Assembly (NCBI RefSeq): GCF_000429125.1
Contig: NZ_AUBG01000002.1
Span: 248,001-312,000 of the forward strand
Direction: 5' to 3'
Source: Aequorivita capsosiphonis DSM 23843
Lineage (GTDB): Bacteria > Bacteroidota > Bacteroidia > Flavobacteriales > Flavobacteriaceae
Length of the DNA stretch: 64,000 nt
This document shows, one piece after another, positions 1 to 64,000 of the stretch. A model generated the notes under the pieces. It was given only the letters and a program-made list of their open reading frames with translations. It had not been told where the DNA came from and made no database searches. Every line of letters starts with the position of its first letter. The first letter of the stretch is position 1. Position numbers and translations under genes: made by a program.

Positions 1-552
1 GATATATTGTTGACTCATTTAGAAAACCCTAAAGAGGATTTTTTGAATTTTGTTAGAGAGCTGGCTCACGATGAAAGTATTGATTACAACGAAACCATAG
101 CGGAGTCTGAGCACGAGACAGGCTTTAATAATTATGCCGCCGCCAATTTACTTAAATCTTTTGGAAATCTTCACAATGAAGTTGAGGATGTTTTGGATTT
201 CTATTTTCATCAATGTTCAATAATGATGAGTTGCAGGCAACTTACAAACGCTTTTTTCGTTTTTACAAACAAGGGAAAGTGTTTAAAAAATGTAGAACAC
301 CTAACAGCCAGCCAAGTAAAAAGAATTAATGCAATTATGCTTACTTGTGGTTTTTATGACGAAGCTGGTGAATTTGCTTTTGAAGTAGGTTTACCTGGAA
401 AAAGTGGCGTTGGTGGAGGAATTGTTGCTCTGTTACCGCATTGTTTTACCATTGCAACTTGGTCGCCAGCACTTAATCCACAAGGAAATTCATATCTCGG
501 AATGAAGGCATTGGAACTATTTACATCAAAAACAAAACTATCCATTTTCTAA
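1..552 (+). CDS. glsA: Glutaminase, C-terminal part (5' end outside window)
   Basis: The reading frame is open from the first base, so only the last ~183 residues are present. They match the C-terminal half of the serine-dependent, beta-lactamase-fold glutaminases that hydrolyse L-glutamine to glutamate and ammonia in the cytoplasm. Visible family motifs are CGFYDEAGEFAF (usually CGMYDxSGEFA), the glycine-rich GKSGVGGGI, and the following block ending in SPALNPQGNS. The catalytic Ser-X-X-Lys lies upstream of the window and cannot be checked. The gene ends 18 bp before the next gene on the same strand, so the two may be co-transcribed. The family assignment is firm. Confidence 0.88.
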   Translation, partial: DILLTHLENPKEDFLNFVRELAHDESIDYNETIAESEHETGFNNYAAANLLKSFGNLHNEVEDVLDFYFHQCSIMMSCRQLTNAFFVFTNKGKCLKNVEHLTASQVKRINAIMLTCGFYDEAGEFAFEVGLPGKSGVGGGIVALLPHCFTIATWSPALNPQGNSYLGMKALELFTSKTKLSIF

Positions 553-570
553 AGATAGAGGGCAATTTTA

Positions 571-1428
571 ATGAGAACGAAAGAAGAAAAGGAGCGGATT
601 TTAATTTTAGGAGGGAGCGGTTTCATTGGGAATTCGCTATACAAGGAACTCCTCTCCTATTATAACGTACATTGCACCTATTGCAAGCAAGAGGGCACTT
701 TTTCTGAAAATCAAGTATTTCATAAATTTTGTGCGGAAGTAGATTCCATGTTTTTGCTGTTGAACAAAATAAAACCAACGGTGATCATTTCGGCCATGGC
801 AAATGGCACTAAAAGTTTATTCGCCACGCATCAAGATATAGTGAATTATGGGTTATTAAATGAAAGTTGCAAGGTTCTGTATATTTCCTCTTCCGAAGTT
901 TTTGATGCCAGTTTTCAACATCCATCCTATGAAAATGATTTAACCAATTCGGAAACGGGTTCCGGAAAGTTTAAAATTTCAATTGAAAAATTGCTACTGG
1001 AGAAAATTCCTTTACAAACGGCTATTTTGAGACTTCCTATGGTATTGGGTATCAATTCACCACAAGTAGTTCATTTAAGACAATGTATTCGGCATCAAGC
1101 TAGCTTTGAGGTTTATCCAAATCTGGTGATCACCACAACCACAATAGATAAAGTTTGCCAACAAATTCATTATATAATCAACCAATTCATTCATGGAATC
1201 TACCATCTAGCGAGTTCTGATATGGTTCACCACGAAGATCTTTTTATGGAGATTACTTCAAAAATAGGCGATAAAATGCCTATCTTTAAAAGCGTTTTTA
1301 GCAGGAATGAAGATACGTATAATGCAATCCTTCCTAAAGAAAATAAATTACCAATTACTCTTCAAATTACTGTTTCACAGGTAATTGAGGAATCAAGTTT
1401 AAACGAAGAAATTATATCAATTCGGTAG
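571..1428 (+). CDS. RmlD-like SDR family NAD(P)-binding protein
   Basis: This 285-residue protein has a Rossmann start with GGSGFIG at residues 14-20 (GxxGxxG). Its overall pattern is that of extended short-chain dehydrogenases resembling dTDP-4-dehydrorhamnose reductase. The region after ISSSEVF, where these enzymes place the YxxxK catalytic pair, reads FKISI at about residues 134-138, so both the tyrosine and the lysine appear to be missing. It may therefore bind a nucleotide without ordinary dehydrogenase chemistry. No sugar-nucleotide genes lie next to it. It follows the glutaminase gene by 18 bp. The fold is clear but the substrate is unknown. Confidence 0.72.
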   Translation: MRTKEEKERILILGGSGFIGNSLYKELLSYYNVHCTYCKQEGTFSENQVFHKFCAEVDSMFLLLNKIKPTVIISAMANGTKSLFATHQDIVNYGLLNESCKVLYISSSEVFDASFQHPSYENDLTNSETGSGKFKISIEKLLLEKIPLQTAILRLPMVLGINSPQVVHLRQCIRHQASFEVYPNLVITTTTIDKVCQQIHYIINQFIHGIYHLASSDMVHHEDLFMEITSKIGDKMPIFKSVFSRNEDTYNAILPKENKLPITLQITVSQVIEESSLNEEIISIR

Positions 1429-1470
1429 GGAGGCAAAACCTTGCGTCTATACCCGTAAACACAAAAAGCA

Positions 1471-1752
1471 ATGAAAGCACTCACAGAAAAAGAAATTAAT
1501 GAAAGATTAAAGGAATTTGAAGGTTGGGAATATCAGGAAGGTGCGTTGCACACTATTTTCGAGTTTGATGATTTTAAGGAAGCCTTTTCAGCAATGACTA
1601 GAATTGCCTTTGAAGCAGAAAGACTAGAACATCATCCAGAATGGAGTAATGTTTACAATTCATTAGAAATCTACCTATCCACACACGATGCCGATGGCGT
1701 AACGGAAAAGGATTTTGAGTTGGCTTCTATAATTGACGAGCTTATTGGCTAA
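1471..1752 (+). CDS. 4a-hydroxytetrahydrobiopterin dehydratase (PCD/PhhB)
   Basis: This 93-residue protein is the usual size for pterin-4a-carbinolamine dehydratases, which recycle the oxidised pterin made by aromatic amino acid hydroxylases. The active-site motif is intact: EHHPEW at residues 53-58, with the two conserved histidines, followed by VYN and THDADGVTEKD at 71-81. The family is cytoplasmic and usually forms dimers or tetramers. No phenylalanine hydroxylase lies in the window. It sits 42 bp after the SDR gene on the same strand. The assignment is strong. Confidence 0.92.
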   Translation: MKALTEKEINERLKEFEGWEYQEGALHTIFEFDDFKEAFSAMTRIAFEAERLEHHPEWSNVYNSLEIYLSTHDADGVTEKDFELASIIDELIG

Positions 1753-1787
1753 GAAAAAATCAAATTCCAAATTCCAAAGGTTTGAAA

Positions 1788-1820
1788 TTTGGTGCTTTTA
1801 AGTTGGAGTTTCTATATTTG
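1788..1820 (+). promoter_or_regulatory. Bacteroidetes-type promoter upstream of yebC
   Basis: TTTG at 1788-1791 and TATATTTG at 1813-1820 are separated by 21 bp, an almost ideal match to the Bacteroidetes sigma-ABfr pattern TTTG-N19-21-TAnnTTTG. The predicted transcription start is about 1826, some 50 bp before the yebC ATG. Confidence 0.65.
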
Positions 1821-1877
1821 GGAATAATAGATAAAAAATAGTAATAGAAAATAATTAATAGTAATAGAGAATAATCT

Positions 1878-2612
1878 ATGGGAAGAGCTTTTGAATTCAG
1901 GAAAGCAAGAAAAATGAAGCGTTGGTCTGCCATGTCCAAAGCTTTTACGCGTATTGGGAAAGATATTGTGATGGCCGTAAAGGATGGCGGACCAGATCCC
2001 GATGCGAATTCCAGACTACGCGCTGTAATTCAGAACGCCAAGGCTGTGAATATGCCGAAGGATAACGTGGAGCGTGCTATTAAACGCGCCAGCGATAAAA
2101 GTTTGGGTGATTATAAAGAAGTTCTTTTTGAAGGTTATGCGCCACACGGGATCGCTATTTTGATTGAAACCGCCACTGACAACAATACACGTACTGTTGC
2201 CAATGTTCGCATGCACTTTAATAAATGTAACGGAAGTTTGGGTACTTCTGGATCAGTCTCTTTTATGTTTGATCATACTTGCAACTTTAGAATAAACCCA
2301 GAAGGTTTAGATATAGAAGAGCTTGAGCTTGAATTGATAGATCACGGTGTAGATGAAATTTTTGAAGATGAAGAAGATGGAATTTTGATTTATGCTCCTT
2401 TTGAAAGCTTTGGTGATATTCAGTCTTATTTAGAAGAAAATAAGCTAGAAATCCTTTCTTCTGGTTTTGAGCGAATACCTCAGGTTACCAAAAAATTAAG
2501 CGAAGACGAAGCTGCAGATGTTGAAAAATTACTCGAAAGAATTGAAGAAGATGATGACGTTCAAAACGTCTATCACACTATGGAGGAATCCTCCGATGAA
2601 GAAGATGAATAA
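1878..2612 (+). CDS. YebC/PmpR family transcriptional regulator or translation factor
   Basis: This 244-residue protein of normal length starts MGRAFEFRKARKMKRWSAMS, the variant N-terminus common in Bacteroidetes (MAGHSKW in Proteobacteria). It continues with the conserved KDGGPDPDANSRLR block and the NMPKDNVERAIKRAS motif. The C-terminus is very acidic. YebC proteins bind DNA in some bacteria, and recent work on the family also links them to relief of ribosome stalling, so the exact role here is open. It has its own promoter and is followed by a strong terminator. Confidence 0.93.
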   Translation: MGRAFEFRKARKMKRWSAMSKAFTRIGKDIVMAVKDGGPDPDANSRLRAVIQNAKAVNMPKDNVERAIKRASDKSLGDYKEVLFEGYAPHGIAILIETATDNNTRTVANVRMHFNKCNGSLGTSGSVSFMFDHTCNFRINPEGLDIEELELELIDHGVDEIFEDEEDGILIYAPFESFGDIQSYLEENKLEILSSGFERIPQVTKKLSEDEAADVEKLLERIEEDDDVQNVYHTMEESSDEEDE

Positions 2613-2635
2613 AATAGCTTGAATTTATATCAAAC

Positions 2636-2675
2636 AAAAAATGCCATCCGGATTCTTTTGGGATGGCATTTTTTA
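2636..2675. terminator. Bidirectional terminator between yebC and the lipoprotein gene
   Basis: The inverted repeat ATGCCATCC (2641-2649) / GGATGGCAT (2661-2669) is flanked by an A-run and a T-run. It therefore works on both strands, as expected between convergent genes. Confidence 0.85.
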
Positions 2676-2697
2676 GTTTTTTCAACTTTTAGTTAGC

Positions 2698-3729
2698 TTA
2701 TCTTCTTTTAAAATAAACTGAAGAAGCTCCAGCGAATGGTTCAGAAATAGTTGGTCTTCTCTCTCCTCCTGCACCTATCTGATCAAAAAACAAAACCTTC
2801 CCACCGCCATTGGCGCGTTCTGCGATAAACACTGTATTACTGCTATCATCATAATCAACGGCAACTGGATTCCCCATTTCCGTTGTAATACCAGAAACTC
2901 TTACCTGATTTCCTGATACCTCCAAAGTTTCACCGTCAAGTACCGCATTAAATTTACTTACAAAACTCTTAATGATGTGGAACGCCCCATCACTGTCATT
3001 TTCTGCGTCACCAATATCGGTTAGAACTACTGTTCCATTATCCTGGGCAATGCCGTGAATACGTGTTATACCAGCAATTTCAATACGCTTGTTTGGCGTG
3101 GCAGTAGCATCTGTGGTATATGTTGCAATAAAATCATTAAGTACCGCTACATCCGCGGTTTTATCAACTGCGGTGTAGAGATCATCTCCAATTAATTCTA
3201 TTCCCCAAACCGCATAATTTACAGAAACAGTATTTCTTAAGGAATAACCAGTGCTATCTCTCTTAAAGATGAAGAATCTACCTTCATCTGTACTTGGATC
3301 GTTATCCAGGTCCGCATTGTCAGAAACAATATAGAAATCACCTTTAACTGCTAAATCTCTAGGGCTATCAAAAGTGGGATCACTTGATACTGACAAGCTC
3401 AACTCGCCATTGTCAGGAACTTCACTTACTTTGCGATAGGTATTTAGTACTCTTTGTTGTCTTGAAACAACTACCATTTCATCTGCGTCATCATCATAAT
3501 AAATACCTTCATTATCATTTGAACTCGTTCTCATAGTTTTCTTATAATTTCCGTTGTTCGTAAAATCATAGGAATTAATGGCAGTGTTAATGTTACTAGT
3601 AGCAAAGAGGTTGGCAATAACTTTTATTGGTTGTTGATTACCACCATCTGAAAAGTCATCATCAAGACTACAGGAGACAGTAATTAATGCTAAGCCTAAA
3701 CAGGCCATGATGTATTTCATTTTTTTCAT
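2698..3729 (-). CDS. Surface-type lipoprotein, probable beta-propeller
   Basis: This 343-residue protein has a lipoprotein signal (hydrophobic residues 5-18, then ITVSC with Cys20). The cysteine is followed by SLDDD, an acidic patch like the lipoprotein export signal that sends Bacteroidetes lipoproteins to the outer surface (inference). The rest is repeated beta-strand-rich segments such as SPRDLAVKGDFYIVSDN, WGIELIGDDLYTAVD and RIHGIAQDNGTVVLTD, spaced like blades of an NHL or SMP-30-type propeller. There is no catalytic signature and no substrate can be named. It is transcribed alone and is convergent with yebC. Confidence 0.65.
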   Translation of the reverse strand: MKKMKYIMACLGLALITVSCSLDDDFSDGGNQQPIKVIANLFATSNINTAINSYDFTNNGNYKKTMRTSSNDNEGIYYDDDADEMVVVSRQQRVLNTYRKVSEVPDNGELSLSVSSDPTFDSPRDLAVKGDFYIVSDNADLDNDPSTDEGRFFIFKRDSTGYSLRNTVSVNYAVWGIELIGDDLYTAVDKTADVAVLNDFIATYTTDATATPNKRIEIAGITRIHGIAQDNGTVVLTDIGDAENDSDGAFHIIKSFVSKFNAVLDGETLEVSGNQVRVSGITTEMGNPVAVDYDDSSNTVFIAERANGGGKVLFFDQIGAGGERRPTISEPFAGASSVYFKRR

Positions 3730-3850
3730 AATAATATTTTTTGCAATTCTAATGATAAGTTTTTAAAGGAATATTGAAAAAGCATCGCTTAACTAATCTT
3801 TAACAGCATTTTGCTGAAAGTCATATACATAAAGAGCAAAAGCTATTTTT

Positions 3851-4396
3851 TTAGATTTCAAAAGAATAGGCTTCTTTTTTCCCAATAACACCTTTGAAAG
3901 TAGATCGCAGATTTTTTAAATCTGAATCAATATTGCCAGTTGGGTAAAACGTGTCATTTATAATTATTGCTTTTTTCTTATAGTCGAAAGCCACACATAT
4001 TATGGGAACCTTTGCTGCCAATGCAATATAATAGAACCCGGTTTTCCATTCTGATACTTTTTTTCGAGTGCCTTCGGGCGCTATTGCGAGCCGAAATTCT
4101 TCTTTGCTCTTAAAAATTTCAGCGATTGCCTCTACTTTGTTTTGGCCCGGAGTACGATCTAATTTTTCCCCTCCGGTCCAACGAAAATACCAACCAAAGG
4201 GCCATCTAAACAATTCTTTTTTAGCGATATAGTTTATCTGGACTTTTGTTAATCTACGGGTAAATAGCCCCAGATAGAAGTCGTGCCAGCTAGTATGTGG
4301 CACAACTATTATAACGGCTTTTTTAACTGCGGGATCAAAAGCACCAACAATGTGCCAGCCCATCATTTTTTCAAAAACAAATTTTGAGATCCCCAT
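3851..4396 (-). CDS. PlsC-type 1-acyl-glycerol-3-phosphate acyltransferase family protein
   Basis: This short (181-residue) member of the PlsC/LPLAT family carries the HX4D catalytic motif as HTSWHD (residues 34-39), the substrate-binding EKLDR segment near 77-81, and PEGTR at 107-111. The family transfers acyl chains to lysophosphatidic acid or related lipids at the cytoplasmic membrane face. The protein is shorter than PlsC (~240) and resembles small Bacteroidetes paralogues of unknown acceptor. It starts 20 bp after the KdsB-KdnB gene and is probably in the same transcript. That context suggests an envelope lipid or lipid A substrate, but this is inference. Confidence 0.82.
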   Translation of the reverse strand: MGISKFVFEKMMGWHIVGAFDPAVKKAVIIVVPHTSWHDFYLGLFTRRLTKVQINYIAKKELFRWPFGWYFRWTGGEKLDRTPGQNKVEAIAEIFKSKEEFRLAIAPEGTRKKVSEWKTGFYYIALAAKVPIICVAFDYKKKAIIINDTFYPTGNIDSDLKNLRSTFKGVIGKKEAYSFEI

Positions 4397-4416
4397 AAAT
4401 GGTTTTTATCCTGAAA

Positions 4417-6246
4417 CTACATTTTCAGATATAATTGTCTTAGTTTTTCACGCGTAATGGTCTCCTGCCAATTATCACCTAAGGCATTTTCCCAAAGAGG
4501 AACCATACTAAGTGCGACGGTTATCATAGTGTCCATTTCTTCTTCGGAAAGGTTTTTACAAATTCCCTGTGGAATTTCAACACCGTGTTTCTCTACCATC
4601 TTTTCGAAAAGCTTGACGTCTTTTGGATAAAACTCTTCTAGATATTGAAAAACAATACAGTTTCCAATGCCATGTTTTGTGCCTAAAACATAACCAAGAC
4701 CATAACTCATAGCGTGTGCCACTCCAACCTGTGAATAAGCAATGCTCATTCCACCGTGCCAAGAGGCCATCATCAATTTACCACGAGAATCTTCTTCGGA
4801 AAGATCATCTCCTAAAAATATTTCCATACATAAATCGTATGCTTTTTCGCCATAACTCTGGCTAAAGGCATTTAAGAAAGTACCGTTTAAGGATTCTACG
4901 CAGTGTATAAAACAATCCATTCCTGTATAAAACCACTGGTTTTTGGAAACGCCGGTGGTGAGTTTAGGATCGAGAATTACTTGGTCAAAAGGTGTAAAGT
5001 CACTATTGATTCCCAATTTGCGAACTGGCCCAGTAAGTACCGTAGTTCGCGAAACTTCAGCACCTGTGCCCGAAATTGTTGGAACGCCCACGTGATAAAC
5101 AGCTTTATGCTTTACTAGATCCCAGCCTTGGTAGTCGGCTGCACTTCCTTGATTTATAAGCATGATAGAAACGGCCTTAGCCATATCCATAACCGTTCCG
5201 CCACCAATACCTATAATACCGGAAGGAGTTTGGGTAAATTCGTTTTTAATTTCTTTTACTAAATCGTCAACTTGTGAAGTTCTTGGCTCTTCTTCTGTAG
5301 AAATGAAAATAAGTTTATCGTTAAATCGAAGGTTTATTCTATCTAAAAAAGCAGTATTTTCTTCAAAAACATCATCGACTAAAAATATAAATGGTGCTTT
5401 TTCCTTTTTCTGAAGCGAAAGAATGGAGGAAAGCTGATCAAAACATCCTTCACCAAAAACAACTTTTGGAACCATGGGAAAGTTTCGAAATTTATTATTT
5501 ACCGTTTCTGGCTTTTGCTCCTTGAGTAATTTATTAGCCCTGGCAAGATCTTCAGGCGTATCTATCTCAACACCTGATGTGTTTGAAATAACCATTTTTA
5601 TATTTTTACCATATTCCAAATAGCGGATACATTCAATTTTTTCCACCTCTTCCAAAGAACGCATGGGCAATCGATAAAAGTCCATAATGGCACTTTTTCT
5701 AAAGGCATAAATACCTTTGTGCTTATAATATTGTATCTCTACGTTTTTATCACGAGGATACGGAATTGGCGATCGCGAAAAATAAAGTGCAAAATCATCT
5801 TTATCTACAATAACCTTTACACAATTTGGATCGCTAATTTCTTTCCAATCGTGGATTTCTGTCATTAATGAAGCCAAATCTATCTTGTCTGCATCAGGTT
5901 CATTGAAGACTGCTAAAACCTTCTCCAGCCCTTCCCTACTTGTGAAAGGCTCGTCTCCTTGCACATTCACTACAATATCTACATCCATGTTTTCAACGGC
6001 CTCGGCAATTCGGTCGCTACCACATTCGTGCTTTTTTTGGCTCATTATGGCTTTTCCGCCGTTTCTTTCAATTTCGTTAAAAATTACGTCGCTGTCTGTT
6101 ACCACATAGACTTCATCAAAAAGATCTGTGGCCTTTGCGGCTTCATAAGTTCTAACTATCACGGGTTTTCCGCCCAAATCCTGCATAAGTTTTCCAGGGA
6201 ATCTAGACGCGCCGTAGCGGGCAGGAATCATTGCAATTATTTTCAA
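4417..6246 (-). CDS. KdsB-KdnB fusion: CMP-Kdo/Kdo8N cytidylyltransferase plus Kdo 8-oxidase
   Basis: This is one uninterrupted 609-residue frame. Residues 1-240 are a full-length KdsB ([16 protein letters not shown] at 5-20, NVQGDEP at 94-100), which activates Kdo with CTP. After a ~10-residue linker, residues 251-609 are an iron-containing alcohol dehydrogenase most like KdnB, the Shewanella Kdo 8-oxidase that makes the aldehyde later aminated by KdnA to 8-amino-Kdo. Motifs include IGGGTVMD (347-354) and GTGAEVSRT (393-401). The metal ligands Asp444, His448, His511 and His525 have the canonical D-x3-H, +63, +14 spacing. No KdnA lies in the window. The gene sits between DUF4126 (36 bp upstream) and a PlsC-type gene (20 bp downstream). 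The domain calls are firm; the 8-amino-Kdo product is inferred. Confidence 0.88.
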
Positions 6247-6282
6247 GACAAAGTTTTTAAAATGATTTCAAAAATAAGAAGA

Positions 6283-6861
6283 TTAAGTTCTTGGAGCTCG
6301 TTTTTTCCGAAGCTTTTTATAAAACCTAAAAATTAAGAAGAATAAGAAAACTACAAGTGCAAACGCGATAATAGGAACAAAGATGGAAGCTATGGCCATC
6401 ACAATGGAAGTACCCGTTTCCAATGTGGTCAAAACTGGATTTGCGAGTACTCCAGTGGTTGTGCTTGAAGTGAGCCTAGCAGCAGAAGTATTTCCTTTAA
6501 TTGCCGCTGCGGTTCCTCCCCCGGCAATAATAGCCAAAGCCCAAGTAACTGCCGGACTTAAATCGGTAACTGTAGCAACCATAACGGCTGTACCAGCCAA
6601 TGTTGCCAATGGCAAGGCAATGGTGTCCAGTAAATTATCCAACCACGGAATGTAATAACCAAAAATTTCAATTAGCGTAGCCACTCCCATCGTGATAACA
6701 GCCGTGAGACTTCCCACCCATTGCCAACTTTCATTTAAAGGAATTACATCATAAAAACCCGCTAAACTTAAAGCCAACAACGGCAAAAATACCCGAAACC
6801 CGACTGCCGCGGCAAGACCGATGCCGAGAAAGATGCTGATTATTATATCGAAAGTTTCCAT
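6283..6861 (-). CDS. DUF4126 family membrane protein
   Basis: This 192-residue protein is almost entirely hydrophobic with about five membrane segments. The N-terminal GIGLAAAVGFRVFLPLL block and the central glycine/alanine-rich IIAGGGTAAAIKG segment are typical of DUF4126 proteins, whose function is unknown. The C-terminus is basic (RFYKKLRKKRAPRT) and should lie in the cytoplasm. It is the first gene of a tight minus-strand group with KdsB-KdnB and the acyltransferase, which suggests an envelope role but does not prove one. Confidence 0.8.
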   Translation of the reverse strand: METFDIIISIFLGIGLAAAVGFRVFLPLLALSLAGFYDVIPLNESWQWVGSLTAVITMGVATLIEIFGYYIPWLDNLLDTIALPLATLAGTAVMVATVTDLSPAVTWALAIIAGGGTAAAIKGNTSAARLTSSTTTGVLANPVLTTLETGTSIVMAIASIFVPIIAFALVVFLFFLIFRFYKKLRKKRAPRT

Positions 6862-6890
6862 AGTGAGTCGATGTGTCGATGAGTTTAATA

Positions 6891-6929
6891 GTTTAGGTGT
6901 TTAGGTGTTTAGGTGTTTAGGTGTTTAGG
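6891..6929. repeat. Short tandem repeat, unit GTTTAGGT
   Basis: The 8-bp unit GTTTAGGT is repeated almost five times without error just upstream of the DUF4126 start. Such a tract can slip during replication, so its copy number may vary between strains. It may lie in the DUF4126 leader or promoter. Confidence 0.85.
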
Positions 6930-7065
6930 AAAATTCAATTTTTATGGGAGCGTTTCACAAAATATACTTCATTTTTAAAATTACTTTTAATTCATAACCA
7001 AGTTATAAAAATAGTTGTTTTAATATATCATTCAGCGCCAGTTGCCCAGCATCCCTCACCCAGAA

Positions 7066-8484
7066 TCACTCAAAAAATTCATCCTTAAACCCAATCAAGT
7101 ACAGTTTCTCCTGCGCACGAGTTATGGCTGTGTAAAGCCAACGCAGATATTCCCTATCAACGCCGTTGGGAAGATATGGCTGTTCCACAAAAACGGTATT
7201 CCATTGTCCACCCTGCGATTTGTGACAAGTAATGGCATAACTGAACTTAACTTGCAATGCATTAAAAAATTTATTGTTTTTTACGGCTAAAAACTTCTTG
7301 TATTTTGACTTCTCCATGGCGTAATCCTTCATCACTTCTTGGTATAGCGAATTTGATTCTTCATAGGTAAGCGATGGGCTTTCCGAAGTTAAAGTATCCA
7401 GAAGAAGTACTGTTTCCAAAGGTTTCATATTTGGATAATCCACCATGCGCACTTTCACTTCAGCAAAACGGAAGCCATATAATTCCTTAAAACCGAATAT
7501 TTCCAAAACCTCTATAATATCCCCATTGGCAACAAATCCTGCTTCACTTATATTATCTACCCAAAAATAGTTGTTTTTCACCACCATTAAATAATCCCCA
7601 GCAGAAAGTTCCGATTCCTGAAACAAAATGCGCTCTCGAATACTTTGGTTGTATAGATTCGCTCTTTTGTTGGAACGTACAATAATTACGGTGTCTTCAT
7701 TGCCCAAGGCAGAATAATTGTCGCCGATGGCATCCATTATTTCTTGGCCATCGACCGGACGAATTATGTCTGGAAAATTAATCCCCGAAAATCTAAATGC
7801 TTCATATAATTCATCATTTAAACGTTCCCTAATTTTTGTGGCATTCTCCAGAATCCCACTATCTTTTTGTTGACGCACAACTTCGTCCAATTCCAGCATT
7901 ATTACTTCGCGGTTATACTGCATCTCCAAAACTCTGGCATCTAAAGCCGGACTAATTGACAAATGGACTGGGGGCAACTGTGCGGAATCTCCTATTAAAA
8001 GAAGCTTGCAGTTATTGCCACTATAAACATATTGCATTAAATCATCCAATAAAGAACCGTTTTCAAAAAGTTTTGAGTCTTGGTTAATATCTGGAATCAT
8101 CGACGCCTCATCAACAATAAAAATAGTGTCGCGATGCTTATTATTTTGTAAATTAAAGGAAACAGAACCTTTTTCACTTTTCGGAAAATAGATTTTTTTG
8201 TGAATTGTAAAGGCCTGTTTGTTCGAATAATTGCTGATAACCTTCGCTGCTCTCCCCGTAGGAGCCAACAAAACGGACCGTTTTTTCACTTTTCCGAGAT
8301 TTTTTACCAAGGATCCTACTATAGTTGTCTTACCCGTTCCAGCATATCCTTTCAATAAAAAGGTCTCATTTTTGTTCGTTCCCAGTACAAATTTCGCCAA
8401 TAACTGCAGCGCAATATCCTGTTTAGGAGTGGTGTTATGGGGGAAATCGTTCTTTAAAAAACTATAAAATTCTGATACATTCAT
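7066..8484 (-). CDS. RecD-like ATP-dependent DNA helicase (UvrD_C_2)
   Basis: This 472-residue superfamily 1 helicase has Walker A GYAGTGKTT (46-54), motif Ia LAPTGRAA, Walker B VDEAS (124-128), motif III LLIGDSAQLPPV, a UvrD_C_2 segment YAITCHKSQGGQW, and motif VI WLYTAITRAQEKLYLIG. It resembles the short stand-alone RecD/Dda-like helicases of Bacteroidetes rather than the RecD subunit of RecBCD, as no recB or recC is nearby. It probably acts 5'-3' on DNA ends or stalled forks. It stands alone on the minus strand, divergent from the next gene. Confidence 0.87.
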   Translation of the reverse strand: MNVSEFYSFLKNDFPHNTTPKQDIALQLLAKFVLGTNKNETFLLKGYAGTGKTTIVGSLVKNLGKVKKRSVLLAPTGRAAKVISNYSNKQAFTIHKKIYFPKSEKGSVSFNLQNNKHRDTIFIVDEASMIPDINQDSKLFENGSLLDDLMQYVYSGNNCKLLLIGDSAQLPPVHLSISPALDARVLEMQYNREVIMLELDEVVRQQKDSGILENATKIRERLNDELYEAFRFSGINFPDIIRPVDGQEIMDAIGDNYSALGNEDTVIIVRSNKRANLYNQSIRERILFQESELSAGDYLMVVKNNYFWVDNISEAGFVANGDIIEVLEIFGFKELYGFRFAEVKVRMVDYPNMKPLETVLLLDTLTSESPSLTYEESNSLYQEVMKDYAMEKSKYKKFLAVKNNKFFNALQVKFSYAITCHKSQGGQWNTVFVEQPYLPNGVDREYLRWLYTAITRAQEKLYLIGFKDEFFE

Positions 8485-8540
8485 ATTTCACTACTAACTA
8501 TGAGGGTTTAAAGATAGGTATGATTTTTTCGCAATATACT

Positions 8541-8570
8541 TTTACGAACAAAAAAAAATTGTAGATTTGC
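8541..8570 (+). promoter_or_regulatory. Probable Bacteroidetes promoter for the membrane-anchored protein gene
   Basis: TAGATTTGC at 8562-8570 is a good -7 element. The upstream TTTA at 8541 is a poor, closely spaced -33 match. The predicted start lies ~35 bp before the ATG at 8613. Confidence 0.45.
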
Positions 8571-8612
8571 GATAGACCTTTTTGTAAAATCAACACTTAA
8601 ACAATATCAACA

Positions 8613-9275
8613 ATGAAATTAGTAATTCAGATTCTCCTTTGGATTGTCATCATCTTTTTAGGCTGGAAATTATGGAGCTCTATTATGGGGCCAGTGGAAT
8701 TCAATAAAGTTAAAGAGGCACGCTATTCTAAAGTAATTAAGAATTTAAAAGATATCCAGGCTGCAGAGCTTGCACACAAAGAGATTACCGGAACCTTTAC
8801 TGGTGATTGGGATAGCCTAGTACGATTTATTGACACTGCAAAATTCGCAATCACGCAAAGACGCGATACTAGTTATGCTGATGTTGCAAAAAATAAAGCC
8901 TACGGAATTGACCAAGGTTATTTTCTGGATGAAGTATTAATTGATACTTTAGGATTTACTCCTATTAAAGATTCTCTCTTCGGCGGTTCTGACAGATACA
9001 AAACCATGATGAATGTACCTGTTAAAGGGATCGATGCTAAGTTTGAGCTTAAATCTGGGAAAATTGTAAAGAATGATGCTAGCTATTCTGTTTTTGAAGC
9101 GAAAGTTCCAAAAAAGGTTTTATTAGGAGATCTTGATAAAGATCTTTTGGCTCAAGAAATGCAAGTTCAATCTGTAGATGGCGTTAATGGCCCAGATATT
9201 AGAGTTGGTTCCTTAGAAGAGGTCAATACTACAGGAAACTGGCCAAAAATCTATGACTCTGCAAAAGACAAATAA
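8613..9275 (+). CDS. Conserved membrane-anchored protein of unknown function
   Basis: This 220-residue protein has a single N-terminal membrane helix (residues 3-25, IQILLWIVIIFLGWKLWSSI). It is followed by a charged segment with heptad-like spacing (NKVKEARYSKVIKNLKDIQ) and a soluble domain that probably faces the periplasm. The helix-plus-amphipathic start resembles a pilin-like or secretin-partner anchor, but there is no prepilin cleavage site. It overlaps the DUF3822 gene by 23 bp, so the pair are probably translated together. The function is not recognised. Confidence 0.7.
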   Translation: MKLVIQILLWIVIIFLGWKLWSSIMGPVEFNKVKEARYSKVIKNLKDIQAAELAHKEITGTFTGDWDSLVRFIDTAKFAITQRRDTSYADVAKNKAYGIDQGYFLDEVLIDTLGFTPIKDSLFGGSDRYKTMMNVPVKGIDAKFELKSGKIVKNDASYSVFEAKVPKKVLLGDLDKDLLAQEMQVQSVDGVNGPDIRVGSLEEVNTTGNWPKIYDSAKDK

Positions 9276-10074
9276 CATACAAAACACATTAAATAATAGA
9301 CTGTCCGTTCAAGTATCTTTGAACGGGCTTTCTTTTTTGGTATCCAATGCTGAAAGCACTGAGGTGTTTCTTTTCCTTGAAAATATACTGGATTACAGTA
9401 CAACACCTGAGGAATTGTTAATGGAGATTGAGTCTATTATTTACAATAATGAAGATCTCAATACTAACTTTCAAGAAGTTTCCGTTGTTTACTCCACTCC
9501 CCTTTACAGCTTGGTTCCCGGTTCACTTTTTGATGAAACCAAAGCCAGTGAATATTTAAAGTTTAATTCAAAAATACTTGCGAATGACTATATGGCGCAT
9601 GATGTTCTGGAAATTCAGGACATTGTTGTAGTATATGTTCCGTTTATGAACATCAATAATTTTTTCTTTGAAAAATACGGTTCATTTAATTACTACCACT
9701 CCACCACTGTATTATTGAGGTCCATTTTGGAAAATCAAAAATATTCACTCCCAAAAATGTATCTTCATTTTCAGAAAAACAGTTTTGACTGTATCGTTTT
9801 AAAGAATGGAGAACTTCAACTTTGCAATAGTTATGCTTATAAAACTCCCGAAGATTTCATCTATTACACCCTCTTTTGTATGGAACAGTTAAAATTAGAT
9901 CCCGAGAATCTTCCAGTACTACTTTGTGGCGAAATCGATAAGGAGGATGAAAACTATAAAATGGCATATACTTTTATTCGAAATATCGACTTTTTAGAAA
10001 GTAATGCTATTATTACAAAATTTGCTTCCGACGATAAATCTCATCAACACTTCATTCTAAAAAACTTAGTTTAA
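9253..10074 (+). CDS. DUF3822 family protein
   Basis: This 273-residue protein contains the family's start pattern NNRLSVQVSLNGLSFLV and the late block LPVLLCGEIDKEDENYK. DUF3822 proteins are confined to Bacteroidetes, have a predicted actin/hexokinase-like fold, and are commonly encoded directly before rsmD, as here. There is no signal peptide and no known activity. The ATG chosen lies inside the end of the preceding gene. The stop codon abuts the rsmD ATG directly, which points to translational coupling with rsmD. Confidence 0.82.
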   Translation: MTLQKTNNIQNTLNNRLSVQVSLNGLSFLVSNAESTEVFLFLENILDYSTTPEELLMEIESIIYNNEDLNTNFQEVSVVYSTPLYSLVPGSLFDETKASEYLKFNSKILANDYMAHDVLEIQDIVVVYVPFMNINNFFFEKYGSFNYYHSTTVLLRSILENQKYSLPKMYLHFQKNSFDCIVLKNGELQLCNSYAYKTPEDFIYYTLFCMEQLKLDPENLPVLLCGEIDKEDENYKMAYTFIRNIDFLESNAIITKFASDDKSHQHFILKNLV

Positions 10075-10608
10075 ATGCGAATAATTTCAGGCTCACATAA
10101 AGGAAGAAGACTCACTGCACCCAAAAATCTACCCGTAAGACCAACGACAGATTTTGCTAAGGAAGCACTTTTCAATATTCTTAGAGTGCGTTATTATTTT
10201 GATGAACTCTCAGTACTCGATCTTTTTTCTGGCACTGGCAATATTAGTTTTGAGTTCGCCTCTCGTGGCGTACCCAATATAATTTCAGTAGATGCCCACA
10301 ATGGTTGTATCCAGTATATTGATAAAGTTTCGGAAGAGTTCTCTTTTCCCATTCAACCCATAAAATCTGATGTTTCAAAATATTTGGAAAATGCCTCCGG
10401 AAAATTTGATGTCATCTTTGCTGATCCTCCTTATGATTTTGATATATCGCAATTATCAAGTATATTGTCTAAGGTTTTTGAAAAAAATCTATTAAACGAA
10501 GAGGGATTACTGGTAATAGAGCATTCAAAAATAATTGATCTTTCAGAATTGGAGCATTTTGCCGAAGTCCGCAAATACGGTGGGAACGCTTTCAGTTTTT
10601 TTCAATAA
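10075..10608 (+). CDS. rsmD: 16S rRNA (guanine(966)-N2)-methyltransferase RsmD
   Basis: This 177-residue protein matches RsmD, which methylates G966 of 16S rRNA during small-subunit assembly using S-adenosylmethionine. Visible features are the N-terminal MRIISGSHKGRRL with RPTTDFAKEALFNIL, the SAM-binding DLFSGTGNISFEFASRG, and the catalytic DPPY in FADPPYDF. The length is normal. The ATG directly follows the DUF3822 stop. The identification is secure. Confidence 0.94.
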   Translation: MRIISGSHKGRRLTAPKNLPVRPTTDFAKEALFNILRVRYYFDELSVLDLFSGTGNISFEFASRGVPNIISVDAHNGCIQYIDKVSEEFSFPIQPIKSDVSKYLENASGKFDVIFADPPYDFDISQLSSILSKVFEKNLLNEEGLLVIEHSKIIDLSELEHFAEVRKYGGNAFSFFQ

Positions 10609-10614
10609 GAATAT

Positions 10615-11004
10615 ATGGATGGAAAAATTGTAGAGGTAAGTTTTGGAACTGCAAGAATTTATGATCAAATCATAGAGATAACAATAAATGAAGGTGTACA
10701 CTTTCAAGCAGAAGATCTCCAAAAATTATTTGAACTTTTTGATACTTATTTTCCTAATAAAAAGTTTGCTTATCTCTCCAATCGTAAAAACGACTATTCT
10801 CTTGAACTAACTCCTAGTCTTTATAAATCCTCTTATCTAAATCTAACAGCCAACGCCGTTTTATGTTATAGTGATTTATCATTTCAAAACGCAAATTTTG
10901 AAAAGGAGTTTTATAAAAGCAAACCTTTTAAAATCTTTAGGGAACATCAAGAAGCCATGGATTGGCTGAAAATGCAATTGGAATGTAAAAGCGAAGACCT
11001 GTAA
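10615..11004 (+). CDS. SpoIIAA/STAS-like small protein
   Basis: This 129-residue soluble protein has no signal peptide. Its alternating strand-helix pattern (IVEVSFGTARIYDQIIEITI, then AEDLQKLFELFDTYF, then KKFAYLSNRKNDYS) resembles the STAS-like proteins found across Flavobacteria that are often labelled SpoIIAA-like. It lies 6 bp after rsmD and probably closes the 8613-11004 transcript. A true anti-sigma antagonist role is not shown by the sequence, as there is no obvious conserved phospho-serine. Confidence 0.55.
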   Translation: MDGKIVEVSFGTARIYDQIIEITINEGVHFQAEDLQKLFELFDTYFPNKKFAYLSNRKNDYSLELTPSLYKSSYLNLTANAVLCYSDLSFQNANFEKEFYKSKPFKIFREHQEAMDWLKMQLECKSEDL

Positions 11005-11172
11005 AGCTAGATAGGGCGGAAACTATAGGTCCTATTTCAGAATACTCTCTTTAAATTTATTTGCACTAAAAAATAGGGAAAAATACCTGCCTTGCTCCAC
11101 CGCTATAGCTTTGGCGTACGCAATGACAGATATAAAAAAAGCAGGCCTATAAGCCGGGTTCTGTTACCGACC

Positions 11173-11186
11173 CCGATAGCTATCGG
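11173..11186. repeat. Palindrome copy 1 within rnpB (CCGATAGCTATCGG)
   Basis: This is the core 14 bp of the 16-bp palindrome seen five times in the window. It lies in the variable hairpin just before the conserved ACAGAACCC segment of the RNA. Confidence 0.85.
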
Positions 11187-11274
11187 AACGGCACCTTATC
11201 ATTTATCTAGACGTTCCGTTACCGAAACGCTCAATCTGCCTACCCTCCTGCATCGGGCGGGAACCCTCTCCCGT

Positions 11275-11290
11275 CCCGATAGCTATCGGG
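11275..11290. repeat. Palindrome copy 2 within rnpB (CCCGATAGCTATCGGG)
   Basis: This is a perfect 16-bp palindrome. By comparison with the E. coli RNA it caps the hairpin that follows GGTAAACTC (the P16/P17 region; tentative). The flanking AATCGGGA and TCCCG extend the pairing. Confidence 0.85.
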
Positions 11291-11475
11291 AATCGGGACA
11301 CAGGTTTACGTGACATTTCACCGCATAGAGTTTACCTGGTTTCACTACAGCATTACCTGTACATACTTTCTGCTGCACTTGTCCTGAAACCCTCGCAAAG
11401 ACGAGGATCTCGACGGCCGTTAGCCGCTATGCTTCCCTATGGTGCCCGGACTTTCCTCCCTCCCGATTCCCGATT

Positions 11476-11491
11476 CCCGATAGCTATCGGG
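11476..11491. repeat. Palindrome copy 3 within rnpB (CCCGATAGCTATCGGG)
   Basis: This is a perfect copy near the RNA 5' end, in the place of the P3 hairpin. It is preceded on the plus strand by two further TCCCGAT half-units. Confidence 0.85.
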
Positions 11492-11524
11492 ACGGAACGG
11501 GACGACGATAAGGCGGCCTGCTGC

Positions 11525-11533
11525 GCAAAAGTA
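11525..11533 (-). promoter_or_regulatory. -7 promoter element of rnpB
   Basis: On the minus strand this reads TACTTTTGC, a perfect TAnnTTTGC element, placed about 4 bp before the P1-defined 5' end of the RNA. The -33 region is T-rich (TTTTA) rather than a clear TTTG. Confidence 0.65.
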
Positions 11534-11597
11534 CTCCAATGTTAATAAATATGGTAAAATACAATCACCTATTTTTTAAAAACCCGTTGTACATATC

Positions 11598-11606
11598 TAT
11601 ATTTGC
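11598..11606 (+). promoter_or_regulatory. -7 promoter element of dnaX
   Basis: TATATTTGC matches TAnnTTTGC, with a T-rich tract (11572-11577) about 20 bp upstream. It predicts a ~50-nt leader before the dnaX ATG. Confidence 0.55.
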
Positions 11607-11665
11607 TCCCAAGTCATTATAATATAATCTGGTCCTTGATAATTGACCATTGACTACTAAAAAAA

Positions 11666-13486
11666 ATGGAACACTTCATTGTATCTGCCAGAAAATATCG
11701 CCCCGCCGTTTTTAAAGACGTAGTTGGGCAACAGGCCATTACCAATACTTTGGATAACGCCATTGCAAATAATCACCTAGCCCAAGCTTTACTTTTTACG
11801 GGACCGCGTGGAGTTGGTAAAACTACTTGTGCACGTATTCTCGCCAAGAAAATAAACCAAGACGGCACTGAAAAAGAGGATGAAGACTTCGCGTTTAATA
11901 TTTTTGAATTGGATGCTGCATCCAATAACTCGGTAGATGATATCAGAAACTTGATTGACCAAGTTCGAATTCCTCCACAAGTAGGCAAGTACAAGGTTTA
12001 TATTATTGATGAAGTTCATATGTTGTCCTCAGCAGCTTTTAACGCTTTTTTGAAGACTTTGGAAGAACCGCCAAAACACGCTATTTTCATATTAGCTACT
12101 ACGGAAAAACACAAGATAATTCCAACCATACTTTCACGATGTCAGATTTTTGATTTTAGAAGAATTGGAGTTCGAGATATTAAAGATCATTTAGCCGAAG
12201 TTGCGAAAGCAGAAGGAATAGAAGCAGAAGATGACGCACTACATATTATCGCTCAAAAAGCGGATGGAGCCTTACGCGATGCACTTTCTATTTTTGATAG
12301 AGTAGTAAGTTTTGCCGGAAAAAACCTTACGCGAGAGGCAGTAACCGAAAATTTAAACGTATTAGATTACACGTGGTATTTCCAGATTACCGATTTACTT
12401 CTTGAAAACAATATTCCGCAAGTTTTGCTCACCTTTAATGATATTCTATCCAAAGGTTTTGACGGGCATCATTTTGTAATGGGCCTCGCCTCCCACTTCC
12501 GGGATTTGATGGTTTGCAGAAATCAAGAGACCATTGGCTTGTTGGAAGTAGGCGAACAAGTAAAAACAATGTATTTTGAACAGTCGCAAAAAACAAGCCC
12601 ACAATTTCTCATTGAAGGCATTAACATTGCAAATAACTGCGACTTAAAATATAAAAACAGTCAAAATCAACGCCTCCTTGTTGAACTTTGCCTAATGCAA
12701 CTTGCATCCTTGACTTTTCAGGGCGAAAAAAAAAACTCCAATAACAACGAACGTTTCGTAATACCTCCCTCCTATTTTAAGAGTGAAGAATATACTTCAG
12801 AGAAAATCACTTCTGCGGGAAGTATTGTGCCGAAACCGTTGAAAAAGGGAGAAAACGAAATTGAAGATGAAATTCAAGTTGAAGATGAAGTTGAAGATGA
12901 AGTTGAAAAAAGAAAACTTGAAGAGCCTTCTGAAGATATATCGAAAGAAGAATCCGTAGAGAAAACCAGCGATAAGCAACCAGAAAAAGTAATTGAACGT
13001 CCGCAGATCTTGGCGGAACGCAATGCCAAAAGGGTTTCTGCTCTTTCTTTAAAAAGTATTAAGAAAAAACACGAATTACAACAGGAAATGGTCGCAAACC
13101 AACCTGATGCCAAAAATCTACCTGTAGAAGATTTTTCTGAAGAAGAAATGCACGCAGCTTGGAAGGAATATACCAAAAATGTAGAAGTTGATGGAAAGTA
13201 TAACCTACTTTCACATTTAACCATGGGGGTTCCAAAACTTGAAGGTTCTATTATTCACCTTGAATTTCCTAATCAGACGATAAAAACAGAAGTGGAACGT
13301 GCTAAATACGAACTCCTTACCTTTCTTCGCGATAAACTGCAAAATTATGATGTAGATTTAGATATTACCGTTAACGAAACTATCGAAAAACGTTACGCTT
13401 ATACAACTCGTGAAAAATTCGAAAAAATGAAGGAAATGAATCCGCTAATTGAAAAACTTAGACAGGAATTTGATCTCGACATATAG
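11666..13486 (+). CDS. dnaX: DNA polymerase III gamma/tau subunit
   Basis: This 606-residue clamp-loader ATPase is the subunit that opens the sliding clamp and joins core polymerase to helicase. Visible features are the N-terminal SARKYRPAVFKDVVGQ, Walker A GPRGVGKT (46-53), Walker B DEVH (115-118), sensor I ATTEKHKIIPTILSRC, and an extended C-terminal tau-like region. The four zinc-binding cysteines usual after Walker A are absent (KKINQDGTEKEDEDFAF instead), which is common in Bacteroidetes. Residues ~395-440 are a highly acidic low-complexity linker. No A-run suggestive of a gamma frameshift was recognised. The identification is secure. Confidence 0.95.
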   Translation: MEHFIVSARKYRPAVFKDVVGQQAITNTLDNAIANNHLAQALLFTGPRGVGKTTCARILAKKINQDGTEKEDEDFAFNIFELDAASNNSVDDIRNLIDQVRIPPQVGKYKVYIIDEVHMLSSAAFNAFLKTLEEPPKHAIFILATTEKHKIIPTILSRCQIFDFRRIGVRDIKDHLAEVAKAEGIEAEDDALHIIAQKADGALRDALSIFDRVVSFAGKNLTREAVTENLNVLDYTWYFQITDLLLENNIPQVLLTFNDILSKGFDGHHFVMGLASHFRDLMVCRNQETIGLLEVGEQVKTMYFEQSQKTSPQFLIEGINIANNCDLKYKNSQNQRLLVELCLMQLASLTFQGEKKNSNNNERFVIPPSYFKSEEYTSEKITSAGSIVPKPLKKGENEIEDEIQVEDEVEDEVEKRKLEEPSEDISKEESVEKTSDKQPEKVIERPQILAERNAKRVSALSLKSIKKKHELQQEMVANQPDAKNLPVEDFSEEEMHAAWKEYTKNVEVDGKYNLLSHLTMGVPKLEGSIIHLEFPNQTIKTEVERAKYELLTFLRDKLQNYDVDLDITVNETIEKRYAYTTREKFEKMKEMNPLIEKLRQEFDLDI

Positions 13487-13559
13487 GCTTCGCAAATTGG
13501 CTTACTTACACACTCCTGAGAACTTGAAACTTTAAACTTTGAACCAGAAACCTCAAACT

Positions 13560-14141
13560 ATGTTAGGCTTAAAACTTCCCACAGATCCGCGTTGGGTGAA
13601 TATTGTTGAAAAGAACATCGAAGATATTCTTACAGATCACGCTTGGTGTGAACAAAAGGCGGCCTCAACCGCAGTCTCGTTGATTGTGGGTTTTCCTGAA
13701 TACACAGATCTTATTCAAGAAATGATTTCTTTGATAAAGGAAGAAATCAGTCATTTTAAAATGGTACACGACAGAATTTTAGAGCGCGGTTGGGTTTTGG
13801 GTCGGGACCGGAAAGATGAGTACGTTTTACAGATTGTACAATTCTTCCCAAAAGGCGGAAGTAGAACCACACAGCTAGTGCATAGATTATTATATGCAGC
13901 CTTGATTGAAGCCAGAAGCTGCGAGCGATTCCGTTTGCTGAGTGAAGAACTTGAAGACAAAGAATTAGCAGAGTTTTATAGAAAATTAATGGTAAGTGAA
14001 GCAAATCATTATACTATGTTTCTTAGCTTTGCGCGGCAATATGGCGACAGAAAAGAAGTAGATCAAAAATGGAATGACCTTCTTTCTTTTGAAGCCGATG
14101 TAATGAAAGACCTCAGTAAACACCAATCCATTCACGGATAA
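13560..14141 (+). CDS. miaE: tRNA-(ms2io6A) hydroxylase MiaE
   Basis: This 193-residue all-helical diiron protein of the MiaE family hydroxylates the isopentenyl group of ms2i6A37 in tRNA. Ligand-type motifs are visible: the WCEQKAA helix, EEISHFKMVH (ExxH) and EARSCERF with EANHYTMF (ExxH). The ATG at 13560 (MLGLKLPTDPRW) is preferred over an in-frame TTG at 13539, because family members start there and the extra residues are not conserved. It follows dnaX by 73 bp and precedes the ClC gene by 21 bp. No miaB or miaA lies in the window. Confidence 0.9.
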   Translation: MLGLKLPTDPRWVNIVEKNIEDILTDHAWCEQKAASTAVSLIVGFPEYTDLIQEMISLIKEEISHFKMVHDRILERGWVLGRDRKDEYVLQIVQFFPKGGSRTTQLVHRLLYAALIEARSCERFRLLSEELEDKELAEFYRKLMVSEANHYTMFLSFARQYGDRKEVDQKWNDLLSFEADVMKDLSKHQSIHG

Positions 14142-14162
14142 TACATTTATAATTTTCACCCA

Positions 14163-15473
14163 ATGAAACTCAAAAGAAGAAGGAAGCTAGTTAAATATCT
14201 TGATGTTCTGGACTATCCCATTCGGTTTAATCCATTTGTCTTTAGTAGGATGTTTCTTCTTTGGGCCTTACTTGGTTTGATTGGCGGCATAATATCAGGT
14301 ACTTATTGGGTCGTGCTGATGTTTCTAACAGATGTTATAGGTGTCTATCAAGGTTGGCTAGTTATTCCAGTTATGGCTATTGCTGGTCTTTTGGCTGGTC
14401 TGATTATTTATTTTATCGGTGATCCAGGCGAAATGCAACTGATTGTAAACAACATTCGATTTAACAAAGGAAAATTAGACCCTAAGAACAATCCTTCCAT
14501 GATACTTTCCTCCCTTATTTGTGTGGCATCAGGAGGAAGCCTGGGGCCAGAATCTCCTTTAGTACAAGTTACGGGCTCCACAGGAAGTTGGATGGGGAAA
14601 CTTTTCAGATTAAAAGGAGAAGAATTACGTTCCTTGAGCATTGCCGGCATGGCCTCCGGTTTTACCGCTCTATTTGGTGCTCCGCTGGGCGGGAGCCTTT
14701 TCTCTTTGGAAATACTTCACCATAAACACGCAGTAGAATATTATCAAGCTATTATTCCTGCACTTGTTGCTAGCGGATTTAGTTATATTGTTTTCGCGAT
14801 CATCGTACAGTTGGGATTAGCACCATTGTGGGACTTGCCGGCTTATGAAATGGCAAACTTCTTCGATTTTGGATGGGCTGTTCTATTCGCAGTTTTTGCG
14901 ACTATAGTTGGTTGGGGGTTTATTTTTTGTACTAAATTCTTTAAAAAACTCTTCGAAAAACTAAAAACCCCCATTTATATCAAGACCATGATTGGCGGTA
15001 TTTTATTGGGAGTTATTGCTTATTATATTCCTTTGACCCGGTATTTCAGCCATTTTGAGATTAATGAACTACTTCAAGAAAATGGCACCGTCCAATTCCT
15101 TGTTGGCGTATTGATTTTTAAAATTATAGCCATTGCAATTACCGTAACCTCAGGGTGGCGCGGAGGATTTATTATTCCCTTATTTTTCTGCGGTACAGCG
15201 CTTGGTCTACTTATTCACACTGTTTTTCCGTCCATTAGTCTTTCGTTGACTATTGTGAGCTGTATGGCGGCTATAAACGCTTGCGTAACGCGCACACCTA
15301 TGAGTACAACTATTCTTTTAGCAACGCTTACGGGTTTCACTTACTTTATTCCTATACTTTTTGCAAGTTTAACGGGCTACTTCCTCGCACCGCGTATCCC
15401 TTTTATTGGAGCGCAAATGGAAAAAGAAGAATTAATTCAAGTGAAAAATAAATCTACGAAAGGAATTAAATAA
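14163..15473 (+). CDS. ClC family chloride channel
   Basis: This 436-residue integral membrane protein has about ten or more hydrophobic segments. It contains the ClC anion-pore signature GGSLGPESP (124-132) and the later GAPLGGSLFSLE and GWRGGFIIPLFFCG motifs. In the canonical GREGP motif the third residue is the gating and proton-coupling glutamate. Here the sequence is GSLGP, with leucine at that place, so strict Cl-/H+ exchange is unlikely and a channel-like mode is more probable (inference from E. coli ClC work). There are no CBS domains. It may share a transcript with miaE. Confidence 0.9.
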   Translation: MKLKRRRKLVKYLDVLDYPIRFNPFVFSRMFLLWALLGLIGGIISGTYWVVLMFLTDVIGVYQGWLVIPVMAIAGLLAGLIIYFIGDPGEMQLIVNNIRFNKGKLDPKNNPSMILSSLICVASGGSLGPESPLVQVTGSTGSWMGKLFRLKGEELRSLSIAGMASGFTALFGAPLGGSLFSLEILHHKHAVEYYQAIIPALVASGFSYIVFAIIVQLGLAPLWDLPAYEMANFFDFGWAVLFAVFATIVGWGFIFCTKFFKKLFEKLKTPIYIKTMIGGILLGVIAYYIPLTRYFSHFEINELLQENGTVQFLVGVLIFKIIAIAITVTSGWRGGFIIPLFFCGTALGLLIHTVFPSISLSLTIVSCMAAINACVTRTPMSTTILLATLTGFTYFIPILFASLTGYFLAPRIPFIGAQMEKEELIQVKNKSTKGIK

Positions 15474-15523
15474 ATTTGCAGGTAGTTAACTGTTTATTCA
15501 CTATTCATTAATCGCTAGAAATT

Positions 15524-15892
15524 ATGAAGGGAATTCTCACTATTTGCCTGCTCGTCATTTCCAACTCTTTTATGACCCTCGCCTGGTATGGCCACCTAAA
15601 ATTTGCTGAATGGAAATGGACCAGCAAACTTGGCTTGATTTCAATTATATTAATTAGCTGGGGCATTGCACTCTTTGAGTATATCTTCCAAGTTCCTGCC
15701 AACCGCATGGGCTATAATGGTAATGGCGGTCCGTTTTCGCTCTTGCAGTTAAAAGTGATACAGGAAGTAATCACACTTGTGGTCTTCGTAGGGTTTACGC
15801 TTCTAGTTTTTAAGACCGAAACATTTCGAATAAACCATATTATTTCTTTTGTTCTTTTAATAGGGGCAGTTTATTTTCTGTTTAAGAAATAA
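15524..15892 (+). CDS. DUF486 / DMT family membrane protein
   Basis: This 122-residue protein has four predicted membrane helices. It matches the DUF486 group of small drug/metabolite-transporter-like proteins: GHLKF near residue 25, the loop FQVPANRMGY, and FSLLQLKVIQEVITL. The substrate is unknown. It lies 50 bp after the ClC gene on the same strand. Confidence 0.85.
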   Translation: MKGILTICLLVISNSFMTLAWYGHLKFAEWKWTSKLGLISIILISWGIALFEYIFQVPANRMGYNGNGGPFSLLQLKVIQEVITLVVFVGFTLLVFKTETFRINHIISFVLLIGAVYFLFKK

Positions 15893-15991
15893 AATACTAA
15901 ACGTAAACAAGTACGTTATTAACTAATTAGTTTTAAAGGAGATGAAAATTATATTTTTGTTATATTTAAAGAAACCAATATAATATAGACC

Positions 15992-16384
15992 ATGTTTACA
16001 ATAGAAGCGATTGAATTGGCACTTAGCAAAACTAAATCAGGAGCAGAATTTCCAAAATACATCAAGGAAATTAAAGGAATGGGTGTAACAGCTTTTGAAA
16101 CTTGGGTTGAAGACGGTCACACAAATTATTTCGGCAAAAACGAATATCAAACAGAATCTACACCGAAATATGATACTTTAACAATAGCCACCAAGAGTGA
16201 CAAAGTTAAATTCAGTCAATATTTGAAAATCCATCAAAAAGGGGAAACGGACTATTTTACATTTTGTAAACATTGTGCTGAAACAGGAATTGAAAAATGG
16301 ATTGTTGATCTTGATAAAATGACTTGTACATATTATGACAAGTCTGAAAATGAAATATTAATTGAAAAAGTGCCAACTGTATAA
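15992..16384 (+). CDS. DUF1398 family protein
   Basis: This 130-residue soluble protein matches DUF1398 (YbcV-like). It starts MFTIEAIELALSKTKSGAEF and contains GVTAFETWVEDGHTNYFG and the C-terminal HCAETGIEKWIVDLDKMTCTYYD. The function is unknown; family members occur as small stand-alone genes in many bacteria. There are no linked neighbours. Confidence 0.82.
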   Translation: MFTIEAIELALSKTKSGAEFPKYIKEIKGMGVTAFETWVEDGHTNYFGKNEYQTESTPKYDTLTIATKSDKVKFSQYLKIHQKGETDYFTFCKHCAETGIEKWIVDLDKMTCTYYDKSENEILIEKVPTV

Positions 16385-16795
16385 AAACAACTAACCGCCA
16401 GCCTAGTAAGAAAAGTGGAGTTTCAACCTTAAGTCAATCATAGAACCATATCTCAAAATAGAATTAGAACAGGCTGTGAATCTCTCGATTCATACGGCTC
16501 TTGGTTTACAGGTGAATTAGTTCTACTCGATTAAACCAGTTTTTAGCCCACCATCCAATACTAGAACAGTTCAAATTATTAGTATTCAAGACGATTGATC
16601 AAGAATTACAATCGATTTATTTTCCGAAGAAACAGTAAGTTAGCTCTGTATGGCATAAGGAACATTATTTTATCAAACAAATATCTAAATAAAATACTCC
16701 TTTTATAATATAAGCATTCCCTATTAACAATGGTATAACCTTATCTTTGCCGTATTTCTAGGTATATTCCACATTACAATTTTCTATGATATTAA
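16385..16795. other. Intergenic region with a possible group II intron remnant
   Basis: No ORF of note is present here. On the minus strand the segment 16500-16477 reads GAGCCGTATGAATCGAGAGA followed by TTCA. It folds as a hairpin (TGAATC-GAGA-GATTCA) after GAGCCGTA, the pattern found in group II introns just before the maturase ORF. The partner arm is not kept, so this would be a decayed fragment. The rest shows no recognisable structure apart from the promoter element at 16742. Confidence 0.35.
16742..16750 (+). promoter_or_regulatory. -7 promoter element of the CDP-alcohol phosphotransferase gene
   Basis: TATCTTTGC fits TAnnTTTGC and lies ~46 bp before the ATG. No convincing TTTG is seen at the -33 distance. 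Confidence 0.45.
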
Positions 16796-17560
16796 ATGTC
16801 CAAATTACCAAAAGCGCATAAATTTCTTGACCTTTCTGACTATGGAAGACCTATAGCAAAAGTAATTGCGAACGCACTAAAGAATACTGCTTTCACTTCT
16901 ATTCACGTTACTGTTAGTTTTATAATATCTGGCCTAATCGCTATTTACAGTATTATTCAAGGCTTTTATTGGGCCGCAGCATTCTTTTTAATTTTAAAAT
17001 CTATACTAGACGCTGCAGATGGAGAGTTAGCTCGCGTAAAACAAAAACCATCCTACACCGGTCGGTATTTAGATTCGGTTGCAGACATTCTATTAAATGC
17101 TTTAATCTTTTTAGCGATTTGGTATATTACAGACACTTCTATTTGGATATGCCTTTTCGCTTTCTTAGGCCTGCAATTACAAGGCACGCTTTTCAATTAC
17201 TACTATGTTATTCTTCGGAATAAATTTGATGGAGATACAACCAGTCGCATATTTGAAAACACAACTCCAAGCGCACTAATAGGAGAAAAGCAACAGCATG
17301 TAAACATACTTTTCGGTTTGTACAAACTATTTTATGGTTCTTTTGATAAAACAATTTATGCATTAGACAGTAAGGCCAATAAAGCCAATACAATACCAAA
17401 TTGGTTGATGACAAGTGTTTCAACCTTTGGTTTAGGTTTTCAACTGCTCCTTATTGCAGTTATGCTTGTATTAGATTTAAAAAACTTTATTCTGCCTTTC
17501 TTTTTGATTTACACCCTTATGGTTTTTGTATTTATTGGGATTCGGAAGTGGTTTTATTGA
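16796..17560 (+). CDS. CDP-alcohol phosphatidyltransferase family protein
   Basis: This 254-residue membrane protein has about six helices and the complete CDP-alcohol phosphotransferase signature DxxDGxxARx8GxxxDxxxD: Asp72, Asp75-Gly76, Ala79-Arg80, Gly89, Asp93 and Asp97. These enzymes condense a CDP-lipid with an alcohol. The acceptor (glycerol-phosphate, serine, inositol-like or other) cannot be read from the sequence. It is longer than PgsA (~180) because of an extra cytosolic loop at ~140-200. It has its own promoter. The family is firm, the substrate unknown. Confidence 0.85.
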   Translation: MSKLPKAHKFLDLSDYGRPIAKVIANALKNTAFTSIHVTVSFIISGLIAIYSIIQGFYWAAAFFLILKSILDAADGELARVKQKPSYTGRYLDSVADILLNALIFLAIWYITDTSIWICLFAFLGLQLQGTLFNYYYVILRNKFDGDTTSRIFENTTPSALIGEKQQHVNILFGLYKLFYGSFDKTIYALDSKANKANTIPNWLMTSVSTFGLGFQLLLIAVMLVLDLKNFILPFFLIYTLMVFVFIGIRKWFY

Positions 17561-17766
17561 AGAAGTCCGTTGGCTTTAGCTTTTCGTCCGTGTTATTTTA
17601 CCTTCATTCACTATTGAAGACAAGTTCATTTATAATTACATTTTTTCAGGTTGAAAGAATGGGTTTAGAGTTATATTTGAAGGAAACAGAAACTTTATAG
17701 AAATTTGTAGCTTATAAGTAATTAAAGCGTAACATATTATAATCTTCAAAACACCAACAATAAAAA

Positions 17767-18237
17767 ATGGCATTTAACATTGTATTAATTGAACCAGAAA
17801 TCCCTACGAATACAGGAAATATCGGGAGATTAAGTTTAGCGTCTGGATCAACATTACACCTCGTAAAACCATTTGGTTTCGAACTAAGTGATAAGCGCGT
17901 AAAAAGAGCTGGATTGGATTATTGGCAGCATATTTCCCTTTTTATTTATGAGAACCTCGAGGACTTTTATTCAAAAAATAAAGGGAAACAGTTTGTATAC
18001 CTTTCCAGTCATGGCACTCAAGATTACTGCGCTATCGATTACAAAGACGATATGTTTCTAGTTTTCGGAAAAGAATCAGTTGGTTTACCTAAAAGTATTG
18101 TGGCAGAAAATTTAAATTCAGTCTATACTATACCTCTTTTCAGTCCTCATATTCGAAGTTTAAACTTGGCAAATGCGGTTAGCATCGTGGTTTACGAAGG
18201 TATTCGAAATGTAAAGGCACAAAACAGCAAACTATAA
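17767..18237 (+). CDS. trmL: tRNA (cytidine(34)-2'-O)-methyltransferase TrmL
   Basis: This 156-residue SPOUT-fold methyltransferase fits TrmL (YibK), which methylates the wobble ribose in tRNA-Leu. The N-terminus IVLIEPEIPTNTGNIGR, the GKESVGLP loop and the knot motif IRSLNLANAVSIVVYEG are all present. The length is that of the minimal family member. It is a separate gene with ~200 bp of upstream sequence holding nothing recognised. Confidence 0.93.
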   Translation: MAFNIVLIEPEIPTNTGNIGRLSLASGSTLHLVKPFGFELSDKRVKRAGLDYWQHISLFIYENLEDFYSKNKGKQFVYLSSHGTQDYCAIDYKDDMFLVFGKESVGLPKSIVAENLNSVYTIPLFSPHIRSLNLANAVSIVVYEGIRNVKAQNSKL

Positions 18238-18317
18238 ATTTAAGCGAATCCCCTCTCCAATTGAATCACTTTTGCAGTTTACAATCGTAATTAAATTTTA
18301 AAAAACAATTATTAAAT

Positions 18318-21146
18318 ATGGGAGATTTTTTTCCAAATCAAAGATATACCAGTTCTGGGGAACCGGAACTTGGCGTTGGTATTGTTACAGAAGTGAGCAA
18401 AGGAAAGGTGCAAATGCATTTCCCAATTTCTGGCGAAACGCGACTCTATGCCACAGAAAGCGCTCCTTTGCGCCGAACTATATTTAAACCTGGAGATTCC
18501 ATATTAGATAAGCAGGGACAATCCTTGCTGATTGAACAAGTAAAAATAGAAGACAATCTTTATGTGTATTACGGGAACGGCAGAAAGTTGCTTGAGGCAG
18601 AACTGGACGGAGGAACAATTACGCATGGTGTTGATGATAGACTTTTTACGGGTGATGTAGATACTCCTGAAATGTTTGCGTTACGTAGAGAAACGCTTTA
18701 TCACGATTATAATAGAAGAATATCTCCGGTACATGGATTTGTTGGTGGAAAAATAGATTTAATTCCTCATCAACTCTATATTGCTCATGAAGTGAGCTCC
18801 CGATTTGCACCTCGTGTTTTATTGTCAGATCAGGTTGGTCTTGGAAAAACTATTGAAGCCTGCTTGATTCTACATCGGTTATTAGTGGCCGGACGTATAT
18901 CAAGAGTGCTGATTCTTGTTCCAGAATCGCTCGTGCACCAATGGTTTGTAGAGGTTTTGCGAAAATTTAATTTGTGGTTTAATATTTTTGATGAAGAACG
19001 TTGCGCTGCTCTTGAAGACAGTGCCCCAGATGGAAACCCATTTCTCGATAATCAACTTATTATTTGTAGTACTGAGTTTTTGGCCGGTTCACAAAAACGA
19101 GCGCAACAAGCCATTTCTGCTACCTGGGATATGCTCGTTGTGGACGAAGCACATCATCTTGAATGGTCTGTTAACGAGGTAAGCCGTGAGTATCGTATTG
19201 TAGAATTATTAAGCCAAGTAGCCAAAGGATTATTACTTCTTACTGCTACCCCAGAACAATTGGGTGTAGAAAGTCATTTTGCACGTCTTCGATTACTCGA
19301 CCCCAATCGATATAATAATTACACCGATTTTATAAGCGAATCTGAAGGAAACAAAGAGATTGCTACGCTTGTTGAAAAACTATCTTCAGATAAAGTATTA
19401 AGCTTGAAAGATAAAAAGCTTTTAGAAACTACTTTTTCAAAAGAAAGAATCGCAGCATTAAATTTTAAAGACGAAGCGTCAAGGCACAATCTTATTGAAG
19501 ATTTGCTCGACCAACACGGTCCGGGTCGCGTTTTATTCAGAAATACTCGAATGGCAATGAGTGGTTTTCCCAAACGAATAGCTCATCTAGTCTCCCTGGA
19601 GATAAAAGAAAACCCTAGTCTTTGGAATGAACGCGTAACAAAGGAATTTTTCTGTGATATGGAAAGTACTTCAGATGAAAAAAGAGAACAAGAGTTTTCG
19701 TTTGATAAAGATCCTCGGGTGAGGTGGGTTTTAGAAAAAATGAAGGAATTATATCCTGCAAAAATACTTCTTATCTGCAGTTCCATAGAAAAAGTTTTAG
19801 CTTTAGAGTCTACAATAAGTAAACGTATTAAGCGGAAAGTAAGGGTTTTTCACGAAGATCTCTCGCTTGTACAGCGCGATAGAAATGCAGCTTGGTTTGC
19901 TGAACTTGATAGTGCTCAAATACTTCTCTGCTCAGAAATAGGAAGTGAAGGACGGAATTTTCAATTTGCCCATCATCTCATATTATTTGACGTGCCATTT
20001 CACCCCGAATTATTGGAGCAACGAATTGGCCGCCTTGACAGAATAGGACAGAAAAAAGACATACATATTCATATTCCATATCTTGAAGATAGCCCACAAA
20101 GCCAGCTGGTTAGATGGTTTCATGAAGGTTTGAATGCTTTTAATATAAACCTTGAAGGTGGGAATTTAATTTTTAAAAAATTTATTGAGCGATTGCTAAA
20201 TATTTCCAAAATACCTTCAGTTGAAGAAGCAAATTCTGCGTTGGAAGTATTGATTGCTGAAACAGCAAACTTTCAAAAAGAACTTAAAAAAAATCTTGCC
20301 GAAGGACGTGATAGATTATTGGAAATGAATTCATTTCGACCTAAAATAGCAAAAAAACTTATTGCCAAAATTAAAGCTGAAGATAGAGATAGCGCGCTTG
20401 AAATATATTTAACAAAAGTCTTTCAGCAGTTTGACGTAGAGATGGAAGACATTGCGGCACGAACCTATTTACTACATCCCGCTTCCTTTAATTCTGAAGT
20501 GTTTCCCTCAATTCCCAGAGAAGGAATACAGGTTACATTCGATAGAAAACGAGCGATAAGTAGGGAAGATGTTAGTTTCCTAAGTTGGGATCATCCAATG
20601 ACATCAGGAGCTATTGACATGGTGCTAAGCTCAACATTAGGCAACGCAAGCTTTGGAGTTATTCACGGAACCGGCACTCCTGCCCTGCTCCTTGAATTAA
20701 TTTTTGTTCTGGAAACAGCAGGGAAAGAAAGTATAGATATAGACCGTTTCCTTCCAAATACACCATTAAGAGTTATAATTGATCACACAGGGAAAGATGT
20801 AACAAACTCCTATTCTGTAGAAATGCTCAACAAAAATTTAATCCCTGATAGAATCGACGTGCTTTTAGAAAATGAAGCCTTTGTAGATACCTTACTTCCG
20901 AATATGATTTCATCTGCAACAGAAATTGCAAAGAAATTGGGAGAAAAGGAATTAACGAAGGCTTTGCAACGTATGAACCTTAAATTGAATCACGAAATTG
21001 AAAGGCTTTCTGCATTGCAAAAAAAGAATAAACACATTAGAACAGAAGAAATTCAGATAGCCATTGACGAACGCGAAACATTATCTAGTTTAATAAAAAA
21101 AGCTCGAATACGCTTAGATGCCTTGCAACTTATTCGGAAAGAGTAA
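18318..21146 (+). CDS. rapA: RapA-type SWI2/SNF2 RNA polymerase-associated ATPase
   Basis: This 942-residue protein is close in length to E. coli RapA (968). It opens with the RapA-type N-terminal Tudor-like region (GQRY/NQRYTSSGEPELGVG and LRRTIFKPGD), then a SNF2 helicase core with DQVGLGKT (171-178), DEAHH (276-280), TATPEQLG and the motif V/VI region GSEGRNFQFAHHLI and ERIGRLDRIGQ-type EQRIGRLDRIGQ. It ends with the RapA C-terminal domain (~550-942). RapA recycles stalled RNA polymerase after transcription. It is typical of Gammaproteobacteria and less expected here, so transfer is possible. It is a single-gene unit. Confidence 0.9.
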   Translation: MGDFFPNQRYTSSGEPELGVGIVTEVSKGKVQMHFPISGETRLYATESAPLRRTIFKPGDSILDKQGQSLLIEQVKIEDNLYVYYGNGRKLLEAELDGGTITHGVDDRLFTGDVDTPEMFALRRETLYHDYNRRISPVHGFVGGKIDLIPHQLYIAHEVSSRFAPRVLLSDQVGLGKTIEACLILHRLLVAGRISRVLILVPESLVHQWFVEVLRKFNLWFNIFDEERCAALEDSAPDGNPFLDNQLIICSTEFLAGSQKRAQQAISATWDMLVVDEAHHLEWSVNEVSREYRIVELLSQVAKGLLLLTATPEQLGVESHFARLRLLDPNRYNNYTDFISESEGNKEIATLVEKLSSDKVLSLKDKKLLETTFSKERIAALNFKDEASRHNLIEDLLDQHGPGRVLFRNTRMAMSGFPKRIAHLVSLEIKENPSLWNERVTKEFFCDMESTSDEKREQEFSFDKDPRVRWVLEKMKELYPAKILLICSSIEKVLALESTISKRIKRKVRVFHEDLSLVQRDRNAAWFAELDSAQILLCSEIGSEGRNFQFAHHLILFDVPFHPELLEQRIGRLDRIGQKKDIHIHIPYLEDSPQSQLVRWFHEGLNAFNINLEGGNLIFKKFIERLLNISKIPSVEEANSALEVLIAETANFQKELKKNLAEGRDRLLEMNSFRPKIAKKLIAKIKAEDRDSALEIYLTKVFQQFDVEMEDIAARTYLLHPASFNSEVFPSIPREGIQVTFDRKRAISREDVSFLSWDHPMTSGAIDMVLSSTLGNASFGVIHGTGTPALLLELIFVLETAGKESIDIDRFLPNTPLRVIIDHTGKDVTNSYSVEMLNKNLIPDRIDVLLENEAFVDTLLPNMISSATEIAKKLGEKELTKALQRMNLKLNHEIERLSALQKKNKHIRTEEIQIAIDERETLSSLIKKARIRLDALQLIRKE

Positions 21147-21258
21147 ATCTTTACTGTATTTATAAATGAATCTGAACAATTATCAGCCTTTATCAATAAA
21201 GGCTAGCGACACTAAAAGTTTTAAAAACATACAAAAAATATTAAACCACCAAAACACA
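21147..21258. other. Intergenic region with a small hairpin after rapA
   Basis: A 20-bp inverted repeat (AGCCTTTA / TAAAGGCT, 21185-21204) follows the rapA stop. It is not followed by a T-run, so it is only a weak terminator candidate. Confidence 0.35.
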
Positions 21259-21424
21259 ATGAAACAATTACTACTTTTTATTTCACTTGTTTTAACCACG
21301 TTTTCCATTCACAGTTAAACAACCAAAAAAGTACTATATCTTGGTAATAGTTATACAGCAGTCAATAATTTACCATTAATGGCAAATAATATGACCAGCA
21401 GTATCGGAGATGTTATATGCTCTT
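21259..21424 (+). pseudogene. N-terminal remnant of a secreted SGNH/DUF4886-type hydrolase gene
   Basis: The ATG at 21259 opens a signal-peptide-like stretch (MKQLLLFISLVLTTFSIHS) that stops at TAA 21316. The same frame continues as TTKKVLYLGNSYTAVNNLP, the block I (GNS) signature of SGNH/DUF4886 hydrolases, until another stop at 21422-21424. A CAA to TAA change (Gln to stop) just after the signal peptide, plus loss of everything beyond ~35 residues of mature protein, explains the picture. It is a broken and truncated gene. Confidence 0.7.
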
Positions 21425-21554
21425 AGCAAAAACCATTGAACCTTTAGTGGCCAAAAAAGCGAAAAAATGGATCCCAAACCCGAATCTATTTCGTGATTTC
21501 ATAAAAAATAATATCCGTAAATACTTGATTTTTAATATCTTTGAGAATGTTTAG
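21417..21554 (+). other. Short unrecognised ORF or gene fragment
   Basis: The ATG at 21417 opens 45 codons (MLLAKTIEPLVAKKAKKWI and on, ending NIFENV) with Lys-rich content. It could be the tail of a larger deleted gene joined to the SGNH remnant. There is no recognisable domain and coding status is uncertain. Confidence 0.2.
21536..21543 (+). promoter_or_regulatory. -7 promoter element of the LysM gene
   Basis: TATCTTTG fits TAnnTTTG and lies ~65 bp before the ATG at 21608. The -33 element is not clear. Confidence 0.4.
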
Positions 21555-21607
21555 CTTGAACAACATGCCCTAGCAGCATAAGTTTTTAGTTCATTTAAGA
21601 AACGATT

Positions 21608-22714
21608 ATGAAGACATACAAAGTAAAAAGCGGCGACTCTCTTGGCTCAATTGCCTTTAAACAATTGGGAGCAACAGCAAAATGGCGCGAAATCGCAGCA
21701 CTGAATAATATTGTAAACGCCAATACTATTAAAGTGGGCCAAGTATTACAATTGCCTATTGAAAGTGAGCCTGAAAACAGTACAGAAAGAGCAGATGTGA
21801 TTATTATTGATGAAGATCCGCGCGTATATTATCAGTATCAAAACGACACCACCCGCAACTTTTTGGGTAAAAAGTTTAGAAAAGGAATTTATAGACTTGG
21901 GAGTCATTCCACAGAAAAATTTATACAAGAAAACCCAGCTCTGTTAGCAGCACTTAAAATCAGTAAGTCTGAAGTACAGGCCTTATTGGCTACTTCGGAG
22001 AATGAAGGGAATCTGGACGCCGTTAACACGTGGGACAACTGTTTTATGAGTTTTGGTATGTTTCAATGGACGCTTGGTTCAGGAACCGCTGAAGGGGAAT
22101 TGCCAGCACTCATTAAACTAGTGAAGGAAAAATACCCAGATGCATTTGAGCAGTTTTGTGGTCAGTTTGACGTTGATGTTTCAGAAGATACAAATGGCAC
22201 CTATGGTTATTTAATGTATAAGAACAAAAAAGTAAACACCGCTGATGCAAAACAATTTTTCCGAAGTAACATCGTAGCCTATCGTTTTGCCGCTGCCGGA
22301 TTGGACGATCGAGTCTGTGCCATACAGGTATTACACGCCATCAATCGTTTCAATCTATTTTACTTCAAAAAAACCAGTAAACTCGGAGGTTATAACTTAT
22401 TTGACCTCCTATCTTCGGAATATGCCGCGGCCTTGTTTTTGGACAATCATGTAAATAGACCTGGATATCTTTGGAATTGTGTGGCAAAAGCTATTGAAAG
22501 TACGGGGATTTCATTTGAACAACTTAAAAACGCCGGGGATAACGAAGAATTGATGGTTATCAATGCCTATCTCAAGATACGAGAAACCTATGGGGCCTCA
22601 CCAATGACTGATGCTAAAAATAGAGCAGCCGTAACCAAACGTTATCTTGATGCAGGCAAAATTTCTGCTTCAAAAGGGAGTTTTAAATCTAACCGAAGCT
22701 TAAGATCTTCGTAA
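21608..22714 (+). CDS. LysM domain protein with a lysozyme-like C-terminal domain, no signal peptide
   Basis: Residues 1-50 are a LysM domain (MKTYKVKSGDSLGSIAFKQL to VGQVLQLP) that starts at the initiator Met, with no signal peptide before it. After a ~50-residue linker, residues ~105-345 form a helical domain with LLATSENEGNLDAVNTW at 126-142 and SFGMFQWTLG at 148-157. This resembles the catalytic Glu plus GxxQ(W) arrangement of lysozyme/transglycosylase-type peptidoglycan enzymes; Glu131 or Glu133 would be the acid. LysM proteins lacking a signal peptide occur in phage tails and contractile injection systems, but no such genes are nearby. A peptidoglycan hydrolase role is inference. Confidence 0.6.
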   Translation: MKTYKVKSGDSLGSIAFKQLGATAKWREIAALNNIVNANTIKVGQVLQLPIESEPENSTERADVIIIDEDPRVYYQYQNDTTRNFLGKKFRKGIYRLGSHSTEKFIQENPALLAALKISKSEVQALLATSENEGNLDAVNTWDNCFMSFGMFQWTLGSGTAEGELPALIKLVKEKYPDAFEQFCGQFDVDVSEDTNGTYGYLMYKNKKVNTADAKQFFRSNIVAYRFAAAGLDDRVCAIQVLHAINRFNLFYFKKTSKLGGYNLFDLLSSEYAAALFLDNHVNRPGYLWNCVAKAIESTGISFEQLKNAGDNEELMVINAYLKIRETYGASPMTDAKNRAAVTKRYLDAGKISASKGSFKSNRSLRSS

Positions 22715-22735
22715 TTATCAATTATTCAAAAATCA

Positions 22736-23647
22736 TTAATTAACCTCCATCTCAGCAGCGACCTTCTCATTGTAAAGACTTTTAATAATCCCATCACTAA
22801 GTCCAATTTTTGGGACAAATACATTTTTGGATTTGCTCCATTTCATGGCTGAAAGATAAATTCGTGTGGCAGGAATTACAACATCGGCGCGATCAGGATT
22901 CATATCAAGCTCAGTGATACGTTCATCATATGAAAGTGATTTTATTTTTTTATAATAGGAAGAAAGGTATAAATAACTCAACGGCGCCCCTATTTTCTTC
23001 CCGCTCTTCTTAAAAATAGTATTGATGTTTCCTCCACTACCAATCATGGAAATTTTTTGAAAATCTTTTGTCTCTTTTTTGATCCATAGCTTCATCTCGT
23101 CCCATATACTATCTTCAACAAGGTTTTCCAAAAGACGAACCGTTCCGATTTTAAAACTTTTTGAAACAATGTTTTTACCATTGGCAAAAATGGTTAATTC
23201 CGTACTTCCTCCACCAACATCTACATATAGAAAAACCTTGTCATCTTCAATCAAGCTTTTTAAATCTGTGGAAGCAATAATTTCCGCCTCGTCCTCCCCA
23301 TCTATTATATCTATAGAAATTCCACTTTCATTTTTAATATTTTCGGCTATCTGAATTCCGTTGGAAGCCTCTCGCATTGCAGAAGTGGCACAAGCCCTAT
23401 AACGTTTTATTCCGTGGGTATTCATCAACAATCGGAAAGCGGTCATGGCTTCAACCATTCGCTTTGCATTGCATTCTGAAATTTTTCCATCCAGAAAGAC
23501 TTCGGCTCCTAAACGAATTGGAACTCGAACCAGCGATGTTTTTTTAAAAATAGTATCTTTTCTTTCCTGCTCCACCACAGTTACAATTAACAAGCGGATA
23601 GCATTACTGCCAATATCTACGGCACCGTATTTTTCAATGTTCAACAA
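22736..23647 (-). CDS. ppx: Ppx/GppA family exopolyphosphatase
   Basis: This 303-residue protein of the ASKHA fold has the Ppx/GppA signature YGAVDIGSNAIRLLI (8-22), the second phosphate motif YVDVGGGSTELTIF and the later MIGSGGNINTIF. These enzymes release phosphate from polyphosphate or hydrolyse pppGpp. It is about the size of the short Ppx forms and lacks the C-terminal HD-like domain of E. coli Ppx (513 residues). It lies one base after the ppk1 stop on the same strand, so polyphosphate turnover is the likely role. Confidence 0.9.
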   Translation of the reverse strand: MLNIEKYGAVDIGSNAIRLLIVTVVEQERKDTIFKKTSLVRVPIRLGAEVFLDGKISECNAKRMVEAMTAFRLLMNTHGIKRYRACATSAMREASNGIQIAENIKNESGISIDIIDGEDEAEIIASTDLKSLIEDDKVFLYVDVGGGSTELTIFANGKNIVSKSFKIGTVRLLENLVEDSIWDEMKLWIKKETKDFQKISMIGSGGNINTIFKKSGKKIGAPLSYLYLSSYYKKIKSLSYDERITELDMNPDRADVVIPATRIYLSAMKWSKSKNVFVPKIGLSDGIIKSLYNEKVAAEMEVN

Positions 23648-23648
23648 A

Positions 23649-25745
23649 TCAGTTTACTTCAAGTTTATTTAAATAATAATTATACATTTTGAATTGGGAA
23701 CGCACCGGTGGCTTACTATTTTTCCTGTAAGCATTATTCATTTTAATATCGAATACCCGTGCTTTAACGTTGTCACTCCAGCCTATTTCAAAATTCTCTA
23801 AAATTTCCTTTTTAATATCTTCATCATAAATGGGGCAGGTAATCTCCACTCTATTATCTAGGTTTCTTCCCATTAAATCTGCCGATGAAATATACACTTT
23901 GGTATTACCTGCATTTTCAAAAATAAACAGACGTGGATGTTCCAAATACTTACCAACTATGCTTATGGCTTCAATATTTTCACTCATTCCCTTAACTCCT
24001 GGAATGAGACAACAGATGCCGCGAACAATCATTTTTATCTTTACTCCCGCCCTACTCGCTTCATAAAGCTTATCGACCATCTTATAGTCCGAAAGGCTAT
24101 TTAGCTTTAATTTAATACCACTAGGTAAGCCAGCTTTTTTATTTTTTATCTCGTTATCAATCAAGTGATATAAAGCATTTCTGGTGTAATGCGGCGAAAC
24201 AATTAAATGACGATATTTTTTCACTTGGTAATTGACTTCAAAAAAGTCGAAAACTTTGTTTATCTCCTTACAAATTCTTTGATCTGCTGTAAACAGTGTG
24301 TAATCTGTATAAAGACGCGCTGTAGATTCATTGAAGTTTCCCGTACTTAAAATTCCGTAGCGAACCAGTTTACCGTTTTCGAGCCTTTCTATCAAGCAAG
24401 TTTTGCAGTGAACCTTTAATCCTTTTACACCAAAAATAAGCCGTACATCCTCGCTTTGAAGTAATTCGGCATATTTAATATTTGCTTCTTCATCAAAGCG
24501 GGCTTGAAGTTCAATTTGTACCGTTACATCTTTTCCGTTCTTCTTTGCGTTGATAAGCGAACTGGCGATATGCGAAACTTCAGCTAAACGATAGATGGTT
24601 ATTTTAATGGACTTCACCTTTGGATCCAAGGCAGCTTCCCTTAAAAACTTAACCACATACATAAAGGTTTGATAGGGCGCGTGAAGTAAATAATCTTTTT
24701 CAACAATTTTCTCAAATAGACTCCCCTGAAGGCTCAAGCCAGGAATTGGCAAAGGTTCTTTAGACTCATATTGCAAATCTGGTCTTCCCAAACGGGGGAA
24801 ATTCATATAATCACGTCTGTTGTGATAGCGACCACCAGGAATTAGGCTATCCGTTTTATCAATTTCCATTTTGTTTAACAAAAACTCCAGCGTTTTCTTA
24901 TCAATACTCTTGTCATATACAAAACGAACTGGGTCTCCGGTACTTCTGTTTTTAACACTTTTGGATATTTTTTCAATAAAACTCCTACTTAAATCGCTGT
25001 CAATATCCAATTCTGCATCGCGGGTTATTTTTATCATATGCGCCGAAATACTTTCATATTTAAAAATACTGAAAATATTGTGCAAACAGTGACGAATAAG
25101 GTCATCGAGGATGATCACGTATTGTTTATCTCCTTCCTGTGGCAATACCACAAAACGATCTATAGTTCGTGGAATCTCTATAAGGGCGTAATTATTTTTT
25201 GCTTCAAATGTATCATCCTCTTTGCTCATCACCATGGTTATGGCAAGATAGGCAGCACTGTCACGCAAACTAGGAAATTCCTCTACTTCACCAATCATAA
25301 TGGTCATCATCGCGGGACTCACATGACTAACAAAATATTCTGAAATAAATTTACTTTGCGTGGGTGTGATTTCAGTTTCGTCAATAATAAAGATGTTCTC
25401 CTTCCGAAGTTCCTTTTGGATATTACTCAATATTTTTAAACTATTTGCCTGCTGCTCTATTACGGTATGTGTTATTTCTTCCAAAAGATATTTGGCCGAA
25501 ATACCCCCCAAAAAACTACGACCCGTTTTACGTGCCTCTACGATACGTTTAATCGTGGCATATCGCACTTTAAAGAATTCATCGAGGTTATTAGAAAAAA
25601 TACCTAAAAATCGAAGTCTTTCAATTAAAGGGAGCTTTTTGTCATTCGCCTCTTGTAACACTCTAGCGTTAAACTGAAGCCAGCTTAATTCCCTATTGGT
25701 GTATTGATTTCGAACTGGAGTATGTGTGGCAACTTTTTCAGTCAT
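23649..25745 (-). CDS. ppk1: Polyphosphate kinase 1
   Basis: This 698-residue protein has all four Ppk1 domains. The N-terminal block starts NRELSWLQFNARVLQEAND, the head domain carries the SLIPGGRYHNRRDY segment, and the two phospholipase D-like catalytic domains contain ARFDEEANIKYAE and VKGLKVHCKTCLIER, the latter holding the autophosphorylated histidine region. It reversibly makes polyphosphate from ATP. Its start codon overlaps the sixA stop by one base and ppx follows directly, forming a three-gene operon. Confidence 0.95.
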   Translation of the reverse strand: MTEKVATHTPVRNQYTNRELSWLQFNARVLQEANDKKLPLIERLRFLGIFSNNLDEFFKVRYATIKRIVEARKTGRSFLGGISAKYLLEEITHTVIEQQANSLKILSNIQKELRKENIFIIDETEITPTQSKFISEYFVSHVSPAMMTIMIGEVEEFPSLRDSAAYLAITMVMSKEDDTFEAKNNYALIEIPRTIDRFVVLPQEGDKQYVIILDDLIRHCLHNIFSIFKYESISAHMIKITRDAELDIDSDLSRSFIEKISKSVKNRSTGDPVRFVYDKSIDKKTLEFLLNKMEIDKTDSLIPGGRYHNRRDYMNFPRLGRPDLQYESKEPLPIPGLSLQGSLFEKIVEKDYLLHAPYQTFMYVVKFLREAALDPKVKSIKITIYRLAEVSHIASSLINAKKNGKDVTVQIELQARFDEEANIKYAELLQSEDVRLIFGVKGLKVHCKTCLIERLENGKLVRYGILSTGNFNESTARLYTDYTLFTADQRICKEINKVFDFFEVNYQVKKYRHLIVSPHYTRNALYHLIDNEIKNKKAGLPSGIKLKLNSLSDYKMVDKLYEASRAGVKIKMIVRGICCLIPGVKGMSENIEAISIVGKYLEHPRLFIFENAGNTKVYISSADLMGRNLDNRVEITCPIYDEDIKKEILENFEIGWSDNVKARVFDIKMNNAYRKNSKPPVRSQFKMYNYYLNKLEVN

Positions 25746-26230
25746 TATCTAAGGTCTCTTGGGAAAATTGTTTTTACAGTTTTACCTGTCGTTATCGTAC
25801 TCCATTTTTTTTCGTCAAACTGCAACATTACAAAGCCACAGGTTGGAACGTTCTCAATATATCGGTTTCCAAGCATATTTACAACAGAAGTGAGTGCGTG
25901 ATTATGTCCGAAAATCATTACCGAATCTAAAGTATCATCTAATGATTTTATGATGCGCATCACATTCTGACCACTAAAATCGTAAAGATCGTGGTTCGTT
26001 TCAAAATTCGCGTCGCTAATATCAAGCGCTTCTTTAAAAAATTCGGCCGTAGCTAAGGTTCGTGTGGCATCGCTACTAATAATTTTTTGAGGAGGTTCAA
26101 TTTCAATTTTCACTTTATTTGAAACCAATTTTCCGTCCCGCTTCCCTTTTTCTTTTAAAGGGCGTTTATGATCATCTACGTCTTCTTTCCAAGATGATTT
26201 TGCATGTCTTACTAAATAGATTGTTTTCAT
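25745..26230 (-). CDS. sixA: SixA-type histidine phosphatase
   Basis: This 161-residue histidine phosphatase begins MKTIYLVRHAKSSWKED, with the catalytic RH(A) motif at 8-10. The second catalytic block is FGHNHALT, with His near 110. SixA removes phosphate from phosphohistidine proteins in E. coli. Bacteroidetes homologues are poorly studied. It is the first gene of the sixA-ppk1-ppx operon (one-base overlap with ppk1), so it may act on phosphohistidine or on a polyphosphate-linked target. That link is inference from context. Confidence 0.85.
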   Translation of the reverse strand: MKTIYLVRHAKSSWKEDVDDHKRPLKEKGKRDGKLVSNKVKIEIEPPQKIISSDATRTLATAEFFKEALDISDANFETNHDLYDFSGQNVMRIIKSLDDTLDSVMIFGHNHALTSVVNMLGNRYIENVPTCGFVMLQFDEKKWSTITTGKTVKTIFPRDLR

Positions 26231-26396
26231 TTCTAAAAAAAATATTCTAGTTTCTTGTTTATAGTTTTAGGTTTTGGAGCTTCGGTACAATTTTATGAAA
26301 CATCAATTTAGCAGTTTCATTATAAAGCTTCAGTCATAAAATCACTCAGCCACCATTGAATTCAACATTTTAATATAGAATCACTAATCGTTAATT

Positions 26397-27041
26397 TTAC
26401 GGGGCTAACCTTTCAATAACCCAGTCATAATTTTTTAGAGTATAACGAATTCTATCGTGCAATCTGTTAGGTCTGCCTTGCCAGAATTCTATTGAAATGG
26501 GTTTTATCAAATACCCACCCCATTCTTTTGGTTTGGGCAATTCTTTCTTTTCATATTTTTTTTCCAAATCGGCCAGGTTCTTCTCCAGAACCTCACGTGA
26601 TTCCACAACGCTACTTTGATGCGAAACAGCGCTTCCCAACTGACTTCCTTTTGGACGCGAATGAAAATAATTTGTAGAATCTGCTTCCGAAGTTTTCTCC
26701 GCAGTTCCTTTAATTATAACCTGTCGTTCCAAATTCGGCCAAAAGAACGAAAGTGAAACTTTATTGTTATTGGCTATAGATTTTCCTTTTTCACTATTGT
26801 AATTGGTATAAAAGTAGAAGCCGTATTCATCATATTTTTTAAGTAGTACTACGCGACCTTTCGGAAAACCATCCGTGCCAATCGTGTTTATCGTCATTGC
26901 GTTTACTTCATCTACACCATCACTATCTTTTACCTCATAAAACCACTTGCGAAATTGTTGCATGGGGTTTTCATCAATCGTTGTTTCAGAAAGTTCCCCT
27001 TTTTCGTATGATTTTCGGTAGTCGTGAAGCTTTTCACCCAT
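26397..27041 (-). CDS. pdxH: Pyridoxamine 5'-phosphate oxidase
   Basis: This 214-residue FMN enzyme matches PdxH, which oxidises pyridoxamine- or pyridoxine-5'-phosphate to pyridoxal-5'-phosphate. Recognisable parts are the FMN-binding FPKGRVVLLKKYDEYGFYFYTNYNSEKG region, FFWPNLERQVIIKGTAEK, SRPKGSQLGSAVSHQSSVV and the C-terminal EFWQGRPNRLHDRIRY with the conserved Arg-His. The length is normal. It is a single gene. A dispersed inverted repeat lies upstream. Confidence 0.95.
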   Translation of the reverse strand: MGEKLHDYRKSYEKGELSETTIDENPMQQFRKWFYEVKDSDGVDEVNAMTINTIGTDGFPKGRVVLLKKYDEYGFYFYTNYNSEKGKSIANNNKVSLSFFWPNLERQVIIKGTAEKTSEADSTNYFHSRPKGSQLGSAVSHQSSVVESREVLEKNLADLEKKYEKKELPKPKEWGGYLIKPISIEFWQGRPNRLHDRIRYTLKNYDWVIERLAP

Positions 27042-27394
27042 AACTCAAGTTTTAATGCAAGTTAAGAGTTTTAAAGTTTCTTTGAAATACTCTTACATTA
27101 AATCTGTATTAAATTTATTGTATATCCGTTTTTTGATCATACGAGTAAAAAGTCTGCGAATATCTGCGATATCAGCGGGAAACAAAAATCTGAGAATGAG
27201 AAGGATATCCCGCAGATCACACCGATTAACGCAGAGTAAAAGGAAATATTTGCTCTTAGAGACTTCATATAAGAGCTGCTATAATTTCACAATTCAAATC
27301 TTTATAGTATTTTGCGGACAATCAAATAAATTTAATAAGGAAATCGAATACAAAATTTAAGTGAAGTTGAATTGAAATTTATTCCCGAAAATGA
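27042..27394. other. Intergenic region between pdxH and rnz, with a dispersed repeat
   Basis: No credible gene lies here. The main content is the imperfect inverted repeat at 27152-27236, described separately. Confidence 0.6.
27152..27236. repeat. Imperfect inverted repeat of the TCTGCG/CGCAGA type
   Basis: The left arm has TCTGCG, ATATCTGCGAT and AGCGGGA; the right arm has ATCCCGCAGAT, CGAT and CGCAGAG, separated by an A-rich loop. It looks like one decayed copy of a REP-like dispersed repeat common in flavobacterial genomes. Whether it is active cannot be judged. Confidence 0.55.
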
Positions 27395-28300
27395 TTAAAA
27401 CGAAAACATCTTCCCATCTTCGGCCAACTCTACATTTTGAAAAATCTCCTGAGCTTCAGTTTTAAATTTCTCTAAATTACGGTAACGGCCTGAATAATGA
27501 CCAAGAATCAAAGTACCTACATGGGCCTTTTTAGCAATAGTAGCGGCTTCTTTTGAAGTGCTGTGCTTGGTTTTATCGCAAAGATGGTAATGTTCTTCCA
27601 AGAAAGTAGATTCGTGGTATAAAACGCTTGCACCGTCAATCTGTGGCACCATTTCAGGATTATAAGCTGTGTCACTACAATAAGCATAGGACTTTGGCGG
27701 TGGTGGATCAAAAGTGATTTCCTTATTTGGAATTAACTTTCCATCTTTATTTTCAACATCAAAACCCTGTTTTATTTTATTGTAGTAGCTAAGGTCAACA
27801 TTCGCTTTTCGAGCGGCCTCTACATCCAATTTTCTGTCATCCGATTTTTCCTTAAAAAGAAAACCATTGGTGTAAACTCTGTGTTTTAAAGGAATTGTTT
27901 CCACACTCAGTTTATCATCCTCAAAAATGATTTCAGAGGAAGTCGATTCCAATTCGTGAAAATACAAAGGGTAATTGGTGTAGGCTTTTCCGAGTTTTAA
28001 AAGAAGTAAAATAGCTTCTTTAATACCTTTGGGTCCATAAATATGAAGTTCTGCTTCCCTTCCTAATAGTAGAAAAGTGGAAATCAATCCAGGCAAGCCA
28101 AAGAAATGGTCGCCGTGCAAATGCGAAATAAAAATATGCTTGATTCTGGAGAACTTTACTTTATACCTTCGTAGCTGCATTTGCGTGCCCTCGCCACAAT
28201 CAATCAAAAACAGATGTCCCTTCATCTCCAAAACCTGTGCTGTTGGGTGTGCCGAAGCTGTTGGAGTTGCAGAATGGCATCCTAAGATTGTAATATTCAA
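27395..28300 (-). CDS. rnz: Ribonuclease Z
   Basis: This 301-residue metallo-beta-lactamase-fold nuclease trims tRNA 3' ends. The zinc motif HLHGDH is at residues 60-65, with the start NITILGCHSATPTA typical of RNase Z. Other ligand-bearing segments are YCSDTAYNPEM and LILGHYSGRY. The length is that of the short bacterial form. It is 53 bp after a small STAS-like gene on the same strand and probably belongs to the pyrR-pyrB transcript. Confidence 0.95.
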   Translation of the reverse strand: MNITILGCHSATPTASAHPTAQVLEMKGHLFLIDCGEGTQMQLRRYKVKFSRIKHIFISHLHGDHFFGLPGLISTFLLLGREAELHIYGPKGIKEAILLLLKLGKAYTNYPLYFHELESTSSEIIFEDDKLSVETIPLKHRVYTNGFLFKEKSDDRKLDVEAARKANVDLSYYNKIKQGFDVENKDGKLIPNKEITFDPPPPKSYAYCSDTAYNPEMVPQIDGASVLYHESTFLEEHYHLCDKTKHSTSKEAATIAKKAHVGTLILGHYSGRYRNLEKFKTEAQEIFQNVELAEDGKMFSF

Positions 28301-28353
28301 GATTTAAAATTTAAAATTATGAGAAAGCGGTAAATATTGAATTGTGAATTTTT

Positions 28354-28689
28354 TCAGAATCCAAGATCTCGTTCTATGTCTTCCATTTCAATGATATCTC
28401 CCGCTTCTTGAAGGGTGGGAACCACAAGCATTTCAAAAGGAATATCATCTACATCCATAGCATCGTTTACAATCACGAAAGAGTGTTTAGCTTTTCGGTG
28501 AAGCGTGGAGGTTTTAAGGAATTGCAAGAGTTCCGGCAGTTGCAAGGATTGATATTTTAAAAGATTCAAAACCACATTTTGACCTTTGTATTTTGACGGA
28601 ACTTGCCTCTCTATAAATGCGGCAAAATCTGTAATATCGTCCTTTTCATCTTCAAGGACCACGAAGTTTTTATGATTCTCAATCTTCAT
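28354..28689 (-). CDS. Small conserved protein between pyrB and rnz
   Basis: This 111-residue soluble protein has an alternating strand-helix pattern like a STAS domain (NVVLNLLKYQSLQLPELLQFLK, then KHSFVIVND) and an acidic tail. Homologues in Flavobacteria occur next to rnz. The function is not known. It overlaps pyrB by 11 bp, so translation is coupled to aspartate carbamoyltransferase. Confidence 0.7.
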   Translation of the reverse strand: MKIENHKNFVVLEDEKDDITDFAAFIERQVPSKYKGQNVVLNLLKYQSLQLPELLQFLKTSTLHRKAKHSFVIVNDAMDVDDIPFEMLVVPTLQEAGDIIEMEDIERDLGF

Positions 28690-29614
28690 TATGTTTTATT
28701 TTTGAAGCTAATAAATAGATTACCGCCATTCTAACTGCAACGCCGTTTTGAACTTGTTCCAAAATAATGGATTGTTTACTGTCCGCCACATCGCTAGTAA
28801 TCTCCACACCACGGTTAATTGGTCCGGGATGCATAACTACAATTTCTTTATTTATCGAATCTAAGATTTTTTTATTTAACCCGAATTGCTGCGTATACTC
28901 TCGTGTAGTTGGGAAATAACTGATGTCCATGCGCTCATTTTGAACACGCAGCATATTCGCCACATCACACCATTCCAAAGCTTTACGAAGATTCGTTTCA
29001 AAAGCAACGTCTAGTTTTTCTATATATTTAGGAATAAGTGTTTTAGGTCCACATACTTTAACCGTAGCTCCAAGTTTTTGAAGCGCGAAAATATTTGATA
29101 AAGCTACTCTTGAATGTAAGATATCACCAATGATAACTACTTTTTTCCCAGCTACATCTCCCAGTTTTTCACGGATGGAATAGGTGTCTAGTAACGCTTG
29201 AGTTGGGTGTTCGTGAGCGCCATCGCCAGCATTAATAATACTTGCCTTCACATGTTTTGAAAGAAACACGCCCGCTCCTGGATTTGGATGCCGCATCACT
29301 ACCATATCCACTTTCATGGAAAGGATGTTGTTTACAGTATCTATTAAGGTCTCTCCTTTAGTTACTGAAGAACTTGAAGACGCAAAATTTATAACATCTG
29401 CTGAAAGTCTTTTTTCTGCAAGTTCAAAGGAAAGTTTAGTTCGGGTACTGTTTTCGAAAAAGAGATTGGCAATTGTAATATCGCGAAGGGAAGGAACTTT
29501 TTTAATGGGCCTATTAATAACCTCCTTAAAATGATCTGCAGTTTCGAAGATGAGTTGAATATCAGCCTCGGTGATGTACTTTATTCCAAGTAAGTGGTTT
29601 ACACTTAGTTCCAT
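28679..29614 (-). CDS. pyrB: Aspartate carbamoyltransferase catalytic subunit
   Basis: This 311-residue protein catalyses the committed step of pyrimidine synthesis, aspartate plus carbamoyl phosphate to carbamoyl aspartate. Motifs are FENSTRTKLSFE with STRTK at 56-60, SSSVTKGE with the active-site loop Lys at ~86, HPTQALLD and MHPGPINRGVEI. There is no pyrI regulatory subunit next to it. It follows pyrR by ~170 bp on the same strand and overlaps the next small gene. Confidence 0.95.
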   Translation of the reverse strand: MELSVNHLLGIKYITEADIQLIFETADHFKEVINRPIKKVPSLRDITIANLFFENSTRTKLSFELAEKRLSADVINFASSSSSVTKGETLIDTVNNILSMKVDMVVMRHPNPGAGVFLSKHVKASIINAGDGAHEHPTQALLDTYSIREKLGDVAGKKVVIIGDILHSRVALSNIFALQKLGATVKVCGPKTLIPKYIEKLDVAFETNLRKALEWCDVANMLRVQNERMDISYFPTTREYTQQFGLNKKILDSINKEIVVMHPGPINRGVEITSDVADSKQSIILEQVQNGVAVRMAVIYLLASKIKHNED

Positions 29615-29756
29615 TGTAGGGTATCAGGTTTCAGGTTCAAGGGTCAAGTTGCAGGTTATAGAAATTGATGTAAAATTTCAATTTAGTTAATCTTATAGCC
29701 CTAAAGAGGGAAATAAACAAATTGAGATTAATTATTATACAACCTTTTAAACTTGG

Positions 29757-29780
29757 TTTTCGATTTCGTTTTCGATTTCG
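29757..29780. repeat. Two perfect 12-bp direct repeats (TTTTCGATTTCG)
   Basis: Two adjacent copies lie in the pyrR-pyrB intergenic region, just after the pyrR stop. They may be slippage or a remnant of a dispersed flavobacterial repeat. No function is evident. Confidence 0.7.
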
Positions 29781-29787
29781 AATGATT

Positions 29788-30327
29788 TTAATTATTAATT
29801 AAATACACAGCATCCTCTCCATCATTTTCTTTCCAGCAGACTTTTACTTTTTCCCCGTTTATGGCATCTACTTGCCTTCCTCTATAATCTGGTTGGATTG
29901 GTAAATGACGACTAAAGCGTCGGTCTATTAAGGTGAGTAATTCAATTTCCAAAGGCCTCCCGAAGGATTGAACCGCAGTTAATGCAGAGCGAATACTTCT
30001 TCCGGTAAAAAGAACGTCGTCAATAAAGACAACATTTTTATCTTCAACTATAAAATTTATATTGGTTTTGTTGGCTTCCAAAGGTTTTAGACCTCTTCGG
30101 AAATCGTCCCGAAAAAAGGTGATGTCCAAATAACCAAGTTTTATGCTCTTGATTTTGTATTCGTTTTCCAGTAGGGTTTTGAGTCTTTCAGCTAGAAAGA
30201 TTCCCCGGGGCTGGATTCCGATAAGAACGGTTTTGGAAAAATCGTCGTGTTTTTCGATCAATTGGCAAGCCAAGCGGTTAAGCGCAATGTTTATCTCGGT
30301 TGCGTTCAGTAACACTTTTTGGCTCAT
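29788..30327 (-). CDS. pyrR: Bifunctional pyrimidine operon regulator / uracil phosphoribosyltransferase PyrR
   Basis: This 179-residue protein of PyrR type has the PRPP-binding loop VVFIDDVLFTGRSIRSAL and the start MSQKVLLNATEINIALNRLA. The ATG at 30327 is preferred over an in-frame TTG at 30357, because family members start there. In Bacillus, PyrR binds pyr mRNA and controls attenuation. The RNA-binding role in Bacteroidetes is not established. It precedes pyrB, in keeping with regulation of the pyr genes. The enzymatic call is firm. Confidence 0.92.
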   Translation of the reverse strand: MSQKVLLNATEINIALNRLACQLIEKHDDFSKTVLIGIQPRGIFLAERLKTLLENEYKIKSIKLGYLDITFFRDDFRRGLKPLEANKTNINFIVEDKNVVFIDDVLFTGRSIRSALTAVQSFGRPLEIELLTLIDRRFSRHLPIQPDYRGRQVDAINGEKVKVCWKENDGEDAVYLINN

Positions 30328-30436
30328 AGGAAAGTCTGAATTGGATTCAGAGAGCAAAAGTACAAATTTTTTAGGATTGAAAAGTGAAGATTTTGAAATT
30401 GATGCGAAAAGGTTAATATACAGAGTTTCACAAAGA

Positions 30437-30480
30437 AAAAAGCCTTCCTCCCGATAGATATCGGGACGGGAAGGCTTTTC
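30437..30480 (-). terminator. Terminator of rpsA containing a palindrome variant
   Basis: AAAAGCCTTCC and GGAAGGCTTTT form the stem, ending in a T-run on the minus strand, 25 bp past the rpsA stop. The loop region is itself the palindrome CCCGATAGATATCGGG (30450-30465), a one-base variant of the repeat in rnpB. Confidence 0.85.
30450..30465. repeat. Palindrome variant CCCGATAGATATCGGG in the rpsA terminator
   Basis: This differs from the rnpB element by one base in the centre. It sits in the apical part of the rpsA terminator hairpin. Confidence 0.75.
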
Positions 30481-30504
30481 ATTATTTATAAATGGGGTCA
30501 GCTA

Positions 30505-32391
30505 TTATTTACCGTCCATTTTGTCTTTAAGCGCTTGTAGCGCAGAGTTAGCGTCTCCTAAAGTAGTTTTAGACTCTTCAGCTGCTGTTGCCTGTTTTTT
30601 GGCTGCTTGCTTCACAATCTTCGCTTCTTCTTCTTTATGGATTGCCATATGTGAAGCTACCACTTTCTTGAATTCTTTGTTGAATTCAATTATTTGGAAT
30701 TCTGCTTCCTCTCCTTTACCTAACATAGAACCATCTTCTTTTTCAAGGTGACGGCCTGGAACGAAGGCTACTATATCATCGTTGAATTTAATAGTTGCTC
30801 CTTTGTCCACTACTTCATCAATAGTTGCAGTGTGCTTAGTTCCAACAGCAAATTCATCTTCGTATTTATCCCAAGGATTTTCCTCCGTTTGTTTATGACC
30901 TAAACTAAGTTTACGGCCTTCAACATCCAATTCCAATACAACCACTTCAAGTGTGTCACCAATGTTGGTGAATTCACTTGGGTGCTTAATTTTCTTGGTC
31001 CAAGAAAGATCACTGATGTAGATAAGGCCATCAATACCTTCTTCAAGTTCAACAAAAACACCAAAATTAGTAAAGTTGCGAACAATACCTTTATGGCGTG
31101 AACCAACTGGGTATTTAGTAGTAATATCAGTCCATGGGTCTGGCGTCATTTGTTTGATACCAAGGCTCATTTTGCGTTCTTCCTTATCCATTGTAAGGAT
31201 GATCGCTTCCACCTCGTCACCAACATTTACGAAATCCTGTGCGCTACGCAAGTGCGTGCTCCAAGACATTTCGCTAACGTGAATAAGACCTTCAACACCT
31301 TCAGCAACCTCGATAAACGCACCGTAGTCTGCAATAACAACTACTTTACCTTTAACTTTATCACCAACTTTCAACTCTTCTCCAAGAGCTTCCCATGGGT
31401 GTGGGTTCAATTGCTTAAGACCTAATTGGATACGTGTTTTATCTTCATCGAAATCAAGAATTACAACATTCAATTTCTGATCAAGTTCAACGATCTCATT
31501 TGGATGGTTGATACGTGACCAAGAAAGGTCTGTAATGTGAACAAGTCCATCAACACCACCAAGATCAACAAATACTCCGTATGAAGTGATGTTTTTAACA
31601 ACACCTTCAAGTACCTGTCCTTTTTCAAGCTGCCCGATGATTTCTTTTTTCTGCTCTTCAATATCCGCTTCAATAAGCGCTTTGTGAGAAACAACAACGT
31701 TTTTGAACTCGTGATTGATTTTAACCACTTTGAATTCCATTGTTTTACCAACGTAAACGTCGTAATCACGGATTGGTTTAACGTCAATTTGCGAACCTGG
31801 CAAGAAAGCTTCGATACCGAAAACATCTACGATCATACCACCTTTTGTGCGGCATTTTACGTAACCGTTTACGATTGTAGCTTCATCGTGAGCCGCATTT
31901 ACGCGATCCCAAGCCTTAATGGTTCTAGCTTTACGATGGCTAAGAATAAGTTGACCTGTGCTGTCCTCACGAACATCGATCAATACTTCTACTGTGTCAC
32001 CAACTTTTAAATCTGGGTTGTAACGAAATTCGTTCAAAGAAACAACTCCTTCACTTTTAGCGTTGATGTCAATGATTGCATCACGATCTGTAATGAAAAT
32101 CACTTTTCCATCTACAACTTCGTCATCAAGTGTGTCAACGAAATTTTCAGCTACCAGTTTTTCGAATTCTTCTAACTTACCATCGTCGATAGGATCAATT
32201 CCTTCTTCATAGTTGTGCCAGTTGAAATCTTCTAGGAACTTTTCAGGGTTACTTTCTTTCAAAGAAACTTCTCTTTTAGGCTTTGTAGTTTCTTCAGTTG
32301 TGTTTTCTTCAGTTGTCATTTCTGCAACTGCAGTTTCTTCTTGTTTTTTTGCAGCTTTTTCTTCAGCTACTTCTTTTGCTTTATCAGCCAT
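30505..32391 (-). CDS. rpsA: 30S ribosomal protein S1
   Basis: This 628-residue protein contains six S1 RNA-binding repeats. The clearest read GVVKNITSYGVFVDL, GKVVVIADYGAFIEV and GIVRNFTNFGVFVEL, each ending in a (V/I)HI/YIS-D/E-LSW segment. The first ~90 residues are an acidic, low-complexity, Bacteroidetes-type extension. S1 binds mRNA on the 30S subunit. Since Bacteroidetes lack strong Shine-Dalgarno sites, S1-dependent initiation may matter more here (inference). It has a good promoter 200 bp upstream and a terminator downstream. Confidence 0.95.
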   Translation of the reverse strand: MADKAKEVAEEKAAKKQEETAVAEMTTEENTTEETTKPKREVSLKESNPEKFLEDFNWHNYEEGIDPIDDGKLEEFEKLVAENFVDTLDDEVVDGKVIFITDRDAIIDINAKSEGVVSLNEFRYNPDLKVGDTVEVLIDVREDSTGQLILSHRKARTIKAWDRVNAAHDEATIVNGYVKCRTKGGMIVDVFGIEAFLPGSQIDVKPIRDYDVYVGKTMEFKVVKINHEFKNVVVSHKALIEADIEEQKKEIIGQLEKGQVLEGVVKNITSYGVFVDLGGVDGLVHITDLSWSRINHPNEIVELDQKLNVVILDFDEDKTRIQLGLKQLNPHPWEALGEELKVGDKVKGKVVVIADYGAFIEVAEGVEGLIHVSEMSWSTHLRSAQDFVNVGDEVEAIILTMDKEERKMSLGIKQMTPDPWTDITTKYPVGSRHKGIVRNFTNFGVFVELEEGIDGLIYISDLSWTKKIKHPSEFTNIGDTLEVVVLELDVEGRKLSLGHKQTEENPWDKYEDEFAVGTKHTATIDEVVDKGATIKFNDDIVAFVPGRHLEKEDGSMLGKGEEAEFQIIEFNKEFKKVVASHMAIHKEEEAKIVKQAAKKQATAAEESKTTLGDANSALQALKDKMDGK

Positions 32392-32417
32392 TTGTTTAAT
32401 ATTGTTTGAAATTTAAG

Positions 32418-32437
32418 TTTTCCGCCTTCGCGGAAAA
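32418..32437 (-). promoter_or_regulatory. Hairpin in the rpsA leader
   Basis: An 8-bp perfect stem with a GAAG loop lies 26 nt before the rpsA start codon, after a T-rich stretch. It could influence rpsA translation or autoregulation. There is no direct evidence for that. Confidence 0.5.
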
Positions 32438-32593
32438 GAAAAAAATCTCAAATCGTTTGTATTCTGCTTTGTTACAAGATTATAATGCGACTATCCCACA
32501 GAAGGGTTTGTTTTTGTTTTATTTAAATTCCTTTCAATCTTGACTCGTCGCTAAAAGGGCTTCGTCCTCTGGAGCATATTTGCCCAAGAGGAG

Positions 32594-32626
32594 TGCAAAA
32601 GTACTATATCTCATTTGATTTTCAAA
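32594..32626 (-). promoter_or_regulatory. Promoter of rpsA
   Basis: On the minus strand TTTG (32626-32623) and TACTTTTGC (32602-32594) are 20 bp apart, an excellent match to the Bacteroidetes consensus. The predicted leader is ~195 nt. Confidence 0.75.
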
Positions 32627-32724
32627 ACTTTAAAGCCATTGTTGATTAAAGTTTTCTTAAAAACATGTTCCCTGTACGTCAAGCCTTTAACTTTATCTGC
32701 TTATAACCTAAAAAACAATCATCA

Positions 32725-33426
32725 ATGAAATTGTTACTGGCATTCTTTATTTCTGCAATCGCACTTAATACGTGTGAGAATGATTCCACTGAAAAATTAG
32801 CAGGAACAATCTTTTTTGTGAACAGCTCAAGAGCAGATTGTACCGGCGTTGGGCCGATGAAGTGTTTTCAAACCCAAGAGTCTGATACGCTAGACCCAGA
32901 AGGGTGGCAGCTTTTCTATGCCGGCATTGAAGGATTTAGCTACCAACCCGGATACATTTATAAGCTTTTAATTAAAAAAGAAAAGTTAGATCCTGCAACT
33001 GTTCCGGCGGATGCTTCTTCGATAAAATATACTTTGGTTAAGGTGTTGGAAAAAAATAAAGACAAGAAATTTCTTTTAGACGACATTTGGAAGGTAACAT
33101 CAATTCAAGGTGAAAAAATTGAAATTCCGGAAACTACAAATCCAAATCAAGATAACGACCTCGTACTGGCGATTGATTTACTTGAAATGAAAACCCTAGG
33201 ATACAATGGCTGTAACAACTTTCACGGTACTATTGAAACCTCAGATAATAACTCCGTCACCTTTAAAATAACGGGTGCAACAAAGATGATGTGTCCTAAT
33301 ATGGAGTTGCCGTCAAATTATAAGTCTGCACTTGAAAAGGCAAAAACCTATAAAATGGAGGATTTACAATTATACTTTTACGATGCTGAAGGAAATGAAG
33401 TCTTGAAATTTCAAAAAGCGGATTAA
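32725..33426 (+). CDS. DUF4377 plus META domain lipoprotein-like protein
   Basis: This 233-residue protein has a short hydrophobic leader and Cys17 in LNTCEND, a weak lipobox. Residues ~25-110 fit DUF4377 (SRADCTGVGPMKCFQTQE). Residues ~115-230 fit the META/HslJ domain (WKVTSIQGEKI, LGYNGCNNFHGTIE, TKMMCPNMELPSNYKSALEKA). HslJ-type proteins are linked to heat-shock or antibiotic tolerance in E. coli, but the function here is unknown. It is a single gene, followed by a repeat array. Confidence 0.8.
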   Translation: MKLLLAFFISAIALNTCENDSTEKLAGTIFFVNSSRADCTGVGPMKCFQTQESDTLDPEGWQLFYAGIEGFSYQPGYIYKLLIKKEKLDPATVPADASSIKYTLVKVLEKNKDKKFLLDDIWKVTSIQGEKIEIPETTNPNQDNDLVLAIDLLEMKTLGYNGCNNFHGTIETSDNNSVTFKITGATKMMCPNMELPSNYKSALEKAKTYKMEDLQLYFYDAEGNEVLKFQKAD

Positions 33427-34258
33427 ATTCTAAGCCTTCTTACAACGCAGAAAAGGGTTAACTATTTATAGAAAAATAAACCGCAAGATGCGACCCCACA
33501 GGGGTCGTTCTATACTTGTCGCCATAACATGCTATAAATATGGAATCCCTCCGGGATTAACTTTATTATGCTTAAAACCAACCAATTCAAATTCATTCTA
33601 TATTCTTAAAGAACCCAAAGAATCTGAATATTTATAGGAAATGGAGATAGACAATATGACCGATAGGAATTGTATTAGGCTTGACCGCATTAATACTCTA
33701 TAAACATAGAGTCTCTTCAAAATTAGCTCTATTATTTGCAAACACAACGTATCAAATTTTATTCTATATTCTTACGGAATTCAAATAATCCGAATATTTA
33801 TTTGAAATTGAAATAGACAATATAACGGGAAGGGATTGTATTATGCTTGTCCGCAATAATACTCTAGAAACATAGAGTCATTTCGAGATTAGGTTTATTA
33901 TTTCCATTCACAATCAATAAAATTTTATTCTATATTCTTATGGAATTCAAAGAATCCGAATATCTATAGAAAATTGAAATAGACAATGTGCCTGACAGGG
34001 ATTGTATTATGCCTATCCGCAATAATACTCTATGAATATAGTGTCTCTTCGAGATTAGGTTTATTATTTTCAATCATAATCAATGAAATTTTATTCTATA
34101 TTCTTACGGAATTCTTAGTGATCAAAAATTTATAGAAAAAATGAATATGTGAGACTCAACCCTGACTGGATTGAATTAAGGTCATTAACAATGATATTCT
34201 ATAATCACATGAAACCCTACGGGATTCTTTTGTTGAATAGCTCTGGTAAAAAAAGCTA
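33427..34258. repeat. Array of five diverged tandem repeats with a 166-bp period
   Basis: The marker ATTCTATATTCTTA recurs at 33595, 33761, 33927 and 34093, exactly 166 bp apart each time. A fifth, more diverged unit begins near 33429 (ATTCTAAGCCTTCTTA). Each unit also keeps GGGATTGTATTATGCTT-like and ACTCTATAAACATAGAGTCT-like blocks. The first unit holds two hairpins, CGACCCC-ACA-GGGGTCG (33491-33507) and AATCCC-TCC-GGGATT (33544-33558). No ORF is conserved through the units. The array fills the gap between convergent genes and just overlaps the 3' end of parC. Confidence 0.9.
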
Positions 34259-36928
34259 AAATAATGTTCCTTGTCCGTCGTCATCAGTTTTAGAGTCATC
34301 TGAATCATCGCTCTTTTTTGACTTTTCATCTCCTGAAGCATCATTATCCTCGGTAACAACTTCAATTTCCTTTGGCTCGCTGGGCTTTGGAGCTTCGTAA
34401 ACAAGTGGCTCCATAGTGTTTATTTCCAAAACTTTTTCTTTGGTCAACTGATTGCCCATTGCGGTAATTCCTTTTATCGCTATAAACTCTTCTAAATTTA
34501 ACTCCAAATTTTCTTCACGCTCCTGCCCTCTTTTCTTTGTAAAAACTATTTCGGCCATGGGGCGGTGTTCCGTAAATATTTTTTCTAAATACGAATCAGG
34601 GTGCTCAGTAATGATGGCTTCCTCTTTATCAGGATGCTCAATTAGGAAACGCTTTACATAAAACAATTGCTTATCCCCTTCCCAATAAATAGCACTTATG
34701 GGTTTTTTAGGGTCCCATTTTTCTAGAATGATCATATCATCATCAAAGCGCAAGGTTAAATCTGGAATTACAGTTTTAACAATACCTTTTTGGTTGATGA
34801 TTAGCAATCTATCTTCCTTGCGGAATTCACCTAAGAGCTCTCCGCGATCGTCTACATTTAATCGCTGTACAGAATCGTCAAACCAGATTTTACGTGGTTT
34901 TAAAGTTGAAAGCCCCTTCTCTTTCAGCTCAATTTTTCTGATAGAGTATTTTGTAACAATATTTCCTTTGGATTTTCTTCCTTTCACTAACTGATCTGAA
35001 AAATCAAGATCAAATTTCAGCTTTTTGATACTTCCGGACTGACGTAAAAATATAGTTACAACTTCGGCTTCTCCATTGGGATTGGCCGTAAAATAAATAG
35101 CTTTGGAACCTTTTGTTCCATTTGTCATATCATATTCCCTATCTCTCGTTGTAGAAGTTACCGCGAAACGTTTTACGTAGTTTGCGCCGCGAGGACCATC
35201 GCGATAGATCATATTGTAAATGGTTCGCTTGTCCTTCTTCTTAAAAACCGCAACATGGATAATCCCTTTCCCAATAAAGGTTTTTTGATCCACCCTAGTA
35301 ACCATCATTTTTCCCTCTTCAGTAAAAACAATAATATCGTCAATGTCGCTACATTCGGTTACGTATTCGTCTCGTTTTAGGCTGGTGCCAACAAAACCTT
35401 CAGCTCTATTCACATAGAGCTTTGTATTCCGGATGACAACCTTAGTTGCCTCAATATCATCAAAGGTTCTTATTTCTGTTTTTCGCTCCTTTCCGGCTCC
35501 ATATTCCTTTTTCAGCCTCTTAAAATAGTCAATAGAATACTCAATTAAGTTTGCTAAGTGATGCTTTATCTGAGCAATACTATCTTCCAGTGCATCAATC
35601 TTTTGTTGGGCTTTGTCTATATCGAATTTTGAAATTCTTTTGATTCGAATTTCGGTCAATCTAACGATATCATCTTCAGTAATAGCACGCTTTAAATGTT
35701 TGATATGCGGCTGCAAACCCTTGTCGATTGCAGCTATTACTCCTTGCCAAGTTTCCTCTTCTTCTATGTCTCGGTAGATTCTGTTTTCAATGAAAATACG
35801 TTCTAAGGAAGCAAAGTGCCACTGCTCTTCCAATTCACTCAATTGGATTTCGAGTTCACTTTTTAGCAATTCTACGGTGCGGTCCGTACTTACGCGAAGC
35901 ATTTCAGAAACCCCTACGAACAAGGGTTTATTATCTTCAATAACGCAACCCAATGGAGAAATGGATGATTCGCAAGCGGTGAATGCATAAAGTGCATCGA
36001 TAGTTCTATCTGGTGAAATGCCACCAGGTAGATGAATTTGGATTTCCACTTCGGCAGCAGTGTTGTCCTCTATCTTTTTAATTTTTATTTTCCCTTTATC
36101 ATTCGCCTTTAAAATAGAATCAATGAGCGATGAAGTATTTGTACCGAAAGGAATCTCGGTAATTACAAGTGTATTTTTATCAAGTTGGCTGATACGTGCC
36201 CGGCTTCTAATTTTTCCGCCACGCAATCCGTCGTTGTAATTGGCTACATCCATAATTCCACCCGTTGGGAAATCGGGATAGATTTGAAATTTTTTACCTT
36301 GCAAATGCTTTACGGAAGCGTCTATCAGCTCAATAAAGTTATGCGGTAAGATTTTAGTTGAAAGTCCAACAGCGATTCCTTCTCCACCTTGATTTAGCAG
36401 CAGTGGAAACTTAACGGGTAGGTTAATGGGTTCTTTTCTACGACCATCATAAGAAGCTTGCCATCTGGTTATCTTAGGGTTGTAAACCACATCAACAGCA
36501 AATTTTGAAAGCCGCGCTTCAATATATCGAGAGGCAGCAGCGCTATCGCCCGTAAGAATATTCCCCCAGTTTCCTTGGGTGTCAATTAATAAATCTTTTT
36601 GTCCAATCTGCACCATGGCATCTGCAATACTAGCATCTCCGTGTGGGTGATACTGCATCGTATGTCCTACAATGTTCGCTACTTTATTGTATCGGCCATC
36701 ATCCAAATCTTTCATGGACTGCATAATACGACGCTGCACAGGTTTAAAACCGTCCTCTATTGCGGGTACAGCACGTTCTAGGATTACGTAGCTAGCATAA
36801 TCCAAAAACCAGTCGCGGTACATTCCAGTTACCTTTTTAATGGTATCGGCGGAAGTATCGTCGTTTACGCCCAAATAGTCTGGACCTGTGATTTCTTGTT
36901 CTTCGTTATTGTCGAGTTCGTCACTCAT
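34256..36928 (-). CDS. parC: DNA topoisomerase IV subunit A
   Basis: This 890-residue type IIA topoisomerase A subunit has the catalytic tyrosine at Tyr135 (AASRYIEARL), the winged-helix GHTMQYHPHGDAS, and a C-terminal beta-pinwheel domain (~500-800). It lacks a GyrA-box of the QRRGGKG type. It is therefore called ParC rather than GyrA, which the ParE neighbour supports. ParC cuts and passes DNA to decatenate chromosomes. The last ~60 residues are acidic and low-complexity. parE lies ~215 bp upstream on the same strand. Confidence 0.9.
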   Translation of the reverse strand: MSDELDNNEEQEITGPDYLGVNDDTSADTIKKVTGMYRDWFLDYASYVILERAVPAIEDGFKPVQRRIMQSMKDLDDGRYNKVANIVGHTMQYHPHGDASIADAMVQIGQKDLLIDTQGNWGNILTGDSAAASRYIEARLSKFAVDVVYNPKITRWQASYDGRRKEPINLPVKFPLLLNQGGEGIAVGLSTKILPHNFIELIDASVKHLQGKKFQIYPDFPTGGIMDVANYNDGLRGGKIRSRARISQLDKNTLVITEIPFGTNTSSLIDSILKANDKGKIKIKKIEDNTAAEVEIQIHLPGGISPDRTIDALYAFTACESSISPLGCVIEDNKPLFVGVSEMLRVSTDRTVELLKSELEIQLSELEEQWHFASLERIFIENRIYRDIEEEETWQGVIAAIDKGLQPHIKHLKRAITEDDIVRLTEIRIKRISKFDIDKAQQKIDALEDSIAQIKHHLANLIEYSIDYFKRLKKEYGAGKERKTEIRTFDDIEATKVVIRNTKLYVNRAEGFVGTSLKRDEYVTECSDIDDIIVFTEEGKMMVTRVDQKTFIGKGIIHVAVFKKKDKRTIYNMIYRDGPRGANYVKRFAVTSTTRDREYDMTNGTKGSKAIYFTANPNGEAEVVTIFLRQSGSIKKLKFDLDFSDQLVKGRKSKGNIVTKYSIRKIELKEKGLSTLKPRKIWFDDSVQRLNVDDRGELLGEFRKEDRLLIINQKGIVKTVIPDLTLRFDDDMIILEKWDPKKPISAIYWEGDKQLFYVKRFLIEHPDKEEAIITEHPDSYLEKIFTEHRPMAEIVFTKKRGQEREENLELNLEEFIAIKGITAMGNQLTKEKVLEINTMEPLVYEAPKPSEPKEIEVVTEDNDASGDEKSKKSDDSDDSKTDDDGQGTLF

Positions 36929-36996
36929 TATATATTACCTATTCTTTATTTTTATTATTTATTCTCTGCGTAGGTAGCTCTGGGGTTCTTTGTTAT

Positions 36997-37048
36997 CCCG
37001 ATAGCTATCGGGACTGTGCTATAGCTATTACGCCGTCCCGATAGCTAT
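36997..37048. repeat. Palindrome CCCGATAGCTATCGGG plus a half copy between parC and parE
   Basis: A perfect palindrome lies at 36997-37012 and a partial copy (CCCGATAGCTAT) at 37037-37048. They lie in the 215-bp space after parE and before the parC start. Confidence 0.8.
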
Positions 37049-37143
37049 TTAGCCCTTAGGATTCCGTGTATATAGATAAAGATCTCAATTTATTAGCACT
37101 CGTGAGCATACTGCCAACTGCTACTGAATACTGAACACTTTTT

Positions 37144-38994
37144 TTACTCCTCAACTCTATCCAACTCCACCTTCAAATTATCAATAATAAACTCCTGCCG
37201 GTCCGGGGTGTTTTTTCCCATATAAAACGAAAGCAATTCCTCAATACTCATTGACTTATCAAGCATTACAGGATCTAAACGTATATCGTTCCCAATAAAA
37301 TGCACAAATTCATCAGGTGAAATTTCACCTAAACCTTTAAATCGGGTGATTTCCGGTTTTGGCTTTAATTTCTCCATGGCGTTCCTTCGTTCATCTTCGG
37401 AATAGCAATAAATGGTTTCTTTTTTATTTCGAACACGGAATAATGGGGTTTGTAAAATATAGAGATGTCCTTCTTTTATCAATTCTGGAAAAAACTGAAG
37501 AAAAAACGTAATCAACAGCAAACGAATGTGCATTCCGTCCACATCGGCATCTGTGGCGATTACGATGTTGTTATACCGCAAATCTTCCATGGAATCTTCA
37601 ATATTCAACGCGGCTTGCAAAAGATTGAATTCTTCGTTTTCGTAAACAATCTTTTTCGTCATTCCGTAGGTGTTCAAGGGTTTTCCTCGAAGCGAAAAAA
37701 CGGCTTGTGTATTTACATCCCGACTTTTAGTGATGCTTCCACTCGCAGAGTCTCCCTCGGTTATAAACAAAGTAGATTCTAGGTTTCTTGCGTTTTTAAC
37801 ATCTGCCAGATGCACGCGGCAATCTCTCAGTTTTTTATTGTGAAGATTGGCTTTTTTTGCACGGTCTTTTGCCAGTTTTCTAATTCCACTTAACTCTTTG
37901 CGTTCCCGTTCGGCTTGTACTATTTTTCGCTGAATTGCGTCTGCTACCTCTGCGTTTTTATGAAGGTAATTATCGAGCTGCGTTTTTACAAAATCATTGA
38001 TAAATGTTCTAACAGTAGGCAGCTCACCACCCATATCAGTAGAACCGAGCTTGGTTTTGGTCTGACTCTCAAAAACAGGCTCCATGACCTTGATGCTGAC
38101 CGCCGAAACAATAGATTTCCGCACATCGCTGGCATCGTAATTTTTACCGTAAAACTCCCGTACCGTTTTCACCAAAGCTTCTCGGAAAGCAGCTAAATGC
38201 GTTCCACCCTGCGTGGTATTCTGACCGTTTACAAAACTGTGATATTCTTCGCTGTATTGGGTTTTACTGTGTGTTATGGCAACTTCAATGTCTTCACCAC
38301 GAAGATGAATTATGGGGTATGCCATATCTTCTTCGGAAATGGTTTCCATCAATAGATCTTTCAGTCCATTTTCGGAATAAAACTTTTCGCCATTAAAATC
38401 TATCGTCAGTCTTGGATTGAGATAGACGTAGTTTTTGAGCATTTTCTGCACATATTCCGTGCGGTATTTAAAATTTTTAAAAATACCTTCGTCGGGAATA
38501 AATATTACCTTGGTACCTTTTCGCTTTGAAGATTCTTCTATAGCTATGTCGTTGGTGAGCTCTCCCAAAGAAAATTCCGCAACTTTCATTTTGTTCTCGC
38601 GCACCGATTCCACCTTGAAAAATGATGAAAGTGCATTTACAGCTTTGGTACCAACCCCGTTTAAGCCGACCGATTTCTTAAAAGCGCGGCTATCATACTT
38701 CCCTCCGGTGTTCATTTTTGAAACTACATCCACTACTTTTCCAAGTGGAATTCCACGTCCGTAATCGCGAACTTTAACTTCTTTGTCCTTGATGCGCACC
38801 TCGATGGTTTTTCCGGAACCCATTACGAATTCATCTATACAGTTGTCAATCACCTCTTTTAGAAGGATATAGATACCATCATCGGGTGAGGAACCATCAC
38901 CCAATTTCCCAATATACATCCCTGGGCGCATCCGGATATGTTCTTTCCAGTCGAGCGAGCGTATGTTGTCTTCGGTATATTGTGTTTCGGTCAT
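37144..38994 (-). CDS. parE: DNA topoisomerase IV subunit B
   Basis: This 616-residue GHKL ATPase subunit of topoisomerase IV contains the ATP-binding [16 protein letters not shown] and [14 protein letters not shown] motifs. The Toprim domain carries [11 protein letters not shown] and [16 protein letters not shown], and the C-terminus has [13 protein letters not shown]. It supplies ATP-driven DNA capture to ParC, encoded next on the same strand. The length is typical of ParE and shorter than GyrB of this phylum (~645). Confidence 0.92.
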
Positions 38995-39242
38995 AAGGAT
39001 TTGGTGTAGGGTTGCTAATATAAATATACGTTAGCACTTGTGAAACCAATACTTGGGAAAGTAATTAACAATAAAATGATTTAGATTGTTAGTAATTTGC
39101 TTTCAACTACAAGTGCGAGAAAATCTCAATTTATTCAGAATAAAATACTATATGTTTTCTTCAAAAGCAAGTGTTTTGAATTCTTTCGAAAAAAGTCTTT
39201 CTAAGGTCGAAGGAATGAACTGTTAAGGTTAGAAAGAAGCTT

Positions 39243-40682
39243 TCAGTAATTTGGGTTTTCGTATAAAGCCATATAAACGCCCAATTGAGAAAATTTCTGT
39301 TTTAACACCCACGAATTCAAGACTGTATCCATAGTAGCATCATCCATAGAATTTTCCACATTACTCATCAACATATATTTATTTTTGTCTAAATCTGGAT
39401 TGGGAATATGGAAGACTTTGGTCTTAACTTTTGTATTCGCTGGATCATTTATATTTTCTCTTAAATAGGTTGCAATTTGAATTCGTTTGAAATTATTCGT
39501 ATCAATATAATTTTGCATTTTTCTTTCTACGGGGAAAAAGTTAAGATATGCAAAGGAACTATCCCAAGCTTGAGCAATTTTAGGAGGATAAATCCAAAAA
39601 TGTCCCGTGATTAGGCCAATGCAAGCTAAAGGAATAAGCCATTTTTTAATGTTTACTTGACGCACTTCATCATATAAAAGATTGACAAACAAAATCATGA
39701 CCAATAGATATGAAATCATTACATATCGCGGTCCTGAAGGATTGCTAAACGGCACAATTCCGAAGAAAAACACAATTACGAAAACTACTAATAGCAAAAA
39801 TGTTTTATGTGTTGCTTTGTTAAAATTTAAACTTGAATTTCTGTATTTCCAAAGTAAAATACACGTTGGAAATACAATAAAAATTCTTCCGAAGTCTAAA
39901 TAAAACTTCAAATAAGCAAGTGCATTTTTAAAGATAGTTTGAAATGACGCCACTTCTCGATGTTGTGAATAGTTTCTTTGCTTGGTAATAATTGCCCAAC
40001 CTATTTCGCTATACTGATAGATGGCAAAAATCAAAAATAATACTATCCCAATCAAATAGGGATACAGTTGCTTTTTACTATAATTTAGATAGTGATTTTT
40101 ATTTAAAATGAAGTGACAGATACCTAGTGCAATAAACACATAGATGCCACGTAAGTTTGTCAATAATGCACCTACTAAGGCTATGGTGAGCAAGAGGAAT
40201 TTGTTTTTAAGTAAAGCGTTGCAGCCTAATAATGTAAAAAACAGAAGTAACATATCATTGTTTAAACTGGTAGTCTGCGCAAGTAACGTAGGTTCTAGAC
40301 AAATAAAGAAGAACAGAATCAACGGAACATTTTCATCAAATAATGATTTAACTAATCTAAAAAGTTGATAAAAAACTCCAATATTTATAAGGAGCAACAG
40401 CATTCTACTCGCCCAAAGTGATTGACCAAGAATTTTCCAGGTAAGCGCTAGGCTTGTTATCCAGAGCGGCGGGTGACCAGAATTCATGTCACTCGGAACG
40501 ATTAAGCTTCCAAAGTTATTCTCATAAATCCAACCCGCGCGTAATGCCTTACTTGTTGCGTCCCAAAAAAAAGGGATGTCTATAGTTAAGTAATATTCTA
40601 TAACTAACAGTATAAATACTGTTAAGAGGTATTTTGAGTCATTGGAAGTGAATGAATTTTTCATGAAATTTAAAGCAGGCAT
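39243..40682 (-). CDS. GT39-like membrane glycosyltransferase
   Basis: This 479-residue protein has about eleven membrane helices. The first external loop carries acidic residues in IDIPFFWDATSKALRAGWI and then NSGHPPLWIT, the pattern of GT-C enzymes (GT39, ArnT, PMT_2) that use polyprenyl-phosphate sugars. The acceptor is unknown. An alternative start is the ATG at 40664 (MKNSFTSNDSKYLL), six codons later. It stands alone, with ~250 bp of unremarkable sequence between it and parE. Confidence 0.75.
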   Translation of the reverse strand: MPALNFMKNSFTSNDSKYLLTVFILLVIEYYLTIDIPFFWDATSKALRAGWIYENNFGSLIVPSDMNSGHPPLWITSLALTWKILGQSLWASRMLLLLINIGVFYQLFRLVKSLFDENVPLILFFFICLEPTLLAQTTSLNNDMLLLFFTLLGCNALLKNKFLLLTIALVGALLTNLRGIYVFIALGICHFILNKNHYLNYSKKQLYPYLIGIVLFLIFAIYQYSEIGWAIITKQRNYSQHREVASFQTIFKNALAYLKFYLDFGRIFIVFPTCILLWKYRNSSLNFNKATHKTFLLLVVFVIVFFFGIVPFSNPSGPRYVMISYLLVMILFVNLLYDEVRQVNIKKWLIPLACIGLITGHFWIYPPKIAQAWDSSFAYLNFFPVERKMQNYIDTNNFKRIQIATYLRENINDPANTKVKTKVFHIPNPDLDKNKYMLMSNVENSMDDATMDTVLNSWVLKQKFSQLGVYMALYENPNY

Positions 40683-40872
40683 TTAAAAAGGATCGATGTT
40701 GCTATTGAAAAAATTATTTTAATCAAGCTAGCAAATTATGAAAAATAGCCGAACCGCGAAATATGGATATGACGATAAATCAAATTTTTGCTAAACTTTT
40801 GTGAAGAAAGCCTCTTCTAATAGAGTAGCTGGATTTCTTTTTATAATTTCATAGCGCAAATAAAAAACCTAC

Positions 40873-41799
40873 ATGGAATTTATAGACTACTACAAAGTTC
40901 TTGGAGTCAACAAAAGTGCGACGGCCGCAGAAATAAAAAAGGCGTATCGCAAACTGGCAAGAAAGTTACACCCCGATTTAAACCCCAACGATAAAGCTGC
41001 ACAAGAAAAATTTCAGAAAATAAATGAGGCGAATGAGGTTTTGAGCGATCCAGAAAAACGCAAAAAATTCGACCAATATGGAAAAGATTGGCAACATGCC
41101 GATGCCTTTGAAGAAGCGAAAAAACAACAAGGCTCACAAGGATTTGGTGGCGGTTATGGCGGTAGCAGAAGCTATGGCGGCGGCGCACAAGGCTATGAAG
41201 AAAGCCAGTTCTCCGACTTTTTTGAATCTATGTTTGGAGGCAGTGGCGGTGGTTTTAGCGGTGGCGGCGGTAGAAGACAAACATCCCAATTTAAAGGTCA
41301 GGATTTAAATGCCACACTTCGGCTTAATTTGACCGACATTTTAAAAGATCAAAAACAGACCATTAGCATAGGTGATAAAAAAATAGGGCTTACAATTCCT
41401 GCCGGTGTTGAAGATGGGCAAACAATTAAAATAAAAAACTACGGAGGCGAGGGAATGAATGGCGGTCCAAAAGGTGATCTTTTCATTACTTTCGAGGTCT
41501 TAAACAATACCACATTTAAAAGAATGAATAGCGATTTGTATTCTAATGAAAATATTTCACTCTACACCGCTCTTTTAGGTGGCGATATCACTGTTAAAAC
41601 ACTAACTGGTAAAGTAAAGTTGAAGGTAAAACCCGAAACTCAAAACGACACTAAAGTTAAACTGAAAGGAAAAGGATTGCCTAAGTACAAGAAAGAAGAT
41701 CAACATGGCGACTTGTACATAACCTATAAAATTGACCTACCTAAAAGCCTTTCCGATAAAGAAAAAGAATTATTTACCGAACTTTCAAAACTGAGATAA
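40873..41799 (+). CDS. cbpA: CbpA-type J-domain co-chaperone (curved DNA-binding protein A)
   Basis: This 308-residue class B J-protein has an N-terminal J domain with HPD at 33-35, a Gly-rich linker (~88-140), and two C-terminal beta-barrel substrate-binding domains starting near [13 protein letters not shown]. It lacks the Cys-rich zinc finger of DnaJ. It stimulates Hsp70 ATPase activity and, in E. coli, also binds curved DNA. The stop codon overlaps the cbpM start by one base, a classic CbpA-CbpM pair. Confidence 0.92.
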
Positions 41800-42089
41800 T
41801 GGCACAGGAAAAATATATATTGGTAAGCCTCTATTGCGAACAGTCACATATTGAAAATACTTTTGTTCAAAATCTGTATGAATATGGCTTGGTAAATCTT
41901 GAAGAAAGGGAAAGCGAAACTTTTATTGATGAGGACGACATTACAGAGATAGAGCGGTTATTTCGTTTGCACCACGATCTCGGAATCAATTATGAAGGCT
42001 TAGACGCAATAAAACAAATGCTGAACCGAATGAGAAAGATGGAAAAAGAGCTGGATCTACTTCAAAAAAAACTGCGTTTATATGAATAA
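41799..42089 (+). CDS. cbpM: CbpM-type chaperone modulator
   Basis: This 96-residue MerR-like helical protein has VNLEERESETFIDEDDITEIERLFRLHHDLGI and a C-terminal leucine-rich helix (MLNRMRKMEKELDLLQKKL). CbpM binds the J domain of CbpA and blocks its action on Hsp70. It starts on the last base of the cbpA stop, so the two are made together. Confidence 0.9.
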   Translation: MAQEKYILVSLYCEQSHIENTFVQNLYEYGLVNLEERESETFIDEDDITEIERLFRLHHDLGINYEGLDAIKQMLNRMRKMEKELDLLQKKLRLYE

Positions 42090-42201
42090 TAAATTTCCAA
42101 AGTGATGATGTGTCTCTTATAATTTCGTGTTAAAAATAATTTTAGCATTTTAACAATACTATATCTTTATTCAAACTTAAAACTAATCAATAAAGCATTT
42201 T

Positions 42202-43191
42202 ATGGTAAAATTCGTCGGTATTTTAGCACTATTTCTTACTGCAAATATATATTCCCAAAGTATAAATCAAGAATCATTAAATACGCTTCAACAAAATGAT
42301 GTGGCGTCATTAACTACTATTAAAGAATTAAACACCTTCTCTAATTCACTTTCTTATAACCTCTATGATCAAGATGACTTTACCCAAAGTTCATCCGAAA
42401 TCAACAATCTTAATACGCTGAATCTAAAAAATAGCAACTCACCTTATGAGTGGAAATGGCTGAGAGATGGAATTTGGACAGGAACGGCCTTGGGAGGTGC
42501 CGTACTGGGATATTCTCTTATAATAAGTAAAGACGATATTACTGAAGTTAGGTTGCAAGAAGTACTCGCTAAGGAAAAGGATATTAATTTTTTAGATAAA
42601 TGGGCTGCCGGAAATGATTCCGAAGCCGCTTTAGGACAGAGTAACATTCCTTTTGCTATATCTTTTGCCACCCCTTTAGTTTTACTTTTTGACGATGATA
42701 TCAATGATCATGCAGGGCAATATTTAGGCTTATATTTAGAAAGCCTAGCGACAACTGCTGCAATATATACCATAACCGCAGGACTGGTAAATAGATCACG
42801 ACCTTATGTATATAGTGATGGCGCCTCTTTGGATAGACGTTTAATAAACAATGGGCAACGCTCCTTTTATTCAGGCCACGTGGCCGCGGCTGCAACAGCA
42901 ACGTTTTTTGCTGCTAAAGTTTATACAGATTACCACCCAGAAACTTCGGGTAAAGTATTTATATGGGGAGGCGCCGCAGCGATACCCGCTACCGTGGGTT
43001 TCTTTAGAATTAAAGCAGGACAACACTTTTTAACCGATGTACTTTTGGGGTATGCTTTAGGAGCTGCTACAGGAATTTTAGTCCCAGAACTTCATAAAAA
43101 GAAAATCGAAAACATGGATGTTTATCCCAGTTCAGGAACTAGCTTTAATGGCGATACGTATAGCGGAATGGCTTTTAGGTATAGTTTTTAG
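42202..43191 (+). CDS. PAP2-superfamily phosphatase, secreted or membrane
   Basis: This 329-residue protein has an N-terminal signal (residues 4-18 hydrophobic, then YSQS). The PAP2 motifs are NRSRPY (197-202; the usual K of KX6RP is not obvious), SGH (224-226), and RX5HX3D with Arg269, His275 and Asp279. There are several hydrophobic helices. PAP2 enzymes dephosphorylate lipids such as undecaprenyl diphosphate or phosphatidate. The exact substrate is unknown. A modest promoter-like TATCTTTA lies at 42162. Confidence 0.85.
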   Translation: MVKFVGILALFLTANIYSQSINQESLNTLQQNDVASLTTIKELNTFSNSLSYNLYDQDDFTQSSSEINNLNTLNLKNSNSPYEWKWLRDGIWTGTALGGAVLGYSLIISKDDITEVRLQEVLAKEKDINFLDKWAAGNDSEAALGQSNIPFAISFATPLVLLFDDDINDHAGQYLGLYLESLATTAAIYTITAGLVNRSRPYVYSDGASLDRRLINNGQRSFYSGHVAAAATATFFAAKVYTDYHPETSGKVFIWGGAAAIPATVGFFRIKAGQHFLTDVLLGYALGAATGILVPELHKKKIENMDVYPSSGTSFNGDTYSGMAFRYSF

Positions 43192-43262
43192 ATGTAAGAT
43201 GTGAGACATCAGATGTGAGAAAATAGTACAAGCTTCTCACATCTCAAGTCTCATATCTATAA

Positions 43263-44357
43263 TTACACGTTAAAGCGGAAGTGCATTACATCGCCATCCT
43301 TAACAATATATTCCTTCCCTTCTACTCCCATTTTTCCGGCTTCCTTAACTTTAGCTTCGCTACCGTAGGTTACATAGTCGTCATATTTTATTACTTCGGC
43401 ACGAATAAATCCTTTTTCAAAATCTGTATGGATTACTCCTGCTGCCTGTGGTGCAGTTGAGCCAACTGGAATAGTCCAAGCGCGGACTTCCTTTACACCA
43501 GCCGTAAAATAGGTTTGTAGGTTAAGTAAAGTATAGGCACTTCTAATTAATTTTGCGGAACCAGCTTCTTCCAATCCCAAATCTTCAAGGAACATCTGGC
43601 GTTCATCAAAAGTCTCGAGTTCTGTAATATCGGCTTCAGTTCCAACTGCCAAAACCAATACCTCGGCATTTTCTCCAGCAACGGCTTCTTTCACCTTTTC
43701 AACATAAGCATTTCCTGTAGCCGCCGAACCTTCATCTACGTTACATACGTACATTACCGGTTTGTCAGTAATAAACTGGGCGTTCACTATAAATTCTGCA
43801 CGCTCTTCATCAGATAAATCGATGGCACGAACAGAAATTCCAGCTTCTAAACCTGATTTTACTTTTAGTAATGCGGTTTCTTCTTTTTGAGCTTCTTTGT
43901 TTCCAGTACGTGCGGCACGTTTTACTTTTTCAAGTTTTTTATCAACCGTTTCAAGATCTTTTAACTGTAACTCAATATCGATTGTTTCCTTATCGCGGAT
44001 AGGGTTTACATTTCCATCTACATGAACAATATTATCGTCATCAAAACAACGAAGTACGTGTAAAATAGCATCGGTTTCACGAATATTGCTCAAAAATTGG
44101 TTTCCCAAACCTTCACCTTTACTCGCTCCTTTTACAAGTCCGGCGATATCTACTATTTCTACAGTTGCAGGAAGCACGCGTTCTGGGTTTACTAATTCCT
44201 CGAGCTTTAAAAGTCGCTTATCTGGAACATTTACCACACCCACATTCGGCTCAATGGTACAAAAAGGAAAGTTTGCACTTTGCGCCTTAGCGTTGCTCAA
44301 ACAATTGAAAAGAGTGGATTTTCCCACATTTGGTAATCCTACAATACCTGCTTTCAT
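43263..44357 (-). CDS. ychF: Redox-regulated ATPase YchF
   Basis: This 364-residue Obg-family P-loop protein has G1 [11 protein letters not shown] (7-17), G3 [20 protein letters not shown], and a C-terminal TGS domain ([15 protein letters not shown] and on). The G4 motif is of the NVDE type rather than NKxD, which agrees with the known ATP preference. It associates with the ribosome and oxidative stress control in other bacteria. It is alone in its unit, with a promoter ~185 bp upstream. Confidence 0.95.
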
Positions 44358-44542
44358 AATTATATTTTATAATCTTTTAATATATATATTGACATAGTGC
44401 ACTAACAGATAGCATATTGGACGAAATTAATTGTTTTAAAATAATTCATTTCAAAAATAGTTTAGTCTTATCTCTTGCTTCCCAACGCCTAATGCTTTTT
44501 GATTTGTTTTTCTTAACGAAGCTAACCTCGGTTTAAGAAGCT

Positions 44543-44574
44543 GCAAATATACGTTTTAAGAACAAAGTTTCAAC
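44543..44574 (-). promoter_or_regulatory. Probable promoter of ychF
   Basis: Minus-strand GTTG (44574-44571) and TATATTTGC (44551-44543) are 19 bp apart. The first is off consensus by one base, the second is perfect. Confidence 0.55.
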
Positions 44575-44688
44575 AGGAGATTTCAAATTGCTTTTCAAAA
44601 AAAATTGGCTATTGTTTCACTTAAAATTTGCAAAAACTTAACTACATCAGGCCTAAGTTTACTAAATAAACAAAAACAACCAATAATT

Positions 44689-45162
44689 ATGAGAAAATTA
44701 ATCATGAGTGTAGCCATTGCGGCTTTTGCAATTGCAAGTATCCAGGCGCAGGAAAATAAAACCTTAAAAAAAGAATCTACCATAAAACGTGAAGTTACCA
44801 AGGAAGGAAGCAACGTTAGAGTAAAGGAAACTAAAAGTACTGACACAGAAAGTGGTGCTATTATTGTTGAAGGTAACAAAAAAACCAATCAAGAATTCAA
44901 CGAAAATACGAGCAAAAATATTTCAAAGGAAGTATTGGTAGATGCAGTTGATATTGATCAAAACAATGAAGCTTCAATTGCCAGAAAAAAAGAAATACAA
45001 CAGGCAGAACTAGAGAAATCCAAAAGGAATCAAGAAGAAATGGCTGCCCAAAAAAAACGGGAATATGATCAAAAACAGCTCCAGATGAAAAAGGAGCTGG
45101 CCGATAGAAGAGAAAATCTGCAAGCAAGACCTAAAGGAATGAATAAGCTTAGGAAAGACTAA
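44689..45162 (+). CDS. Secreted Lys/Glu-rich protein of unknown function
   Basis: This 157-residue protein has a clear signal peptide (MRKLIMSVAIAAFAIASIQAQ) followed directly by ENKTLKKESTIKREVTKEG. The mature part is charged and has a long helical tail (residues ~105-157, QQAELEKSKRNQEEMAAQKK) likely to form a coiled coil. The ATG at 44689 is chosen over one at 44605 because only the later start gives a signal peptide. It resembles the protein at 46374-46898 (both AQENK...TKES) and may be its paralogue. The function is unknown. Confidence 0.65.
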   Translation: MRKLIMSVAIAAFAIASIQAQENKTLKKESTIKREVTKEGSNVRVKETKSTDTESGAIIVEGNKKTNQEFNENTSKNISKEVLVDAVDIDQNNEASIARKKEIQQAELEKSKRNQEEMAAQKKREYDQKQLQMKKELADRRENLQARPKGMNKLRKD

Positions 45163-45183
45163 ATTTTTGTTTTAATATTTTAT

Positions 45184-45219
45184 AAAAGTCCATCTCTATT
45201 AATTGAGGTGGACTTTTTT
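45184..45219. terminator. Bidirectional terminator
   Basis: AAAAGTCCATCTC and GAGGTGGACTTTT pair (one G-T) around an AT loop between convergent genes. It has A- and T-runs on each side. Confidence 0.85.
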
Positions 45220-45222
45220 CAT

Positions 45223-46020
45223 CTATAAAATGGAATCGAGCGTTTTTCTATAAATATCGAAATTCACCAAATTGTTATGGGTTCCATCTGGAATTGTTTT
45301 AAAGGTAAGTTTTCCTTTCGTTTTTAATTTTGAAAGTCTTTCACTGTTTTTGTAGTTAACCACATAATCATCTGTACCGTGAAAAATTAAAATAGGACAC
45401 GATACATTCTTTAAATATTGGTAGGTTGGAAAGTGAAACTTTAGAAACCAACTTACTGGAAGAAATGGAAAGCGCTCCCCTGCCACTTCATCCAAACTAT
45501 AAAAGGGAGCTTCCAGAATTAATTGTTTTGGATGATTTTTGGCTGCGACATAAGTTGCAAAAGTAGTTCCTAAAGATCGGCCATAAACCACTATTTTATC
45601 TTCGGAATAGTTTTCCAGCAATAAATCATAAAATAGTTGAGCATCATTATATAAGGCCTTTTCACTGAGTTTCCCAGTACTTTTACCATAAGTTCTATAA
45701 TCCATTACCAAGACATCGTACTGTATATTGACAAATTTTTGCACCACCTTGCCCCAACTGGAAAGCTCGCCTGCGTTTCCATGGAAATATAAAATCACTC
45801 CTTTTGGATTTTCAACCTTAAAATGAAGTGCATTTAAAACTGCCCCATCATCGGTTTTTAAATTAATCTCTTCAAAATCACCTGGAAATGAATATGTGTA
45901 ATTCTTTGCAAGTGGCTCCGGCATAAAGATCATCTTATCCTGCAAAAAATAAAGTGCCGCACCAATACTAAGATATAAGCAAGCTATTACAATCAGAAAT
46001 TTCTTTAACCAGCGTTTCAT
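45223..46020 (-). CDS. Membrane-anchored alpha/beta hydrolase
   Basis: This 265-residue protein has an N-terminal membrane helix (8-25) and an alpha/beta-hydrolase domain. The oxyanion segment is LYFHGNAGE (78-86), the nucleophile is Ser149 in GRSLG, the acid is probably Asp217 or Asp218 (GTDDYV) and the base is His248. It resembles the BEM46/ABHD13-like group of serine hydrolases, whose substrates are unknown. It lies between two small secreted proteins in opposite orientation. Confidence 0.85.
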   Translation of the reverse strand: MKRWLKKFLIVIACLYLSIGAALYFLQDKMIFMPEPLAKNYTYSFPGDFEEINLKTDDGAVLNALHFKVENPKGVILYFHGNAGELSSWGKVVQKFVNIQYDVLVMDYRTYGKSTGKLSEKALYNDAQLFYDLLLENYSEDKIVVYGRSLGTTFATYVAAKNHPKQLILEAPFYSLDEVAGERFPFLPVSWFLKFHFPTYQYLKNVSCPILIFHGTDDYVVNYKNSERLSKLKTKGKLTFKTIPDGTHNNLVNFDIYRKTLDSIL

Positions 46021-46373
46021 ATTCCTAAAAACTATTTTGTATCCGTTTGAATTAAAGAAAGACCCAATCTCTTTTTATAGGTTTCCGTTATTCCAGTCAT
46101 AATTATGAGATAAGATTTAAAATTATTCAATTTTTTACGGTCGTATGGCATGCTCTAATATAATGGTTTGAGCATCCCCATGTATTTTCGAAAACTTTAA
46201 ATGCCTTTCAAAGGTTTTCTTATTGTTTCAATTTGATGGACTAAATATATTATCGAAATTATTAATAAAAACTAGAAATATGAACTTTAGCAAATGATTA
46301 TTAAGCCTTTATGGTTTTTTAACATCTGATCTAGGTACTTTTGAATTTAACAAAAACAAAAATAACAACCATT
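46021..46373. other. Intergenic region between the hydrolase and the secreted protein gene
   Basis: Only a promoter-like element (TACTTTTG at 46336-46343) stands out. No RNA or ORF was recognised. Confidence 0.5.
46336..46343 (+). promoter_or_regulatory. -7 promoter element of the secreted-protein gene
   Basis: TACTTTTG fits TAnnTTTG. It overlaps a possible upstream start codon at 46341, which argues that translation begins at 46374 instead. Confidence 0.5.
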
Positions 46374-46898
46374 ATGAAAAAAGTACTTATAATATTTGCA
46401 TTAGCAGCCTTCACAACTGGTTTTGCTCAGGAAAATAAAGACACAACGAAGGAATCGATAATAACAAAAGAATCGGTTAAAAGCAGCAAAGGCGTTGATG
46501 TTTCTACAAAATCTAAAACTATTACTAAAAAACAAGCACGTTCTTTGGAAAATGCTGACGCTAATAAAATAAATCAAAGTGTGGTTATGAAGCCTGCTGA
46601 AGTGGATACCAATGTCAGTTATTCTTATGACGGCAATCGCTTCCAATTTATAAATCAGAAGGATAAGAATGGATATAGAATGATGACTGTTAGAGATAAT
46701 GCTACAAAAGAAGATTACGCCATCATCAAGCCTTCAACGCAGAACGGATATTATATTTTGGCAAAAGACGGAACTTCCTCTTTTGGATACTTTAATGAAG
46801 ATGGAAATTTTGTTGTGGAGCGCTATGATGCCAAAACCGACGCAGTCGTTTCTGACGTTTATAAATTAGATATGAAAAAGGATTCCATGAAAAAATAA
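46374..46898 (+). CDS. Secreted protein of unknown function, paralogue-like
   Basis: This 174-residue protein has a signal peptide (MKKVLIIFALAAFTTGFAQ), then a Lys/Thr-rich segment (ENKDTTKESIITKESVKSSK) similar to the start of the protein at 44689. The C-terminal half contains NGYRMMTVRDNATKEDYA and DGTSSFGYFNEDGNFVVERYD, which suggest a beta-sheet domain. There is no known family. It shares the AQENK...TKES motif with the neighbour and may share localisation. It is convergent with the ferredoxin gene. Confidence 0.6.
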   Translation: MKKVLIIFALAAFTTGFAQENKDTTKESIITKESVKSSKGVDVSTKSKTITKKQARSLENADANKINQSVVMKPAEVDTNVSYSYDGNRFQFINQKDKNGYRMMTVRDNATKEDYAIIKPSTQNGYYILAKDGTSSFGYFNEDGNFVVERYDAKTDAVVSDVYKLDMKKDSMKK

Positions 46899-46923
46899 AT
46901 CCTTTGTCTATCCCCACAAAGGG

Positions 46924-46962
46924 AATCGCCCTTGAATCCTAGGATTGAAGGGCGATTTTTTA
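46924..46962. terminator. Bidirectional terminator between the secreted protein and ferredoxin genes
   Basis: The arms AATCGCCCTTGAATCC and GGATTGAAGGGCGATT (one mismatch) sit around a two-base loop and are followed by a T-run. Confidence 0.85.
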
Positions 46963-46983
46963 TTGATTAAAATGATTAGTGAA

Positions 46984-47334
46984 TTATTCTTTGTGCATAA
47001 ATGCTTGCTTCGCCAATAACTCTTCATCTGTTTCCACATGATCTTCATCGGGAATGCAGCAGTCCACAGGGCAAACTGCAGCGCACTGCGGCTCATCGTG
47101 AAAACCTTTACATTCTGTACATTTATCGGCAACAATAAAATATATTTCATCGCTGACGGGTTCTTGTGCTTCATTGGCATCTACTTCTTTTCCATTGGGT
47201 AAAACAACCTTACCTTCAAGGTCGGTGCCATCTGCGTAACGCCAATCATCTGCGCCTTCATAAATAGCTGTATTAGGACATTCAGGCTCACATGCCCCAC
47301 AGTTTATACATTCATCTGTTATAATAATTGCCAT
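46984..47334 (-). CDS. 2x[4Fe-4S] ferredoxin
   Basis: This 116-residue ferredoxin has a first cluster motif [12 protein letters not shown] (residues 9-20) and a second long-loop motif [20 protein letters not shown] typical of the Allochromatium type. A ~45-residue insert separates them. It is a soluble electron carrier. It is divergent from the acyl-CoA reductase gene and may share regulation with it. Confidence 0.92.
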
Positions 47335-47358
47335 GGTATTTAGTTTTTCTAACTTTGC
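47328..47358 (+). promoter_or_regulatory. Promoter of the acyl-CoA reductase gene
   Basis: TTG at 47328-47330 and TAACTTTGC at 47350-47358 are 19 bp apart. The predicted start at ~47364 makes the ATG at 47398 the likely initiator, and not the one at 47368, which would leave no leader. Confidence 0.65.
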
Positions 47359-47397
47359 ACAAATTTAATGCCTATAAAGGGTAACTCCAAGAGAAGT

Positions 47398-48468
47398 ATG
47401 CAATTAAAAGACAGAATTAACGCTTTTATCAGTTTAGGGAAATTCCTACGAGAAATCGCAAAGGAAAACCAAACCAAAAACGGCATTTCGAAAAATTTAA
47501 ACCCTGATTCCGAGAGCTATCAGCACGAATCAATTTTAAAAAAAGCCGAAGCTGAAAACGGATGGTTTACACAGGAAAATATAAACTTTGCACTTATAAG
47601 TTGGAGCGAGGCTCTTTCCGAAGAAAACATCAAGCATTGGATTTCAAAATATGAGTTCCAAGAAACTAACGCGAAAACGGTCGCTATTATCATGGCCGGA
47701 AACGTTCCCTTGGTAGGTTTTCACGATTTTCTTTCCGTATTGATTACGAGCAATAAAGTTCTAGTGAAATTAGCATCTAATGATAAAACTTTATTACCGT
47801 TCTTGGCCAATCAATTAATTGCTGTTGAGCCAAAATTTCAGGATTATATTGAATTTACGGAAGGGAGGATGAGCAATTTCGATGCCGTTATCGCCACAGG
47901 AAGCAACAACACCGCGCGCTATTTTGATTATTACTTCGGAAAATATCCTAATATAATTCGAAAAAACAGAAACTCGGTTGCCGTTTTAACAGGAAATGAA
48001 ACCGAGGAAGACTTAAGAAATCTTGCTGATGATATTTTTAGGTATTTCGGACTTGGTTGCCGAAATGTTTCGAAAATATACATTCCCGAAGATTATGATT
48101 TTGAGCCTTTCTTCAAAGGAATGTTCTCTTGGAAGGAAATAATCCATAATCACAAATACATTAATAATTACGATTATAACAAAGCTGTTTACTTAATGGA
48201 CGGCTTTCCACTTCTCGATAATGAATTTATGTTACTCAAAGAGGATACCGGCTTCTCCTCGCCTATTTCGGTAGTTTTTTATGAAAAATACACTTCTAAA
48301 TATGCGGTAAAAAAGAAACTGGAAGCGGAAGCTGAAAACATACAATGTTTAGTTACAAAAGCAGGATTACCCAACGAAATCCCTTTCGGGAAAGCACAAA
48401 ATCCAGAATTATGGGACTATGCTGATGGTGTAAATACTATTGACTTTTTGTTGAAAATTCATAAATAA
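47398..48468 (+). CDS. LuxC-like acyl-CoA reductase
   Basis: This 356-residue aldehyde-dehydrogenase-fold protein contains the LuxC-type nucleotide region VAIIMAGNVPLVGFHDFLSV, DAVIATGSNNTARYFDYYF and RNSVAVLTGNETEEDL. The catalytic Cys is likely in GLGCRNVSKIYIP. LuxC family members reduce acyl groups to aldehydes. In Bacteroidetes the partner and the acyl substrate are unknown. The start is set by the promoter. Ferredoxin lies divergently upstream and serC follows on the same strand. Confidence 0.8.
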   Translation: MQLKDRINAFISLGKFLREIAKENQTKNGISKNLNPDSESYQHESILKKAEAENGWFTQENINFALISWSEALSEENIKHWISKYEFQETNAKTVAIIMAGNVPLVGFHDFLSVLITSNKVLVKLASNDKTLLPFLANQLIAVEPKFQDYIEFTEGRMSNFDAVIATGSNNTARYFDYYFGKYPNIIRKNRNSVAVLTGNETEEDLRNLADDIFRYFGLGCRNVSKIYIPEDYDFEPFFKGMFSWKEIIHNHKYINNYDYNKAVYLMDGFPLLDNEFMLLKEDTGFSSPISVVFYEKYTSKYAVKKKLEAEAENIQCLVTKAGLPNEIPFGKAQNPELWDYADGVNTIDFLLKIHK

Positions 48469-48622
48469 AAAACTTATAATTATAACAAATTTAGTGTCAT
48501 AATTCACATCTTTGTACTACTAATTTTTCAGAAAAACGAAGTGTTTGCCCATATTTTCCAATTTTCAATAAAATGAATGCTTTGAGCAACGCATCTTCTT
48601 ATTTCTCAAATATAATATTCAG

Positions 48623-49690
48623 ATGAAAAAACACAACTTTAGCGCAGGCCCTTGTATTTTACCACAATCCGTAATGCAAAAAGCAGCGGATGCCGTTTTG
48701 AATTTTAACAATTCTAATCTTTCACTGATAGAAATCTCCCACAGAAGCACTGATTTTGTGGAAGTCATGGAGACGGCACGGAGTCTTGCCCTAGAACATT
48801 TAGGTCTTCAAAATAAAGGTTATCAAGCGCTTTTTCTTCAAGGTGGCGCTAGTCTTCAGTTTTTGATGACTGCCTATAACCTTTTAGAAACAAAAGCTGC
48901 CTACCTAAACACGGGAACTTGGAGCGATAAAGCAATAAAAGAAGCAAAACTTTTCGGGGAAATTATTGAAGTTGCCACTTCGAAAAGTGAAAACTTCAAT
49001 TTTATTCCTAAAAATTACCAAGTACCAAAAGATGTAGATTACTTTCACTGTACTAGTAATAACACAATCTTCGGTACCCAAATGAAAGATTTCCCACAAA
49101 CCGCAGTACCGCTGGTTTGCGATATGAGCAGCGATATTTTTTCGCGACAGCTGGATTTTTCAAAATTCAGTTTAATTTATGCAGGTGCGCAAAAAAATAT
49201 GGGCCCTGCAGGAACTACGCTCGTTGTAGTAAAGGAAGATATTTTGGGGAAGGTTTCAAGAGCAATTCCTTCAATGTTAAATTACAAAGTCCAGATTGAA
49301 AAGGACAGTATGTTCAATACACCAGCTGTTTTTCCGGTGTATGTTTCTATGTTGACCTTGCAATGGTTAAAAGATTTGGGTGGAATATCAGTCATCGAAA
49401 AAGAGAACAACAAAAAAGCCGAAATTTTATACAATGAAATTGATCGCAATCCTTTGTTTAAAGGTTTTGTGGCCAATACAGAAGATAGGTCAACAATGAA
49501 TGCTACCTTCAATCTAAGAAATGAAGAATTAAAAGCAACTTTTGACGATCAAATAAAACAAGCCGGTATCAATGGAATAAACGGACATAGAAGTGTTGGC
49601 GGATACCGCGCGTCTATGTATAATGCCTTGCCACTTGAAAGCGTACAAGTATTGGTAGATGTAATGCAGGCTACGGAAAAAGGCGCATAG
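48623..49690 (+). CDS. serC: Phosphoserine aminotransferase
   Basis: This 355-residue PLP enzyme of class V starts MKKHNFSAGPCILP, the SerC hallmark. The PLP lysine lies in YAGAQKNMGPAG, and the C-terminus has GHRSVGGYRASMYNALP. It converts 3-phosphohydroxypyruvate to phosphoserine (and may also work on the PdxC intermediate of vitamin B6 synthesis). It is followed by serA, 129 bp downstream. Confidence 0.95.
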   Translation: MKKHNFSAGPCILPQSVMQKAADAVLNFNNSNLSLIEISHRSTDFVEVMETARSLALEHLGLQNKGYQALFLQGGASLQFLMTAYNLLETKAAYLNTGTWSDKAIKEAKLFGEIIEVATSKSENFNFIPKNYQVPKDVDYFHCTSNNTIFGTQMKDFPQTAVPLVCDMSSDIFSRQLDFSKFSLIYAGAQKNMGPAGTTLVVVKEDILGKVSRAIPSMLNYKVQIEKDSMFNTPAVFPVYVSMLTLQWLKDLGGISVIEKENNKKAEILYNEIDRNPLFKGFVANTEDRSTMNATFNLRNEELKATFDDQIKQAGINGINGHRSVGGYRASMYNALPLESVQVLVDVMQATEKGA

Positions 49691-49819
49691 AATTAGATAA
49701 GCCTCCCTGCCCTCTAAAGGGGGAGAAAACTGTATTAATAGAAGTTAAAAATATAAAATAATTTACCCGCGTTAAAAGTCCCCTTTATGGGATTTAGGGG
49801 TAAAACACAACCAATAAAT

Positions 49820-50776
49820 ATGATAGTATTAGCAAACGACGGAGTTTCAAAAAGTGGAATAGATGCCTTAACAGATGCAGGCTTCAAAGTGTTAACGGTC
49901 CATGTTGCACAAGAACAACTTGAAAATTATATCAATGAACACAAAGTTGAGGTTCTTCTAGTACGTAGCGCCACCAAAGTACGGAAAGACATTATTGATG
50001 GATGTCCATCAATAAAAATAATTGGTCGTGGCGGTGTGGGCATGGACAATATTGATGTGGATTACGCTCGTAAAAATGGAATTGAAGTAATAAATACTCC
50101 AGCTGCTTCATCAGAATCTGTGGCAGAGCTTGTTTTTGCACACCTATTTGGCGGTGTCCGTTTTTTACACGATTCAAACCGGAACATGCCTTTGGATGGT
50201 GACACAAAATTTAAGGATTTGAAAAAAGTCTATGCCGGTGGAAGAGAGCTTAGAGGAAAAACACTAGGAATCATTGGGTTTGGAAGAATTGGTCGTCAAG
50301 TTGCCAAAATAGCATTGGGTTGTGGGATGAAGGTAATTGCCAGCGACCATGAAGTGGGGGAAGCAGATATCACCTTAAGTTTTTACGATGGACAAGAAAT
50401 AACCTTAAAAATAAAAACGGCTCCCGTAGATAAATTAATTAAGCATAGTGATTTTATTAGCCTGCACGTACCTTCCCAATCGGGTTATTTAATTGGTAAG
50501 GAAGAAATTTCAAAAATGAAGGACGGTGTTGGTATCGTCAACACTTCTCGTGGGGGAATTCTTAATGAAAATGCACTTTTGGAAGCAATTGAAAATGGCA
50601 AGATTTCCTTTGCGGCACTAGATGTTTTTGAAAATGAACCTACTCCATCCATAAAGGTTTTAATGAATGATCAGATTTCACTCAGCCCACACATAGGAGC
50701 AGCTACCGAAGAAGCGCAAGATCGTATTGGGGTTGAGCTTGCAGAGCAAATAATCAATATTATGGTAAAGGCTTAA
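49820..50776 (+). CDS. serA: D-3-phosphoglycerate dehydrogenase
   Basis: This 318-residue D-2-hydroxyacid dehydrogenase has the NAD motif LGIIGFGRIGRQVA, the catalytic His in SPHIGAATEEAQDRIG and Arg in NTSRGGILNE. It lacks the C-terminal ACT domain of long SerA forms. The neighbouring serC supports the first step of serine synthesis. The ATG at 49820 (MIVLANDGVSKSG) is preferred; the 11 codons before it are repeat-like DNA (CCCCTTTATGGGATTTAGGGG). Confidence 0.9.
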   Translation: MIVLANDGVSKSGIDALTDAGFKVLTVHVAQEQLENYINEHKVEVLLVRSATKVRKDIIDGCPSIKIIGRGGVGMDNIDVDYARKNGIEVINTPAASSESVAELVFAHLFGGVRFLHDSNRNMPLDGDTKFKDLKKVYAGGRELRGKTLGIIGFGRIGRQVAKIALGCGMKVIASDHEVGEADITLSFYDGQEITLKIKTAPVDKLIKHSDFISLHVPSQSGYLIGKEEISKMKDGVGIVNTSRGGILNENALLEAIENGKISFAALDVFENEPTPSIKVLMNDQISLSPHIGAATEEAQDRIGVELAEQIINIMVKA

Positions 50777-50821
50777 CCGTGATTTTATTATCTTAGCTTA
50801 TTAATCAAAAAACAAGACAAA

Positions 50822-51466
50822 ATGAGTTCAATTTTAGATTTATTAGGCAGCGATATGGGCAAGCAACTCATTGGCGGAGCGAGTGCACAAACAGGACAAT
50901 CTCCTGATAAAACAGCAACCGTATTAAGTATGGCGCTTCCAGCACTAATGGGGGCCATGAAAAGAAATGCTTCAACGCCAGAAGGAGCTAAAAATTTAAA
51001 CAATGCCTTGGAAGACAATCGTCACGATGGTTCAATTTTAGATAAATTGGGTGGTCTTTTAGGCGGTGGAGGTGCCGATTCAAGTTTAATGAATGACGGT
51101 GCAGGTATTTTAAGCCATGTACTTGGTGGAAATCAATCTAAAGTTGAGAATAATATAAGCCGTGCAAGTGGTGTTGATTCTAATTCTGTTGGACAAATTA
51201 TTAAAATGGCTGCTCCAGTTTTAATGGGGCTTTTAGGAAACAAGAAGCGAAAGGAAAATGTGCAAGAAGGAGGCATTGGCAGTTTGTTGGGTTCATTTTT
51301 AGGAAATAGTAGCGGGAGTCAATCCATAATAGAAAGCTTATTAGATTCCGATGGCGACGGTAGTGTTTTAGACGATATTGCGGGTATGTTTACTGGTGGG
51401 GATGATAAAAAGGACGGTGATAACGGCGGAATTGGTGGGATGCTTGGTGGAATGTTCGGAAAATAA
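50822..51466 (+). CDS. DUF937 domain protein
   Basis: This 214-residue protein is rich in Gly, Leu and Ala (ILDLLGSDMGKQLIGGA, LGGLLGGGGADSS, GMLGGMFGK). The DUF937 pattern covers most of it, with a second half (PVLMGLLGNKKRKEN and on) and an acidic DGDGSVLDDIAGMF segment that resembles a calcium-binding loop. There is no signal peptide. The function is unknown. It is a single gene ending in a terminator. Confidence 0.8.
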   Translation: MSSILDLLGSDMGKQLIGGASAQTGQSPDKTATVLSMALPALMGAMKRNASTPEGAKNLNNALEDNRHDGSILDKLGGLLGGGGADSSLMNDGAGILSHVLGGNQSKVENNISRASGVDSNSVGQIIKMAAPVLMGLLGNKKRKENVQEGGIGSLLGSFLGNSSGSQSIIESLLDSDGDGSVLDDIAGMFTGGDDKKDGDNGGIGGMLGGMFGK

Positions 51467-51488
51467 ATCTTTATATCAATTTATATTT

Positions 51489-51528
51489 AAAATACCATCC
51501 GTTATTTAACTGAAGGTATTTTTTTTTT
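51489..51528 (+). terminator. Terminator after the DUF937 gene
   Basis: AAAATACC and GGTATTTT pair across an AT-rich loop, followed by a run of ten T. Confidence 0.7.
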
Positions 51529-51564
51529 GCAGTGAAATGGCATGAGGATTATACCTACATTGTT

Positions 51565-51573
51565 TAACTTTGC
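51565..51573 (+). promoter_or_regulatory. -7 promoter element of the DUF6146 operon
   Basis: TAACTTTGC is a perfect -7 element lying 50 bp before the ATG at 51623. The -33 position has no clear TTTG. Confidence 0.5.
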
Positions 51574-51622
51574 TCCAATAAATTTTATTCTAGGAAAAAT
51601 CAACCGATAAATAAATAATCTG

Positions 51623-52042
51623 ATGAAAAAACTTATTCTTTTATTTTCTATATGCGTTGCCATCTACAGTTGTGGAACTGGCAATAAAATGAGCAGTTCT
51701 TCCTCTTCAGATGTTATTAAAAACGATACTATTCGCATTGGAAATGATGATCTCGATTATGAAATTCTGATCATTGAGCCTGGTTTTGATTCTTGGTTAA
51801 TCTCTCAGCCTCCTCGCGGATTTTATGGTCAATCATTATTGGAATCAAAAAACAGAAGCTTTGTTTCAGAATTTAATAGTCGCGTATTAAGCCCTGGAAA
51901 ATACCCTAGCACTCTATATTCCGAACAAATAAACTATGATCCTACGGTTGATTATGGTTATGAAGTAAACTACCTTCTTTACAATTACTTCGTTTATTTT
52001 CAAGACAAGTACAACCAAAAATTTATAAGCGGAAGAAATTGA
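51623..52042 (+). CDS. DUF6146 family lipoprotein
   Basis: This 139-residue protein has a lipoprotein signal (MKKLILLFSICVAIYSC, Cys17) and a mature domain containing DDLDYEILIIEPGFDSWL and INYDPTVDYGYEVNYLLYNYFVYFQ, typical of DUF6146. It is probably an outer-membrane lipoprotein. The function is unknown. Its stop codon overlaps the TTG start of the next gene (TTGA), so the two are translated in a coupled way. Confidence 0.8.
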   Translation: MKKLILLFSICVAIYSCGTGNKMSSSSSSDVIKNDTIRIGNDDLDYEILIIEPGFDSWLISQPPRGFYGQSLLESKNRSFVSEFNSRVLSPGKYPSTLYSEQINYDPTVDYGYEVNYLLYNYFVYFQDKYNQKFISGRN

Positions 52043-52341
52043 AAAAACTAAAAGAACGTTGGAATGTTCAAACCAACGGCCAACTTTTTATAATCTTTTT
52101 GGTGTTTGCAATCACTGGTAGCTCTGCTGCCAAATTAGCCGCACCAATTACTGAATTCCTTGAGATCAAAAGGGAACTAGGCTGGTATGTATACTGGCCT
52201 TTTCGAATATTAATTATTTTCCCCGTCTATCAGGTACTCTTGGTACTTTTTGGATGGGTTTTTGGCGAGTTCGAGTTTTTCTGGGGTTTTGAAAAGAAAA
52301 TGCTCCGCAGAATGGGTTTAGGGTTTTTACTTAAAAAATGA
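52039..52341 (+). CDS. DUF6787 family membrane protein
   Basis: This 100-residue protein starts at TTG (no ATG is possible before residue ~90) and overlaps the previous stop by 4 bp. Two membrane helices are visible (FIIFLVFAITGSSAAKLA and ILIIFPVYQVLLVLFGWVFG). The motif WNVQTNGQ at the start is typical of DUF6787, an uncharacterised Bacteroidetes family. Its own stop overlaps the next ATG (ATGA). Confidence 0.75.
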   Translation: MKKLKERWNVQTNGQLFIIFLVFAITGSSAAKLAAPITEFLEIKRELGWYVYWPFRILIIFPVYQVLLVLFGWVFGEFEFFWGFEKKMLRRMGLGFLLKK

Positions 52342-52664
52342 TTTTAAAAAAAGACATATTTAAAATTGTAATAGCCGCGATTTTCTCGCTGGCTTTGCTA
52401 TTTCCTACTGCCGTAAAATTTGCGCATACCTTTGAAGATCACGAACACGAAGTATGTACAGATCTTTCTGTCCATATTCACAAAAAACAATTGGATTGTT
52501 CTATTTGTGATTTTCATTTTTCAATTTTTAGTTTTGAAGCACAAAGCCTTCCTGAATTTACGGTAATAAATAGTTTTCACACAACGAAAATTATTTATCT
52601 ACTACCAGAATTCACAACAAATAACATACACTATTTCCTAAGAGGTCCTCCGCTGCTTTCTTGA
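52338..52664 (+). CDS. Small His/Cys-rich membrane-anchored protein, probably metal-binding
   Basis: This 108-residue protein has an N-terminal hydrophobic helix (8-26), then a cluster of metal-type residues: HTFEDHEHEVC, HIHKK and CSICDFHF. It lies between DUF6787 (4-bp overlap) and a TonB-dependent receptor 47 bp downstream. A role in metal handling with that receptor is inferred from the composition and context only. No family name is recognised. Confidence 0.6.
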   Translation: MILKKDIFKIVIAAIFSLALLFPTAVKFAHTFEDHEHEVCTDLSVHIHKKQLDCSICDFHFSIFSFEAQSLPEFTVINSFHTTKIIYLLPEFTTNNIHYFLRGPPLLS

Positions 52665-52711
52665 TTTTATAAGCATACATCTTTTAAAAATTTTAAAAAA
52701 AATCAAGAAGC

Positions 52712-54925
52712 ATGAAAAATATTTTATGTTTGCTTGCAGTACTATTTTTATATACTGCAGCGAGCTCACAAAACTCCTTAAACGGAACAATAACTTCAAA
52801 AAATTTAAACCAACCCGTCTCAGCCACAATCTATATTCCACAATTGGAAAAAGGCACAGTAGCTGATTTTGACGGCAATTACCAATTAAACAACATTCCT
52901 GATGGAAATTATAATGTGATATTTTCTTCTCTCGGTTTTGCGACCGTTTCCAAGAAAATAGCTTTCTCGAAGGATAAAAGTATCATCGAAAATATAGAAA
53001 TGGATGAAAGCGCCGTGGAAATGGAAGAAGTGATCGTTTCTACTCCCTTCCATAAATTACAGAGTGAGAATATAATGAAAGTGGAGCGTATTTCTACAAA
53101 AGATCTAAGTTCTTCCGGTGCTGTAACATTAGCAGATGGCATTAAAAATATTGCCGGTGTAGATATTATAAGTACTGGTACAGGAATTGGAAAACCCGTA
53201 ATTCGAGGCTTGAGTTCCAATCGAGTTTTGACGTATACACAAGGCGTTCGCCTGGAAAACCAACAATTCGGAGACGAACACGGTTTGGGCGTAAATGATT
53301 CCGGTATTGAAAGTGTAGAAGTAATAAAAGGCCCTGCATCCTTGCTTTACGGAAGCGATGCTTTGGGAGGTGTACTTTATCTTAATCCTGAGAAATTTGC
53401 AATTTCTGGAGAAACCCACGGTGATTTAAACAGCTCCTATTTTTCAAATACTTTAGGATCTTCAACCAATATCGGTATTAAAACTTCAGGTGAAAAACTG
53501 AAGTTCTTGGCTCGTGGCTCCTACTCTTCCTTTAGTGATTATGATACCGGAGCAGATTATCGAGTAACCAATTCCCGTTTCAATGAAAAAGATCTAAAGA
53601 CGGGATTACAATACTTGGGCTCAAAGTTTAAATCCACACTTCGTTATAATTACAACCGCTCAAACATTGGTATTCCTGAAGAAATTGGTGAACAAACCCG
53701 ATCAAAAGATTTAGAACTTCCTTTTCAGGAAATAGACAATCATATTTTGAGTTTTGACAATACTATTTTCTTAAACAAATCTACATTAGATATAAAATTG
53801 GGCTATTTGTTTAATGATCGGCGCGAGTTTGAAGAGGAAGCAGACACTGCAGCACTACGCATGAAATTGAGCACTTTCAATTATGATGTAAAATACAATC
53901 TTCCGCAATTAGGGAGATTTGAAACCATTATAGGACTCCAGGGAATGTTTCAGAATAATAAAAATACAGGAGAGGAAATACTGATTCCAAATGCCAATAC
54001 TACAGATGTAGGTCTTTTGGCAACTTCTCACTATCATTTGGAAAAGCTGGATTTACAGGCTGGAATTCGTTTTGATGCCAGAAAAATTGAAAGCGATGCA
54101 GCTCGAAATCCATCAGATGAAGATTATATTCCCCAGCTAAATAAAACCTTTACAAGTTTTACGGCTGCTCTAGGGGCGAAAATGGATTTATTTAAAAACC
54201 TTTCTGTACGTGTTAATATGGCTAGTGGATTTAGAGCTCCAAACTTGGCCGAGCTTACTTCTAATGGCATACACGAAGGCACAAATCGATACGAACGTGG
54301 AAATCAAAATTTGACGAACGAACAGAATTTCCAAACAGACATTTCTTTGGAATACAGAAATAAACATATTGAATTTTTCGCCAATGGTTTTTATAATGCT
54401 GTAAACGATTATATTTTTATTTCACCTACCAATGAAGTAATAGCTGAAACTCAAGTTTATGACTACCTTCAAGATAATGCAAAACTCTATGGCGGAGAAT
54501 TTGGGTTTCACTTGCACCCACATCCATTAGATTGGTTGCACCTTGAAAGTAGTTTTGAAACCGTTACCGGGCAATTGAGCAACGATGCGTATCTGCCTTT
54601 AATTCCGGCTAATTCATTACGAAATACTTTTAGAGTAGAATTGGACGATGGTAAAACCAGAAAATCCAGTACGGCTTTTATTACGCTCGAAAATACCTTC
54701 GACCAGAAGAACGTTAGTAATTTTGAAACCAATACTGGTGGATATTCACTTTTGAGTGCCGGAATTGAAAGTAGCTTTAAACTTCAAAAAGCAATGTTCA
54801 CGATCGGTATAAATGGAACGAATCTAACCGATAAAAAATATGTTTCGCATCTATCGCGATTTAAACCAGAAGGGATTTTTAATATTGGCAGAAGTATAAA
54901 TGTAAATCTAAAAGTAGAAATCTAA
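52712..54925 (+). CDS. TonB-dependent outer membrane receptor
   Basis: This 737-residue protein has a signal peptide (MKNILCLLAVLFLYTAASSQ), a CarboxypepD_reg-like beta-sandwich (~22-105), a TonB-box-like EEVIVST (105-111), a plug domain with VIRGLSSNRVL and SVEVIKGPASLLYGSDALGG (~201-220), and a beta-barrel ending in ...INVNLKVEI. The C-terminal part has a HLHPHPLDWLH stretch rich in His. Together with the His/Cys protein upstream, this suggests a metal (zinc- or copper-type) substrate, as for ZnuD-like receptors, but no substrate is proven. Confidence 0.88.
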   Translation: MKNILCLLAVLFLYTAASSQNSLNGTITSKNLNQPVSATIYIPQLEKGTVADFDGNYQLNNIPDGNYNVIFSSLGFATVSKKIAFSKDKSIIENIEMDESAVEMEEVIVSTPFHKLQSENIMKVERISTKDLSSSGAVTLADGIKNIAGVDIISTGTGIGKPVIRGLSSNRVLTYTQGVRLENQQFGDEHGLGVNDSGIESVEVIKGPASLLYGSDALGGVLYLNPEKFAISGETHGDLNSSYFSNTLGSSTNIGIKTSGEKLKFLARGSYSSFSDYDTGADYRVTNSRFNEKDLKTGLQYLGSKFKSTLRYNYNRSNIGIPEEIGEQTRSKDLELPFQEIDNHILSFDNTIFLNKSTLDIKLGYLFNDRREFEEEADTAALRMKLSTFNYDVKYNLPQLGRFETIIGLQGMFQNNKNTGEEILIPNANTTDVGLLATSHYHLEKLDLQAGIRFDARKIESDAARNPSDEDYIPQLNKTFTSFTAALGAKMDLFKNLSVRVNMASGFRAPNLAELTSNGIHEGTNRYERGNQNLTNEQNFQTDISLEYRNKHIEFFANGFYNAVNDYIFISPTNEVIAETQVYDYLQDNAKLYGGEFGFHLHPHPLDWLHLESSFETVTGQLSNDAYLPLIPANSLRNTFRVELDDGKTRKSSTAFITLENTFDQKNVSNFETNTGGYSLLSAGIESSFKLQKAMFTIGINGTNLTDKKYVSHLSRFKPEGIFNIGRSINVNLKVEI

Positions 54926-54928
54926 TGA

Positions 54929-54999
54929 AAAAGCTCCGAAATGGGCAGTCATGGTCGGAAGAAATTCCGACCATGACTGCCGAAATGGGGCTTTTTTTT
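54929..54999. terminator. Very strong bidirectional terminator after the TonB receptor gene
   Basis: A perfect 17-bp stem, GGCAGTCATGGTCGGAA with TTCCGACCATGACTGCC, has a GAAA tetraloop. An outer stem AAAAGCTCC/GGGGCTTTT and a T-run complete it. It overlaps the stop codon of the convergent gene. Confidence 0.9.
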
Positions 55000-55300
55000 A
55001 TTCGTTTGATCTAATTTTAATAGTTCGACGTGTGGGTTGTTTTTTCCAAACAAATGTATAAAGCCACATTAAGGTAAATGTTGGAATTATATCTGTAAAT
55101 GGCAGGATTTCTTCCAAAAACACTATTACAGAAGCAACTTTACCCTCTGTTCCTTTATACATATCACTCATCTTTTTTGCTGCATAAGGTGCCCAAATTA
55201 TATCTAAAAATGGCCCTACAATTGGAATAGCCATGCTTGACATCCCAATAAGGTCAAACAGGATTCCCTGACGCAATAAAGTATATTTTTCGTTTTCCAT
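54998..55300 (-). CDS. Small membrane protein of unknown function
   Basis: This 100-residue protein starts MENEKYTLLRQGILFDLIGM. Two or three hydrophobic segments (MSSMAIPIVGPFLDIIWAPY and ILPFTDIIPTFTLMWLYTFVW) indicate a membrane protein. The C-terminus is basic. The ATG at 55300 is preferred over one at 55333, as the longer start adds only unconserved AT-rich codons. No family is recognised. Confidence 0.65.
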   Translation of the reverse strand: MENEKYTLLRQGILFDLIGMSSMAIPIVGPFLDIIWAPYAAKKMSDMYKGTEGKVASVIVFLEEILPFTDIIPTFTLMWLYTFVWKKQPTRRTIKIRSNE

Positions 55301-55384
55301 TTTGATTTTTAAATATAGTAACTCAAAAAACATTCCAAGAAATGTTTTACTGCCATTAAGCGATATAAAGATAGGAATAAATAA

Positions 55385-55984
55385 TTACGAAAGATCGCTA
55401 CTAATCAATTTAAGAAATTCATTTCTAGTTTGAATGGACTCAAACTGTCCACGAAAACCTGAAGTAGTAGTTACACTGTTTTGTTTTTGAATTCCACGCA
55501 TCATCATACACATATGTGAGGCCTCAATAACCACCGCAACTCCCTTTGGTTTTAAGGTGTTATTGATACATTCTAAAATGTCATGGGTTAAACGCTCCTG
55601 GACCTGCAGTCTACGTGCGAAAACATCTACAATTCTAGGAATTTTACTCAAACCCACAATTTGGCCATCTGGAATATAGGCCACGTGTGCCTTTCCGAAA
55701 AAGGGAAGAATATGATGTTCACACAAAGAATAAAGTTCAATATCTTTTATAACTACCATATCGCGATAAGACTCCGCAAACATGGCGCTCTTTAATATGG
55801 CTTCAGGATCTTGACAGTGGCCTGATGTTAAAAATTGAATAGCTTTAGCTGCTCTCTCTGGAGTTTTTACAATGCCTTCTCGCGCAACATCCTCTCCTAT
55901 GCCTTTTAAAATTTGAGTATAATTTTCAGTTAAATTGTCGGTTACTGGTTTATCGTATTCTTCGAAATATTTATATGAAGACAT
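55385..55984 (-). CDS. folE: GTP cyclohydrolase I
   Basis: This 199-residue enzyme catalyses the first step of folate/tetrahydrobiopterin synthesis. Zinc-binding residues are in the CEHHILPF block and HMCMMMRGI, with the substrate motifs [23 protein letters not shown] and [10 protein letters not shown]. The length is typical of bacterial FolE. The pterin link fits with the PCD enzyme at 1471. It is transcribed alone from a promoter just upstream. Confidence 0.95.
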
Positions 55985-56010
55985 GAGCTTTTTGTTTAAG
56001 AATTCGGTGT

Positions 56011-56040
56011 CAAAAATAAACCGTTAATTTGAGAAAACAA
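56011..56040 (-). promoter_or_regulatory. Promoter of folE
   Basis: On the minus strand TTG (56040-56038) and TATTTTTG (56018-56011) are 19 bp apart. The transcript would have only a ~20-nt leader. Confidence 0.55.
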
Positions 56041-56105
56041 CAATATATATAATTGGATTGTATTATAGTTCTATAAATAGTACTTTCACAATCTAATTTT
56101 TTGCT

Positions 56106-56765
56106 ATGATTGAAGCCCAAAATATTCATAAATACTATGATAATTTACACGTTTTAAAAGGTGTTGACCTTCATATAAAAAAAAGTGAGATTGTTTCCAT
56201 TGTCGGTGCTTCAGGAGCTGGAAAAACTACATTGTTGCAGATCTTGGGAACATTAGACTCTTTTCAGGACAACAAAACAAAATTAAAAATTAACGATGTT
56301 GATATCGGTTCACTTTCTGGAAGAATGTTAGCCAAATTCAGAAATGAGAATCTCGGATTTATATTTCAATTCCATCAACTTTTACCCGAATTTACTGCGC
56401 TTGAAAACGTCTGTATTCCAGCATTTATAAAAAACACCCCAAAAGTCGATGCCATTAAAAGGGCTAAGGAATTACTTTCTTTTTTGGGACTTTCACATAG
56501 AGAGGAACATAAACCAGGCGAACTTTCTGGTGGTGAACAACAAAGGGTAGCAGTAGCTCGTGCACTTGTTAATAACCCGGCAATAATACTTGCCGATGAA
56601 CCCAGTGGAAATTTAGATACGGAAAGTGCAGAAAACCTGCACAATCTTTTCTTTAAACTACGGGACGAATTTGGACAAACATTTGTCATTGTAACTCACA
56701 ATGAAGAGCTTGCAAATATGGCAGATAGAAAGTTGGTGATGCAGGACGGGCTTATCGTAAGCTAA
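56106..56765 (+). CDS. LolD-like ABC transporter ATP-binding protein
   Basis: This 219-residue ATPase has Walker [10 protein letters not shown], signature [15 protein letters not shown] and Walker [10 protein letters not shown]. The ~220-residue size and the [34 protein letters not shown] block are typical of LolD/MacB-type ATPases, which release lipoproteins or act on other envelope substrates with a membrane partner. No LolC/E permease is next to it, so the system is not complete here. Confidence 0.85.
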
Positions 56766-56879
56766 AGTTCCAAGTATCCAGTACCAAATTTCAAATTCCA
56801 AATATTAAGTTCAAAAAAATATCGAATTGCAATTAAGGTACAAATATTCGGTTACTGAGCTAGAAAGAAGCACACAGTT

Positions 56880-57644
56880 ATGACCAAAAGTGAACTCAAA
56901 GAATTCCTAGACGCAAAAGTTATACTCTACAATAATCCAAAGTTTATTGAGAGCGATCCAATTCAAATCCCACATCTTTTCACCTTAAAAGAAGATATTG
57001 AAATAGCCGGGTTTTTGGTTGCGACCATTGCTTGGGGAAACCGGAAAAGTATAATTAACAATGCAAAGCAATTGGTAGATTTGATGGGGAATTCACCTTA
57101 TGACTTTGTGATGAATTTTTCAGATAAGGAAGCAGATTCTCTTTCCAGTTTTGTTCATCGCACTTTCAATAGTGAAGATTTATTTTACTTTTTTAAATCA
57201 CTTCAGAATATTTATACAAATCACGGTGGCTTGGAAAGTGTTTTCACCAAATATATAGACGATAATTCCTTGCAACCTTCCATTCATCATTTTAAAAAAA
57301 TATTTTTTGAACTTGAACATCTGCCTAGAACAGAAAAACATGTTAGTGATCCATTAAAAAATTCCGCAGCCAAAAGAATAAACATGTTTCTACGTTGGAT
57401 GGTTCGCAACGATACTGCAGGTGTAGACTTTGGAATTTGGAAAAGTATTTCCCCTTCCCTACTTTCATGCCCATTAGATGTTCACAGCGGAAATGTTGCT
57501 CGAAAACTCCAATTATTGAGTAGAAAACAAAATGACGCCAAGGCTGTAACCGAACTGGACACTGCACTACGAAAATTGGATGTAAAAGATCCAGCAAAAT
57601 ATGATTTTGCCCTATTTGGCTTGGGTGTTTTTGAACGCTTTTAG
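56880..57644 (+). CDS. TIGR02757 family protein
   Basis: This 254-residue protein is of a Bacteroidetes-centred family of unknown function (TIGR02757). It has EIAGFLVATIAWGNRKSIINNAKQL and INMFLRWMVRNDTAGVDFGIWKSI near the C-terminal half, where a helix-hairpin-like region suggests DNA or RNA binding. No active site is known. It is on the same strand as the LolD-like gene, 114 bp downstream. Confidence 0.8.
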   Translation: MTKSELKEFLDAKVILYNNPKFIESDPIQIPHLFTLKEDIEIAGFLVATIAWGNRKSIINNAKQLVDLMGNSPYDFVMNFSDKEADSLSSFVHRTFNSEDLFYFFKSLQNIYTNHGGLESVFTKYIDDNSLQPSIHHFKKIFFELEHLPRTEKHVSDPLKNSAAKRINMFLRWMVRNDTAGVDFGIWKSISPSLLSCPLDVHSGNVARKLQLLSRKQNDAKAVTELDTALRKLDVKDPAKYDFALFGLGVFERF

Positions 57645-57770
57645 TTCAAATATTAACTCGTATCGCACAAATGATCTCTGTTTAACAAATCTTTATAAAA
57701 TGTCGTACATTTACCTCTTATCTGAGGCTTCATTTTGAGGAACTCTAAAGAAAAAATTAGATAAAAGACT

Positions 57771-58973
57771 GTGATAACACCAAACCTCCCCATAGATGAG
57801 AAACAGCGACTAGAAGCCGTTCGCTCATATCAATTATTAGACACCCTCCCTGAAAAAGATTTTGATAATATTACAGCACTTACAGCAAGCATCTGTGATG
57901 TGCCTATTTCTTTGGTGACGCTGATGGATGCTGATCGTAATTTTTTGAAATCATATTACGGTCTTAATTTTAATGAATCGCCACGAGATACTTCCTTTTG
58001 TGGTCACGCAATTTTAGATGAAAGCAACTTATTTATTGTGGAAGACGCCAGAAAAGATTCACGTTTTGAAAACAACCCGCTTGTTAAAGACATGGAGGCT
58101 ATTTTTTATGCTGGCGTACGTTTAGTGAATTCTGATGGTTATCCGTTGGGCACGCTCTGTGTTTTCGACACTAAACCACGCACACTTACAAAATCTCAAA
58201 AAAACGCACTTATTTCATTGGCATATCAAGTTGTAAATTTATTCGAGGCCAGAAAGCGAAATCAAACCCTAATGGAGGTTCAAAGGGAGCTCAAAGAAAA
58301 AAACGAAGAACTAAAAAACTTTGCTGGACTCGTTTCGCACGATATGAAGATGCCGTTGGCTAATATGATAATTACTTCTGATATGCTCCGCACCAAATAC
58401 GGATCGCTTTTAGACGATCAAGGAAGGGACTATTTAGATTACATAAAGCAATCTTCATTTACACTAAGTGAATACATTACAGGGCTTTTGGAGCATTACG
58501 AAAGTGATAGAACAGCCTCTTTATCTGAAGAAGTTTTTGATAGCAATGATCTTTTGGAGGAAATAATCGAGTTGATGAATATTAATATTGACTGCGAGAT
58601 AAACCTGCCCGAGGAAAATATAGAAATGCAAGCGAACAAACCTGCTTTAGAGCAAATAATCCTTAATCTAGTTGGAAATAGCTTAAAATATAACGAAAAA
58701 GAAAAGATAAAAATTGACCTCGACTGTGAGGAGAAAAATGGTTTTTATCAATTTAAAATCACTGACAACGGTATGGGAATTTCTAAGGAGAAGTTACCTC
58801 ATATTTTTGAACTTTTCGAAACCTCTGGCACTTTAGACCGAAACGGAAAAAAAGGAAACGGTATCGGTTTATCAACCGTTAAAAAATTAGTTACGAAGCT
58901 AAATGGGACTATTTCTGTTTTTTCTGAGCTTGGAAAAGGAACAAGTTTCGAGTTTAGCATCAAGAAGAATTAA
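57771..58973 (+). CDS. Cytosolic GAF-domain sensor histidine kinase (first of a pair)
   Basis: This 400-residue protein starts at GTG. A GAF domain (~20-160) contains the family motifs VPISLVTLMDADRNFLKS and SFCGHAIL. A short helical linker leads to HisKA with His190 in LVSHDMKMPLANM and a HATPase_c domain with GNSLKYNEKEKI, DNGMGIS and GNGIGLSTVKKL. There is no membrane segment, so it senses a cytosolic signal. It lies directly before a close paralogue of the same architecture. No response regulator is encoded nearby. Confidence 0.88.
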   Translation: MITPNLPIDEKQRLEAVRSYQLLDTLPEKDFDNITALTASICDVPISLVTLMDADRNFLKSYYGLNFNESPRDTSFCGHAILDESNLFIVEDARKDSRFENNPLVKDMEAIFYAGVRLVNSDGYPLGTLCVFDTKPRTLTKSQKNALISLAYQVVNLFEARKRNQTLMEVQRELKEKNEELKNFAGLVSHDMKMPLANMIITSDMLRTKYGSLLDDQGRDYLDYIKQSSFTLSEYITGLLEHYESDRTASLSEEVFDSNDLLEEIIELMNINIDCEINLPEENIEMQANKPALEQIILNLVGNSLKYNEKEKIKIDLDCEEKNGFYQFKITDNGMGISKEKLPHIFELFETSGTLDRNGKKGNGIGLSTVKKLVTKLNGTISVFSELGKGTSFEFSIKKN

Positions 58974-59061
58974 GCTTTTGTTTTTATTCTGTTAAACCAC
59001 TTTTTAAGGCACTAGTTTCCTTATATATTTACTTTCAATAAAAATGCACTTCAACTAATAT

Positions 59062-60258
59062 ATGATTTCCCCTCAACTCCCTGAAAATGAAAAAGAACGG
59101 CTTGCGGCACTAAAGGAATATTTTATACTTGACACATCTTCTGAAATTGATTTTGATAATATTACCAATCTAATTGCAAAAATCTGTGAAGTACCCATTT
59201 CATTAATAGCACTTCTGGACGATGATCGAATTTTTTTTAAATCGCATTCTGGATTAGATTTCAACCAATCGCCACGTGATATTTCTTTTTGTGGTCATGC
59301 CATTTTAGGTGATAGTGAAATTTTTATTGTTGAAGACGCCTCCAAAGACTCGAGATTTAAAGAGAATCCATTAGTGAAAGACTCAAAGGCAATCTTTTAT
59401 GCGGGAGTACCTCTTCAAAATCCCCAAGGATTTAAACTCGGAACGCTTTGTATTTTTGATCATAAAGCGAGAGAACTAACCGAACTTCAAAAAGCCGCAT
59501 TAATCGCTTTGGCAGCCCAAACAGTAAATTTATTAGAGCTAAGGAAAAAAAACGATCTTTTAATGAAGTATCAAGCTGAGCTACAACGAAAGAACGATGC
59601 ACTCTCCAAGTTCGCTCACGTAGTATCTCACGACCTTAAATCTCCATTGGCCAATATCACTTCCCTCACAAGATTACTACGTGAAGAAAACATAGCGAAG
59701 TTGTCAGATGACTCAGAAATGTATCTGGATTATATTGAAGAATCCTCCTCTACTTTACGCAGTTATATTGATGGTATTCTAAATTTTTATAAATCAGATG
59801 AATTATTAGAGTATCAAAAAATGGATATTACCTTAAAACATTTTTTTAGAGAAATTGGAGAAATTTTGGTTACTGATGATATTGTTTTTGATTATCCACA
59901 AAAAGGCGAGCTATACAATATCAATAAGCTCGCACTCTGCCAGATTTTTCTTAACCTAATTGACAACGGCCTAAAATACAATCACAATAAACAACGAAAA
60001 GTTTCAGTGGTTTACACCGAAGAAACCGATACCTATAAATTTTCTGTCTCAGACAATGGAATGGGAATTGATCTTGGCGTACAGGATGAAATATTCAATC
60101 TTTTTAAAACGACTGGAATAAAAGACCGCAACGGAAATGAAGGGACCGGAATTGGTTTAGCTACTGTAAAACACCTAGTCTCGAAGCTTGGGGGAAGCAT
60201 TTCTTTGGAGTCTGAACTGGGAAAAGGAAGTATCTTTACCTTTAGCATTAAGAAATAG
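59062..60258 (+). CDS. Cytosolic GAF-domain sensor histidine kinase (second of a pair)
   Basis: This 398-residue paralogue of the preceding protein has the same order: GAF domain (~20-160, VPISLIALLDDDRIFFKS, SFCGHAIL), HisKA with His190 in VVSHDLKSPLANI, and HATPase_c (DNGLKYNHNKQRKV, DNGMGID, GTGIGLATVKHL). The ATG start is preceded by ~90 bp of unremarkable DNA. The tandem pair suggests a recent duplication with separate signal or partner specificity. The cognate regulators are not in the window. Confidence 0.88.
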   Translation: MISPQLPENEKERLAALKEYFILDTSSEIDFDNITNLIAKICEVPISLIALLDDDRIFFKSHSGLDFNQSPRDISFCGHAILGDSEIFIVEDASKDSRFKENPLVKDSKAIFYAGVPLQNPQGFKLGTLCIFDHKARELTELQKAALIALAAQTVNLLELRKKNDLLMKYQAELQRKNDALSKFAHVVSHDLKSPLANITSLTRLLREENIAKLSDDSEMYLDYIEESSSTLRSYIDGILNFYKSDELLEYQKMDITLKHFFREIGEILVTDDIVFDYPQKGELYNINKLALCQIFLNLIDNGLKYNHNKQRKVSVVYTEETDTYKFSVSDNGMGIDLGVQDEIFNLFKTTGIKDRNGNEGTGIGLATVKHLVSKLGGSISLESELGKGSIFTFSIKK

Positions 60259-60303
60259 GTAATATTACATTCCATTTTCTATCTTTGGACAATATTTATA
60301 GGA

Positions 60304-62256
60304 ATGCAGTTTAAACACCCAGAAATTCTTTACGCCCTTTTCCTGCTACTTATCCCGATATTTATTCATTTATTTCAACTTAGGCGTTTTCAAAAAATAG
60401 ATTTTACGAATGTCGCTTTCCTGAAAAAAGTGACTATCCAAACTCGGAAAAGTTCGCAGCTCAAAAAATGGCTGACGCTTCTAATGCGCCTAGCTGCATT
60501 AGCTTGCATCATCATTGCATTTGCCCAACCTTTTACCGCTTCAAAAACAGCTTTAAACCAAGAAAAAGAAACGGTTGTTTATATAGACAATTCCTTTAGT
60601 ATGCAGCTTAAAGGAAACAATGGCCCTCTTTTGGAGCGCGCTTTACAGGACTTATATAATAAAACGAGTAGTGCTGGAAAACTAAGTTGGTTTTCAAATA
60701 ATTCAGAAAGAAAAAATAGTTCTCCACAAGATTTTAAAAATGAAGTGCTTTCAATTGATTATTCGCAAAACCAGTTAAATCCAAACCAAGTCCTTCTTAA
60801 GGCGAACCAGCTTTTCTCCAATGAAAAGGGAATTCAGAAACGCTTGATTTTTATTTCAGATTTTCAGCAAAAAGAAGTCTTTCCAGAACTTCCAGAGAAT
60901 TTGATCGTGGACGCCGTGCAACTGAAAGCTGTAAAACGCGCTAATATAGCGCTGGACAGCGTGTTTGTTGCATCCAAAAATACTTCTACTACACAATTAA
61001 AAGTGAAGGCGTCAAAGCAAGATGACGATATTAATGAAGCGACCATTTCATTATTCAACAATGAAAAACTGGTAGCCAAAACGGCTTTGGATTTTTCACA
61101 GAACAACCATGGGATTGCAACCTTCGACATAGAAAATGCAACAGATTTTTTAGGGAAATTACAAGTGAACGATCCCAACCTTCCGTTTGATAACACATTA
61201 TACTTCAGCATTAATAAGCCTGGAAAAATAAAGGTTCTCGCTATCAACGAAGCAGACGGTACGTTTTTGCAGCGTCTTTTTGAAAAGGAAGAATTTCAGT
61301 TTACACAACAGACTTTTCAAACGCTGAACTACAATGAAATTTCCGAACAAAATTTCATTATCCTTAACGAGTTGGAGGAAATTCCTGCGTCTTTAAACAC
61401 AGCTTTAAAGGCCTTTAGCGACGAAGGTGGAAGTATACTTGTTATTCCTTCTTCTGAAGCAAATTTGGACAGCTACAACAACTTTCTACAAACATCAGCA
61501 TTGGGAACGCTTTCCAAGGAAGTGACGCGAGATAAAAAGATTACAAAAATTGCTTTTTCACATCCTTTGTTTAAAGATGTTTTTGAAAAAGAAGTAGTGA
61601 ATTTTCAATATCCAAAAGTAAACTCGTTTTACGATCTTTCTACAAATGCCACTCCTGCCCTGATTTTTGAAGACAACAAAGCCTTCTTACTTCAAAAGAA
61701 TAAAACATTCTTCTTTACAGCTGCAATAAATAAAGAGAATTCCAATTTCCAAAGCTCGCCGTTAGTAGTGCCAAGCATTTATAATATGGCATTGCAAAGT
61801 TTACCGCTACCACGTCTTTACTATACAATAGGTGAGCAAAATGCTATCGCTATTCCGGTGAAATTAGCATCAGATGAAATTTTGACCATAAGAGATTCCA
61901 CTTCGCAGTTTATTCCACAACAACAGACCAAGGCAAACTATGTTTTAATGACTACTGTTGATGATCCTTCAAAAGATGGTAATTATCAAATAGTTAAAGA
62001 AAACGAGTTTCTGAAAAACATAAGTTATAATTATTCTAGAAAAGAAAGTGAATTACAATATGTAAATGCTGAAAACTGGAAAGGTGCCAACGTTTACAAA
62101 AGTATCGATGACCTTTTTGATTCTATAACGGAAGCCAATTCTATAAACAGTTTTTGGAAATGGTTTGCTATTTTTGCATTTGTGTTTTTAATATGCGAAA
62201 TGCTTATTCTAAAATTTTTCAATAACGCTTCGGCGCCACTCAGCGACCAAAAATGA
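60304..62256 (+). CDS. BatA-domain membrane protein
   Basis: This 650-residue protein has the N-terminal BatA signature (FKHPEILYALFLLLIPIFIHLFQLRRF) with two membrane helices (residues ~7-22 and 58-77), a large periplasmic-type region and a last C-terminal helix (FWKWFAIFAFVFLICEMLIL). A VWA-like part is suggested by YIDNSFSMQL (near 97-106), although the MIDAS motif DxSxS is not exact. BatA proteins of Bacteroides act in stress tolerance with MoxR ATPases, none of which is seen here. Confidence 0.8.
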   Translation: MQFKHPEILYALFLLLIPIFIHLFQLRRFQKIDFTNVAFLKKVTIQTRKSSQLKKWLTLLMRLAALACIIIAFAQPFTASKTALNQEKETVVYIDNSFSMQLKGNNGPLLERALQDLYNKTSSAGKLSWFSNNSERKNSSPQDFKNEVLSIDYSQNQLNPNQVLLKANQLFSNEKGIQKRLIFISDFQQKEVFPELPENLIVDAVQLKAVKRANIALDSVFVASKNTSTTQLKVKASKQDDDINEATISLFNNEKLVAKTALDFSQNNHGIATFDIENATDFLGKLQVNDPNLPFDNTLYFSINKPGKIKVLAINEADGTFLQRLFEKEEFQFTQQTFQTLNYNEISEQNFIILNELEEIPASLNTALKAFSDEGGSILVIPSSEANLDSYNNFLQTSALGTLSKEVTRDKKITKIAFSHPLFKDVFEKEVVNFQYPKVNSFYDLSTNATPALIFEDNKAFLLQKNKTFFFTAAINKENSNFQSSPLVVPSIYNMALQSLPLPRLYYTIGEQNAIAIPVKLASDEILTIRDSTSQFIPQQQTKANYVLMTTVDDPSKDGNYQIVKENEFLKNISYNYSRKESELQYVNAENWKGANVYKSIDDLFDSITEANSINSFWKWFAIFAFVFLICEMLILKFFNNASAPLSDQK

Positions 62257-62323
62257 ATGCGAAAATCCAAATGAACCTAAAATATTCGGTTACTGAGCGA
62301 AACCGAAGTATGAACTTTAAAAT

Positions 62324-63622
62324 ATGAAAGTACTACTAAAATCTGCCACTATTGTTGATGCTACAAGCAGTCATCATTTAAAGAAGTGTGATATTTTGAT
62401 TGAAAACGGAAAGATTTCAAAAATAGCATCAAAAATTCAACCGTCCGACCTGCCTACCGAATGGGCAGGAAAAGTAAAAGAGGTTTCGCTTGATAATCTG
62501 CACGTTTCCCAAGGCTGGTTTGATAGCAGTGTATCTTTTGGAGAACCTGGATTTGAAGAGCGGGAAACGGTTGACAATGGTTTAAAAACTGCAGCTTTAA
62601 GCGGATTCACGAGTGTTGCGGTAAACGCGAACAGTTTTCCAGTTACGGACAGCAAAGGTCACATAAAATTTTTAAAATCAAAAGCTGAAGGAAATGCGGT
62701 AAACCTCTACCCTATTGGCGCTTTAACCGTGGGAAGCAAAGGAGTAGATCTAGCCGAATTATATGATATGCAGAATGAAGGAGCCGTTTCTTTTTACGAT
62801 TATAAACAGCCGATCGCCAATCCGAATTTATTAAAAATAGCATTACAGTACACACAAAACTTTGATGGTCTAGTTCAGTCATTTCCATTTGAAAAATCGG
62901 TGGCTAGAAATGGTGTGGTTAACGAAGAAGTAAACAGCACCCGGCTTGGTTTAAAAGGAATTCCTGCACTTTCCGAAGAACTTCAAATAATCCGAGATCT
63001 CTATATTCTGGAGTACACTGGTGGAAAACTTCATATTCCTACTATCTCCACAAAAAAATCTGTGGAATTGATCAAGGATGCCAAGAAAAAAGGCTTGCAC
63101 GTTACTTGCAGCGTTTCCATCTTTAATCTGGTTTTAACGGATTCCATTTTAGATGAGTTCGACACGAATTATAAATTGATGCCTCCGCTAAGAACCAAAG
63201 AGGACAACAAAGCTTTGCTAAAAGGACTAAAAGAAGGTGTTATCGACGGTGTTACCACGGACCACAACCCAATTGATATAGAGCATAAAAAAACAGAATT
63301 TGAGCAAGCACTTTTCGGAAGTATTGGTCTTGAAGCCTGTTTTGGAGCCTTAAATAATTTATTGGGCACTGAAGAATCTGTTAAGGCTCTTACTGGATTA
63401 AAAAATGTTTTTAAAATTCCTTCAGACCAGCCTGGCGGCCAGGCAGGAAAAATTGAGGAAGGCAATATAGCAGAATTTACACTTTTTAACCCTGATGGAA
63501 TCTCTAAATTTGCTGAGGATGATATTCTTTCCACCTCCAAAAACGCTGCATTACTAGGCATTAAGCTAAAAGGCAAAGTTTACGGAATATTTGCTAATAA
63601 CCAATTGATAACAAAAGAATAA
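62324..63622 (+). CDS. Dihydroorotase-family protein lacking metal ligands
   Basis: This 432-residue amidohydrolase homologue aligns well with type I dihydroorotase: FDSSVSFGEPGFEERETVDNG at 66-86, TNYKLMPPLRTKEDNKALLKGL and DGVTTDHNPID. Metal-binding residues are changed, however. The DxHxHxREPG motif reads D67-S-S69-V-S71-F-G73-EPG, replacing both histidines and the arginine. The later TPHH motif is replaced by VSIFN. It is therefore probably catalytically dead and resembles the non-catalytic PyrC'-type partners of aspartate carbamoyltransferase. The active enzyme must be elsewhere. The stop overlaps the next gene by one base. Confidence 0.85.
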   Translation: MKVLLKSATIVDATSSHHLKKCDILIENGKISKIASKIQPSDLPTEWAGKVKEVSLDNLHVSQGWFDSSVSFGEPGFEERETVDNGLKTAALSGFTSVAVNANSFPVTDSKGHIKFLKSKAEGNAVNLYPIGALTVGSKGVDLAELYDMQNEGAVSFYDYKQPIANPNLLKIALQYTQNFDGLVQSFPFEKSVARNGVVNEEVNSTRLGLKGIPALSEELQIIRDLYILEYTGGKLHIPTISTKKSVELIKDAKKKGLHVTCSVSIFNLVLTDSILDEFDTNYKLMPPLRTKEDNKALLKGLKEGVIDGVTTDHNPIDIEHKKTEFEQALFGSIGLEACFGALNNLLGTEESVKALTGLKNVFKIPSDQPGGQAGKIEEGNIAEFTLFNPDGISKFAEDDILSTSKNAALLGIKLKGKVYGIFANNQLITKE

Positions 63623-63942
63623 TGAGTGCTTCTCCATTAGGAAAATCTACTGCTTTAATTGCTTATGCGCCTTTTGTAGGGTTTATAATTGCCTATTTTA
63701 TTAATACAGATGAAGACCATGCCTTTGCCACATGGCATATAAAAAATATGTTTGGACTTTTCTTGTTATTTATCATTTCACTCGTTATACAATCACAAAT
63801 TGATGTAACTGTTGGTGATGTTCTTTGGATGTTATGTTGCGTATTATGGTTGTATTCTTGGGCGATGGCTTTCTATAATCAGCGCAGAGGAATTCCTTTT
63901 CTAAGTGAAAAATTTCAGGAGTGGTTTAAGTTTCTAAGTTGA
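63622..63942 (+). CDS. Small membrane protein, DUF4870-like
   Basis: This 106-residue protein with three hydrophobic segments has the AYAPFVGFIIAYFINTD and FATWHIKNMFGLFLLFIISLVIQ pattern of the DUF4870/YtxH-like small membrane proteins of Bacteroidetes. The function is unknown. It starts within the stop codon of the dihydroorotase homologue (TAATG), so it is co-translated with it. Confidence 0.7.
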   Translation: MSASPLGKSTALIAYAPFVGFIIAYFINTDEDHAFATWHIKNMFGLFLLFIISLVIQSQIDVTVGDVLWMLCCVLWLYSWAMAFYNQRRGIPFLSEKFQEWFKFLS

Positions 63943-63993
63943 AAAGTATTGGCTATCTTTAAATCTTAAACTTCTTACCTAAACAAAAAAAAT

Positions 63994-64000
63994 ATGGATA
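63994..64000 (+). CDS. Possible start of the next gene (truncated by window end)
   Basis: An ATG (ATGGATA) after an A-rich stretch, with TATCTTTA ~40 bp upstream as a possible -7 element, may begin a new gene. Only two codons are visible. Confidence 0.3.

What the first reader, a model, noticed from the sequence alone, without database searches (positions are those of the whole stretch)
4417..6246. KdsB fused to KdnB: a predicted bifunctional enzyme for 8-amino-Kdo
One 609-codon frame joins a complete CMP-Kdo synthetase to an iron-dependent alcohol dehydrogenase that closely resembles Shewanella KdnB in motifs and ligand spacing (Asp444, His448, His511, His525: +4, +63, +14). KdnB and KdnA convert Kdo to Kdo8N before KdsB activates it, so the fusion would couple the first and last steps. 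I know of KdnA/KdnB only as separate proteins in Shewanella; this fused form in a Bacteroidetes would be a new arrangement. KdnA is not in the window.
Basis: partly seen in the sequence, partly recalled or inferred. Interest (0 to 1): 0.8.

Follow-up and report, generated by a model that had tools for sequence, protein, structure and literature searches.

The report
Fused enzyme for an amino-sugar endotoxin link
A marine bacterium carries one protein that joins the first and last enzymes of a pathway thought to put a positively charged amino sugar into the base of its outer-membrane lipopolysaccharide, a trait described so far from Shewanella but apparently common among marine flavobacteria.

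Summary
The frame is real and on the minus strand (6246 to 4417, 609 codons). Residues 1-244 are a KdsB (CMP-Kdo synthetase). Residues 252-609 are a KdnB (Kdo 8-oxidase): 436 bits to solved KdnB 5k8c, against 84 for the best other iron alcohol dehydrogenase. The missing KdnA is on another contig of the same genome (502 bits to 5k8b; next 181). The fused gene holds the only KdsB found there. Neither testable refuter was met.

The fusion is not unique: 33 of 299 sampled family genomes (24 of 236 genera) have it, and all 58 fused rows on a tree share one clade with one unfused row. KdnA and KdnB are both present in 190 and both absent in 99 of those 299.

A new lead: KdsB residue 227, two before an Asp aligned with a catalytic-metal ligand, is Glu in 119 of 119 KdsBs from KdnB-bearing genomes and in 5 of 56 without; solved CMP-Kdo synthetases have Gly. 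I propose that it recognises the 8-amino group. This is exploratory: best of 245 columns, and genomes with a divergent KdnA/KdnB pair lack it.

Chemistry is inferred by homology; I found no enzyme or LPS data for these organisms.

The parts
4417..6246 (-). kdsB-kdnB fusion gene, 609 codons plus stop; TTG start at 6246
5515..6246 (-). KdsB domain, residues 1-244 (CMP-Kdo synthetase)
5494..5514 (-). linker, residues 245-251; 6-10 residues in most fused relatives, 16-18 in the Aquimarina/Mesonia-like group
4420..5493 (-). KdnB domain, residues 252-609 (Kdo 8-oxidase type iron alcohol dehydrogenase)
5566..5568 (-). codon of Glu227, candidate Kdo8N-recognition residue, two before Asp229
5560..5562 (-). 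codon of Asp229, matched to the Mg-A ligand D219 of the Aquifex enzyme by the end points of the 2y6p match
4915..4917 (-). codon of metal ligand Asp444
4903..4905 (-). codon of metal ligand His448
4714..4716 (-). codon of metal ligand His511
4672..4674 (-). codon of metal ligand His525
3851..4396 (-). acyltransferase (PF01553) 20 bases downstream; like genes are seen beside kdnB in some unfused relatives (L076, L084, L085, by eye; L085's scanned)
6283..6861 (-). DUF4126 protein 36 bases upstream, same strand; like genes are seen upstream of kdsB in some unfused relatives (by eye)

Best explanation
The gene encodes a bifunctional enzyme of 8-amino-Kdo (Kdo8N) synthesis. The KdnB domain oxidises the C8 alcohol of Kdo to an aldehyde (metal and, in Shewanella, O2; recalled). 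KdnA, a separate aminotransferase encoded on another contig, turns the aldehyde into Kdo8N. The KdsB domain couples Kdo8N to CMP. The genome's single WaaA-type transferase then places it on lipid A. The fusion holds the entry and exit enzymes at 1:1 and beside each other, which should favour committing Kdo to the amino route before KdsB can activate it unmodified; Glu227 of the KdsB domain probably helps by binding the 8-ammonium group. Shown here: the fused frame, both family assignments, KdnA in the genome, a single KdsB, conservation of metal ligands, co-occurrence, and the association of Glu227 with KdnB. Inferred: the reactions, the product, coupling or channelling, and the role of Glu227.
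For: KdnB domain 436 bits to 5k8c against 84 for the next Fe-ADH, 54% identity over 355 residues; apart from two other Fe-ADH-family proteins of the genome at 100/98 support (very long outgroup branches). KdnA 502 bits to 5k8b, next 181. One KdsB found in the genome: the other two CTP_transf_3 hits score far below KdsB cut-offs. One WaaA-type hit. In 299 family genomes KdnA and KdnB are both present in 190, both absent in 99, KdnB alone in 7, KdnA alone in 3; 9 of these 10 exceptions are assemblies 88% complete or less. 32 of 33 fused genomes have KdnA, the exception being 76% complete. In 68 of 77 fetched unfused kdnB stretches kdsB lies in the same stretch and on the same strand; the other 9 hold kdnB only, most of them being only 4 kb long (some genomes twice). 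Glu227: 119 of 119 KdsBs of KdnB-bearing genomes, 5 of 56 others.
Against: I found no biochemistry and no LPS structure for a fusion-bearing organism (open-licence papers only, mostly listings). A paper on another flavobacterium, Bizionia argentinensis, discusses its core in terms of ordinary Kdo and detects Kdo-8-phosphate (passages); whether it has kdnAB was not checked. KdnA is unlinked in this genome. Genome G282 (99% complete) has KdnB and Glu227 but no KdnA. Five KdsBs without KdnB still have Glu227. Of seven genomes with a divergent KdnB and a KdnA-like partner, none has Glu there: C, C, C, S, P, G, G. The AlphaFold model is of middling quality (mean pLDDT 76.6, pTM 0.59; residues 226-233 and 241-258 under 50), so it says nothing about the site or the domain arrangement.
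Confidence: 0.85

Rival explanations
1. The chemistry is as above, but the fusion itself does nothing: neighbouring, often in-frame kdsB and kdnB genes merged by losing a stop codon, and the joined protein works as two independent enzymes.
For: Of 17 unfused loci without the HAD gene, 15 have kdsB and kdnB -8 to 44 bases apart (the other two, one genome, 478), and 7 of the 8 junctions that I printed are in frame. Unfused loci occur next to or inside the fused clade (L084 on the tree; L169 and L172 have the same unfused KdnB start). Linkers vary in sequence. Most family genomes with KdnB manage unfused.
Against: The fused state is kept through a large clade: 58 of its 59 thinned rows (98% SH-aLRT; L169 and L172 were lost in thinning). 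Linker length is 7 in 115 of 131 fused loci, duplicates included.
Confidence: 0.4
2. The KdnB-like domain acts on another sugar or another carbon, so that the product is not Kdo8N.
For: To my knowledge only Shewanella KdnB has been assayed (recalled; a table passage lists only that one for its subfamily). A KdnB relative lies beside other sugar genes in the viral contig L324.
Against: 54% identity to solved KdnB, fusion to the only KdsB found, and near-perfect co-occurrence with KdnA.
Confidence: 0.08
3. Glu227 is a lineage marker carried along with kdnAB, not a specificity residue.
For: It is the best of 245 columns examined. On well-supported branches alone only 3 independent contrasts exist (on average 1.9 agree, 0 oppose, 1.1 no difference). 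Five KdsBs have Glu227 without KdnB, and seven genomes with divergent KdnA/KdnB lack it.
Against: On the whole best tree, weak branches included, 12 contrasts give 9 for, 0 against, 3 without difference. Gly occurs in KdnB-less lines nested among Glu lines. Glu is found in a second family (f18) in 4 of 4 genomes whose kdnB lies 3 kb or more from kdsB, while the three f18 genomes without KdnB that I read have G, A and G.
Confidence: 0.35

Closest known systems
Shewanella KdnB (PDB 5k8c), Kdo 8-oxidase
   Same: Same family by sequence (436 bits, 54% identity), same metal ligands, with 3rf7 the closest solved relative; stays with it apart from other Fe-ADHs in the tree
   Different: Here it is the C-terminal half of a fusion with KdsB; 5k8c is a separate chain of 358 residues
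Shewanella KdnA (PDB 5k8b), Kdo8N transaminase
   Same: The genome's KdnA matches residues 1-394, 502 bits
   Different: Encoded on another contig, not beside kdsB/kdnB in this genome
KdsB, CMP-Kdo synthetase (E. coli 3k8d, Aquifex 2y6p)
   Same: Whole-length match above curated cut-offs; active-site aspartates kept
   Different: Fused to KdnB; Glu in place of Gly two residues before the metal-binding Asp
Iron-containing alcohol dehydrogenases (e.g. lactaldehyde reductase, AdhE, ErcA models)
   Same: Same superfamily, PF00465 and PF25137 over cut-off
   Different: Far below the curated NCBIfam cut-offs of all named Fe-ADH models listed (best, ErcA, 126 bits against 550)

Membership tests
KdsB (CMP-Kdo synthetase) | Whole-domain score above curated cut-off | tested here: met
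   TIGR00466 193.5 bits (cut-off 155.2), NF003952 270.5 (193), NF009905 255 (255); under cut-off for NF003950 229.7 (234) and NF003948 192.7 (281)
KdsB (CMP-Kdo synthetase) | Two active-site aspartates that bind Mg-A (D95, D219 in Aquifex, passages of PMC3149649) | tested here: met
   D98 and D229 invariant in 26 of 26 fused rows; position match to Aquifex 2y6p from the end points of the match, not from a printed alignment
KdsB (CMP-Kdo synthetase) | Activates Kdo (or Kdo8N) with CTP | not testable with these tools
   needs purified protein
KdnB (Kdo 8-oxidase) | Closest to characterised KdnB rather than to general Fe-ADHs | tested here: met
   436 against 84 bits; tree with two Fe-ADH-family proteins of the own genome as outgroup, very long branches
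KdnB (Kdo 8-oxidase) | Asp/His/His/His metal site | tested here: met
   D444, H448, H511, H525; 114 of 114 rows
KdnB (Kdo 8-oxidase) | Oxidises Kdo at C8 with metal and O2 | not testable with these tools
   property of the Shewanella enzyme, recalled; that paper was not held
KdnA/KdnB Kdo8N pathway | KdnA in the same genome | tested here: met
   L007:1477-2682, 502 bits to 5k8b
KdnA/KdnB Kdo8N pathway | kdnA clustered with kdnB/kdsB (not required for the chemistry) | tested here: not met
   unlinked in this genome; clustered in relatives such as L086, L087, L091, L092
KdnA/KdnB Kdo8N pathway | Kdo8N in the LPS | not testable with these tools
   no LPS paper on Aequorivita found
General Fe-alcohol dehydrogenase | Groups with, or scores over the cut-off of, a named general Fe-ADH | tested here: not met

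The most novel reading that the evidence does not exclude
Amino-Kdo is the normal inner-core sugar of a large part of the marine Flavobacteriaceae, not a Shewanella peculiarity. These bacteria have a dedicated KdsB in which Glu227 recognises the 8-ammonium group, so that one residue tells from a genome whether the LPS is built on Kdo or Kdo8N. In one clade KdsB is welded to KdnB so that Kdo is committed to the amino route before it can be activated.
Probability: 0.5. Interest if true: 0.78.

Novelty: new variant of a known kind. Interest (0 to 1): 0.62.

Why it matters
Kdo is the near-universal sugar joining lipid A to the rest of LPS. Passages of a review and of a family survey describe the amino form as a feature of Shewanella (PMC3210612; PMC5125639). 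If the genomic picture holds, a zwitterionic inner-core sugar is common in a large group of marine bacteria, which bears on membrane charge, on resistance to cationic peptides (in Shewanella, recalled) and on the structures being reported for marine LPS. The Glu/Gly difference gives a cheap prediction that one purified-enzyme experiment and a few LPS spectra can test, and the fusion offers a natural construct for asking whether the pathway is channelled.

Tried and rejected
General alcohol dehydrogenase with an unrelated function: rejected on scores and tree. Three-domain fusions, suggested by 'open frames' of about 850: rejected; in the eight stretches that I re-read for this (L075-L078, L081-L083, L094; seven of them bear such a long or longer-than-gene 'open frame') no stop-to-stop frame covers more than one of the genes, and a HAD-type gene lies between kdsB and kdnB. 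A second KdsB in the genome that would make the fused one dispensable: none found. Many independent fusions: not supported; two changes of state suffice on the tree, but two unfused loci close to the fused clade (L169, L172) were lost in thinning, so the count may be low. A looser motif check of the KdnB metal site passed in 152 of 153 rows; the odd one, L232, failed the pattern but has all four ligands in the alignment.

The residue scan was undirected; Glu227 is the top of 245 columns (phi 0.935; next 0.721, position 177). The 40 KdnB-less rows hold one genome twice (G191 as L234 and L252). For the tree and counts I left out that duplicate (L234) and 7 KdsB rows of genomes with the divergent KdnA/KdnB pair (L295-L297, L316-L319); their residues are. 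The 119 positive rows include one identical pair (L212, L315), which is genome G282, without KdnA. 'Positive' means KdnB present; KdnA was not tested for every row, positive or negative. One negative genome, G191, has a divergent KdnB. A sign test on 9 against 0 gives 0.004 (my arithmetic), which does not survive correction for 245 columns.

Shewanella KdsB could not be reached: the 'of' option takes only genome handles, and plasmids gave nothing for KdnB. So whether the enzyme known to work with Kdo8N has Glu at this place is open. Structure prediction was too weak to place Glu227; no fold search was run. KdsA, KdsC and KdsD were not searched for.

Full report
What is there. The frame lies on the minus strand, 6246 to 4417, 609 codons, TTG start. 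Residues 1-244 score at or above three of five curated KdsB-type cut-offs, and 252-609 are an iron alcohol dehydrogenase. Against all solved structures the C-terminal half finds 3rf7 (447.6 bits) and KdnB 5k8c (436.4), then no Fe-ADH above 84 bits; identity to 5k8c is 54% over 355 residues. That both chains are from Shewanella is recalled. In a tree with the two solved chains and two further Fe-ADH-family proteins of the same genome, all KdnB rows stand apart from those two at 100/98. The outgroup branches are very long and the order among KdnBs is mostly unresolved, so the tree shows separation and no more.

The rest of the pathway. Of 11 DegT-family hits in the genome, I read the frames around the best 5 and compared one, on contig C10, with solved structures: it matches KdnA 5k8b over residues 1-394 at 502 bits, next best 181. 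The fused gene carries the only KdsB found: the two other cytidylyltransferase hits lie on C3 and score far below KdsB cut-offs, one of them next to a KDN-9-phosphate-phosphatase-like gene. One WaaA-type transferase is present. KdsA, KdsC and KdsD were not searched for.

How common. The five closest titled records (91-92% identity) are all Aequorivita, which I take to be the genus. All 24 sampled genomes of the window's genus, own included, have the fusion. In 299 family genomes, 33 are fused, from 24 of 236 genera: 30 by an unbroken frame, and G214, G124 and the contig-edge case G239 after reading the DNA; G290 and G183, which match end to end, are separate genes. By best E-value (KdnB present at 1e-140 or better, KdnA at 1e-100 or better; thresholds mine, lists transcribed by hand), both are present in 190, neither in 99, KdnB alone in 7, KdnA alone in 3. 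Among 296 genomes sampled from the phylum, 15 show KdnB matches of 58% identity or more and 7 a divergent KdnB (43-48%); only the window's own genome is fused (G443 is two genes).

Where the fusion came from. In most unfused stretches read, kdsB and kdnB lie side by side on one strand, mainly in three layouts: kdnA-kdsB-kdnB, kdsB-kdnB, and kdsB-HAD gene-kdnB. Of 68 unfused loci with both genes, 51 have the HAD gene in the stretch; none of 131 fused loci has it (some genomes appear twice). The window's genome gave no match to it (the tool had no positive control, though the same protein matches relatives by BLAST). On a tree of 114 thinned rows (58 fused), junction columns left out, the 58 fused rows and one unfused row form a clade with 98% SH-aLRT support, and two changes of state suffice. 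Linkers are 6-10 residues in most and 16-18 in an Aquimarina/Mesonia-like group, so two fusion events, or one followed by remodelling and loss, both remain possible.

A specificity residue? Comparing 114 KdsBs linked to KdnB with 40 from genomes without KdnB (39 genomes), one column stands out: position 227, Glu in 114 of 114 and Gly in 37 of 40. With rows of other families added: Glu in 119 of 119 KdsBs of KdnB-bearing genomes and 5 of 56 others; in the unthinned set of loci with both genes Glu in 153 of 153. E. coli KdsB and the five solved chains aligned (two of them E. coli KdsB) have Gly. In family f18, four of four KdnB-bearing genomes, with kdnB 3 kb or more from kdsB, have Glu, and the three read without KdnB have G, A and G. 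The residue is two before the Asp that, by the end points of the match to 2y6p, corresponds to D219 of Aquifex KdsB, which binds the catalytic Mg-A (passages of PMC3149649). If the chain is extended there, i and i-2 would face the same way, so a carboxylate could meet the 8-ammonium group; this geometry is inference. On the KdsB tree 12 independent contrasts give 9 for, 0 against, 3 without difference, but only 3 contrasts rest on well-supported branches. Against it: five KdsBs with Glu and no KdnB (G154, G059, G233, G323, G485), and no Glu in seven genomes with a divergent KdnB and a KdnA-like partner (C, C, C, S, P, G, G).

Mechanism. Kdo is oxidised at C8 by the KdnB domain, aminated by KdnA, activated by the KdsB domain and transferred by WaaA. 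The order follows the Shewanella pathway (recalled from Gattis et al. 2013, which was not held; the assignment of KdnB and that reference are seen in a passage of PMC5125639). A plain KdsB would compete with KdnB for free Kdo; joining the two and tuning KdsB to the amino sugar would each reduce that. Coupling is a proposal, not a result.

Print. Passages seen describe Kdo8N from Shewanella (PMC3210612; PMC5125639; PMC4052302, which in its Shewanella section also says 'other bacterial species'). Searches with Bacteroidetes and Kdo8N, with the transaminase and cytidylyltransferase names, with Aequorivita, and with Aquimarina and related terms showed no report of Kdo8N or of the fusion in this phylum (listings). 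Papers on Cellulophaga, Polaribacter and Capnocytophaga lipid A appeared in listings and were not opened; passages on Bizionia speak of ordinary Kdo (PMC9478572). The library holds open-licence papers only, so this is no proof of novelty.

Noticed in passing
L324 4986-10640 (IMG/VR contig IMGVR_UViG_3300017971_000228): A contig of the viral collection carries a KdnB relative (40% identity; metal-ligand motifs kept, by eye) beside a DegT-like aminotransferase and, by eye, PseG-like and NeuA/PseF-like proteins: a sugar cassette reusing a KdnB-type enzyme.
   Followed up: partly
L235, L233, L236, L237 (genomes G471, G571, G421, G514); L046 (G029); G494, G470; G191: A second, divergent KdnA/KdnB pair (KdnB 43-48%, KdnA 41-45%), adjacent in four genomes and unlinked in G029, G494 and G470; their KdsBs have C, C, C, S, P, G, G, not E, at position 227. 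G191 has a divergent KdnB without KdnA.
   Followed up: partly
between kdsB and kdnB in 51 unfused loci, e.g. L075:2529-3239: A HAD-type hydrolase gene, below all curated cut-offs (best TIGR02253, 52 bits), sits at kdsB/kdnB in most unfused relatives, is in none of the fused stretches and was not found in the window's genome.
   Followed up: partly
window 3851-4396 and L076, L084, L085: An acyltransferase-like gene lies directly beside kdnB in the window and, by eye, in several unfused relatives; it might act on lipid A or another membrane lipid.
   Followed up: no
genome G282 (L212), genomes G154, G059, G233, G323, G485: G282 has KdnB and Glu227 without KdnA; the other five have Glu227 without KdnB (KdnA not tested in G485). 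They may be recent losses of the pathway.
   Followed up: no
L016 and L017 (contig C3 of the window's genome): A nonulosonate-type gene cluster: a NeuB-like synthase (by eye), a KDN-9-phosphate-phosphatase-like protein (205.7 bits, cut-off 180) and two cytidylyltransferase-like proteins under all cut-offs.
   Followed up: no
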